A DNA stretch of 38,803 nucleotides from Clostridia bacterium (lineage in GTDB: Bacteria; Bacillota; Clostridia; Christensenellales; UBA1242): NCBI GenBank assembly GCA_017444895.1, contig JAFSVR010000016.1, positions 1 to 38,803 of the forward strand, written 5' to 3'. This document shows, piece after piece, positions 1 to 38,803 of the stretch; within the stretch, counting starts at the first letter, position 1; each line of letters starts with the position of its first letter. The notes beneath the pieces are model-generated. The model was not told the DNA's origin. It was given only the letters and a program-made list of their open reading frames with translations, and searched no databases. The position numbers and the translations under genes were made by a program.

Positions 1-78
1 AGGGCGCTCTAAATCTTCCCAGTTGTTCCTGTTCCCCAGTTTTCTTCTGCCATATTTGAATTTTTCCATTTCATCCAT
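1..78 (-). CDS. Unknown protein, 5' end only (runs off left edge)
   Basis: Only the first 26 codons are visible, beginning MDEMEKFKYGRRKLGN and open to the window edge. The start is supported by an AAGGAAA ribosome-binding site 7 nt upstream of the ATG and by a good promoter behind it (TTGACA at 122-127, TATCTT at 99-104, 17-nt spacer, minus strand). The peptide is hydrophilic and basic, without a signal peptide. Too little is present to assign a function; that it is a real gene is inferred from the promoter and RBS. Confidence 0.5.
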   Translation of the reverse strand, partial: MDEMEKFKYGRRKLGNRNNWEDLERP

Positions 79-98
79 AATGATGTTTCCTTATACTT

Positions 99-127
99 AA
101 GATACCACAAACAAATGCGCTTGTCAA
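99..127 (-). promoter_or_regulatory. Promoter for the gene running off the left edge
   Basis: Minus-strand TTGACA (122-127), 17-nt spacer, TATCTT (99-104). It reads toward the ATG at 78, giving a leader of about 14 nt that contains the RBS. Confidence 0.6.
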
Positions 128-191
128 ATTTGCCACCAATCTTGCATTGGCTCACAAAAACAATAAAGGGTGCCCTATCTTGCAAAACAAC

Positions 192-220
192 TTGAAAAAC
201 ATTGTTTCAAATGTTATAAT
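192..220 (+). promoter_or_regulatory. Promoter of the MscS remnant
   Basis: TTGAAA (192-197), 17-nt spacer, TATAAT (215-220), followed by GGAGGG at 237-242 and ATG at 247. Both promoter and RBS look intact although the downstream coding region is broken. Confidence 0.65.
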
Positions 221-246
221 AACAGCAGAATTGTTTGGAGGGAAAA

Positions 247-785
247 ATGAACATTGCCAGCGAATTAAACAACAATGTTGCAAACAATGCCAGCCAGTTG
301 CGTAGTAAGAATTTTTATGCTCCAAACTATATTCCTTCTGGCAAAAATAAAATTGAAACTCAATCATCAACCAATCTAAGGAACTCTCGGTTACAACTTG
401 CGTTATCTCAGTTGACTATCGCGAATCAATCCCTCGTGTTGAACTCGTGATTAAAGACAATCTTGAAAGAATCAAAAAGGCAATTCCTGAAATTGTTGAA
501 GGGCCTTTCTATAAAGGGGTTGACAGCCTTGGGGATTCTTCTGTTAATCTATTATTTATTGCAACAGTTAAAGAGAACGACTACTTCGTTGTTCAGCGTG
601 CTCTTAACAGAGAACTTAAACTTATATTTGACGAAAACAACATCAGCATACCATTCCCACAGGTTACTATCAATCAACCAGAATCTTTTGAAGGCAAGAT
701 TACAGAATCTGAGGAAAAGCAAGCGCACGTTTTTGCAAAAACTCAAAGCACTGCCGCAAAAGAATATGAAGACACAAACCAATAA
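247..785 (+). pseudogene. Decayed MscS-family mechanosensitive channel (C-terminal domain)
   Basis: Two overlapping reading frames together resemble the cytoplasmic beta plus C-terminal domain of MscS channels. Frame 1 (247-450, 67 aa) contains YIPSGKNK, like the IPNg motif of the beta domain. Frame 3, open from about 357, continues with INQSKELSVT, then VISVDYRESIPRVEL, and ends with the family signature ISIPFPQVTI; it stops at 785. The frame change falls near 350-365. The N-terminal membrane helices that form the pore are missing entirely, so an internal deletion plus a frameshift is the simplest reading. If frame 3 is translated alone it could start at GTG 447, overlapping the TGA of frame 1, to give 112 aa without the pore. 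The promoter and SD upstream are intact. MscS identity is recognised from motifs only. Confidence 0.6.
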
Positions 786-792
786 ACAAAAA

Positions 793-821
793 AACACTAG
801 CAAAAACGCTAGTGTTTTTTT
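793..821. terminator. Bidirectional intrinsic terminator
   Basis: Perfect 9-bp stem AACACTAGC / GCTAGTGTT with a 6-nt A-rich loop, T-run on the plus side and A-run (T-run on minus) on the other. It serves both the MscS remnant and the convergent glycosyltransferase. Confidence 0.85.
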
Positions 822-829
822 ATTGCCAA

Positions 830-1951
830 TTATAGTTCTTCATATATTTTTGCAAACTGCTCTTTAACTTTCTCAATAGAGAAGTTCTTTATAAACTCCT
901 TGTTTCTGTCACCAAACTTTTTGCATAGTTTTTCATCTTTTGCCATGTTTTCAATGGCGTTAAGGAATGCTTTTTTATCTGTTGGTTCAACCAAAACCCC
1001 ACCTTCATTTTCGCCAAGAAGGTCTGTGTTCCCACGAATCTTTGATGCAATAACAGGAAGCCCATAGCACATTGCTTCCATCATAGACTTAGACAGCCCT
1101 TCCCTATATGACGGCATAATATAGCAATCAACAGTGTTTAATATTTGAGGGATATCGTGTCTAAAACCAAGCATCTTAACATTTTCTTCAAGGGCATATT
1201 CCTTGATTTTTTTATTAAACTCACTTTCAAGCGGGCCTCTTCCACAAACAAGATATTTAATTTTCTTATTGTCAAGATCCTTGAAAACATCAAGAAGCAT
1301 TAAAGTGTTTTTATTCTTATTAAGTTCCCCAACTGACGCAATAACAAAATCACCATCATCAAGGCCCAGTTCTTTTCTAAACTCGTTTTTGTTAAAGTTC
1401 TCATCAGCCTTATACACTGAAAAATCCACACCTATGCCGTTGATTTTATAAACGTTTTTTGCCTTCATCTTTTGAGCGGCAGCATAGTCTTCATCATTAA
1501 TCGTAACAAGAGCTGTTGTATATTTTGCGCAATGCTTTTCAATTGTTTTATATATAAGTTTATTCTGAATTGGACACCCCTTAAAGAAGTGGAAGCCATG
1601 AGCGGTATAAAGACATGGCAAGTGGAATTTTTTTGCAACCATTCTGCCCATAAAACCACCAACCGGTTGCATACAATTAACAAGATCTATCTTCTCATTT
1701 TTAACAATTTCTTTCAGCTGTTTATAGCCCTTAAACAACTTAACATTAAAAGGGTTTCTCGTTAAATATATGTCATACATCTTGCAACCGCAAGACTCTT
1801 TGATCATGTCAAAAAACTCTGTGCACTTGTTGCAAGCACAAATAACTTCTGCCCCCAAAGACTGCATGTGTTTGATATGTGGAATCATAAAGCGCCCAAT
1901 CATATCATCAGTTGTTGCAACAACCAAAACTTTTTTGTTATGTAAGTCCAT
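830..1951 (-). CDS. Glycosyltransferase family 4 (GT-B fold)
   Basis: A 373-aa protein typical of GT4 enzymes, which transfer a sugar from a nucleotide donor to a growing glycan or lipid carrier at the inner face of the membrane. The N-terminal acceptor half starts with a beta-strand/loop (KVLVVATTDDMIGRFM); the C-terminal donor half has GELNKNKN, LVCGRGPLES and the E-x7-E motif region EGLSKSMMEAMCYGLPVIAS near residue 284. The start at MDLHNK is preferred over an upstream in-frame start because AAGGAG lies 6 nt before it. It follows cysS by 47 nt on the same strand with no terminator between, so co-transcription is likely. The sugar and acceptor cannot be told from sequence; EpsD/PglA-like capsule or glycan assembly is a guess. 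Confidence 0.85.
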   Translation of the reverse strand: MDLHNKKVLVVATTDDMIGRFMIPHIKHMQSLGAEVICACNKCTEFFDMIKESCGCKMYDIYLTRNPFNVKLFKGYKQLKEIVKNEKIDLVNCMQPVGGFMGRMVAKKFHLPCLYTAHGFHFFKGCPIQNKLIYKTIEKHCAKYTTALVTINDEDYAAAQKMKAKNVYKINGIGVDFSVYKADENFNKNEFRKELGLDDGDFVIASVGELNKNKNTLMLLDVFKDLDNKKIKYLVCGRGPLESEFNKKIKEYALEENVKMLGFRHDIPQILNTVDCYIMPSYREGLSKSMMEAMCYGLPVIASKIRGNTDLLGENEGGVLVEPTDKKAFLNAIENMAKDEKLCKKFGDRNKEFIKNFSIEKVKEQFAKIYEEL

Positions 1952-1998
1952 ACTTTCTCCTTGTTGTTTTAACAAACGCCCTGCATTAAAGCATCCGG

Positions 1999-3408
1999 CT
2001 ATACAATCTTATATGTTGTTCCATCTTTGGTGTCAACCAGCTCAACACCTCTTGCTTTAAGTTCTTCTCGGATTTTATCTGCAAGAGCATAATCCTTGCT
2101 TGCCTTGGCTGTTTTTCTTTCTTCAATTTTTTGTTCAATAAACGCTCTGAATTCATCATTTAGGTCATTGCCAGCTTCTTGCACAACTTGCGCCGTAAGC
2201 AAATCTAGCCCCAAAACCTTATCCATTTCTCCAATGGCATAGCATTTTGTTGCGCCATTCAATTCACTTTTTAATACATCATAAAGTGCAGTTAATGCAA
2301 GCGAAGTGTTAAGATCGTTTTCAAGCGCCGCCTTAAACTGTTCAAGATAAGGGCTTGCTTGTTCTTTGGAAATGTTCCCGTCTTCTTTAATCTCGTTTAT
2401 ACGGCGTACAATCTTTTCATATGCAGATTTTGCAGAATCCAACGCCTCTGTTGAAAACACAAGAATTTTGCGGTAATGTGAAGACAAGCAAAAATACTTA
2501 TAGATCATTGGAAAGTAGCCCATCTCTTCGAGTCTAGAAAGCGTTAAAAACTCCCCGCTGCTTTTGCTCATTTTGCCAGACTTGGTGTTAAGGTGTTCAA
2601 CATGAAACCAATGCCCACACCACTTGTGCCCCAAAAAGCTCTCAGACTGCGCTATTTCATTAGTGTGGTGAGGGAATTTGTTGTCCACCCCACCACAATG
2701 AATATCCAGATGCTCTCCAAGATATTTCATTGAAATTCCAGAACACTCAATGTGCCAACCTGGATATCCTGTTCCCCAAGGACTTTCCCACTTGAGTGCA
2801 TGGTTCTCAAACTTAGACTTTGTGAACCACAAAACAAAATCGTTTTTGTTGCGCTTTTCAAGGTCTTCATCAACCCCCTCTCTTGCGCCAACAATAAGGT
2901 CATCTTTCCCCTGGTTTCCAAATCTATAATATTCTTTAAGTTTTGACGTGTCAAAATAGACGTTCCCACCACTTTTATAGGCATAACCGGTTGCCATGAG
3001 TTTTTCAATTATCTTGATATACTCATCAACACACGCCGTTGCGGGAACAACAATTTCGGGCCATTTTAAGTTAAGCCTCTCGCAATCTGTCTTGAAAGCA
3101 TCAGTAAACTTCTTTGCAATTTCTAAAACGGTCTTATGCTCTCGCTCTGCGCCAAGAAGCATCTTATCTTCACCAGTATCTCCATCACTTGAAAGATGCC
3201 CAACGTCTGTTATGTTCATTGCTCTTTTAACATTAAAACCAACAAACCTTAGCGATTTTTCAAGAACATCTTCCATTATGTATGATCTTAAGTTCCCGAT
3301 ATGTGCATAGTGATACACCGTTGGCCCACAGGTATATAGTGTTAAAACATCTTTGCTATGTGGAACAATCTCTTCAATTTGTCTTGTTTCTGAATTATAT
3401 AATTTCAT
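1999..3408 (-). CDS. cysS: Cysteinyl-tRNA synthetase
   Basis: A 469-aa class I aminoacyl-tRNA synthetase that charges tRNA-Cys. The N-terminal Rossmann fold has the zinc-site cysteine and HIGH-type motif in CGPTVYHYAHIGN (about residues 28-40). Further zinc ligands are plausible in HIECSG and HHTNEIAQSE. The KMSKS loop appears as GKMSKSSGEF near residue 277, and the C-terminal DALR-like helical region ends in KDGTTYKIV. Length is normal for the family. The ATG is preceded by GGAGAG with 3-4 nt spacing, and an excellent minus-strand promoter lies at 3437-3465. Confidence 0.97.
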   Translation of the reverse strand: MKLYNSETRQIEEIVPHSKDVLTLYTCGPTVYHYAHIGNLRSYIMEDVLEKSLRFVGFNVKRAMNITDVGHLSSDGDTGEDKMLLGAEREHKTVLEIAKKFTDAFKTDCERLNLKWPEIVVPATACVDEYIKIIEKLMATGYAYKSGGNVYFDTSKLKEYYRFGNQGKDDLIVGAREGVDEDLEKRNKNDFVLWFTKSKFENHALKWESPWGTGYPGWHIECSGISMKYLGEHLDIHCGGVDNKFPHHTNEIAQSESFLGHKWCGHWFHVEHLNTKSGKMSKSSGEFLTLSRLEEMGYFPMIYKYFCLSSHYRKILVFSTEALDSAKSAYEKIVRRINEIKEDGNISKEQASPYLEQFKAALENDLNTSLALTALYDVLKSELNGATKCYAIGEMDKVLGLDLLTAQVVQEAGNDLNDEFRAFIEQKIEERKTAKASKDYALADKIREELKARGVELVDTKDGTTYKIV

Positions 3409-3436
3409 ATTCTCTCCATTTATCTATCTTAACCAA

Positions 3437-3465
3437 ATAATAACACATCCATTTTGTTTTGTCAA
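3437..3465 (-). promoter_or_regulatory. cysS promoter
   Basis: TTGACA (3460-3465), 17-nt spacer, TATTAT (3437-3442) on the minus strand; predicted start near 3430, giving a leader of about 22 nt. No T-box leader fits in this space. Confidence 0.75.
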
Positions 3466-3527
3466 AATGTTAGCCCCACACAGCCCACAAAATATTGCAA
3501 ATCAACCCATATTGTGTTAGTCTTATT

Positions 3528-4901
3528 ATGATGGAATTTTATAAAACTACAAAAAGCCATGTAAAGCAAAACTCACCTTTCAGCAGGCAAGTGTTTTTTG
3601 TATGCGCCGCCCTAGTTATTATTGCTCCACTTATATTCCTTTTTGCCAATGCAATATCCCCAAACATTTATTACCACCAGCTTAGCATTTATATTTTTTC
3701 TGCTCTTTTGCTTATAGTTTTGTTTTGCGCCCCTCTTATTCTCTACGAAAAACCTTTAATTCAAAACCCCAACTTAAAAAATAAAAACGTCCTTACACTC
3801 CTTCCGTTTATTTTTCTCATTGCATTTCTTGTTTGGGCAACCATTTCAACTTTTTTTGCTTTAGACATTCGTCTTGCTCTTTTTGATTATGGATCAAGAA
3901 ATGAAGGGCTTTTTGCATATTATGCTTACGCTGTCATATTTTTCTGCTTTTCCCTGATAAAAGACAAACAACAGAAGCGTATTTTAATATATTTGTTTGT
4001 TGGTGAAATGTGTTTTATTTCTCTCTATTGGATTATAGATTTTTTCACATTCCACTATGGTTTTTTATCTCTTGAATGGGAATTTGTAACCCCATGGTGC
4101 AATCCGAACCACTCAGGATATATGCTCGCTATTTCTATTATGCTTTCAGCTGGAATGTTTCTGTTTGACAATCACAAAATCGCTCAATCTTTAGGTCTTG
4201 CTGGGTTCTGCCTGCTAATAATAACGCTTGGCTTTAATAACACTTTTGGCTGCCAATTATCAACTCTGGTTGCGATGATTTGTCTTTCGATTGCCTGCTT
4301 GCTAAGAGAAAAAAAGAACTATCTTCAACTGCTTATCTTGTGGACTGGATACATTGGTTCTATGGCAATCATATCTGCAATCTTAGAACATAACCAGTTT
4401 GGCATAAGTTCATATTGGCAAAACTTTAAGGGGCTTTTTAAGGATGTATTTCTTATTACTAGCAACAATGCTAATGCTAACACCGCTGGAACTAATCGTT
4501 GGGGGCTTTGGAAAGAATGCTTCAGGAACATCAGAGAGCACCCCATTTTTGGAATCGGAATTAATTGCCAAAGAATTGATAATCCATTGATAGAATCTGG
4601 CCGTCCACACAACGAACTTTTGCAGTTCACGTCAACAATGGGGCTTCCCGCAGGAATTTTCTATCTGCTTGCAATAATTTTCACAGGTATTATTTCCATC
4701 AAACAAATCAAAAAAATAGACGCCTATTCTTTGATTTGTCTTTTTGGCGCAATGGGCTATTTTCTATCTTCCTTCTTTGGCGTCAGCCTAACCTACACCT
4801 TCCCGTATTTCCTCATCTTCTTGGCTCTTGGGCTTAATGGCATAGACCATAAAAAACCATCTCAAAATAATTGTCTTAGCAACAAAAATATTATACAATA
4901 A
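3528..4901 (+). CDS. O-antigen ligase / Wzy-like polytopic membrane protein
   Basis: About 457 aa with some ten or more hydrophobic helices. A large loop in the C-terminal half carries the O-antigen ligase/polymerase (Wzy_C, WaaL-like) pattern: RWGLWKECFRNIREHPIFGIG followed by RPHNELLQFTSTMGLPAG. Such enzymes join undecaprenyl-linked glycans into polymers or onto acceptors at the outer face of the membrane. The start is uncertain: ATG at 3528 and ATG at 3531 are adjacent, neither has an SD, and a TTG at 3495 is also in frame. The upstream promoter is unclear; TATTGT at 3510 or TATTAT at 3524 are candidates. It is transcribed away from cysS and is followed after 4 nt by radC. The glycan product is unknown. 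Confidence 0.75.
   Translation: MMEFYKTTKSHVKQNSPFSRQVFFVCAALVIIAPLIFLFANAISPNIYYHQLSIYIFSALLLIVLFCAPLILYEKPLIQNPNLKNKNVLTLLPFIFLIAFLVWATISTFFALDIRLALFDYGSRNEGLFAYYAYAVIFFCFSLIKDKQQKRILIYLFVGEMCFISLYWIIDFFTFHYGFLSLEWEFVTPWCNPNHSGYMLAISIMLSAGMFLFDNHKIAQSLGLAGFCLLIITLGFNNTFGCQLSTLVAMICLSIACLLREKKNYLQLLILWTGYIGSMAIISAILEHNQFGISSYWQNFKGLFKDVFLITSNNANANTAGTNRWGLWKECFRNIREHPIFGIGINCQRIDNPLIESGRPHNELLQFTSTMGLPAGIFYLLAIIFTGIISIKQIKKIDAYSLICLFGAMGYFLSSFFGVSLTYTFPYFLIFLALGLNGIDHKKPSQNNCLSNKNIIQ
4871..4899 (+). promoter_or_regulatory. radC promoter predicting a leaderless mRNA
   Basis: TTGTCT (4871-4876), 17-nt spacer, TACAAT (4894-4899), all inside the 3' end of the preceding gene. A start site 7 nt after the -10 falls on position 4906, the A of the radC ATG. 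There is no SD. Confidence 0.6.
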
Positions 4902-4905
4902 CATT

Positions 4906-5694
4906 ATGATAACCAATGAGAACATTCATAAGAATCATAGATCAAGATTGAAGCAAAAGTTCAAAAATTCTGGCCTTAATGGCCTCACTGATCACGAAAT
5001 TCTTGAGCTCTTGCTTTTTTATGTTATCCCAAGAAGCGATGTCAACCCGCTTGCACACCATTTGCTCTCACATTTTGGAACGATTGAAAAAGTTATATTT
5101 GCGCCAAAAGAAGAGCTCCTTAAAGTTCAAGGGGTTGGGCCGGGCGTTTCATCTTTCTTTAATTCACTAGCAAAAGTTATGGAAAATATGTCTAGCACCA
5201 CAGATTTCCGAACGCAACTCTTTTCAACAGCTCTTGCAAAAACATATTGCCGAAATAGTATTGAATTTTCAAAAGACGAGCAAACAAACCTTATCTCTCT
5301 TAATATTCATAACTGCATTATTGATTGTTTCTTCGTTGCAAAAGGCCAAGAAGACATAACAAAACTAAACATTCGCGATATCATCTCTCATGCCATTGAT
5401 GTTAGAGCAGCAAAAATTATTTTAGTTCATAACCACCCTAGTGGAAATCCAACACCAAGCAATTCTGACGTTGTTTTCACACGAAGCCTTGCCGTTGCCT
5501 GCATGATGAATGATATTGACTTTCTTGACCATATTATCGTTGGGAAAAACACAGAATATAGTTTTGTTGAGGGCGATATTATGCCAGCAATAAAAAATAG
5601 CGCATATAACTCAATCGCCGGCGTTGATAAAAAGAATTCTCCTGAAAGTTTCATTTCAACCAACTATATTAACTGCGCAAAACAAGACATATAA
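4906..5694 (+). CDS. radC: RadC family JAB/MPN domain protein
   Basis: A 262-aa UPF0758/RadC protein. Residues 1-90 hold a helix-hairpin-helix type DNA-binding region (LLKVQGVGPG). The C-terminal MPN/JAMM-like domain carries the metal-site motif HNHPSGNPTPSNSD. Despite the name, a role in recombinational repair is not established for the family; the function remains open. After the JAMM domain there is an extra tail of about 40 residues. The start is an ATG without SD, with a promoter placed so that the transcript would begin at the ATG. A strong terminator follows. Confidence 0.92.
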   Translation: MITNENIHKNHRSRLKQKFKNSGLNGLTDHEILELLLFYVIPRSDVNPLAHHLLSHFGTIEKVIFAPKEELLKVQGVGPGVSSFFNSLAKVMENMSSTTDFRTQLFSTALAKTYCRNSIEFSKDEQTNLISLNIHNCIIDCFFVAKGQEDITKLNIRDIISHAIDVRAAKIILVHNHPSGNPTPSNSDVVFTRSLAVACMMNDIDFLDHIIVGKNTEYSFVEGDIMPAIKNSAYNSIAGVDKKNSPESFISTNYINCAKQDI

Positions 5695-5705
5695 ACACAA
5701 AATTG

Positions 5706-5730
5706 CCCACAGCCATTGTGGGTTTTTTCT
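5706..5730 (+). terminator. Intrinsic terminator after radC
   Basis: Stem CCCACA / TGTGGG with a 5-nt loop and then a run of six T. Confidence 0.8.
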
Positions 5731-5776
5731 TGCATATTTTATTTCCCTAAAAAATAAACTTAATTGAGGAAATAAA

Positions 5777-8410
5777 ATGAACCCCACAATGCAAAGTTTA
5801 AGCACTATCTTAAAAGACTTTAACTCAAATATAAACGGATTATCAATTAAAACCGTAAATCAAAACCGCGAAAAATTTGGTGTTAATTATATAGAAAACA
5901 GCAAAAAAACATCGTTTTTTATGCGTTTTTTATCACAATTTGCAAATTTTATGATAATAGTTCTGATACTCAGTGCGCTAATAAGCATAACTCTTGCAAT
6001 AATAAAAAAAGACGCCGGTGATCTTATTGAAGGGGGCATCATTTTTGCTATTGTGATAATCAATGCCCTAATTGGCGTTATTCAAGAAAAGAAAGCAGAA
6101 AACACCATTGCACTTTTAAGCAAAAAATCTGAAAACACTGCGCTGGTTCTTAGAGATGGAGTAAAACAACAAATCCCTGCGAGCGAAGTTGTTGCTGGCG
6201 ACATTGTTTATCTTTCCGCTGGAAACATTGTGCCCGCTGATTTACGTTTGATTGAAACTAAAAATCTTAAATGTGACGAAAGTAGCCTCACCGGCGAAAG
6301 CCAGGCAGTATATAAAAATGCAGATTTCATTGGAACAAAATCCACTCCACTTGCCGAAAGGGCGAACATGGCCTTTTCAGGAACAATTGTAACCTTCGGC
6401 GTTGGATCTGGGGTTGTTGTTGGAGTTGGCAAGCAAACAGAGTTTGGAAAAATCGCAAATATTTTATCAACTAAGAAAAAAGAAAAAACACCCCTGGAAA
6501 GAAATATTAACCATATCGGCAAAGTCATAACGATCAGCGTTCTTATTATTGTATGTATAGTTTTCATAACTCAACTTATTGTGTCTATCAAACTCAACAT
6601 ACTAGATTCTTTTTTAATTTCAGTTGCTCTTGCAGTTGCAGCAATTCCTGAAAGTCTGCCCGCCGTCATAACTATTATCCTTGCTCTAGGTGTTGAAAAA
6701 CTTGCGAAACGAACGGCAATCGTCAAAGCACTTGGAGCAGTTGAAACATTGGGCTCTTGCGACACTATTTGCACAGACAAAACAGGAACAATAACGCAAA
6801 ACAATATGCAAGTTGCGCACCTATTTGTTAATGGCAAATTGCAAAAAAGCGCAAGTTTTAGCCTAAAAAATTACAAAAACATACTAAATTGCATTGTTTT
6901 ATGCAACAATGCAATTATAGAAAACAAAAAAATTATTGGAGATGCAACAGAAACCTCTCTAATTAAATATTGTTTTTCTCAAAACATTAATATTGAAGCT
7001 TACAAACTCCACACTCGTTTATTTGAAATCCCTTTTTCAAGCGCAAAAAAAATAATGACAACAATAAACAATGTTAATGGCCAGCCCACCCTCTTCTGTA
7101 AGGGCGCATTAGACGTTATAATAAGCAAATGTACACATATTGAGATAAATGATAAGATTTTGCCATTAGATGAAAAAAACAAACACATGATTTTGCAAGC
7201 ACAAAACGATTTAGGCAAAATGGCTGAACGTGTTATTGCCCTTGCCTATTCTAGCAGTATTGAAAAAACTGCAAAATACGAGCAAAACAATTCAAAAATT
7301 GAGCAAAATTTAACATTGTTGGGGCTTGTTGGCATTATTGATCCGCCTCGTCCTGAGGTTAAAACCGCCGTTAGGCAATGCAAAAGCGCCGGCTTAAAAC
7401 CTATAATGATAACAGGCGACCACCCAACAACAGCTTTCGCAATTGCAAAAGAAGTTGGCATTGCCTTGTCTGAAAAAGAAATCATATCTGGCAACGAACT
7501 TGAAAGATATAAGGGCAAACAATTTAAGAATAAAGTTGAGCAGTGCAGTGTTTTTTGCAGAGTTTCACCTGAACAAAAATTGCAGATTATAAAAGCGCTT
7601 AAAGGCTCTGGCCATATAGTGGCGATGGCCGGCGATGGAGTTAACGACGCCCCAAGTATCAAGCATGCCGATATTGGCATTTGCATGGGCTCTGGAACAG
7701 ATGTCACAAAAAGCGTTGCAGACATCATCTTAACCAATAACGACTATTCAAGCATTGTTATTGCTGTTGAACAAGGCCGAACGATATTTTCAAACATACG
7801 AAAAACGCTTCAATTCTTGATTTCAACAAATGCTGTGGAGGTTTTAGGAATATTTATAACAACCCTGATTATAAAAAATGCCATTTTCTTGCTTCCAAGC
7901 CAAATTCTATTCATTAACCTCATAACAGACAGTTTGCCAGCATTTGCTCTTGGGCTTGAACCGCCTGAACAAGATGTAATGAAAAAGCCCCCTCGAAAGG
8001 CAACCGAAACTATTTTTTCAGGAAATGTTGGAACGGCAATTCTATATGAAGCATTCATTCAAACATTAATAGTTCTTGTTATGTTTGTTTCTGCAAATGC
8101 AAAGTTTGGAAACGCTATTGCAAGCACCATGGTTTTCTTAACAATCTGCTTTATGCAAATTGTGCATGCCATTAACTGTAAAACGTCAAAAAGCCTCACA
8201 AAAACCAACATTTTTGTAAACAAAACATTTAATATAAGCTTTATTGCACTCTTCTCTTTAATTGTCATTGTTGGCCTTATTCCGCCCCTACAAGTGGCTT
8301 TTAAGATTGTCCCTCTTGCTCTTTCTCAATGGCTTGTTGTTGCCGCTGCTAGCATTTCTATTATTCCTGCTGTTGAAATTGGAAAGCTATTCATCAATAA
8401 GAAAAAATAA
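5777..8410 (+). CDS. P-type Ca2+-transporting ATPase (P2A-like)
   Basis: An 877-aa P-type cation pump. Visible parts in order: N-terminal cation ATPase domain; actuator motif TGES near residue 173; TM4 motif VAAIPESLPA near 290; phosphorylation site CTDKTGTITQ with Asp near 334; nucleotide-domain KGA; hinge AGDGVNDAPS near 618; TM6 NLITDSLPA near 714. The TM5 (NAVEV) and TM6 (N, T, D) residues match the SERCA calcium site II. The TM8 position that is Glu908 in SERCA is Gln here (FMQIVHAIN), which suggests a single-ion site as in bacterial calcium pumps (inference). The start follows GAGG with about 7 nt spacing. It is a monocistronic unit between terminators. Mn2+ or other divalent export is an alternative. 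Confidence 0.93.
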   Translation: MNPTMQSLSTILKDFNSNINGLSIKTVNQNREKFGVNYIENSKKTSFFMRFLSQFANFMIIVLILSALISITLAIIKKDAGDLIEGGIIFAIVIINALIGVIQEKKAENTIALLSKKSENTALVLRDGVKQQIPASEVVAGDIVYLSAGNIVPADLRLIETKNLKCDESSLTGESQAVYKNADFIGTKSTPLAERANMAFSGTIVTFGVGSGVVVGVGKQTEFGKIANILSTKKKEKTPLERNINHIGKVITISVLIIVCIVFITQLIVSIKLNILDSFLISVALAVAAIPESLPAVITIILALGVEKLAKRTAIVKALGAVETLGSCDTICTDKTGTITQNNMQVAHLFVNGKLQKSASFSLKNYKNILNCIVLCNNAIIENKKIIGDATETSLIKYCFSQNINIEAYKLHTRLFEIPFSSAKKIMTTINNVNGQPTLFCKGALDVIISKCTHIEINDKILPLDEKNKHMILQAQNDLGKMAERVIALAYSSSIEKTAKYEQNNSKIEQNLTLLGLVGIIDPPRPEVKTAVRQCKSAGLKPIMITGDHPTTAFAIAKEVGIALSEKEIISGNELERYKGKQFKNKVEQCSVFCRVSPEQKLQIIKALKGSGHIVAMAGDGVNDAPSIKHADIGICMGSGTDVTKSVADIILTNNDYSSIVIAVEQGRTIFSNIRKTLQFLISTNAVEVLGIFITTLIIKNAIFLLPSQILFINLITDSLPAFALGLEPPEQDVMKKPPRKATETIFSGNVGTAILYEAFIQTLIVLVMFVSANAKFGNAIASTMVFLTICFMQIVHAINCKTSKSLTKTNIFVNKTFNISFIALFSLIVIVGLIPPLQVAFKIVPLALSQWLVVAAASISIIPAVEIGKLFINKKK

Positions 8411-8415
8411 AAAAC

Positions 8416-8458
8416 TCAAACCAAACAAACATACAACTTATATGTGGGTTTGGTTTGA
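8416..8458 (+). other. 43-nt two-tier hairpin after the ATPase gene
   Basis: An 11-bp perfect stem TCAAACCAAAC / GTTTGGTTTGA encloses a second 5-bp stem ACATA / TATGT. It starts 5 nt after the stop codon. There is no T-run, so it may protect the 3' end of the mRNA or act as a Rho-independent terminator variant. Confidence 0.6.
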
Positions 8459-8541
8459 ACTCGTATTTTCTGCGCTATCTCACTAAACTTATATTCTTTC
8501 TTTCCCATTTCTTCACGTTAAAAACTTATAAATGAAGACTC

Positions 8542-8599
8542 AAAAAAATTTCCGCACAGTCGTTTACGAAAAAGTAAACTCCTGCGTGGAAATTTTTTT
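8542..8599. terminator. Long bidirectional terminator between ATPase gene and tuf
   Basis: A-run plus TTTCC, then arms ending in CGTTTAC / GTAAACT around a GAAAAA loop, then GGAAA plus T-run. The stem spans about 26 positions per side with a few mismatches. With A/T runs at both ends it can stop both convergent transcripts, above all the strongly expressed str operon. Confidence 0.8.
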
Positions 8600-8632
8600 A
8601 GAAACGCACTTAGGCGTCAAATTTGGAAGTTT

Positions 8633-9844
8633 TTACTTAATGATCTTAGAAACAACACCTGAGCCAACAGTTCTTCCGCCTTCACGAATAGCGAAGCGAA
8701 GTCCTTCCTCAATAGCAATTGGGGTAATAAGTTTAACTGTCATTCTTGTGTTATCGCCAGGCATAACCATCTCAACACCCTCTGGAAGAGTGATTGATCC
8801 AGTAACGTCAGTTGTTCTGAAATAGAACTGTGGACGATAATTGTTGAAGAATGGAGTATGACGGCCACCTTCTTCTTGTGTCAAAACGTAAACTTCAGCA
8901 GTGAACTCAGTGTGTGGGTGAATTGTACCTGGTTTGCAAAGTACTTGTCCACGCTCAACATCTGTTCTTTGGATACCACGAAGAAGAACACCAATGTTGT
9001 AACCAGCAACTGCTTCGTCAAGAAGTTTTCTGAACATTTCAATTCCAGTTACAACTGTTTGTTGTGCTTTCTCAGCAATACCAACGATTTCAACTGTGTC
9101 GTTAAGTTTAAGAGTACCACGCTCAACACGGCCAGTAACAACTGTTCCACGACCAGTGATTGTGAATACGTCTTCGATTGGCATAAGGAATGGCTTATCT
9201 GTATCACGTGCTGGTGTTGGGATGTATGCGTCAACAGCAGCCATAAGTTCGTCGATACATTTAAGAGCTGGGGAATCCCATTGTCCTGCTTTTGCAGCTT
9301 CAAGAGCTTGGAATGCAGAACCACGAATGATTGGAGTGTTGTCTCCATCAAAACCATATTGAGTAAGAAGTTCACGAATTTCCATCTCAACAAGGTCAGC
9401 AAGTTCAGCATCTCCCTCGCCAAGTTGATCCATTTTGTTCATGAATACAACGATTTTTGGAACGCCAACCTGACGTGCAAGAAGGATGTGCTCTCTTGTT
9501 TGAGGCATTGGACCATCAGTTGCAGCAACAACTAGGATGGCTCCATCCATCTGTGCAGCACCAGTGATCATGTTTTTAACATAGTCAGCGTGCCCTGGGC
9601 AGTCTACGTGTGCGTAGTGCCTATTTGCGGTTTGGTATTCAACGTGTGCAGTGTTAATTGTAATACCTCTAGCTTTCTCTTCTGGAGCGCTATCAATTTG
9701 GTTGTAATCCTTGAATTCATCACCAAATAAATGTGCTTGATGAGCAGTGATAGCAGCAGTAAGAGTGGTTTTACCATGGTCAACGTGGCCGATTGTACCA
9801 ATGTTGACGTGTGGTTTTGTGTTGTCAAATTTTGCTTTTGCCAT
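8633..9844 (-). CDS. tuf: Elongation factor Tu
   Basis: A 403-aa translational GTPase that delivers aminoacyl-tRNA to the ribosome. The G1 motif [10 protein letters not shown]3 DCPGHADY and G4 NKMD (the usual Cys after NK is Met here), the switch I segment [12 protein letters not shown], then the beta-barrel domains II and III are all present. The family normally ends with GAGVVSKII or similar; here it ends [15 protein letters not shown] lies 7 nt or so before the ATG. It is the last gene of rpsL-rpsG-fusA-tuf, 26 nt after fusA. Confidence 0.98.
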
Positions 9845-9870
9845 TTTTTTATTCTCCTTTTTTTATTTTA

Positions 9871-11943
9871 TTATTTTTTTGTGCTGTCGCCGATTATTTT
9901 TTCAGCAACATTTCTTGGAACCTCAGCATAGTGTGAAGGCTCCATTGTGTAGTTTCCACGTCCCTGAGTGTTTGAACGAAGATCGCTTACATATCCAAAC
10001 ATTTCAGCAAGTGGAATTTCTGCACGAATGGTCTGCACGCCATTCTTAAGGCTTGTTCCAAGCACGTTACCACGACGGCGACTAACATCTCCCATAACAT
10101 CACCAAGATATTGGTCCGGCACCTCAATTTCAACTTTCATGATTGGTTCAAGGATAACAGGATTTGCTTTCTTCATGCCGTCCTTGAATGCCATAGAAGC
10201 TGCAATCTTAAATGCCATTTCCGAAGAGTCAACTTCGTGATAACTACCATCAAATACTGTTGCTTTGAAGTCAACAGTTTCGTATCCTGCGAGAACGCCA
10301 CTCATTTTGGCTTCTTGGATACCTTTGTCTACTGCAGGAATATATTCTTTTGGAATAGATCCACCAACAGTCTTGTCTTCAAATTGATAACCAGAACCTG
10401 GTTCCAATGGCTCAAACTCAATCAAGCAATGGCCATATTGACCTTTACCACCCGACTGTTTGATATATTTGCCTTCGCTGGTAACCTTAGATTTAATAGT
10501 TTCCCTATATGCAACTTGAGGCGCACCAACATTACATTCAACCTTATATTCCCTGCGCATTCTATCAATAATGATATCAAGGTGAAGTTCACCCATACCA
10601 CTAATGATTGTTTGCCCAGTTTCATTATCGGTATATCTCTTAAATGATGGGTCTTCCTCTGCAAGCTTTGCAAGGGCAATTGCCATTTTTTCTTGGTCTG
10701 CTTTTGTCTTTGGCTCAACAGCCTTAGAAATAACTGGCTCTGGGAACTCCATTGGATCAAGCACAATTGGATGTGCTTCATCACAAAGCGTTTCACCAGT
10801 TGTTGTGTCTTTAAGACCAACAATAGCAACAATATCTCCGGCATAAGCCTCAGTTTCTTCAGTTCTGCTGTTAGCGTGCATTCTAACAAGACGACCAATT
10901 CTTTCTCTGCTATCTTTGTTAGAGTTATACACATATGAACCGGTTGTGATCTTTCCGCTATAAATTCTATAGAATGTTAAAGTTCCAAATGGATCTTTTG
11001 CAATCTTAAATGCAAGCCCTGAAAGTGGTTCATTATCATCTGCCTTGCGGTAGATTGTTGCACCATGCATATCAACACCCTTAACTGGTGGAATATCAAG
11101 TGGGCTTGGGAAATAGTCAACAACGGCATCAAGCAGAAGCTGCGTTCCCTTATTTTTATAGCTTGATCCACACAGAACTGGCGTCATTTCAAGCGAGATT
11201 GTTGCTTTTCTTATTGCCTTTTTAAGTTCATCAACAGTGAATTCTTCCCCACCAAAGAACTTTTCAAGCAATGCATCATCAGTTTCAGCAACGGCCTCGT
11301 TCAGTTTTGCGCGATATTCTTTTGCAAGATCAACCATGTCAGCAGGGATTTGGGTTATTTCCATGTCCTTGCCTTCATCGTCTTTATAAATAACTGCGTT
11401 CATATTAACAAGGTCAACAACACCAACAAAGCTGTCTTCTTTTCCAATTGGAAGTTGAAGAGGAACTGCGTTTGCGCCAAGTTGTTCTCTCATTGCATTA
11501 ACAGCAAAATAGAAGTCTGCGCCAAGTGTGTCCATCTTATTAATATATGCAATTCTTGGAACCCCGTATTTATCAGCCTGTTTCCAAACCTTAATTGATT
11601 GAGCCTGAACACCTTCCTTTGCAGTGAAGAGCTCAATAGCACCATCAAGAACTTTAAGGCTTCTTTCAACTTCAATTGTGAAGTCAACGTGGCCTGGGGT
11701 GTCGATAATGTTTATCTTATGGTTTTTCCAAACACAAGTTGTTGCAGCTGAGGTGATTGTGATACCACGCTCTTGTTCCTGCGCCATCCAGTCCATGGTA
11801 GCCTGACCATCATGAACTTCGCCAATCTTGTGGGATTTTCCAGTATAGTACAAAATTCTTTCAGTTGTTGTTGTTTTTCCGGCATCAATATGAGCCATGA
11901 TACCAATGTTACGAATTTTGTCTAATGCATAATCTCTAGGCAT
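9871..11943 (-). CDS. fusA: Elongation factor G
   Basis: A 690-aa GTPase that drives ribosomal translocation. GTPase motifs: [13 protein letters not shown] near the N-terminus, [12 protein letters not shown]. Domains II-V follow, with the domain IV loop region [15 protein letters not shown] and the EF-G C-terminal segment [22 protein letters not shown] chose the start at MPRDYALD because AAGGAG is 7 nt upstream; a 5-codon longer form has no RBS. The gene is separated from rpsG by 152 nt that contain a terminator-like hairpin and a separate promoter, so fusA-tuf can be expressed apart from rpsL-rpsG. Confidence 0.98.
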
Positions 11944-11990
11944 AAATTTCTCCTTCAATGATTAGATGAGTATATACATAATACCCTTTA

Positions 11991-12019
11991 ATTATATCTA
12001 CTTTTCAATATAAAAGCAA
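11991..12019 (-). promoter_or_regulatory. Internal promoter for fusA-tuf
   Basis: Minus-strand TTGCTT (12014-12019), 17-nt spacer, perfect TATAAT (11991-11996). The predicted start is near 11984, 41 nt before the fusA ATG. Confidence 0.7.
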
Positions 12020-12036
12020 ATATTTTGTTGCGATTA

Positions 12037-12086
12037 TAAAGAAAAAGTTGAAGCAAGCATCATTTCTAAGGCTGGCATCCAACTTT
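12037..12086 (-). terminator. Attenuator/terminator-like hairpin between rpsG and fusA
   Basis: On the minus strand AAAGTTGGATGCCAGC can pair with GCTTGCTTCAACTTT (two mismatches), followed by TTTCTTT. It sits just after rpsG and just before the internal fusA promoter. Confidence 0.55.
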
Positions 12087-12095
12087 CCCAAATTA

Positions 12096-12584
<489 letters not shown>

Positions 12585-12602
12585 CTAAATTGTAGCTATC
12601 TG

Positions 12603-12980
12603 CTACTTAGGCCTTTTAGCGCCATACTTACTTCTTGCCTGCTTTCTGTCTTTAACGCCAGCAGTATCAAGAGTTCCACGAACGATATGGTATCTAACAC
12701 CAGGAAGATCCTTAACACGTCCACCACGAATAAGAACAACGCTGTGCTCTTGTAGGTTGTGGCCAATGCCTGGGATATAAACTGTTCCTTCCATTCTATT
12801 TGAAAGCTTAACTCTTGCAATCTTTCTTAAAGCTGAGTTAGGTTTCTTTGGTGAAGTTGTTGTAACAGACAAACAAACGCCTCTCTTTTGAGGACACTCG
12901 TCTAGGATTGGAGACTTAGACTTAAATGTTTGTTTCTCTCTACCTTTACCATGTCTGATTAACTGGTTAGTGGTTGGCAT
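12603..12980 (-). CDS. rpsL: 30S ribosomal protein S12
   Basis: A 125-aa S12 protein of the decoding centre. It begins [15 protein letters not shown], with the decoding loop [15 protein letters not shown] and [20 protein letters not shown]. The upstream extension of the frame to 13091 is rejected because GGAGGT lies 7 nt before the ATG at 12980 and the extension has no family resemblance. The loop reads [10 protein letters not shown] where most bacteria have TxTPKKPNS, a conservative T-to-S change. First gene of the str operon. Confidence 0.98.
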
Positions 12981-13035
12981 AATTATACCTCCATTAAAGT
13001 TTCTGTGAATTGCCTCTAAAAGCCCCATGAGGAAA

Positions 13036-13093
13036 TTCTTAAATGCATCTCTGCCCTCTCTATACACACCCGTAAGAGAGCATAAAAACACTT
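13036..13093 (-). promoter_or_regulatory. rpsL leader with a hairpin
   Basis: The predicted rpsL transcript starts near 13109 and carries a leader of about 128 nt. On the minus strand CTCTCT pairs with AGAGAG across a 13-nt GC-richer loop. It overlaps a 7-codon ATG-started mini-ORF. Whether it regulates the operon is unknown. Confidence 0.35.
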
Positions 13094-13115
13094 AAACATA
13101 ATTCTATGCTTCGCT

Positions 13116-13144
13116 ATTTTAACAAATTTGCAAAAATAAGTCAA
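13116..13144 (-). promoter_or_regulatory. str operon (rpsL) promoter
   Basis: Minus-strand TTGACT (13139-13144), 17-nt spacer, TAAAAT (13116-13121). It lies 28 nt after the dut stop codon. I see no terminator between dut and this promoter. Confidence 0.7.
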
Positions 13145-13171
13145 TAACTATTGAAAAATTTTTCTACTTTT

Positions 13172-13705
13172 TTATTTGCCACTGCTACCGAATCCGCCCT
13201 CGCCACGCAAAGAAGCAATGTTTTTGAGTTCTGCATATGAAACTTCCTTTGTTTCAAGAACAGGAACCTCTTGCATAACTATTTCACAAACCGCTTTGGT
13301 GTAAGGATAAACAATGCAGTTTTTAGTCTTGTATGTTTTCCCGCCAACCTTGATTTTTGCAGGAATATTTTCAAGTGGAATTTTAGAGATAATGAAAGGC
13401 TTATGGTTGGTGTTATACGTCATGATAAGGTATTCCCCACGATATCCTGAATCCATAACTCCGCCAGATTTTTTTATGCCAAGTTTTGCCATACTGCTTC
13501 GCTCTTCAATCTGCGCATAGAACTTTTTGTTAAAGGCGCAAGCAATCCCTGTTGGAATCGCTTTTGTTTGGTGTGGTTCAATCACAAAATAGTCATCTTC
13601 AAAATTGGCATAGAGGTCATATCCAGCGTCCTCATCTTTTTTTGTTGGGATAATTGCCCCCTCTCTCATTTTTGCAAAAACGAGTTCATTTTCCTTAACT
13701 TCCAT
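13172..13705 (-). CDS. dut: dUTP diphosphatase (trimeric dUTPase)
   Basis: A 177-aa dUTPase that hydrolyses dUTP to dUMP and PPi, feeding thymidylate synthesis and keeping uracil out of DNA. Motif 1 DAGYDLYA, motif 2 ERSSMAKLGI, motif 3 GVMDSGYRGEY and the P-loop-like motif 5 RGEGGFGSSGK are present. It is somewhat longer than the usual 145-150 aa owing to an insert around residues 105-155. GGAGG lies 7 nt before the ATG; the gene starts 12 nt after tsaD. Confidence 0.94.
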   Translation of the reverse strand: MEVKENELVFAKMREGAIIPTKKDEDAGYDLYANFEDDYFVIEPHQTKAIPTGIACAFNKKFYAQIEERSSMAKLGIKKSGGVMDSGYRGEYLIMTYNTNHKPFIISKIPLENIPAKIKVGGKTYKTKNCIVYPYTKAVCEIVMQEVPVLETKEVSYAELKNIASLRGEGGFGSSGK

Positions 13706-13717
13706 TTTTCTGCCTCC

Positions 13718-14743
13718 TTAAAGTTTGATTGTGCTTGTTGGTGCAAGGGTTTGCGGATCGCTTATTCCCTTGCCTGCAATATAATTATAATATCCAGCGC
13801 TGGCAATCATTGCGGCGTTATCCGTGCAAAGAACAAGTTCTGGATAATAAACCTCAACCCCTTGTTCTTTTGCCAGAGCATCGAGTTTGTTTCTAAGGCA
13901 AAGATTTGCACTAACCCCGCCAGAGATAACAAGTTTTTTACTCTTTTTAACAACACACGCACGAATGGCCTTTTGTGCAACTTGATCAGTTGCCTCTTCT
14001 TCAAAAGACGCACACACGTCTGCGATATTAACATCTTCTCCACGTTGCTTTTTGTTGTGGATATAATTAATGACAGCGGTTTTGAGCCCGCTATAACTAA
14101 AGTTAAAATCCTTATTTTTTTCGTGAGGTTTTTGAACAAAGCGAATGGTTGCCTTACCCTTTTGGGCTTCCTTTTGAACGCTTGGCCCACCAGGATAAGA
14201 TAGCCCACATTCTCTTGCAACTTTATCAAAAGCCTCGCCAATTGCATCATCAGTTGTTGTCCCAATAAGTTTGCGGGTTGTATAGTTTTTCATTTCAACA
14301 AGCGCCGTGTGTCCACCACTAACAATAAGGCAAACAAATGGTGGTTCAAGTTGTTTGTGTGTTATATAATTTCCCGCAATATGCCCCTCAATATGGTTAA
14401 CAGCAACAAGAGGTTTTCCTGTTGCATAGGCAAGCCCTTTTGCAAAATTTACCCCAACAACCAAAGCACCAAGAAGCCCTGCGCCATAGGTTACGGCAAT
14501 GACGTCAATGTCATCAAGCGTAACCCCCGCCACCTTAAGCGATTCTTCAAGAACACCTGTTATATTTCTAACATGGTTCCTGCTGGCTATTTCGGGAACA
14601 ACCCCTCCATAAAGTTTATGGATATCAATCTGGCTGGAAATCACGTTTGAAAGAACCTCTCTCCCGTTTTTCACAACGGCGATACTAGTTTCATCACAAC
14701 TTGACTCAATCCCCAAAACCAAAACATCTTTCTTTTTATTCAT
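13718..14743 (-). CDS. tsaD: tRNA N6-threonylcarbamoyladenosine synthase subunit TsaD
   Basis: A 341-aa ASKHA-fold protein that, with TsaB and TsaE, attaches threonylcarbamoyl to A37 of ANN-decoding tRNAs. It begins LVLGIESSCDETSIAV, has the metal-binding HIEGH motif near residue 117, SGGHTALVE, and the C-terminal ASAGYYNYI. The ATG directly abuts the prfB stop codon (TAGATG), implying translational coupling; GGGTG in the end of prfB can act as SD. tsaB and tsaE are not in the window. Confidence 0.96.
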   Translation of the reverse strand: MNKKKDVLVLGIESSCDETSIAVVKNGREVLSNVISSQIDIHKLYGGVVPEIASRNHVRNITGVLEESLKVAGVTLDDIDVIAVTYGAGLLGALVVGVNFAKGLAYATGKPLVAVNHIEGHIAGNYITHKQLEPPFVCLIVSGGHTALVEMKNYTTRKLIGTTTDDAIGEAFDKVARECGLSYPGGPSVQKEAQKGKATIRFVQKPHEKNKDFNFSYSGLKTAVINYIHNKKQRGEDVNIADVCASFEEEATDQVAQKAIRACVVKKSKKLVISGGVSANLCLRNKLDALAKEQGVEVYYPELVLCTDNAAMIASAGYYNYIAGKGISDPQTLAPTSTIKL

Positions 14744-15838
14744 CTATTCACCCTTCTTTGCAAAGAACTTAAGCTCTGCCGAAATAAACTCGTCAAGATC
14801 GCCACCTATAAACTTTTGAACATTTGATGTGGTGGCACCAGTGCGCAAATCTTTAACTTGTGTGTATGGTGCAAAAACATAACTGCGAATTTGATTGCCC
14901 CACTCAATTTTCTTTTGAAGGGCAAGAATTCTATCTTTTTCGGCGTTCTTTTCCGCCTCTCTTAGAAGTGCGAGCTTGCTTTTCAAAATGCTCATTGCAA
15001 CTTCTTTGTTTTTGATTTGACTTCGTTCATTTTGGCAACTAACAACAATTCCTGTTGGCAAGTGGGTTATCCTCACGGCGCTTTCAGTTTTGTTAACGTT
15101 TTGTCCGCCTGCCCCACCGCTTCTATACGTGTCAATTTTAAGTTCATCATCATTTATCTTAACACTGCAATCATCTTCAATAACAGGCAAAACTTGAACG
15201 CTTGCAAAGGAGGTATGGCGCCTACTATTGCTATCAAACGGACTGATTCTAACAAGCCTGTGAACCCCAGTTTCAAACTTCAACATGCCATAGCAATTAA
15301 GACCGGAAATCTTTAATGTTTCACTTTTTATCCCTGCACCATCGCCATCTGTTGCGCTTATGATCTCAACATTAAGCCCTGTTTTTTGAGCATATTTGAT
15401 ATACATATTCGCTAGAATTTCAGCCCAATCTTGTGCATCTTCTCCACCTGCCCCAGAATGAATTTCAACAAGGGCATCACACTTATCATTTGCGCCTGAA
15501 AAAAGATGTTCAAGTTCCAACTTTTCAAGAAGCCCATCAACTTCTTCCGCCTCTTGGCTGAGAAGCTCAACAAGTTCGTTATCTTCCACGCCCGACTCTT
15601 TTCCAAGAGAGATGAAATCCTTAATTTTGTTGATTTGCCCCACTCTCTCTTCAAGTTGTTTTAGCTTAACCAAAACACTTTTAGAATACGAAGCGTCTTG
15701 CATCTTTTCAAAATCGCTGGCTTGTTTTTCGGTTTGTTCAAGATCCTTTTTCAAATTCTCTTCATCAAAAAAATCAAGCACATTTTCTGCTCGTTCAATA
15801 ACATTTCTAAAACTATTTTGTGTTGCATCCACTTTCAT
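14744..15838 (-). CDS. prfB: Peptide chain release factor 2, without programmed frameshift
   Basis: A 364-aa RF2 that recognises UGA and UAA. The tripeptide anticodon SPF (VRISPFDSNSRR, about residue 200) marks RF2 rather than RF1, and the catalytic GGQ loop is AGGQNVNKTESAVR near 244. In many bacteria an in-frame UGA near codon 25 forces a +1 frameshift that autoregulates synthesis. Here the equivalent position (VLDFFDEENL, DNA GATTTTTTTGATGAA) is read straight through, so that control is absent. The ATG has no SD; the promoter places transcription start on the ATG itself. Confidence 0.97.
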   Translation of the reverse strand: MKVDATQNSFRNVIERAENVLDFFDEENLKKDLEQTEKQASDFEKMQDASYSKSVLVKLKQLEERVGQINKIKDFISLGKESGVEDNELVELLSQEAEEVDGLLEKLELEHLFSGANDKCDALVEIHSGAGGEDAQDWAEILANMYIKYAQKTGLNVEIISATDGDGAGIKSETLKISGLNCYGMLKFETGVHRLVRISPFDSNSRRHTSFASVQVLPVIEDDCSVKINDDELKIDTYRSGGAGGQNVNKTESAVRITHLPTGIVVSCQNERSQIKNKEVAMSILKSKLALLREAEKNAEKDRILALQKKIEWGNQIRSYVFAPYTQVKDLRTGATTSNVQKFIGGDLDEFISAELKFFAKKGE

Positions 15839-15844
15839 ACATTA

Positions 15845-15873
15845 ATTATACCAAATTCTTCAAATAAAAGCAA
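15845..15873 (-). promoter_or_regulatory. prfB promoter predicting a leaderless mRNA
   Basis: Minus-strand TTGCTT (15868-15873), 17-nt spacer, TATAAT (15845-15850). Seven nt beyond the -10 is 15838, the A of the prfB ATG. Confidence 0.65.
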
Positions 15874-15874
15874 G

Positions 15875-15899
15875 AAAAAGCCCCCACTACCGTGGAGGC
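15875..15899 (-). terminator. Terminator of the 975-aa protein gene
   Basis: Minus-strand stem GCCTCCAC / GTGGGGGC with a GGTA loop, then TTTTT. It insulates prfB from the upstream gene. Confidence 0.75.
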
Positions 15900-15913
15900 A
15901 AAATCTGTTTTCA

Positions 15914-18841
15914 CTATTCGTTTTCCCTTTCTTGAGGAGTTTTTTCTTCTCCCTCAGTTTTCACTTTTTTAACCGTTTGAGACTTTTTGTTGTTTTTGTT
16001 TGAAACCTGCAAAAGTTCGCGCAGTTGTTCAAGCATTGCCGGATCATTTCTATATCTAGCAAGAGTTTTTTCCATCTCTTCAACCGTTTGCCAGTTAACA
16101 GATTTGTAAACAATTCCGGCCCTGATGAGTGCCCCATCTTTTTCGGCGGCATCTATCTGTTTTTGCGTCATCATTTGGAAGGCGTTGTGTTCATCGAGTC
16201 TTGCGCTATATTCTTCAACCTGTGCAGGTGTTGATCGCTTTGTTGGAGCCTTAACTTTTGCAAACCTCTTGCTTTCATCTCTCTGCGCCTTAGTTGCAGT
16301 TTCTCTAGTTTCATTTGCTGAAATCTCTGCAAGTTTAAGATCAGCTTTTGAAATGGCTTTTCTCTTATCGCTTTTGCTTGGTGCACCTTTCATGTCTTCA
16401 AGCCTTGTAACAACAATTTTTCTTATCATTGCTCGGCGTGCAACAAGGGTTGCCTCAACATCCTTAACCTGCTCATCAAGTTGTCTTGTGTATGCCTCAA
16501 CCTTTTTAATATCTTCAGCATAGTCATCATCATTTTTCCAAGCATAAAGTTCTTTGGCATAGTCGTTTGCCTTATCATAAGCATCCTTGCGCTTCTTCAA
16601 AATCGTTCGCCTGTCTTCAAGTTCTTCATATGAAAGTTCGTCATTAATATCCTCATCAGCAACAGCCAACTTCGTGTCTTTTGGTTCTAGTTCACGTTTG
16701 CCATCAGCATATTTTCTTGGAACAAACAATCCATAATAAACGCATGCGGCATAATCATACCTCGCTTTCGCCAGTAACACTTTTTTGAACGGTTCACGGC
16801 TCTCTGGCTCGTTTTCATATTTTTCTTTACGCTTAACAACCTTGCCAAAGATAATAGCATAATCTTTTGGTGAAATTTCATCAAACTTAGCGTGGTAACC
16901 GATATCAAGCGAGGTTTCCATAACAGCCAATTTTTCTTGCTCTGCATCACTCAATTGATCTCCAGAACCAAGCTCCTCTTCCTCATATTCTTCAGCGTCT
17001 TCAGGCGTATAATCATAGTCATCTTCAGCGTCTTTATCAAAATACTCTTCCGTTTTAGAAGCGTTCTCTTTAGTGTCAGCAATTTCAGACTCCCCGTTTT
17101 CTTCATAAGCCTCTTCCTGCGCAAACTGCTCACTAGCCACCCCTTGTTTTTCTTGAGTTTGTTCAGGCTCTTGCTCTGGGAGCTCTTCTTTTGACGCTTC
17201 TTCTTTTTCTGGTTGCTTTTCTTCTGGCTTGTTTTTTTCTTCCATCTTTGCAAACCATAATCCTAAGCTTGCTGCGCCAGACTTGTTTTTCCTTCTCTCG
17301 TGTTGCTGCTCAGGTTTTTCTTGAACTTCCTCATCGGAGCCTGCCTCGTCTTTTACCGCTTCAAGAACCTCTGCGGTTTCATGGGCTTCTTGAGTGGCCA
17401 TATCTGCATCTTCCTCAGCCTCAACAACAGACTCTTCTTGCATTTCTTCGTATTCCTTGTCTGGCTCTTCTTCCTTCACATCTTCGTCAATTAAGTCTAA
17501 CGAATCATCAGCATAATAGCCATCTTCTTCAAAGAAATCATCATTATAAATGTCGCCAAGAGCCTTGTCTTGGCTATCATTCTCTTCAACTTTTGGAGCC
17601 GATTCTTCCATTGCAGACCCCTCTGTTTTTTCATTTGCTAATGTTGGTTCTGCCTCATCATTTTGGGCAAACTCCTCAACAGGAACTTCCAAAACCTCTT
17701 CTTGAGCTTCATTGTTTGCCTCTTCTTCTATAATCCCAGCAAGGCCAGCATCTTCTTCAACCCCAGCTGTTTGCTCTGGAGCACTTTCATGATCTTCTTG
17801 TTGTATATCTTGACCTGGGTTTTGGTCATCAAAAACCTTATTTGTTTCCGCTCCAACGCTCATGTTTGGATCCCAATCAGGGTTAAGCCCATTCATTCCG
17901 TCATATTCTTTTTGCGCAACAATTTCAGTGCTATCAAGTTTCGCCAGCCTATCATTATATGCACTAATAGCAAGTTCTTGATCCCAGTCCGCCTCAAAAA
18001 TATAGTTGCCTTCCATTGCCTTTCTTGAATCTCTTGAAAGCCTGAGATATTCATCTCTTTCCTTCTCATAACTCTTATCAAGGTCTTTTGCGTTCTTGGT
18101 TTCATCATCTAGTTTTGCCTTTAGGTCTTTAAGACTTGCCTGAACTTTCTTTCTTGCTTTGCCAAGCAAAAAGTATCCAAGATACCCCAGCCCAATTCCA
18201 GGAAGAACACCGGCCAGCAATCCAAGAATAGGAAAAGTTACTGCTTTGCCTAAGAACCAACTTACCCCAGCGCAGAATAAAAATGGCGCACCAACAAACA
18301 TTGCAAGACCAGGAATTGCACAAAGGAAAAGCAAAAATTTCTTTCTTGACATTCTCCTCTGAATATCCCCTCTCTTATTAAGCGACTCGCCGTGTTTCTC
18401 GCGAATTTCCTCATACACCTTGCGTTGTTTCTTTAAGGCATTAAAGCTATCTTTATTAACCTCTTGTGTTTGTTCTTGCACACCTGTTGCAACATCATAT
18501 TCCTGACGAAAGCAATAATATGAATTATCAACATCCTGAAGAGTTGCCATCTTGTTTGCGTCGCCAGAAATTGGCTGATTTTTTATAATGTCAGAAAACA
18601 AGGCAAGGTTTCGATATCTTGCAAAATACTCCTCCATGCGATCAACTTTTCCTTGAGCAGCATTAAAACTTAGGATATAGTTGATGTCATCAATTGAATT
18701 TGGATCTGGAACTTTTTTGTTTGAGAAACAAGCGGCATATTGTTCTGGGTTGGCAGCAACCGCCTCTCTCCACGCTTGAAATTTCCTTAAATAATCTTTG
18801 AGTTCAATATAACTCTTTGTGTTTGATAGAACGCCTAACAT
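15914..18841 (-). CDS. Large acidic membrane-anchored protein of unknown function
   Basis: 975 aa, not recognised. Layout by residue: 1-165 mostly helical soluble head; about 166-230 two hydrophobic helices separated by a short turn (FLLFLCAIPGLAMFVGAPF and FPILGLLAGVLPGIGLGYLG); 230-290 charged coiled-coil-like segment; about 335-640 very rich in Glu and Asp with low complexity (runs such as EEYEEEE), likely disordered; 640-975 helical, charged, ending in a Lys-rich tail. No signal peptide. Translation should start at 18841 because GGAGG is 6 nt upstream; the ATG at 18847 touches the SD. It has its own promoter and terminator. The acidic region may bind basic partners or cations, but that is a guess. 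Confidence 0.85.
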   Translation of the reverse strand: MLGVLSNTKSYIELKDYLRKFQAWREAVAANPEQYAACFSNKKVPDPNSIDDINYILSFNAAQGKVDRMEEYFARYRNLALFSDIIKNQPISGDANKMATLQDVDNSYYCFRQEYDVATGVQEQTQEVNKDSFNALKKQRKVYEEIREKHGESLNKRGDIQRRMSRKKFLLFLCAIPGLAMFVGAPFLFCAGVSWFLGKAVTFPILGLLAGVLPGIGLGYLGYFLLGKARKKVQASLKDLKAKLDDETKNAKDLDKSYEKERDEYLRLSRDSRKAMEGNYIFEADWDQELAISAYNDRLAKLDSTEIVAQKEYDGMNGLNPDWDPNMSVGAETNKVFDDQNPGQDIQQEDHESAPEQTAGVEEDAGLAGIIEEEANNEAQEEVLEVPVEEFAQNDEAEPTLANEKTEGSAMEESAPKVEENDSQDKALGDIYNDDFFEEDGYYADDSLDLIDEDVKEEEPDKEYEEMQEESVVEAEEDADMATQEAHETAEVLEAVKDEAGSDEEVQEKPEQQHERRKNKSGAASLGLWFAKMEEKNKPEEKQPEKEEASKEELPEQEPEQTQEKQGVASEQFAQEEAYEENGESEIADTKENASKTEEYFDKDAEDDYDYTPEDAEEYEEEELGSGDQLSDAEQEKLAVMETSLDIGYHAKFDEISPKDYAIIFGKVVKRKEKYENEPESREPFKKVLLAKARYDYAACVYYGLFVPRKYADGKRELEPKDTKLAVADEDINDELSYEELEDRRTILKKRKDAYDKANDYAKELYAWKNDDDYAEDIKKVEAYTRQLDEQVKDVEATLVARRAMIRKIVVTRLEDMKGAPSKSDKRKAISKADLKLAEISANETRETATKAQRDESKRFAKVKAPTKRSTPAQVEEYSARLDEHNAFQMMTQKQIDAAEKDGALIRAGIVYKSVNWQTVEEMEKTLARYRNDPAMLEQLRELLQVSNKNNKKSQTVKKVKTEGEEKTPQERENE

Positions 18842-18851
18842 TTCCATCCTC

Positions 18852-18891
18852 CTTGGTTTTCAAAAAACCAAGCACCATATGCACACATATG
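18852..18891 (-). promoter_or_regulatory. Hairpin at the RBS and CATATG inverted pair in the leader
   Basis: CTTGGTTTT / AAAACCAAG (18852-18872) forms a 9-bp stem whose 3' arm runs straight into the GGAGG of the 975-aa gene. Just upstream lies CATATG-CACA-CATATG (18876-18891). Both are in the predicted 5' leader and could tune translation or bind a regulator. Confidence 0.4.
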
Positions 18892-18910
18892 ATACTATTA
18901 AGTCTTAATA

Positions 18911-18940
18911 AGTATAACAAATTATTCAGAGGCTTGACAA
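18911..18940 (-). promoter_or_regulatory. Promoter of the 975-aa protein gene
   Basis: Minus-strand TTGTCA (18935-18940), 18-nt spacer, TATACT (18911-18916); leader about 60 nt. The rest of the 308-nt gap (18941-19110) is AT-rich and I see nothing else in it. Confidence 0.6.
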
Positions 18941-19111
18941 TAAAATTTTCACATTTTATCAAAAAACCTAAAAATGACCAATTTTTGCCATTACACAAGC
19001 ACCTAGTATGCAAATATTTTACGTTTTTACCAATCAAAACTTGTGGTTTTTGCACTTTTTTGCCGTTTTTGTCAACGTTTTCTTATAGAACAAGCAAAAA
19101 GATGCAAAAAA

Positions 19112-19140
19112 CAATAAAAAACAAGGGCAAAAACCCTTGC
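19112..19140 (-). terminator. secA terminator
   Basis: Minus-strand stem CAAGGG / CCCTTG with a T-rich 6-nt loop, then TTTTTTATTG. It lies just after the secA stop. Confidence 0.75.
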
Positions 19141-19155
19141 TTTTCTTTTTTTGTT

Positions 19156-21828
19156 CTATTTCCCGCAGCAGTTTTTATATTTCTTGCCACTTCCACATGG
19201 ACAAGGCGAGTTTCTTCCAATCTCTCCAGATGCGTTCTTCTTTGTTGCGGTCTGTGAATATTCCTGCAACTTCTTTCTTTCAGGAGCAACTGCACGGTTT
19301 CCTGCAATTTGAATTTTCACATTGAGAAGCGCTTCAACAATTTCCTTTCTCATGTTGTCGCCCATTTCATCAAACATGTCAAAACCTTCTTGCTGATAAA
19401 CCGTAACAGGGTTTTGGTTAGCATATCCCCTGAGCCCAATTCCAATTCTAAGGTTGTCCATATCGTCAATATGGTCAACCCACTTGCGGTCTAAGATCCT
19501 AAGCATTATGGTTCTCTCAACATCATCAAACTTAACACCTAGTTTTTCATCTTCCTTGATCTTTGCTTCATATCGCTCACGAACCTTATTTGCAATTGTT
19601 CTTTGCAATTCCTGTTTTGAAAGCGACTTTATCATATGCTCATCAACAAAATTGGTTCCTGGTTCCAAGAGCCTTTCTTCAAGTTTTGCATTAAACGCCT
19701 CAATGTCAATGTCGTCAACATCCCTAACAGACGCATATTCCGCAACAATTCCCCCAACAACTTCCTCTATCATTTCGCAAATTCTTTGGTGCATATTTTC
19801 ACCTTCCAATATGCGATCTCGCAAAGCGTAAACTTCCTCTCTTTGCTTGTTAAGAACGTTATCAAACTCAACAACATTTTTTCGGGTTGTGAAGTTATAC
19901 CCTTCAACCTTTTTCTGCGCGTTTTCAACTCCTCGTGAGAAGAATTTCCAGTTTATGCTTGTATCATCATCAAGTTTAAGCATGCTAGCCATCGCTTTAA
20001 GCCTTTCACTTCCAAACACCCTTGACAAATCATCGTCAGCTGAAAGATAGAAAACAGACATTCCCGGCTCACCCTGTCTTCCCGCACGACCGCGAAGCTG
20101 GTTGTCTATTCTTCTGCTTTCGTGACGCTCAGTACCAACAATTTTAAGACCACCAAGCGCAATAACCTTTTCTCGGTTTTCTTTTATCTCAGGAGCAATT
20201 TTGTTTAATGTTTCAACATAAAGCGCATGTGCCTTTTTAACTTCTTCATCATCCTCAATGGAATATGCGGTTGCCTTGCTGATCACATCCTCGCTATACC
20301 CAGCTTTTCTAAGCTCGTCTTTGGCCATAAAGTCTGCATTTCCACCAAGCAAAATATCTGTTCCACGCCCAGCCATGTTGGTTGCAATGGTAACCGCACC
20401 CAAACGGCCCGCCTGTGCAATAATCTCAGCCTCTTTTGCATGATTTTTTGCGTTCAAAACATTGTGTGGGATTCCTGCATGCCTAAGCGCCTTACTAAGT
20501 TCCTCACTCTTTTCAACGGTGATTGTTCCAACCAAAACCGGCTGACCCTTATCGTATGACTCCTTGATTTCTTGAATGATCCCTTTGATTTTTGCCTCGT
20601 GTGAGAAATAGAACTTATCGTTCTTGTCTTGCCTTATAACAGGTTTGTTTGTTGGAATAACAACAACGTCAAGCCCATAAATGCTCTTAAATTCGCTCTC
20701 CTCGGTTTTTGCCGTTCCCGTCATACCACTAAGCTTCTTATACATTTTGAAAAAGTTTTGAAGCGTTATGGTCGCAATGGTTTTATTTTCGGCATTAACC
20801 TTAACATTTTCCTTTGCTTCAATTGCCTGGTGGAGCCCATCACTATACCTTCTGCCCACCATTATACGCCCCGTGAACTCATCAACAATCAAAACCTCGC
20901 CATTACGAACGATATAATCATTATCTCGCTTCATCATGAACCTTGCCCTGATTGCATTGTTGATATCATGGTTGATTTGCGTGTTGTCTATATCACTAAG
21001 ACTATCTATCCTATAAAATCTTTCGGCTTTGGTGATTCCCGATTCTGTTAAGTGAATTGTCTTTTTCTTTTCATCAATTTCAACATCTTCATCTTTAAGG
21101 GTTTTTGCAAATCTGCACGCTGTTATATAAACCTCACTCTTATCTCCGCTTGGTCCACTTATTATAAGAGGCGTTCTTGCCTCATCAATCAAAATGCTAT
21201 CAACTTCATCAACAATAGCAAAATGGAGTCCGCGCGTCATTCGGTCTTCTTTGCGAACAACCATATTATCTCTTAAGAAGTCAAAACCAAACTCACTATT
21301 TGTTCCATAAATTATATCGCAAGCATAGGCTTTTTTCTTGTCTTCAAGGTCTTGCCCAGAATAAATATATCCAACAGAAAGGCCCAAAAACTCATGAATC
21401 TTCCCCATCCAATCGCTATGGTATTTTGCAAGATATTCATTGACCGTAACAACATGAACGGGCTTCCCGGTAAGGGCGTTTAAGAATGATGGCAAGGTTG
21501 CAACCAAAGTTTTTCCTTCACCAGTCTTCATCTCGGCAATACGCCCTTGGTGCAAAACAATTCCACCCAATATTTGCGTGTAATATGGGCGTTGTTTTAA
21601 TACCCGCCATGCAGTTTCACTAACCAAGGCATAAGCATCCGGCAGAATATCATCAAGTGTTTCGCCGTTTTTAAGGCGCTCTTTCAAAACCTCCGTTTGC
21701 GCTTTAAGAGTTGCGTCATCATACGCCTCATATTGCTCTTTCTTGCCAACAACAACATCCGCAATCTTCTTAAGTTTTTTGACATTGCGGTTGTTATCAA
21801 AATTTTGAATAAATTGAATTAGTCCCAT
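19156..21828 (-). CDS. secA: Protein translocase subunit SecA
   Basis: An 890-aa preprotein-translocating ATPase that pushes unfolded proteins through SecYEG. Walker A is MKTGEGKTL near residue 100; the DEAD-type VDEVDSILIDEARTPLIISG follows. Motif VI region QLRGRAGRQGEPGMS, the helical scaffold and the C-terminal zinc knuckle CPCGSGKKYKNCC are complete, the last being the SecB/lipid-binding tail. Length is typical. The ATG has only a distant GAGG (about 16 nt upstream), so initiation may be weak. A candidate promoter TTGACG-17-TATGTA lies about 40-70 nt upstream. Confidence 0.98.
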   Translation of the reverse strand: MGLIQFIQNFDNNRNVKKLKKIADVVVGKKEQYEAYDDATLKAQTEVLKERLKNGETLDDILPDAYALVSETAWRVLKQRPYYTQILGGIVLHQGRIAEMKTGEGKTLVATLPSFLNALTGKPVHVVTVNEYLAKYHSDWMGKIHEFLGLSVGYIYSGQDLEDKKKAYACDIIYGTNSEFGFDFLRDNMVVRKEDRMTRGLHFAIVDEVDSILIDEARTPLIISGPSGDKSEVYITACRFAKTLKDEDVEIDEKKKTIHLTESGITKAERFYRIDSLSDIDNTQINHDINNAIRARFMMKRDNDYIVRNGEVLIVDEFTGRIMVGRRYSDGLHQAIEAKENVKVNAENKTIATITLQNFFKMYKKLSGMTGTAKTEESEFKSIYGLDVVVIPTNKPVIRQDKNDKFYFSHEAKIKGIIQEIKESYDKGQPVLVGTITVEKSEELSKALRHAGIPHNVLNAKNHAKEAEIIAQAGRLGAVTIATNMAGRGTDILLGGNADFMAKDELRKAGYSEDVISKATAYSIEDDEEVKKAHALYVETLNKIAPEIKENREKVIALGGLKIVGTERHESRRIDNQLRGRAGRQGEPGMSVFYLSADDDLSRVFGSERLKAMASMLKLDDDTSINWKFFSRGVENAQKKVEGYNFTTRKNVVEFDNVLNKQREEVYALRDRILEGENMHQRICEMIEEVVGGIVAEYASVRDVDDIDIEAFNAKLEERLLEPGTNFVDEHMIKSLSKQELQRTIANKVRERYEAKIKEDEKLGVKFDDVERTIMLRILDRKWVDHIDDMDNLRIGIGLRGYANQNPVTVYQQEGFDMFDEMGDNMRKEIVEALLNVKIQIAGNRAVAPERKKLQEYSQTATKKNASGEIGRNSPCPCGSGKKYKNCCGK

Positions 21829-21961
21829 CTTAAAAAATAATCCTCGCTAAATAATATTAAGAGTTACATAAATAGTTTAATAGAAAACGTCAAAAATGTC
21901 TAGAATTTTTCTAACTTTTTGTTAAATTCCAAAAGCGGACAAAAACCGCCAACTAAACGTA

Positions 21962-22702
21962 TCAAATGATTTCAGTATGTGTTTTTGCAAACGTCATTGC
22001 AAAAACTCTTTTCGGTTTTAGTCTTTTTATTGCTTTCGCCATTTCACTTAGGGTTGTTCCCGTTGAAAAAACATCATCAATAATCGCAACTGTTTTATTC
22101 TTAATATCAAAACTACCATCAGCCTTAAAAACATCTTTAAGATTGTTCTTTCTTTCATCCCCCGAAAGAGTCGCTTGCCGCTCAACTTCCCTCGCTCTAT
22201 AAACAAAACTTAAAACGGGAACCCCAATGAGCCTTGAAAGCTCATTTGCAATCAGCTCCGTTTGATTATATCCACGCTCTAACAATGTTGCCTTGGATGC
22301 TGGAACAAAGGTTATAAAATCTGCAGTTTCGCCACTGCTTTCATATAAAATTGCCAAAATTTGAGCAATTTTTGCCGAAATATACAATTTACCATTATAT
22401 TTAAGGTCTTTTATAACTTTTCCTGATAGTTCATCATAATCACAAAAAGAATACGCTTTATCAAATTCATAACGGACATGTTTGCACTCGGCACACACCA
22501 AATCGCCATCAGAAATCCTATCCCCACAAAACTTACAAGTGTTACCATTATGAAGTTTTAGCCTTAAATAGCACTCATCACACAGCCCGATATCAACATT
22601 ATCTGTTTCTCGTCCACAAACAATGCAAGAAAAAGACGGATACATTTCGCCTTCAAAAAGCTTTATTGCTTTTTCAACTTTCTTTCTCCAACTATCAGCC
22701 AT
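21962..22702 (-). CDS. comF: ComF family phosphoribosyltransferase-like protein
   Basis: A 246-aa protein with two N-terminal zinc knuckles (CIVCG...CDEC and CKFCG...CAEC) and a C-terminal type I PRTase fold with the PRPP loop VAIIDDVFSTGTTL near residue 210. ComF takes part in DNA uptake during competence, interacting with the ComFA helicase and PriA; the actual reaction is unknown. The ATG lacks an SD and lies about 5 nt from the predicted transcript start. It is transcribed divergently from nrdG across 99 nt that hold both promoters. A comFA partner is not in the window. Confidence 0.9.
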   Translation of the reverse strand: MADSWRKKVEKAIKLFEGEMYPSFSCIVCGRETDNVDIGLCDECYLRLKLHNGNTCKFCGDRISDGDLVCAECKHVRYEFDKAYSFCDYDELSGKVIKDLKYNGKLYISAKIAQILAILYESSGETADFITFVPASKATLLERGYNQTELIANELSRLIGVPVLSFVYRAREVERQATLSGDERKNNLKDVFKADGSFDIKNKTVAIIDDVFSTGTTLSEMAKAIKRLKPKRVFAMTFAKTHTEII

Positions 22703-22713
22703 ATTCTAATAGC

Positions 22714-22742
22714 ATTTTATCATTTGAAAGCCATCTCGTCAA
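22714..22742 (-). promoter_or_regulatory. comF promoter, near-leaderless
   Basis: Minus-strand TTGACG (22737-22742), 17-nt spacer, TAAAAT (22714-22719). Predicted start near 22707, leaving only about 5 nt before the ATG at 22702. Confidence 0.65.
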
Positions 22743-22766
22743 CTTTTGGCAACCACCTGCTATTGC

Positions 22767-22795
22767 TTGGTTTTTTCTAGAAAATATGATATAAT
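22767..22795 (+). promoter_or_regulatory. nrdG promoter predicting a leaderless mRNA
   Basis: TTGGTT (22767-22772), 17-nt spacer, extended -10 TGATATAAT with TATAAT at 22790-22795. Seven nt on is 22802, the A of the ATG. No SD is present. Confidence 0.65.
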
Positions 22796-22801
22796 ATTGT
22801 C

Positions 22802-23491
22802 ATGAAAATTTATGGTATTGAAAAACTCAGTATGGTAGATTTTGACGGACACCTCTGCACCACCATCTTCACGGCGGGATGCAACCTGAGATGTCCATAT
22901 TGCCACAACAGCGTTTTGGTTTTGGGAACAAACCTTGTTGAGGTTGAAAACGCCGAGGTCTTTGATTATCTTAACAAACGCAAAGGAATTATCGATTCCG
23001 TCTGCGTTAGCGGGGGCGAACCAACACTTCAAAACGACCTTCCTGTTTTCATATCAAAACTCAAAGAGCTTGGTCTTCTCGTTAAGTTAGACACAAATGG
23101 AACCAATCCAGAGATGCTCAAAAATCTGGTTGAAAATAAGCTTGTTGACTACGTTGCAATGGATATCAAGAGCAACAAAGATGGGTATCTTAATTCCTTT
23201 GGCATAACACAAAAAGAACTTGCTAACATTGAGCAAAGCATTCAATACCTCAAAGAAAATCATGTTCCATATGAATTCAGAACAACCATAACCAGCGAGC
23301 TTTTCAGCAAGGAAGTTGCTCAGGATATGGCAACATGGCTCAGTGGAAGCGAAAAACTTTTTCTTCAATGCTTCAAAGACGCAGGAACAAACCTTAAGCC
23401 GGGGCTTTCAAAAATTGATGTTGGTTTTGCAGAGGAGTGTAAAAATATTTTAAGCAAAACAATAAAACGTGTTGAGCTTAGAGGTTATTAA
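22802..23491 (+). CDS. nrdG: Anaerobic ribonucleotide reductase activating protein (radical SAM)
   Basis: A 229-aa radical SAM enzyme that installs the glycyl radical on NrdD using S-adenosylmethionine and a 4Fe-4S cluster. The cluster cysteines are CNLRCPYC (Cys27, 31, 34), followed by the SAM-binding SGGEPTLQ and LDTNGTNP. Its sequence resembles the NrdG2 subgroup (as with Thermotoga NrdD) rather than the short E. coli form. It lies convergent to trxB-nrdD rather than in the same operon. Pyruvate-formate-lyase activation is a less likely alternative. Confidence 0.9.
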   Translation: MKIYGIEKLSMVDFDGHLCTTIFTAGCNLRCPYCHNSVLVLGTNLVEVENAEVFDYLNKRKGIIDSVCVSGGEPTLQNDLPVFISKLKELGLLVKLDTNGTNPEMLKNLVENKLVDYVAMDIKSNKDGYLNSFGITQKELANIEQSIQYLKENHVPYEFRTTITSELFSKEVAQDMATWLSGSEKLFLQCFKDAGTNLKPGLSKIDVGFAEECKNILSKTIKRVELRGY

Positions 23492-23517
23492 AAAACGCAA
23501 AAATACAATATTATACA

Positions 23518-23546
23518 ACAAAAAATACGCCAAAAAGCGTATTTTT
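23518..23546. terminator. Bidirectional terminator between nrdG and trxB
   Basis: 10-bp stem AAAAATACGC / GCGTATTTTT with a CAAAAA loop and A/T tracts on both sides. Confidence 0.85.
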
Positions 23547-23565
23547 TATTATTTATACGTGTTTT

Positions 23566-24468
23566 TTACATTAAATAGTTGCACGCACTTGTTCCCGCAA
23601 TTGCTCCATCATTAATGGCTGTCGCAACTTGTCTAACCTGCTTTGCTGTGCAATCTCCCGCAACAAACAGTCCTGGGGTTTTTGTTGACAAATCATCTTT
23701 CCTAACGAAATATCCCTTTGAGTCTAGTTCGGCGAGGTTTTCAAACTTCTTATTATCTGGAACTTGCCCTATGGCAACAAAAAGCGCCTTTGTTTTAACA
23801 TCAAGCTTCTCTCCGGTTTTTGTGTTTTCAAAAACAAGTTCTTCAAGTTCATTTTCACCAATAATTTGTTTAAGCGCAAATACATGCGAAACTTTTATAT
23901 TTTCCTTTGCTAAAACCGCATCAACAAGCGCCTTGTCTCCAAAAAACTTATCAAATAGAGTTACGATATGAACGCTTTTAGCATAGCCTGAAAGCAAAAG
24001 TGCATATTGAAGCGCTGTGTTAGCATCTCCGATGAGCACTATATCATCACCAGCATAAAACGCACCATCACAAAGCGCACAATAGCTTATGCCATGGCCA
24101 ATAAGCCTTTCTTCTCCATCAACATTAAGCATTCGGTGCTTGCAACCTGTTGCTATAATAACGCTTCTTGATTCTAAAATTTTCCCATCAACAGTAACCT
24201 TGAAGACATCGCCTTCTTTATCAACTTTCTCAACATCACCAAATTCAAAATTTGCGCCCTTATTCATTATTTGCGTAAAAGTTTTGTCGGCAAGTTCGCT
24301 TCCAGAAATACTCTCTATGCTTGGGTAGTTTTCAACCTTTGGGCTTTCAGAAATTTGCCCACCGATCCCATTTTTTTCAATAATCGTCACAGTTTTATTT
24401 TGCCTTAGAGCGTAAAGGCAGGCCGTCATGCCTGCCATCCCCGCGCCGATAACAATCAAATCAGTCAT
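23566..24468 (-). CDS. trxB: Thioredoxin reductase
   Basis: A 300-aa low-molecular-weight flavoprotein that uses a pyridine nucleotide to reduce thioredoxin-like proteins. FAD-binding IGAGMAGMTACLYA at the N-terminus, redox disulfide CALC (near 131-134), nucleotide-binding IGDANTALQYALL and the C-terminal FAD motif GLFVAGDCTA. The second GxGxxA-type site is IGDANTA rather than GGGDSA, so its cofactor preference (NADPH, NADH or ferredoxin) is uncertain. Its ATG abuts the nrdD stop codon (TAGATG), so it is translationally coupled to nrdD; the fused redoxin on NrdD is the obvious partner. Confidence 0.93.
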   Translation of the reverse strand: MTDLIVIGAGMAGMTACLYALRQNKTVTIIEKNGIGGQISESPKVENYPSIESISGSELADKTFTQIMNKGANFEFGDVEKVDKEGDVFKVTVDGKILESRSVIIATGCKHRMLNVDGEERLIGHGISYCALCDGAFYAGDDIVLIGDANTALQYALLLSGYAKSVHIVTLFDKFFGDKALVDAVLAKENIKVSHVFALKQIIGENELEELVFENTKTGEKLDVKTKALFVAIGQVPDNKKFENLAELDSKGYFVRKDDLSTKTPGLFVAGDCTAKQVRQVATAINDGAIAGTSACNYLM

Positions 24469-26832
24469 CTATTTCAAACTTCCTATGTATCTATTAATCT
24501 CGCTGGCGTTGTCATATCTATCATAAACTTCGCCGTTTGGAACAAGAAGTGTTGGTGCCTTCAAAACGCCATAACTCTTGGTCACTTCTGCATTGTCTTC
24601 CGCATCAATTACGGTATATTTTACGCCTGCTTTATCAAGAAGCATTTTTGCCATTTTGCAGTTTGGGCACGTTTTTGTTGTAAATAATAGCAGTTCATTG
24701 CCACATTTTGCAGTTTTTTCATCTTCATGATGCTTGCATCCGCAGTGTTTGCTTTCGTCAAGATGAGATTTAGAAATGTCATATTCGCTTCTATCTTTGA
24801 ACTCTTGAGTCTTTCCATCGTTCCAGTTCGCAATTGGCCTATAATATCCTGTAATTCGGCTATAAACCTCAGTTTTCTTTCCACACTCTGGACATTCATA
24901 AACTTCGCCAGCAATATATCCATGCTCACTGCAAATTGAATATGTTGGGCTCATGGTGTAATATGGCAATCTGTAATTCTCGGCAATCTTTCTAACAAGC
25001 TCAGCAGTTGCCTTCCAATCGCTAAGCCTTTGCCCCAAGAATGCATGGAAAACCGTTCCTGAAGTATAAAGTGTTTGGAATTCATCCTGGATATCAAGTG
25101 CTGTGAAGATATCTTCGGTGTATCCAACTGGAAGATGTGAACTATTTGTATAATAAGGTGTTCCATTTTCATTAGCCGTGATGATATCCGGATATCTTTC
25201 CTTATCGTGTTTTGCAAAACGATATGAGGTTGATTCTGCTGGAGTGGCTTCAAGGTTATAAAGGTCGCCATACATCTCTTGGTAATCAGAAAGTCTTTCT
25301 CTCATATGATTGAGGACTTTCTTGGTGAACTCTTGAGCCTTTTTGTTTGTTAAATCTTCTCTAAGCCACTTAGCGTTAAGGCACGCCTCGTTCATTCCAA
25401 CAAGGCCAATTGTTGAGAAGTGGTTGTTGAATGTTCCAAGATATCTCTTTGTGTATGGATAAAGCCCGCTTTCAAGTAATTTTTCAATAGTTTCTCTCTT
25501 GATCTTAAGCGACCTTGCAGAGATGTCCATAAGTTTATCAAGCCTATCAAAGAAATCATCTTCGCTGGCTGATTCATAAGCAAGTTTTGGCATGTTAAGA
25601 GTTACAACACCAACCGAACCTGTGCTTTCTCCGCTTCCAAAGAATCCACCAGATTTCTTTCTGAGTTCTCTTAAATCAAGGCGAAGACGGCAACACATAC
25701 TTCTAACATCACTAGGTTCCATATCGCTGTTGATATAGTTTGAGAAATATGGAGTTCCATATTTTGTTGTCATCTCAAATAGCAAACGGTTGTTTTCGGT
25801 GTCGCTCCAATCAAAATCCCTTGTTATTGAATACGTTGGGATTGGATATTGGAATCCTCTGCCATTAGCATCTCCCTCAATCATAATCTCAATGAAGGCC
25901 TTGTTTACCATTGCCATTTCTTTTACGCAATCTTTATATTTGAAATCCTGTTCTTTTCCGCCAACAATTGCAGGCAATTCTGCAAGATCCTTTGGAACAA
26001 CCCAATCAAGGGTTATGTTTGTAAATGGTGCTTGTGTTCCCCAACGAGATGGAGTGTTAACGCCATAAACAAAACTTTGAATACATTGCTTAACTTCTTT
26101 ATATGTTAAATTATCTTTCTTAACGAAAGGTGCAAGATAGGTATCAAAAGACGAAAAAGCTTGCGCCCCTGCCCACTCGTTTTGCATAATTCCCAGGAAG
26201 TTTACCATTTGGTTGCAGAGGGTTGAAAGGTGGCTTGCTGGAGAGGAACTAATCTTCCCAGGAACCCCGCCAAGCCCCTCTTTAATGAGTTGTTTGAGCG
26301 ACCACCCTGCACAATACCCTGAAAGCATAGAAAGGTCATGAATATGGATGTCGCAGTTGCGGTGTGCATCTCCAATCTCCTTATCATAAACTTCACTAAG
26401 CCAATAATTCGCCGTCATCGCACCTGAATTAGACAGAATTAACCCACCAATAGAATAAGTTACGGTTGAATTCTCTTTAACACGCCAGTCGGCCAGTTTA
26501 AGATATTTATCAATCGTGTTTTTATAGTCTAAAAGAGTGTTTGATATGTTGCGAATCTTTTCATGATTCTTTCTATATATAATATAGCATTTTGCAACAT
26601 TCTCATATCCGTTCTTCATCAAAACCTTTTCAACAATGTCTTGAATGTCCTCAACGGTTGGAAGTGTTTTGTCAAACTTTTCCATGAGCTCAAGTTCGGT
26701 GATCTTTGCAAGTTTTTTGCAATCTCTAACATCCCCTTCTCCTAAACTCATCATCGCCTTAACAATAGCGTTTTCAATTTTTGAGATGTCATAGTCAACA
26801 ATTCTTCCATCTCTTTTGATTATCTTATCCAT
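24469..26832 (-). CDS. nrdD: Anaerobic (class III) ribonucleoside-triphosphate reductase with fused thioredoxin-like domain
   Basis: A 787-aa enzyme making dNTPs from NTPs without oxygen. Residues 1-90: ATP-cone (KRDGRIVDYDISKIENAI). Core: MCCRLRLDLRELRKKSGG and SVGVVTLNMPKLA, very like Thermotoga NrdD. Zinc site CSEHG...CPECG; glycyl-radical loop RITGYYRPI near residue 660. After a short Cys/His-rich linker (HCGCKHHEDE) a domain of about 80 residues follows, LLLFTTKTCPNCKMAKMLL...APTLLVPNG, with a CPNC redox motif and the cis-Pro of thioredoxin/glutaredoxin folds. It is far longer than usual because of this fusion. Start chosen at MDKIIKRDG, 7 nt after AAGGAG. Putative NrdR boxes overlap the promoter. 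Confidence 0.96.
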   Translation of the reverse strand: MDKIIKRDGRIVDYDISKIENAIVKAMMSLGEGDVRDCKKLAKITELELMEKFDKTLPTVEDIQDIVEKVLMKNGYENVAKCYIIYRKNHEKIRNISNTLLDYKNTIDKYLKLADWRVKENSTVTYSIGGLILSNSGAMTANYWLSEVYDKEIGDAHRNCDIHIHDLSMLSGYCAGWSLKQLIKEGLGGVPGKISSSPASHLSTLCNQMVNFLGIMQNEWAGAQAFSSFDTYLAPFVKKDNLTYKEVKQCIQSFVYGVNTPSRWGTQAPFTNITLDWVVPKDLAELPAIVGGKEQDFKYKDCVKEMAMVNKAFIEIMIEGDANGRGFQYPIPTYSITRDFDWSDTENNRLLFEMTTKYGTPYFSNYINSDMEPSDVRSMCCRLRLDLRELRKKSGGFFGSGESTGSVGVVTLNMPKLAYESASEDDFFDRLDKLMDISARSLKIKRETIEKLLESGLYPYTKRYLGTFNNHFSTIGLVGMNEACLNAKWLREDLTNKKAQEFTKKVLNHMRERLSDYQEMYGDLYNLEATPAESTSYRFAKHDKERYPDIITANENGTPYYTNSSHLPVGYTEDIFTALDIQDEFQTLYTSGTVFHAFLGQRLSDWKATAELVRKIAENYRLPYYTMSPTYSICSEHGYIAGEVYECPECGKKTEVYSRITGYYRPIANWNDGKTQEFKDRSEYDISKSHLDESKHCGCKHHEDEKTAKCGNELLLFTTKTCPNCKMAKMLLDKAGVKYTVIDAEDNAEVTKSYGVLKAPTLLVPNGEVYDRYDNASEINRYIGSLK

Positions 26833-26857
26833 TTGTGTTCTCCTTTTTTCTGGTGCT

Positions 26858-26887
26858 AGAATAACACCCCACAAGATATAGTGTCAA
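26858..26887 (-). promoter_or_regulatory. nrdD-trxB promoter
   Basis: Minus-strand TTGACA (26882-26887), then TTATTC (26859-26864, 17-nt spacer) or TATTCT (26858-26863, 18-nt spacer). NrdR-like box 1 fills the spacer. Confidence 0.65.
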
Positions 26888-26916
26888 ACAAAAACAAAAA
26901 ATCATATATGTTGTGT
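26869..26916 (-). promoter_or_regulatory. Pair of NrdR-like boxes upstream of nrdD
   Basis: Compared with the published palindrome acaCwAtATaTwGtgt, box 1 (26869-26884, minus strand ACACTATATCTTGTGG) matches at 14 of 16 positions and box 2 (26901-26916, ATCATATATGTTGTGT) at 12 of 16. The two start exactly 32 bp apart, three helical turns, the spacing typical of NrdR pairs. Box 1 overlaps the -35 and spacer. NrdR represses nrd genes when dATP is high. Confidence 0.75.
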
Positions 26917-27116
26917 TTTTCAAATATTTTTGAACAAAATTATATTTGCCACTATCCCCTTGTGTAAAATATTAGAAAAAATGGCACATTGAGACCAATA
27001 ATTATGTTTTCATACCTTTTATTTTTTGTCATTTTTTGTCATATATTTTTGGGCATATTGAACAAAAAATAACATTTTTTGAAAAATAGCATTTTTTATT
27101 TGACAAGCCCCAAAAA

Positions 27117-27164
27117 CCACAACAAATAGTATAATATCACAAAACCAAGCCCAATATCTTGTGT
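27117..27164 (+). promoter_or_regulatory. Second pair of NrdR-like boxes, upstream of asd
   Basis: Box 3 (27117-27132, CCACAACAAATAGTAT) matches the NrdR palindrome at 12 of 16 positions and box 4 (27149-27164, GCCCAATATCTTGTGT) at 13 of 16, again exactly 32 bp apart. Box 4 overlaps the presumed -35 of asd. The 402-nt gap between nrdD and asd is otherwise very AT-rich, with nothing else recognised between 26920 and 27110. Confidence 0.45.
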
Positions 27165-27186
27165 TTTATCAAGTTTGCCTTATAAT
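27159..27186 (+). promoter_or_regulatory. asd promoter
   Basis: TTGTGT (27159-27164), 16-nt spacer, perfect TATAAT (27181-27186); leader about 40 nt to the ATG. Confidence 0.55.
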
Positions 27187-27234
27187 GGCAATTTAGGGCT
27201 TTTTTGCATAATATAAGGGGTGTGTGAGGTGAAT

Positions 27235-28188
27235 ATGAATATTGCCCTTATTGGTGCCACCGGTCTGGTTGGCAGAAAGATTATAAGCGTTCTCAATGAA
27301 AGGGGGCTTTTGAAGAAAAACAACCTTGTTTTATATGCCAGCCCCAAGTCTGGTGGAACAACAATCAAGGTTGGCAGAAGCTGTTTTTTGGTTAGCGCCC
27401 TCTCCCCTCAAACCATCCAAGGGGTTGATGTTGCAATTTTTTCAGCGGGCAAAACAACAGCAAAAAAATACGCCCCCTTGTTTGCAAAGCGTGGCGCTTT
27501 TGTTATAGACAATTCAAGCGCATTTAGGCGAAGCCAAAAAGCGGTTTTGATTGTTCCAGAAATCAACCCTGAGCAGATTAGTGTTCAAACAAAGATAATT
27601 GCAAACCCAAACTGTTCAACCATTGGGCTAGTATTGATTTTAAGAGAAATAGAAAAACTAGCAAGGATTAAGCGTGTTGTTGTTAGCACTTATCAGGCAG
27701 TAAGTGGCGCTGGCAAACTAGGACTAGACGACCTTGCCCATAAAACGGCAAAAAAGTTTAACTACCCCATTTCAAACAATCTCATTCCTCAAATAGATGT
27801 TATGCTAAAAAACGGCAACACCTTTGAGGAAGATAAAATGATATATGAAACTCAGCGAATTCTGGGTAAAAGAATAAACTTATCCGCAACCTGCGTCCGT
27901 GTTCCAATCAAGAACTGCCACAGCGAAAGCATTAACATTGAACTTGCAAAACCTGTTTCAATACCCCGCATCAAAAAAGCACTACTATCCGCACCCGGCA
28001 TATCATTAACCGACTTTCCAATGCCCCTTATTGCAGACAATCAAGATAATGTTATTGTTGGCAGAATTCGCAAAGACTATTCAACAAAAAACGCCATCAA
28101 CCTTTTCATTTCTTTTGACAACCTCAGAAAAGGCGCCGCCACCAACGCCGTTCAAATCCTTGAAATTTTACAATCACGTTTTTTCTGA
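27235..28188 (+). CDS. asd: Aspartate-semialdehyde dehydrogenase
   Basis: A 317-aa NADPH-dependent enzyme reducing aspartyl phosphate to aspartate semialdehyde, the branch point to lysine/diaminopimelate, threonine and methionine. N-terminal Rossmann motif GATGLVGRK; catalytic cysteine in NPNCSTIG (about Cys126); substrate motif SGAGKLG; RVPIKNCHSES holds the conserved His. GAGGTG precedes the ATG by only 3 nt; an in-frame GTG at 27229 with AAGGGG upstream is an alternative start. It stands alone, divergent from nrdD. Confidence 0.93.
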   Translation: MNIALIGATGLVGRKIISVLNERGLLKKNNLVLYASPKSGGTTIKVGRSCFLVSALSPQTIQGVDVAIFSAGKTTAKKYAPLFAKRGAFVIDNSSAFRRSQKAVLIVPEINPEQISVQTKIIANPNCSTIGLVLILREIEKLARIKRVVVSTYQAVSGAGKLGLDDLAHKTAKKFNYPISNNLIPQIDVMLKNGNTFEEDKMIYETQRILGKRINLSATCVRVPIKNCHSESINIELAKPVSIPRIKKALLSAPGISLTDFPMPLIADNQDNVIVGRIRKDYSTKNAINLFISFDNLRKGAATNAVQILEILQSRFF

Positions 28189-28223
28189 ATAACACAGTCT
28201 TAATTCAAGTCTGCCAAGGAAAC

Positions 28224-28253
28224 AAAAAAGCAAGCCCATAACGGCTTGCTTTT
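28224..28253. terminator. Bidirectional terminator, asd and tRNA-Asn
   Basis: 11-bp stem AAAAGCAAGCC / GGCTTGCTTTT with loop CATAAC; A/T runs on both sides. Confidence 0.8.
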
Positions 28254-28255
28254 GT

Positions 28256-28332
28256 TGGCTCCCCCTGTCCGACTTGAACGGACGACCCCCTGATTAACAG
28301 TCAGATGCTCTAACCAACTGAGCTAAGGAGGA
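28256..28332 (-). tRNA. tRNA-Asn (anticodon GTT)
   Basis: A 77-nt cloverleaf on the minus strand with CCA encoded. Acceptor TCCTCCT / AGGGGGA (one G-T pair), D-arm TAGCTCAGTTGGTTAGAGC, anticodon loop CTGTTAA (GTT, complement at 28296-28298), T-loop GTTCAAGTC. Discriminator G, as expected for Asn. Confidence 0.96.
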
Positions 28333-28388
28333 TTATTTACCACTAGCGATCAAAATGCATGCAATTTCAATCAACTAGAAACATAGGC

Positions 28389-28417
28389 ATTATAATATAT
28401 TCTCAAACATTTTGCAA
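28389..28417 (-). promoter_or_regulatory. tRNA-Asn promoter
   Basis: Minus-strand TTGCAA (28412-28417), 17-nt spacer, TATAAT (28389-28394); about 50 nt of 5' leader before the tRNA. Confidence 0.65.
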
Positions 28418-28459
28418 CCCTTTTTTGAAAATATTTATAATTTTTAGTTTTTCACAATG

Positions 28460-28488
28460 CAAAACGGTTCAAGGGTTTTTCCGTTTTG
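28460..28488 (-). terminator. Possible terminator of the SDR gene
   Basis: 8-bp stem CAAAACGG / CCGTTTTG just after the stop codon. The T-run after it on the minus strand is poor, so the call is weak. Confidence 0.4.
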
Positions 28489-28498
28489 TGGTCCTCTA

Positions 28499-29302
28499 TT
28501 AATCAAAATAGTTGTTTTTCTTAAACAATGCTCTAAAGAACTTCCCCATTGCCCTGCCCGTTGTCAGCCAAGCAATCTTAGAATTATTACGTTTGTTTTT
28601 CAGCATTCTTGGAACAACATAAGCCGAAATGGTTTCAGGATAATCCCCCAAAATATTATAAACCTTTTTAACCTTGTCGGTCAGTTCAACCTTGGTTTTT
28701 CCACCATTAGCAGAAGTTAAAAAGTTTGTGATCATGATACCTGGAGTAAGTCTGCCAACCAAAATCTTATCTTCATAGTGGCTCTCGCTCTCTTTTGCAA
28801 GCGCCTCTGTGAAATATGTTATTGCCCTTTTTGCTGTGCCATATATTGTGAGGCCGGTTTTCATTGCGTCGTTGCTGCCATATCCCTCAACATTATATAT
28901 TTGCCCATACCCCTGTTTTGTCATATGCGCAAACGCAATTCGGCTTCCATTGATTGCCCCTTTAAGGTCAACATTAAGCAAGAAATCAATATCTTGTTCC
29001 GTAAGCATACAAACAGGCAGGTCTGGTTGATTAACCCCTGCATTGTTGATCCATATATCCACCCCACCAAAAGCCTTTTCCGCCTCTGTCCAAAGTTTTT
29101 CAAGATCGCCAGATTTTGTCACATCACAAACAACGGTTGCAACCTTTCCTGCGCTCTCTATTTTTTCAAGTTCTCCCTTTGCTTCTGCAAGCGCTTCAGC
29201 CCCGATGTCGCTCAAAACAACATTGCAACCCAAACGCCTGAAATCTTTGGCCATTGCAAATCCAAAGCCACGTGCAGAACCAGTGATAACAACACTTTTC
29301 AT
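28499..29302 (-). CDS. Short-chain dehydrogenase/reductase
   Basis: A 267-aa classical-type SDR. Cofactor motif TGSARGFG, CDVT before the adenine pocket, NNAGVNQPD, and active-site YGTAK. The usual catalytic Ser 13 residues before Tyr is not at its standard place; EGYGSND gives a Ser 11 before, a pattern that reminds me of chlorophyll-b-reductase-like SDRs. The C-terminal third, basic and ending KKNNYFD, may sit near a membrane. The start is the second ATG of ATGATTATG, 7 nt after AGGAG. Substrate unknown. Divergent from thyX. Confidence 0.85.
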   Translation of the reverse strand: MKSVVITGSARGFGFAMAKDFRRLGCNVVLSDIGAEALAEAKGELEKIESAGKVATVVCDVTKSGDLEKLWTEAEKAFGGVDIWINNAGVNQPDLPVCMLTEQDIDFLLNVDLKGAINGSRIAFAHMTKQGYGQIYNVEGYGSNDAMKTGLTIYGTAKRAITYFTEALAKESESHYEDKILVGRLTPGIMITNFLTSANGGKTKVELTDKVKKVYNILGDYPETISAYVVPRMLKNKRNNSKIAWLTTGRAMGKFFRALFKKNNYFD

Positions 29303-29322
29303 AATCATTCTCCTATATTGTC

Positions 29323-29350
29323 ATTATACCACGAATGCACCAAACAACAA
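29323..29350 (-). promoter_or_regulatory. SDR gene promoter
   Basis: Minus-strand TTGTTG (29345-29350), 16-nt spacer, extended -10 TGGTATAAT (TATAAT at 29323-29328). Confidence 0.55.
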
Positions 29351-29393
29351 ACAAAAAGCATAATCAAGCAAGGTCTTTTTCAAAAAACAAATC

Positions 29394-29422
29394 TTGACAA
29401 TATACATAACCGATGATATATT
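29394..29422 (+). promoter_or_regulatory. thyX promoter
   Basis: TTGACA (29394-29399), 17-nt spacer, TATATT (29417-29422), then GGAGGA (29435-29440) 7 nt before the ATG. The longer frame starting at 29394 would begin inside the -35 and is rejected. Confidence 0.75.
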
Positions 29423-29447
29423 CAATTTAATAACGGAGGAGTGGATT

Positions 29448-30998
29448 ATGAACATAAGAACTATTTTGCATAGCGAACTAGATTGTCATTTGAAGCCAGA
29501 CCTAGATTTGATTAAGCAAGGCATCTCAGAAATTTTTGAAACTGGGAAAATTAAAGACCATGGAGCCATTGCAGAAATGCTCTCAAAGGTTGAAGAGGCC
29601 ACAACTCTAATAAACAAAGAAAAAAGTCTTGCCAGCAAACTTAAAACCGCAAGCAATGAAGAAAAGCAACAAATCAAGCAAGAAAAGGATATCACAACAG
29701 ATAAAGCAGATGTGGCCCTTGAAGATGCCCTGACGCTTCTAATGAAGGTTGGCGGAAAAGATGCATACCATTATGACTACGACAACCCTTTCAACATGGT
29801 TGTTGCTGGTCTTATGGGAAGCACATGCTATATGAAGGAAGACTTCAAAGCCCTTCAAGAAAAAAGAATCCGAAACATTTTAACAATTTCAAACGTTGTT
29901 TTGAACAATGGCCACCATTCAACATTTGGGCATTCCCACGTTACACTTGAAATAAGCCAAATTCCAAAGGCCCTTGCAATGATCCTGAACAACGAAAAAG
30001 AGTGCGCTGTCAGCGAAAAGTCTGCAAGATACACAGTTATGGATCAAATAGAGCCAAAAGAATTGGAACTTTATGAAAAATGGAAAGACATTTTCACAAG
30101 AGAAATCACCCAAAAATATGGCGACAGCCAACCATTCTTTGATGAAAAGGGGGTTCGTGCAACAAAACTTGCGCAAGAAAACGCAAGATATATGATTTCA
30201 GCATTCACTCCAACCAATATGGTTTATACAACGAGTTTCAGGCAACTCAATTATCTTGCACACTGGCTTAAAAACGAACTAAACAACCCAAATTCAAATA
30301 AGTTCTATGCCGGCGTTAAAACCGAAATGTCAGAATTTATTGCGTTCGTTAAAGCAAACAACCTATACCTTGAAAACCTTGAAGACCATAAAGACCGAAA
30401 ACTTTCCCTCTTTGGACCTGGCGTTCTTGGCGAAACCCTTTCTAGCGAAACCTACACCCTTAACTACAACACTTCTATCGCCTGCCTAGCACAAGCACAT
30501 CGCCACAGAACAATTGGCTACAGAATCAATGAATTCAGATTTAACAACGAGCCATCTCAATTCTTCCTTCCCCCTCTTCTTAAAAACCTTGGAGACCAAG
30601 ATTTGATTAACCAATGGTTTGAAGATATCCGTAGTGTTGAAGAGACAATACCTCAAGGCAAACTTGTTAACGTTGTTGAAAACGGAGAAACAAAAAACTT
30701 TTTGCTCAAAGCCCTTGAAAGAGAGTGCTCTGAAGCACAATGGGAAGTTATGGACCTAACAAGAAGGTATTCTCAAAAATTTAGTGATGCCCTCAAAGAA
30801 GAAATTGCTCAAGGCACCGAAAAGGCAAACAGCCTTGACGGGCTAGACAAAGAAGATGCCATCAACTCTATTGAAAGCATCAAACAAATGCAAACAAAAT
30901 TTGAAAAGCTTTCAAATGGCGCAAGATGCACAGCCGGCTATAAATGCCTTCGCCCTTGCGGGTTCAAAGACGGCATAACTCTTGAAAGAGATATATAA
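29448..30998 (+). CDS. thyX: ThyX-type flavin-dependent thymidylate synthase, long two-module form
   Basis: A 516-aa protein, about twice a normal ThyX (220-250 aa). ThyX makes dTMP from dUMP with methylenetetrahydrofolate and FAD. First module: residues about 30-80 a Lys/Glu-rich helix, then HHSTFGHSHVTLEISQIPKA and SEKSARY, the substrate/FAD pattern, but without the RHR triad in its usual place. Then FTPTNMVYTTSFRQLNYLAHWL, like the ThyX C-terminal part. Second module: AQAHRHRTIGYRINEFRF supplies an RHR near residue 351. It ends with a Cys-bearing segment (RCTAGYKCLRPCGF). Similar long ThyX proteins occur in Chlamydia (recall). dut in the same window supplies dUMP. Confidence 0.8.
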   Translation: MNIRTILHSELDCHLKPDLDLIKQGISEIFETGKIKDHGAIAEMLSKVEEATTLINKEKSLASKLKTASNEEKQQIKQEKDITTDKADVALEDALTLLMKVGGKDAYHYDYDNPFNMVVAGLMGSTCYMKEDFKALQEKRIRNILTISNVVLNNGHHSTFGHSHVTLEISQIPKALAMILNNEKECAVSEKSARYTVMDQIEPKELELYEKWKDIFTREITQKYGDSQPFFDEKGVRATKLAQENARYMISAFTPTNMVYTTSFRQLNYLAHWLKNELNNPNSNKFYAGVKTEMSEFIAFVKANNLYLENLEDHKDRKLSLFGPGVLGETLSSETYTLNYNTSIACLAQAHRHRTIGYRINEFRFNNEPSQFFLPPLLKNLGDQDLINQWFEDIRSVEETIPQGKLVNVVENGETKNFLLKALERECSEAQWEVMDLTRRYSQKFSDALKEEIAQGTEKANSLDGLDKEDAINSIESIKQMQTKFEKLSNGARCTAGYKCLRPCGFKDGITLERDI

Positions 30999-31014
30999 GC
31001 GAATTAGCAAAAAG

Positions 31015-31039
31015 GAAGAGCCACTGCTCTTCTTTTTTT
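31015..31039 (+). terminator. thyX terminator
   Basis: 7-bp stem GAAGAGC / GCTCTTC with CACT loop, then seven T. Confidence 0.85.
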
Positions 31040-31065
31040 CTACCCTTTTAACACCAGCAAAATAC

Positions 31066-31158
31066 AAGCAAAAAGAAAAAGGGCTTCCGCCCTACTTTTT
31101 CTACAACGAATATCTCCACACGTAAATTATAAGCAAAAAGAAAAAGGGCTTCCGCCCT
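31066..31158 (-). repeat. Duplicated 28-bp terminator downstream of tRNA-Ala
   Basis: An identical 28-bp sequence occurs at 31066-31093 and 31131-31158. On the minus strand each reads AGGGC-GGAA-GCCCT followed by TTTTTCTTTTT, a compact terminator. The copies are 65 bp apart. Confidence 0.85.
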
Positions 31159-31166
31159 CTACTGTT

Positions 31167-31243
31167 TGGTGGAGAATATCGGAATCGAACCGATGACCTC
31201 CTGCTTGCAAGGCAGGCGCTCTAGCCAGCTGAGCTAATCCCCC
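31167..31243 (-). tRNA. tRNA-Ala (anticodon TGC)
   Basis: A 77-nt cloverleaf on the minus strand, CCA encoded. Acceptor GGGGGAT / ATTCTCC includes the G3-T70 pair that identifies tRNA-Ala. Anticodon loop CTTGCAA with stem CCTGC-type pairing; T-loop GGTTCGATTCC; discriminator A. Confidence 0.97.
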
Positions 31244-31256
31244 ATGACGCTCTGTT

Positions 31257-31285
31257 ATATTAACAAAAAACAGAACAAATGTCAA
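31257..31285 (-). promoter_or_regulatory. tRNA-Ala promoter
   Basis: Minus-strand TTGACA (31280-31285), 17-nt spacer, TAATAT (31257-31262). The flanks AAAATTTA before the -35 and TTTTTGT before the -10 are shared with the tRNA-Ile promoter. Confidence 0.7.
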
Positions 31286-31350
31286 TAAATTTTGAAAAAT
31301 AATTAAAATTTTTCTTAAACATTATTCTTTTCAACTCTTTTAAGCAAAAC

Positions 31351-31380
31351 AAAAAATGGTTTAGCATTTTGCTAAGCCAT
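31351..31380 (-). terminator. Lipoprotein gene terminator
   Basis: Minus-strand ATGGCTTAGC / GCTAAACCAT, 10-bp stem with one G-T pair, then a T-run. Confidence 0.75.
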
Positions 31381-31397
31381 TTTTATTTTTTAATTAA

Positions 31398-31883
31398 CTA
31401 CGCAGCAACTTTTGCATAAGTCATAACTGCTGACCAGTGGTGAACAGTGTCTGTAACTGTAACAATAATTTTGCCATTGTCATATTGAGTGGTGGTCGTT
31501 TCACCTTCTGGCATATCAGAAGTAACAACTAATTTATTGTTTTCAATTGCCCATGTTCCAAAGTCGGCATATGCCATTTCTACATAATATGGTTTTGCTG
31601 TAACATTGCCGTCTTCTTGCACCTTGATTTTAAGGAAATAGTCTTCCAATTTTTCATAAAGTGCTGCATCAGCAGGATCGCTGTGGTCTTCATGCAAAGC
31701 AGCAAATTGAGTAAAGGTATATGTTTGGGCTGGATTTTCGCCTTCAGTATAAACCACCTTTTCTGTGTAATACTCTCCAACCACGTCTGCAGCAGTGAGC
31801 TTAGCTTCTCCGCACGCAACAAGCACAGATGCAACCATTGTTACGCAAAGCATAATGGCAAAAGTCTTTAATAAATTTTTCAT
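31398..31883 (-). CDS. Small secreted lipoprotein of unknown function
   Basis: 161 aa. Type II signal peptide: basic start MKNLLK, hydrophobic core, lipobox LVAC with Cys24, so it should be anchored to the outer face of the membrane by diacylglycerol. The mature part (about 137 aa) has alternating strand-rich segments (DVVGEYYTEKVVY, KIIVTVTDTVHHWSAVMTY), suggesting a small beta-barrel of lipocalin-like type, which is inference. GGAGGG lies about 6 nt before the ATG. It is monocistronic with its own promoter and terminator. Confidence 0.85.
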   Translation of the reverse strand: MKNLLKTFAIMLCVTMVASVLVACGEAKLTAADVVGEYYTEKVVYTEGENPAQTYTFTQFAALHEDHSDPADAALYEKLEDYFLKIKVQEDGNVTAKPYYVEMAYADFGTWAIENNKLVVTSDMPEGETTTTQYDNGKIIVTVTDTVHHWSAVMTYAKVAA

Positions 31884-31907
31884 AATTTCCCTCCTTTTTA
31901 TTACCTA

Positions 31908-31938
31908 ATTCTACCATTAATATCCACCTTGCTGTCAA
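31908..31938 (-). promoter_or_regulatory. Lipoprotein gene promoter
   Basis: Minus-strand TTGACA (31933-31938), 19-nt spacer, extended -10 TGGTAGAAT (TAGAAT at 31908-31913). The long spacer is offset by the TGn. Confidence 0.5.
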
Positions 31939-32032
31939 GCAAAAACAGCACATAAAAACAAAAACATTTGGCGAAAAACACAAACACACCATCATCTTCA
32001 AAACACTTTTCAACTCACCTATAATTGCCACC

Positions 32033-32056
32033 AAAAAAACAACCGCAAGGGTTGTT
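32033..32056 (-). terminator. Terminator after the tRNA-Ile-like fragment
   Basis: Minus-strand stem AACAACC / GGTTGTT followed by seven T. It directly follows the CCA end of the fragment, as a tRNA terminator would. Confidence 0.7.
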
Positions 32057-32063
32057 TCTTTAT

Positions 32064-32225
32064 TGGTAGGGACAAGTGGACTCGTTGACCCGCGACCCCC
32101 ACCTTATACTTCGCTATCGCTCCGTGGCGTTCGCCCTGCGGGCTCGGCTTCACGGTTCCACCCTGATTAAAGGCTTCGCCTTTAGGCGCTTTGCGCCGAG
32201 GTGGATTTCGGCGCCAATTATGTTT
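32064..32225 (-). other. GC-rich chimeric element: tRNA-Ile 3'-half copy plus T-box-like core
   Basis: Not a normal gene. Its 3' part (32064-32107) copies the 3' half of the neighbouring tRNA-Ile: 21 bases identical from the CCA end inward, then an altered T-loop two bases longer, then 14 more identical bases reaching the anticodon loop. Upstream on the minus strand is a GC-rich stretch with small hairpins (AAAGGC-GAA-GCCTTT, GGCGC-AAA-GCGCC, GCCC-GCA-GGGC, CCGTG...CACGG) and AGGGTGGAACCGTG (32151-32164), which is nearly the T-box consensus AGGGTGGNACCGCG. No stem I precedes it, so it is not a complete T-box leader. Base composition is clearly unlike the surroundings. Confidence 0.55.
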
Positions 32226-32232
32226 ATTCAAC

Positions 32233-32266
32233 CAAAAAAAATAAACCCTTCTTTTGTGGGTTTATT
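32233..32266 (-). terminator. tRNA-Ile terminator
   Basis: Minus-strand stem AATAAACCC / GGGTTTATT with a 9-nt loop, then a T-run, 5 nt after the CCA end. Confidence 0.8.
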
Positions 32267-32270
32267 CTTT

Positions 32271-32347
32271 TGGTAGGGACAAGTGGACTCGAACCACCGA
32301 CCCCCACCTTATCAGGGTGGTGCTCTAACCAACTGAGCTATGTCCCT
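32271..32347 (-). tRNA. tRNA-Ile (anticodon GAT)
   Basis: A 77-nt cloverleaf on the minus strand, CCA encoded. Acceptor AGGGACA / TGTCCCT, anticodon arm CCACC-CTGATAA-GGTGG, T-arm GGTGG-TTCGAGT-CCACT, discriminator A. Confidence 0.97.
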
Positions 32348-32387
32348 ATATTATTAAGTTGCTCAATATGCATTATTAACATATTTG

Positions 32388-32409
32388 GGCGTTCTCTACG
32401 AACGCCCTT
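32388..32409 (-). other. Perfect 8-bp hairpin in the tRNA-Ile 5' leader
   Basis: GGGCGTTC-GTAGA-GAACGCCC on the minus strand, between the tRNA promoter and the tRNA. It may also end transcription from the upstream peptidase-like gene (stop at 32469), though it has no T-run. Confidence 0.5.
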
Positions 32410-32411
32410 AT

Positions 32412-32440
32412 ATATTAACAAAAAGTTCAAACATTGTCAA
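32412..32440 (-). promoter_or_regulatory. tRNA-Ile promoter
   Basis: Minus-strand TTGACA (32435-32440), 17-nt spacer, TAATAT (32412-32417), same layout and flanks as the tRNA-Ala promoter. Confidence 0.7.
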
Positions 32441-32468
32441 TAAATTTTCAAAATTTTTCTATATAAAA

Positions 32469-33752
32469 TTATCTGTTATGGCTTAAAGTGGAACCGTCAA
32501 TCTCAAAAGCCATGCCCTGCCTTAGAATTTGCATCATTGCTGATCTTTGATGATTATATAGCACGTTGCTTCTTGACCCCTTTTCAAAAGGGTTTTTGCC
32601 ATAGATTTCACTAAAATTAATCTTATATTGCTCTGGTATGTTTTGCTTTTGTGTTTGGTCTTCTCTGCTCTTAAATAAAGAATATATTCCTTTTAGCCTC
32701 TCTTCTTGGTCTGGCTCTGCATTACGCGCGCACGTGGCCATATATTTGAGTGCCGCATCTCTTGCATCAAGTTCTTCATAAGAAGCCAAATACTTTTGAT
32801 AGCTTGATGGTTGAGGATCTAAAAGCGCTTTTTTAACAAGCAATTCCTTATCTGTCAGCTCCCAACTATCCCTATCAAGAGTTTGAGATTGAATATGGTG
32901 TTGCGCTTCATGAATAATGGTATTTAATATTTGATAAGGCATAAACTCATTGCCATCTTCCTTGAATTTTTCCAGCCCATCAAGAAACCTTCTGTTGATA
33001 ACAATTTTTGAATCTGCTGGAGAATATTCCCCCATAACAATTGAGTTTTGAGTTGTTTTCAGTTCGCCAAATTCAATTCTGCAAGATTCTGCAAAGTTCT
33101 CTTCGCAGTATTCATTTGTAACCGCTTGCAACAACTCACAAATCTCGCCTTTTGAAAGTTGATAAAACCTGTTTGGTTCAAAATACTCAACTAATTCTTT
33201 GCGGTCTAATTTGCTAAACTTTTGAGAAACAAACCATTCCTGGCTTGGTCTGCGCTGCCTGCCAAACATCTTGCGCGCCATAAATTCAGAATAGTTAATA
33301 ACTAATGCGTTCTGGTTTATTTCTATCAGCGTTTTTTGCTCTGCGCCTGTGGCGTCATGCTTTTGCGCAAGATTGACAATTCCCTGTGCAAGCGATGGTG
33401 TTTGATCATCATCCGTTCTTCCCAAAGAATCGTTGATTTTCCTTAGAACAGCCAGCGTCTTAATTGCGTCTTCTTTATCTTTCAAAGATGTTTTGTCAGA
33501 CTGTGCAATATAGTCTAGGATTATGTTTAATTCATCCTCGTCTGCAACTGATGCATAGAACAAAAAGTCTTCAGTTGAAGGATCTTCTGTTCCATCGCCA
33601 TACCCCATTTTCATTGCAAGACGAGCAAGAAAACTCTTGAGGGTTTGAACATCTGTGCCAGCGTTTATGTGATCAAAAACAAACCTTGCAATATCAAGGC
33701 CACTATCTTTAAGATTCTTAAGATATCTTGAAAACGCTTTTTGATAGTTCAT
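32469..33752 (-). CDS. Putative zinc metallopeptidase-like protein (HEAQH motif)
   Basis: 427 aa, family not recognised. Cytosolic by appearance: no signal peptide and no membrane helix. The segment LNTIIHEAQHHIQSQ near residue 280 is a textbook HExxH zinc site, and EELDARDAALKYMA about 55 residues later offers an acidic third ligand, as in gluzincins. The N-terminal half is helical and acidic (GTEDPSTEDF, DDDQTPS). INYSEFMARKMFGRQRRPSQEW in the middle is basic. It is driven by a consensus promoter, with a weak GGGAAG as RBS. Toxin, effector-like or phage-type peptidase roles are all possible; none is supported by context. Confidence 0.75.
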   Translation of the reverse strand: MNYQKAFSRYLKNLKDSGLDIARFVFDHINAGTDVQTLKSFLARLAMKMGYGDGTEDPSTEDFLFYASVADEDELNIILDYIAQSDKTSLKDKEDAIKTLAVLRKINDSLGRTDDDQTPSLAQGIVNLAQKHDATGAEQKTLIEINQNALVINYSEFMARKMFGRQRRPSQEWFVSQKFSKLDRKELVEYFEPNRFYQLSKGEICELLQAVTNEYCEENFAESCRIEFGELKTTQNSIVMGEYSPADSKIVINRRFLDGLEKFKEDGNEFMPYQILNTIIHEAQHHIQSQTLDRDSWELTDKELLVKKALLDPQPSSYQKYLASYEELDARDAALKYMATCARNAEPDQEERLKGIYSLFKSREDQTQKQNIPEQYKINFSEIYGKNPFEKGSRSNVLYNHQRSAMMQILRQGMAFEIDGSTLSHNR

Positions 33753-33774
33753 AGTATCTTCCCTGCGTGTGGGT

Positions 33775-33803
33775 ATTATATACTACACTTAACGTTTTGT
33801 CAA
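33775..33803 (-). promoter_or_regulatory. Fully consensus promoter of the HExxH gene
   Basis: Minus-strand TTGACA (33798-33803), 17-nt spacer, TATAAT (33775-33780): all 12 hexamer bases match consensus. Confidence 0.85.
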
Positions 33804-33832
33804 TGACACCCTTAATATTTATTTTATATTTA

Positions 33833-34849
33833 TTACCCGAAAAATTTCATACACAAAGCAACAATCGCAGCAATTCCAGCTCCAATTCCGAGAATTAATA
33901 ACAGAATTTTCCAGAAAGATTTTGGATATTTCGCTGAAACTTTTCCGGTTTGCCCATTAATGAAACCCTTGTATTGTTTGCCTTTATAGTCATAAATATT
34001 AGCCCATACTGGCAAATAAACATAGTTGTATCTAACGTTTTCAAATGTTGTATCGCAACTGAAAAAGCTATATTCATCATACCCCAAAGAGTTTTTAACC
34101 TGGCGCCTTATACCGTCTTCAATTTGCTTACTCTCAGTATCAAAAGCAGATTTTGGCTGAGCTATAACATCGGCTGCAATAAAGCCATAAAGATATTCGC
34201 TAGAATACACGTTTAGTTTATCGTAGTTATAATCTCCAATCTGGCGAAGTTCATAGCCTTGCATAACGTTGCTGTTCCCACTCAAAAGGTAATCTCTATA
34301 TTTATCTGTTCGAGTATCACTAAACGAATATCTGCGAGAAGAGTAATGGCCATCACTTGTTTTATATTTGTTAATACCCACACCACTATAATGTGTTTTG
34401 GCATCCATATCAAAAACAAATGCAGGCACATAAAAACCAGTCATTTCTTGCGTTTTTGCAAGTTTTTTCAGTGCGAGTGGTGCGAATTTGCGTTTTTTGA
34501 GCCACAATCTCAAACATTCTTTTGCCTTTTCCTCATTAATACTAAATGGAATTATCCCATTTGGAATATGGCTGATTTTGGAACCATCAACAAGGTTGTT
34601 TGCTCCACACGAAGGACAACTCGTTGTTTTATTTTCAACAATAGACGCTGTCTTGCATGTTTGGCAATACTTAAACCTTTCTTGCGCCTCACCACTTGTT
34701 AAATTTGGAGCGCTAGACAACTGCATTTTAACATTTTGTGCCATTTCTTTTTCAAAGTGTTTAAGAGATCCGCAATATTTGCATTTAAGTTCTCCACTTT
34801 CTGTATCAAATCTGCAATCTCCACCGCATCCACTACATTTGTTTTTCAT
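33833..34849 (-). CDS. Zinc-ribbon, tail-anchored membrane protein
   Basis: 338 aa of a type found in Clostridia and often annotated as zinc-ribbon/TFIIB-like protein. Two zinc ribbons at the N-terminus: CSGCGGDCRFD...CKYCGS (residues 5-27) and CQTCKTASIV...CPSCGANN (62-82). Then HIPNGIIPFSINEEKAKECLRLWLKKR, a middle domain with FYVPAFVFDMDA and YNYVYLPVWANIYDYKGK, repeating 'Y-P' strands, and one C-terminal helix (FWKILLLILGIGAGIAAIVAL). The head would face the cytosol. Function unknown. AGGAG lies 9 nt before the ATG. Confidence 0.85.
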   Translation of the reverse strand: MKNKCSGCGGDCRFDTESGELKCKYCGSLKHFEKEMAQNVKMQLSSAPNLTSGEAQERFKYCQTCKTASIVENKTTSCPSCGANNLVDGSKISHIPNGIIPFSINEEKAKECLRLWLKKRKFAPLALKKLAKTQEMTGFYVPAFVFDMDAKTHYSGVGINKYKTSDGHYSSRRYSFSDTRTDKYRDYLLSGNSNVMQGYELRQIGDYNYDKLNVYSSEYLYGFIAADVIAQPKSAFDTESKQIEDGIRRQVKNSLGYDEYSFFSCDTTFENVRYNYVYLPVWANIYDYKGKQYKGFINGQTGKVSAKYPKSFWKILLLILGIGAGIAAIVALCMKFFG

Positions 34850-34869
34850 TTTACTATACTCCTAAATAG

Positions 34870-34898
34870 AGTATATATAAATTTTCTGCAAAAATCAA
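34870..34898 (-). promoter_or_regulatory. Promoter of the zinc-ribbon gene
   Basis: Minus-strand TTGATT (34893-34898), 17-nt spacer, TATACT (34870-34875); leader about 14-20 nt with the RBS. Confidence 0.6.
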
Positions 34899-34959
34899 AC
34901 AATATTAATGAAAAATGGGCAAAATAAGCCACGACACATCTTTTTTATTAAAATTTTTA

Positions 34960-35781
34960 CTATACAACTTGCGATTGAATTTGAGAATATATTTCTGAAA
35001 GTGGAACAATTTTAACACCAAGCGCCTCTATTTGTGGCAAAGTATCCTTTATTGCCCTTGCGGTTTGAACACCGCCCTCCTTGCCAACATGACCAATGGC
35101 AACAGAATATCCTTTTTGCTTTGCTATGTTTGCCCCTTCAAGCAAAAATCTGCATGCATTTGCATAACTCTTCATGCCGTGGGGCTCAAGAAAAACATCT
35201 CTCCCAAGATATGGTTGGTGGCACGCCAATGCCGCTTCTTGACACTTTGTTCCAATATGTGTTCGACTATCACAAAAAAACAATCCCTTGCTTGAAAGGT
35301 GGCCAATTATTCCTTCCATCAATTTTTCGTTCCTGCAAACGCCCGAGCCTATATGAATATTAACCCCCTTTGCAAGAGGAACTTGCGATAAGCAGGCATC
35401 TAGCTTAAGTTTTGCATCGTCAACCGAATCATAATTGCGAATAAATGTTGGGCCATACCATGCAAGTGGCAAATTAACGTGCGATTCCATTGGCATATGT
35501 AAAATAACTTCATGGTTGTGAGCAAGCGCTTCTTGATAGTCCGCATTGGTATTTTCAACAAACGGCATAACGGCACAGGTTAGTGGCGCATCAATAGAAA
35601 GCATTTCTTCAACGCCATCTCTTTCAAATCCACCAAAGTCATCAATAATAATTGCCATTTTGCACTGCTCTTCCATTTCTGCATTACAAACAGCAACATT
35701 ATAGCCATTTGGCTGCATAAAAAACGCAAAAAATGTAAAAAATACCCAAAAAAGCGCCAAATTTTTCAAAATATGCTTCAT
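34960..35781 (-). CDS. Divergent polysaccharide deacetylase family protein (YibQ-like)
   Basis: 273 aa. N-terminal signal/anchor (HILKNLALFWVFFTFFAFFM), then a NodB-like TIM-barrel of the YibQ/DUF610 type: MAIIIDDFGGFERD with the DD metal pair, CAVMPFVENTNADYQEAL, HEVILHMPMES, FFCDSRTHIG and SVAIGHVGKEGG. It would act on an extracellular glycan. The start is unsure: ATG at 35781 has no SD, and an in-frame TTG at 35817 overlaps the end of the upstream small gene (TTGTATAA), which would give translational coupling and 12 more residues. Confidence 0.82.
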   Translation of the reverse strand: MKHILKNLALFWVFFTFFAFFMQPNGYNVAVCNAEMEEQCKMAIIIDDFGGFERDGVEEMLSIDAPLTCAVMPFVENTNADYQEALAHNHEVILHMPMESHVNLPLAWYGPTFIRNYDSVDDAKLKLDACLSQVPLAKGVNIHIGSGVCRNEKLMEGIIGHLSSKGLFFCDSRTHIGTKCQEAALACHQPYLGRDVFLEPHGMKSYANACRFLLEGANIAKQKGYSVAIGHVGKEGGVQTARAIKDTLPQIEALGVKIVPLSEIYSQIQSQVV

Positions 35782-35809
35782 ATTGCTAGTGTTTGCATTG
35801 CTTTTGTTT

Positions 35810-36040
35810 TTATACAAACTCTATATACCAACGATATCCATCTAAAAACAAAAATCTTCTACGCCCACAAATACTGCAATCATACCTAATCCCCGCACCA
35901 CCAGATTTTAGGCTTGCGCACTTAATTGCGCCAACAACCCTATCCACAACAAAGTGCCGTCCATCTTCCCAAACAACTTCAAGGGGGAACACCTTGCCTT
36001 CGGGGGTATGCCGGCAAACAACCTCAATATAAACCTTCAT
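35810..36040 (-). CDS. Small conserved Clostridia-type protein, divergent from dinB
   Basis: 76 aa starting MKVYIEVVCRHTPEGKVFPLEV. Its pattern (TPEGK..PL...WEDGR....DRV....CASLKSGGAG.RY.C...GR...LF.....W) matches a small family that I recall from many Clostridia genomes, often near DNA polymerase IV; its function is unknown to me. A C-x2-C pair (CSIC) is present but no second pair, so a full zinc ribbon is unlikely. No clear SD. The longer frame reaching 36382 runs into dinB antisense and is rejected. It shares its upstream region with dinB. Confidence 0.78.
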   Translation of the reverse strand: MKVYIEVVCRHTPEGKVFPLEVVWEDGRHFVVDRVVGAIKCASLKSGGAGIRYDCSICGRRRFLFLDGYRWYIEFV

Positions 36041-36089
36041 ATAAAAATTTTTGGCAACCCGGCAGGCTTTATTCCTCGCTAAGCAAAAA

Positions 36090-36109
36090 TTTTCAAAAAT
36101 GTTTGAAAA
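36090..36109. promoter_or_regulatory. Perfect palindrome in the dinB intergenic region
   Basis: TTTTCAAA-AATG-TTTGAAAA: 8-bp arms, 4-nt centre, 6 bp upstream of the SOS box. Possible operator for the divergent small gene, or a second, diverged binding site. Confidence 0.4.
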
Positions 36110-36113
36110 ATAG

Positions 36114-36142
36114 TTGAACATTTGTTCGAAATATGTTAAAAT
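36114..36142 (+). promoter_or_regulatory. dinB promoter, near-leaderless
   Basis: TTGAAC (36114-36119), 17-nt spacer, TAAAAT (36137-36142). Predicted start near 36149, three nt before the ATG. No SD. Confidence 0.7.
36115..36128. promoter_or_regulatory. LexA (SOS) box upstream of dinB
   Basis: TGAACATTTGTTCG matches the Firmicutes LexA/DinR consensus CGAACATATGTTCG at 12 of 14 positions, with perfect GAAC-N4-GTTC arms. It overlaps the -35 hexamer, so bound LexA would block RNA polymerase. Confidence 0.85.
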
Positions 36143-36151
36143 GTTTTTGTC

Positions 36152-37417
36152 ATGAGATACATATTCCATTGTGATTTGAATAATTTTTATGCCTCGGTTG
36201 AGTGTAATGAGAATCCGTCTCTTAGAGGCAAGCCTGTTGCCGTGTGTGGAAGCGAAGAGGATCGCCACGGCATTGTTTTGGCTAAAAACTATATCGCTAA
36301 GAACTATGGCATCAAAACAGGAGACACAATATGGCAGGCCAAGCAAAAATGCCCTGGCATTGTTTGCGTAACAGCAAACCACTCACTATACCTCAAATAT
36401 TCTAGGCTGGTTCGCCAAACATATTATGATTATACTGACCGCATTGAGCCTTTTGGTATTGATGAGGCATGGCTAGACATGACCGGGAGCGTCAAAAACT
36501 TTTCAGAAGCCGAAAATCTGGCATCAGAACTTCGCAAGAGAGTTCGGGAAGAACTAGGCGTAACCATCTCTGTTGGCGTAAGTTTTTGCAAAGTCTTTGC
36601 AAAACTAGGGAGCGACTATAAAAAACCAGACGCAACAACGATCATAACACCAGAGAACTTCAAAGAAATCGTTTGGCCATTGCCGGCAAGCGACCTTTTG
36701 TATGTTGGCCGAGCAACCGCCGAAAAACTCCAAAAGCTAAACATTAAAACAATTGGTGAACTGGCAAATTTTGATGCCGACCTTCTTCACTACCACCTTG
36801 GAAAAGTTGGAACAATGCTTCAAACATTTGCAAGGGGCGAACAGGTTGAAGAGGTGCGTCGCTTTTGTGAACATTCCGAAATAAAAAGCGTTGGAAACAG
36901 CCTAACATATTATAAAGATGTTGTTTCCAGAGAAGACATTTCTGCCCTGTTTATGCTTCTTGCCGAAAGCGTCATTGCCCGAATGAAAAGCTATGGCTTT
37001 GTTCGGGCGAGGAACATAAGCATCAGCATAACAGACAACAACCTTCAAACCTTTTCAAAAATGATGAAAATGAACCCTGTTTGTGGAACTGCAAACGCCC
37101 TTGCCGGCTATGCAATTCAGCTTTTTGACAAATGCTTCACCTATTCCTCAAAAATTCGTGCACTAGGCATCCATGTAAGCGATTTTTGTGAGGGTGAGCA
37201 AGTTAGCTTCTATGAACCCCAAACAGCCCGCCAAAAGCAGGAAAATATTGAAAATGCAGTTGAAAAACTTCGTGGGCGCTTTGGCAGAAACTCTGTTCAG
37301 CGCGCCATTATGCTCACTGATGAAAAACTGAAAAATATCAGCATTATAGACGACCACGTTGTAACCCCATCTTTCAAAGAACATCCAGACAACTATTCTG
37401 CTGTTTCCCCTATATAA
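36152..37417 (+). CDS. dinB: DNA polymerase IV (Y family)
   Basis: 421-aa translesion polymerase. Catalytic carboxylates: FHCDLNNFYASVE (Asp7/8 region) and GIDEAWLD (about 103-106). Thumb HhH region LLYVGRATAEKLQKLNIKTIGEL, then the little-finger domain. The C-terminus (SFKEHPDNYSAVSPI) shows no obvious beta-clamp peptide of QLxLF type. SOS control is shown by the LexA box. The ATG has no SD. Its neighbour on the other strand is the small conserved protein. Confidence 0.96.
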   Translation: MRYIFHCDLNNFYASVECNENPSLRGKPVAVCGSEEDRHGIVLAKNYIAKNYGIKTGDTIWQAKQKCPGIVCVTANHSLYLKYSRLVRQTYYDYTDRIEPFGIDEAWLDMTGSVKNFSEAENLASELRKRVREELGVTISVGVSFCKVFAKLGSDYKKPDATTIITPENFKEIVWPLPASDLLYVGRATAEKLQKLNIKTIGELANFDADLLHYHLGKVGTMLQTFARGEQVEEVRRFCEHSEIKSVGNSLTYYKDVVSREDISALFMLLAESVIARMKSYGFVRARNISISITDNNLQTFSKMMKMNPVCGTANALAGYAIQLFDKCFTYSSKIRALGIHVSDFCEGEQVSFYEPQTARQKQENIENAVEKLRGRFGRNSVQRAIMLTDEKLKNISIIDDHVVTPSFKEHPDNYSAVSPI

Positions 37418-37457
37418 AAACCTCAGCATTAAAAAACAAACATTTCAAACTTGCAAC

Positions 37458-37485
37458 AAAAAAAGACGGGCAACCCCGTCTTTTT
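37458..37485. terminator. Bidirectional terminator, dinB and PAP2 gene
   Basis: 11-bp stem AAAAAGACGGG / CCCGTCTTTTT with CAAC loop. Confidence 0.85.
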
Positions 37486-37486
37486 A

Positions 37487-38071
37487 CTATTTGTTTTTTG
37501 CATTCAACTTAACTTTAACTTGGTAAAGTTTCCTTTCAATCTTCCACCAAAATGTCTTATAATACCAAATAACAATTTCGGCAAACAATAAGCCAAGAGC
37601 AGCACCAGTCAAAACATCCGTAACAAAATGAACACACATATAAATTCTGCTAAGCCCAATCAAAATTGCAACTGAAAGAGCCGGAAGCCCTCGCTTGCCA
37701 TAGAAAAACACCAAAACCCCTGCGCATGCAAAACTGCAAAGAGTGTGGCCAGAAGGAAAACTGAACCCGTCTGGAAGTTTATACCCCGTTGTTTCAAGCC
37801 ATGCCAAAATGCTCGCACTTTGTTCAAAAGGGCGTTGGCGCATAAAAATTTTTTTGATGATAAAATCATTCATCAAAAACCCAAATGCCAAAGAACCAAT
37901 CATAACAAGCCCCGGGATTCTTGTTTTTTTGCTAAACAACATAACAAAACCCAAAAGAAGCCAAACCGAACCCCACTCTCCAAGCATGGTTATATTCCTA
38001 ACAATACTAGTTACAAACCCGCTTCCATGAAGCGCAGAATGAATGCTTTCCATCAATGAAACTTCGCCCAT
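37487..38071 (-). CDS. PAP2-superfamily membrane phosphatase
   Basis: 194 aa with about five to six hydrophobic helices. The three phosphatase motifs are in order: KKIFMRQRP (KX6RP), FPSGHT (PSGH) and SRIYMCVHFVTDV (SRX5HX3D). Members remove phosphate from lipid pyrophosphates such as undecaprenyl pyrophosphate or from phosphatidate/PGP at the outer face of the membrane. Substrate not decidable here. ATG 38071 has a weak RBS; ATG 38053 is an alternative start. The 203-nt gap upstream (38072-38274) has a poor TTGTTA-16-TAAAAT promoter and the next terminator, nothing else. Confidence 0.92.
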   Translation of the reverse strand: MGEVSLMESIHSALHGSGFVTSIVRNITMLGEWGSVWLLLGFVMLFSKKTRIPGLVMIGSLAFGFLMNDFIIKKIFMRQRPFEQSASILAWLETTGYKLPDGFSFPSGHTLCSFACAGVLVFFYGKRGLPALSVAILIGLSRIYMCVHFVTDVLTGAALGLLFAEIVIWYYKTFWWKIERKLYQVKVKLNAKNK

Positions 38072-38241
38072 AATCTCGCCTGCCTTTAATCTTCTTTCAA
38101 CCCCATTTTACCACAAACCCACAATTTAACAAACAAATTACAGTCATTAATATAACCAACCCTCAACTTTTCACTCTTCACTTTTAACTTCGTCGTCATT
38201 TCGACCATAACCGAAAAATCTACCCCAATATCAATAGGCAT

Positions 38242-38272
38242 AAAAAAGACGGGCAATCGCTCGTCTTTTAAT
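38242..38272 (-). terminator. Terminator of the right-edge gene
   Basis: Minus-strand AAAAGACGAGC / GCCCGTCTTTT with GATT loop, one mismatch, then T-run. It shares AAAAAGACGGGCAA with the dinB terminator. Confidence 0.7.
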
Positions 38273-38274
38273 AT

Positions 38275-38803
38275 TTATTTGTCTAGATTGTTTTCATTTG
38301 TTGGCTCTGCAACAAAGATGAGTGGATTGTTTGCATCTGCCATTGATGTTATTGCTGTTAAATATGTCTGATCTTCAACATCTTCTAAATCAATAGCACA
38401 AGCTGGTGATCCATTGGCATCACTCTCAAAAAACTCTGGCCATAAGTCATCTCCTTCCGGCTGTGAATTTAGCACATTGGCATAATTGATTAAAAACTGG
38501 TATCTTTCATCTGTCATGCCTTTATTATCGTCCAATATAACATATCTGCCAACACCATTTTCGTTAATTTCGTTCAAATACTCAACTAAATTCTTATCTC
38601 CCATAAACTCTTCAAGATCAGCTTCAAATTCTTCTTGTGTTTTGTTTACACGCCAAAAAGGTGTGAACGACCCCGCAAAAACCTTTTTGTCGCCAGTTTC
38701 TTCATTTACCGCAAGAGAAACTATTCTTGTTCTAAACTGAACATTCCTAATTGAAAAATTATTCCAAGAAATAGAATATGTTGGGGCCGTAAATACAATA
38801 GAA
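38275..38803 (-). CDS. Unknown protein, C-terminal 175 residues (runs off right edge)
   Basis: The frame stays open from the stop at 38275 to the window edge, so this is the 3' end of a longer gene; the Met at 38604 has no RBS and is internal. Visible sequence includes SISWNNFSIRNVQFRTRIVS, GSFTPFWRVN, EEFEADLEEF and ends EPTNENNLDK. It is acidic and mixed alpha/beta with no membrane helix. Not recognised. Since nothing upstream is seen, secretion cannot be judged. Confidence 0.7.
   Translation of the reverse strand, partial: SIVFTAPTYSISWNNFSIRNVQFRTRIVSLAVNEETGDKKVFAGSFTPFWRVNKTQEEFEADLEEFMGDKNLVEYLNEINENGVGRYVILDDNKGMTDERYQFLINYANVLNSQPEGDDLWPEFFESDANGSPACAIDLEDVEDQTYLTAITSMADANNPLIFVAEPTNENNLDK

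What the first reader, a model, noticed from the sequence alone, without database searches (positions are those of the whole stretch)
27117..27186. A second NrdR-type box pair overlaps the asd promoter
Two 16-bp sites matching the NrdR palindrome at 12 and 13 positions lie exactly 32 bp apart, the same spacing as the pair at the divergent nrdD promoter. The downstream box overlaps the presumed -35 of asd. If real, dATP-sensing NrdR would control aspartate-semialdehyde dehydrogenase, coupling deoxynucleotide pools to cell-wall/amino-acid precursor synthesis, which I have not seen described. Alternatively the four boxes cooperate on nrdD by looping.
Basis: partly seen in the sequence, partly recalled or inferred. 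Interest (0 to 1): 0.7.

Follow-up and report, generated by a model that had tools for sequence, protein, structure and literature searches.

The report
NrdR operator pair before asd gene
In a small-genome Clostridia bacterium, the repressor that switches off DNA-building-block synthesis appears to have a second, evolutionarily kept landing site in front of a gene for a lysine and cell-wall precursor, which would tie the two supply lines together if it is used in the cell.

Summary
Boxes 3 (27117-27132, 12/16) and 4 (27149-27164, 13/16) lie exactly 32 bp apart, as at nrdD. (1) Genome scan: single boxes are mostly chance, but pairs are rare. The 836-kb genome has three such loci: nrdD, nrdR itself, and asd. 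No 32-bp pair arose in a 456-kb control scan or in 5000 shuffles. (2) Conservation: same-genus genome G001 keeps the pair at the same spacing (11/16 and 15/16). Box identity is 81% against 44% in the spacer, and all four base pairs critical for NrdR binding are retained. There the divergent operon is dapB-ddh-asd, so the pair has stayed with the promoter while the first gene changed. Of 29 nrdD loci in the family, only the two facing asd/dap have a second pair. The same operon elsewhere, away from nrdD, has none. Best reading: dATP-loaded NrdR represses asd (ancestrally dapB-ddh-asd) as well as nrdD. Main rival: a distal second operator for nrdD, as proposed for Listeria nrdAB. Sequence cannot separate these, and there is only one evolutionary origin. 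Nothing has been tested biochemically.

The parts
27117..27132 (+). NrdR-type box 3 (CCACAACAAATAGTAT), 12/16; distal box of the asd-side pair
   Evidence: conserved 13/16 in G001 with 5/5 flanking bases; C4 and G13 kept
27149..27164 (+). NrdR-type box 4 (GCCCAATATCTTGTGT), 13/16; asd-proximal box; its last 6 bases TTGTGT could serve as a weak -35
   Evidence: G001 counterpart ACACAATATGTTGTGT is 15/16; C4 and G13 kept
27181..27186 (+). presumed -10 (TATAAT) of asd, 16 bp after the weak -35 in box 4
   Evidence: read directly from sequence; the pair of hexamers is not called by the promoter scan, so inference
27235..28188 (+). asd, aspartate-semialdehyde dehydrogenase (317 aa; a GTG at 27220 is an alternative start)
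   Evidence: TIGR01296 344.8 bits (cut-off 324.2), NF011456 353.1 bits (cut-off 223)
26869..26884 (-). NrdR box 1 (nrdD-proximal), 14/16
   Evidence: overlaps the nrdD promoter
26901..26916 (-). NrdR box 2 (nrdD-distal), 12/16
   Evidence: a pair is found at 26 of 29 family nrdD loci
26858..26887 (-). nrdD promoter TTGACA-18-TATTCT with extended -10 TG; the same promoter with a 17-bp spacer is in G001
24469..26832 (-). nrdD, class III (anaerobic) ribonucleotide reductase with N-terminal ATP-cone and C-terminal glutaredoxin-like domain; the only RNR found in the genome
   Evidence: TIGR02487 and NF006126 over cut-off; Pfam NRDD, ATP-cone, Glutaredoxin; no PF02867 in the genome

Best explanation
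Boxes 3 and 4 form a functional NrdR operator. Shown by sequence: a motif pair three helical turns apart, conserved and rare. Inferred from NrdR biochemistry: when dATP is plentiful, NrdR loaded with dATP and ATP binds the pair as a tetramer, bends the DNA and blocks RNA polymerase at the adjacent promoter. In this genome that promoter drives asd; in relative G001 (probably the ancestral state) it drives dapB-ddh-asd. The same signal that shuts off nrdD (boxes 1/2) and nrdR (its own pair) would thus also lower supply of aspartate semialdehyde for the diaminopimelate/lysine branch.
For: Only three pair loci in the 836-kb genome: nrdD, nrdR, asd. 0/5000 shuffles in each of two genomes. 0 control pairs in 456 kb. 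Pair kept in G001 at exactly 32 bp although the downstream gene differs: boxes 26/32 identical, spacer 7/16, downstream leader 31/70. All four C4/G13 positions intact in boxes 3 and 4 of both genomes; inverting these base pairs lowers NrdR binding about 50-fold (PMC9110341). The genome encodes NrdR over the family cut-off with D15, R17, KRRR 26-29 and R37, the specificity and backbone residues. The 16-bp gap is in the optimal 15-17 bp range (PMC12051234). The pair sits 70 bp before asd and 46 bp before dapB, as NrdR boxes do at RNR genes. A second pair occurs at 2 of 2 nrdD loci facing asd/dap and 0 of 27 others.
Against: One evolutionary origin in two genomes. The same operon order in G028 and G042, and the other dapB/asd loci scanned, lack a pair within the DNA examined (about 1.5 kb each side). 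lysC-dapA in this genome has no pair, so the pathway as a whole is not co-regulated. Genus mates G002 and G003 have an asd-ddh operon away from nrdD without boxes. The asd -35 is weak. NrdR is described as RNR-specific (PMC9110341), and a proposed non-RNR target, topA, has been questioned (PMC12051234).
Confidence: 0.58

Rival explanations
1. Boxes 3/4 are a distal second operator for nrdD: NrdR at both pairs tightens nrdD repression (bridging or cooperative binding across about 250 bp), and asd is a bystander.
For: L. monocytogenes nrdAB has a proximal and a distal NrdR pair upstream of one RNR operon, and tighter repression by simultaneous binding is suggested there (PMC12051234). Centre-to-centre distance is 248 bp here and 236 bp in G001, a difference close to one helical turn. 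nrdD is the sole RNR found.
Against: None of the 27 other family nrdD loci has a second pair within 1 kb. Boxes 3/4 lie more than 200 bp from the nrdD promoter and next to the other gene's start in both genomes. Looping by DNA-bound NrdR has not been shown: the dATP/ATP octamer must dissociate to bind DNA (PMC9110341).
Confidence: 0.22
2. The pair is real but its effect on asd is incidental or vestigial: it was acquired or kept after the dap operon landed beside nrdD, with little physiological role.
For: The pair occurs only where the operon neighbours nrdD, not at the same operon elsewhere. G000 has no detectable dapB, ddh or homoserine dehydrogenase, so asd flux may matter little. lysC-dapA lacks a pair.
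Against: Boxes are conserved far above the spacer and leader, including all GC contacts, which a vestige should not show.
Confidence: 0.12
3. Chance resemblance in AT-rich intergenic DNA, or the site of another factor.
For: Single boxes of 13+/16 are barely above control (32 vs 25 in the genome). Another conserved block, TTTTTTATTTGACA at 27091-27106, lies close by.
Against: Pair-level rarity, shuffles, phylogenetic footprint and retained C4/G13.
Confidence: 0.08

Closest known systems
NrdR box pairs at nrdDG, nrdAB and nrdHEF promoters (E. coli, Listeria, Streptomyces)
   Same: 16-bp palindromes, about three helix turns apart, next to or over the promoter; cognate NrdR with conserved DNA-contact residues in the genome
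   Different: target here is asd (dapB-ddh-asd in the relative), not an RNR gene or nrdR
Listeria monocytogenes nrdAB four-box region (PMC12051234)
   Same: two NrdR pairs in one regulatory region, with 15-16 bp gaps
   Different: there both pairs lie upstream of one RNR operon; here they lie in a divergent intergenic region, one pair near each gene
Pseudomonas aeruginosa topA as proposed NrdR target (PMC4409342)
   Same: a non-RNR gene claimed to be under NrdR
   Different: topA has a single box and apparent activation, since questioned (PMC12051234); asd has a full pair in canonical phase
NrdR autoregulation
   Same: a pair directly upstream of nrdR in G000 and G001
   Different: self-control is already known (PMC9110341); asd is not a regulator

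Membership tests
NrdR operator (NrdR box pair) | two 16-bp palindromic boxes matching ACACWATATATWGTGT | tested here: met
   12/16 and 13/16 here; 11/16 and 15/16 in G001
NrdR operator (NrdR box pair) | gap of 15-17 bp (three helical turns) | tested here: met
   16 bp in both genomes; range from PMC12051234
NrdR operator (NrdR box pair) | conserved GC base pairs at positions 4 and 13 of each box | tested here: met
   all four kept in both genomes; importance from PMC9110341
NrdR operator (NrdR box pair) | NrdR encoded in the same genome with Zn-ribbon, ATP-cone and DNA-contact residues | tested here: met
   TIGR00244 185 bits; Pfam domains; D15, R17, KRRR, R37
NrdR operator (NrdR box pair) | pair conserved in relatives with the same neighbourhood | tested here: met
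   kept in G001, the only other family genome found with this neighbourhood; one origin only
NrdR operator (NrdR box pair) | overlaps or adjoins the promoter of the regulated gene | tested here: inconclusive
   adjacent to the asd/dapB start, but the promoter hexamers are weak or ambiguous
NrdR operator (NrdR box pair) | dATP/ATP-dependent NrdR binding and repression | not testable with these tools
   needs purified protein or reporters
classical NrdR regulon (RNR genes and nrdR) | the adjacent gene is an RNR gene or nrdR | tested here: not met
   asd by TIGR01296 and NF011456; dapB-like, ddh and asd in G001

The most novel reading that the evidence does not exclude
NrdR is a dual regulator in this lineage: the dATP/ATP ratio sets not only deoxynucleotide synthesis but also the aspartate-semialdehyde/diaminopimelate branch that feeds the cell wall, giving a direct transcriptional link between DNA precursor status and wall precursor supply.
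Probability: 0.4. Interest if true: 0.75.

Novelty: new variant of a known kind. Interest (0 to 1): 0.52.

Why it matters
NrdR is regarded as an RNR-specific repressor, and its one proposed non-RNR target found in the papers read here, topA, is disputed. A canonical two-box NrdR operator kept in front of a diaminopimelate-pathway operon would be a well-formed non-RNR target. It would offer a simple way by which a very small genome matches wall precursor synthesis to DNA precursor status, and would make that coupling directly testable.

Tried and rejected
Single-box genome scan: uninformative, 32 hits against 25 for the reversed motif. Boxes at other dap/asd loci: 61 loci scanned, pairs only in the G001 ones. 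Boxes at lysC-dapA: none. A lost class I/II RNR gene as origin of boxes 3/4: no class I/II RNR in any of the four genus genomes, so no support. Strong upstream hexamers TTGACA (27100) and TATAAT (27130) as the asd promoter: the spacing is 24 bp, not a sigma-70 arrangement. Helical phasing of the two pairs as a test of looping: the 12-bp difference between genomes is about one turn, not decisive. Strong pairs near recombinase genes in G093: neighbouring genes are integrases and serS; not pursued. Literature: the few papers that hold both NrdR and asd/diaminopimelate/lysine-biosynthesis terms look unrelated by title and abstract (not read in full); the library lacks most subscription papers, including the original NrdR-box paper of Rodionov and Gelfand 2005, and RegPrecise could not be queried.

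Full report
SETTING. The window is contig C5 (38,803 bp) of an 836-kb, 97% complete genome, G000. A same-genus relative, G001, corresponds to a goat-rumen Clostridia MAG (contig JAFSXW010000069.1). nrdD (24469-26832, minus strand) and asd (27235-28188, plus) are divergent around a 402-bp intergenic region. NCBIfam confirms NrdD, Asd (TIGR01296) and, on another contig, NrdR (TIGR00244). No class I or II RNR was found in G000 or its three genus mates, so NrdD appears to be the only RNR.

THE OBSERVATION. The four boxes and both 32-bp spacings are as reported. Single boxes at 13 or more of 16 matches are close to background (32 in the genome against 25 for the reversed motif), so a lone box means little. 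Pairs are different. A pair pattern with up to 3 mismatches at 22 positions finds three loci in G000: nrdD, nrdR (between a ylmC-like gene and nrdR) and asd; the asd pair (2 mismatches) scores as well as the best of the other two (genes). In held family DNA (456 kb, partly overlapping) the motif gives 22 pairs of summed score 24 or more, the reversed motif none. No dinucleotide shuffle of 5000 reaches the observed pair at 32 bp, in G000 or in G001.

CONSERVATION. In G001 nrdD faces dapB-ddh-asd (families; the DapB match is below its curated cut-off, 79.9 against 122 bits, so this DapB is divergent). The intergenic regions align throughout. Boxes 3 and 4 are each 13/16 identical, the spacer between them 7/16, and the stretch from box 4 to asd 31/70; the nrdD pair shows the same pattern (13/16 and 12/16 with spacer 5/16). 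Box 4 in G001 is a 15/16 site. The bases that matter most in the NrdR-DNA structure, C4 and G13 of each box (PMC9110341), are intact in boxes 3 and 4 of both genomes, whereas box 2 at nrdD in G000 has lost C4. The NrdR of G000 keeps D15, R17, KRRR at 26-29 and R37.

DISTRIBUTION. Among 29 nrdD loci of the family, 26 have at least one pair within 1 kb; only the two that face asd/dap have a second pair. The order dapB-ddh-asd also occurs in G028 and G042 away from nrdD (gene identities there from the searches and by reading), so it is an older operon; those copies and the other dapB/asd loci scanned have no pair. In G002 and G003 the asd-ddh operon is elsewhere and without boxes. G000 itself has no detectable dapB or ddh, so asd now stands directly behind the promoter. 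It does have lysC-dapA (C43:26198-28269) without a pair, and no homoserine dehydrogenase. The simplest history (inference): the operon came to lie beside nrdD in the common ancestor of G000 and G001, gained an NrdR pair at its promoter, and later lost dapB and ddh in G000 while the pair stayed.

MECHANISM. Known: NrdR loaded with dATP and ATP binds as a tetramer to two boxes about three turns apart, kinks the DNA and blocks RNA polymerase; ATP-loaded NrdR does not bind (PMC9110341, PMC12051234). By inference the same should happen at boxes 3/4, reducing asd transcription when dATP is plentiful. The position is right (70 bp before asd, 46 bp before dapB in G001). The promoter itself is not firmly identified: TATAAT at 27181 has only a weak -35 in box 4, and in G001 the best-scoring hexamers begin just downstream of box 4 (2364-2393 of L008).

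RIVALS. Listeria nrdAB carries a distal NrdR pair whose role is unclear and may tighten repression (PMC12051234), so a long-range effect on nrdD is possible; the box distribution argues against it but rests on one origin. A by-product without physiological weight is also possible, since lysC-dapA is not included and G000 lacks dapB and ddh. Chance is unlikely.

VERDICT. A confirmed, conserved NrdR-type operator pair at an unexpected gene. Control of asd is the best single reading (0.58). The broader claim of coupling DNA and wall precursor supply is plausible but unproven.

Noticed in passing
G000 contig C53:7161-7208 (locus L088): NrdR pair (12/16 and 14/16, 32 bp) directly upstream of nrdR, also present in G001 (C26:33961): autoregulation. 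A survey of Proteobacteria (PMC5343134) never found NrdR autoregulated, though other work reports self-control.
   Followed up: partly
26939-26968, minus strand: A second nrdD promoter-like site TTTACA-18-TATAAT (11/12) upstream of boxes 1/2, not called in G001.
   Followed up: no
27091-27106: Block containing TTTTTTATTTGACA, 15/16 identical between G000 and G001, just upstream of box 3; perfect TTGACA and TATAAT hexamers (27100, 27130) are 24 bp apart. Role unknown.
   Followed up: no
24469-26832: NrdD carries a C-terminal glutaredoxin-like domain (Pfam PF00462) and is followed by a thioredoxin-reductase-like gene (23566-24468, named by eye only).
   Followed up: no
29448-30998: A 516-aa protein matching Thy1/ThyX in two stretches, far longer than a usual ThyX; possibly a duplicated or fused form, in the same neighbourhood as nrdD and nrdG.
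   Followed up: no
G093 C39:12774-12821 and C36:24273-24320 (L116, L129): Very strong NrdR-like pairs (1-2 mismatches) beside tyrosine recombinase genes; one lies between serS and a recombinase, the other at the end of an integrase gene. NrdR sites or recombination sites?
   Followed up: partly
G002 C43 and G003 C46 (L083, L084): A thymidine kinase gene lies directly upstream of nrdD in the same direction, a different dNTP-gene neighbourhood in genus mates.
   Followed up: no
G000 whole genome: lysC, dapA and asd are present but dapB, ddh and homoserine dehydrogenase were not detected: either a partial diaminopimelate pathway or a very divergent missing step.
   Followed up: partly
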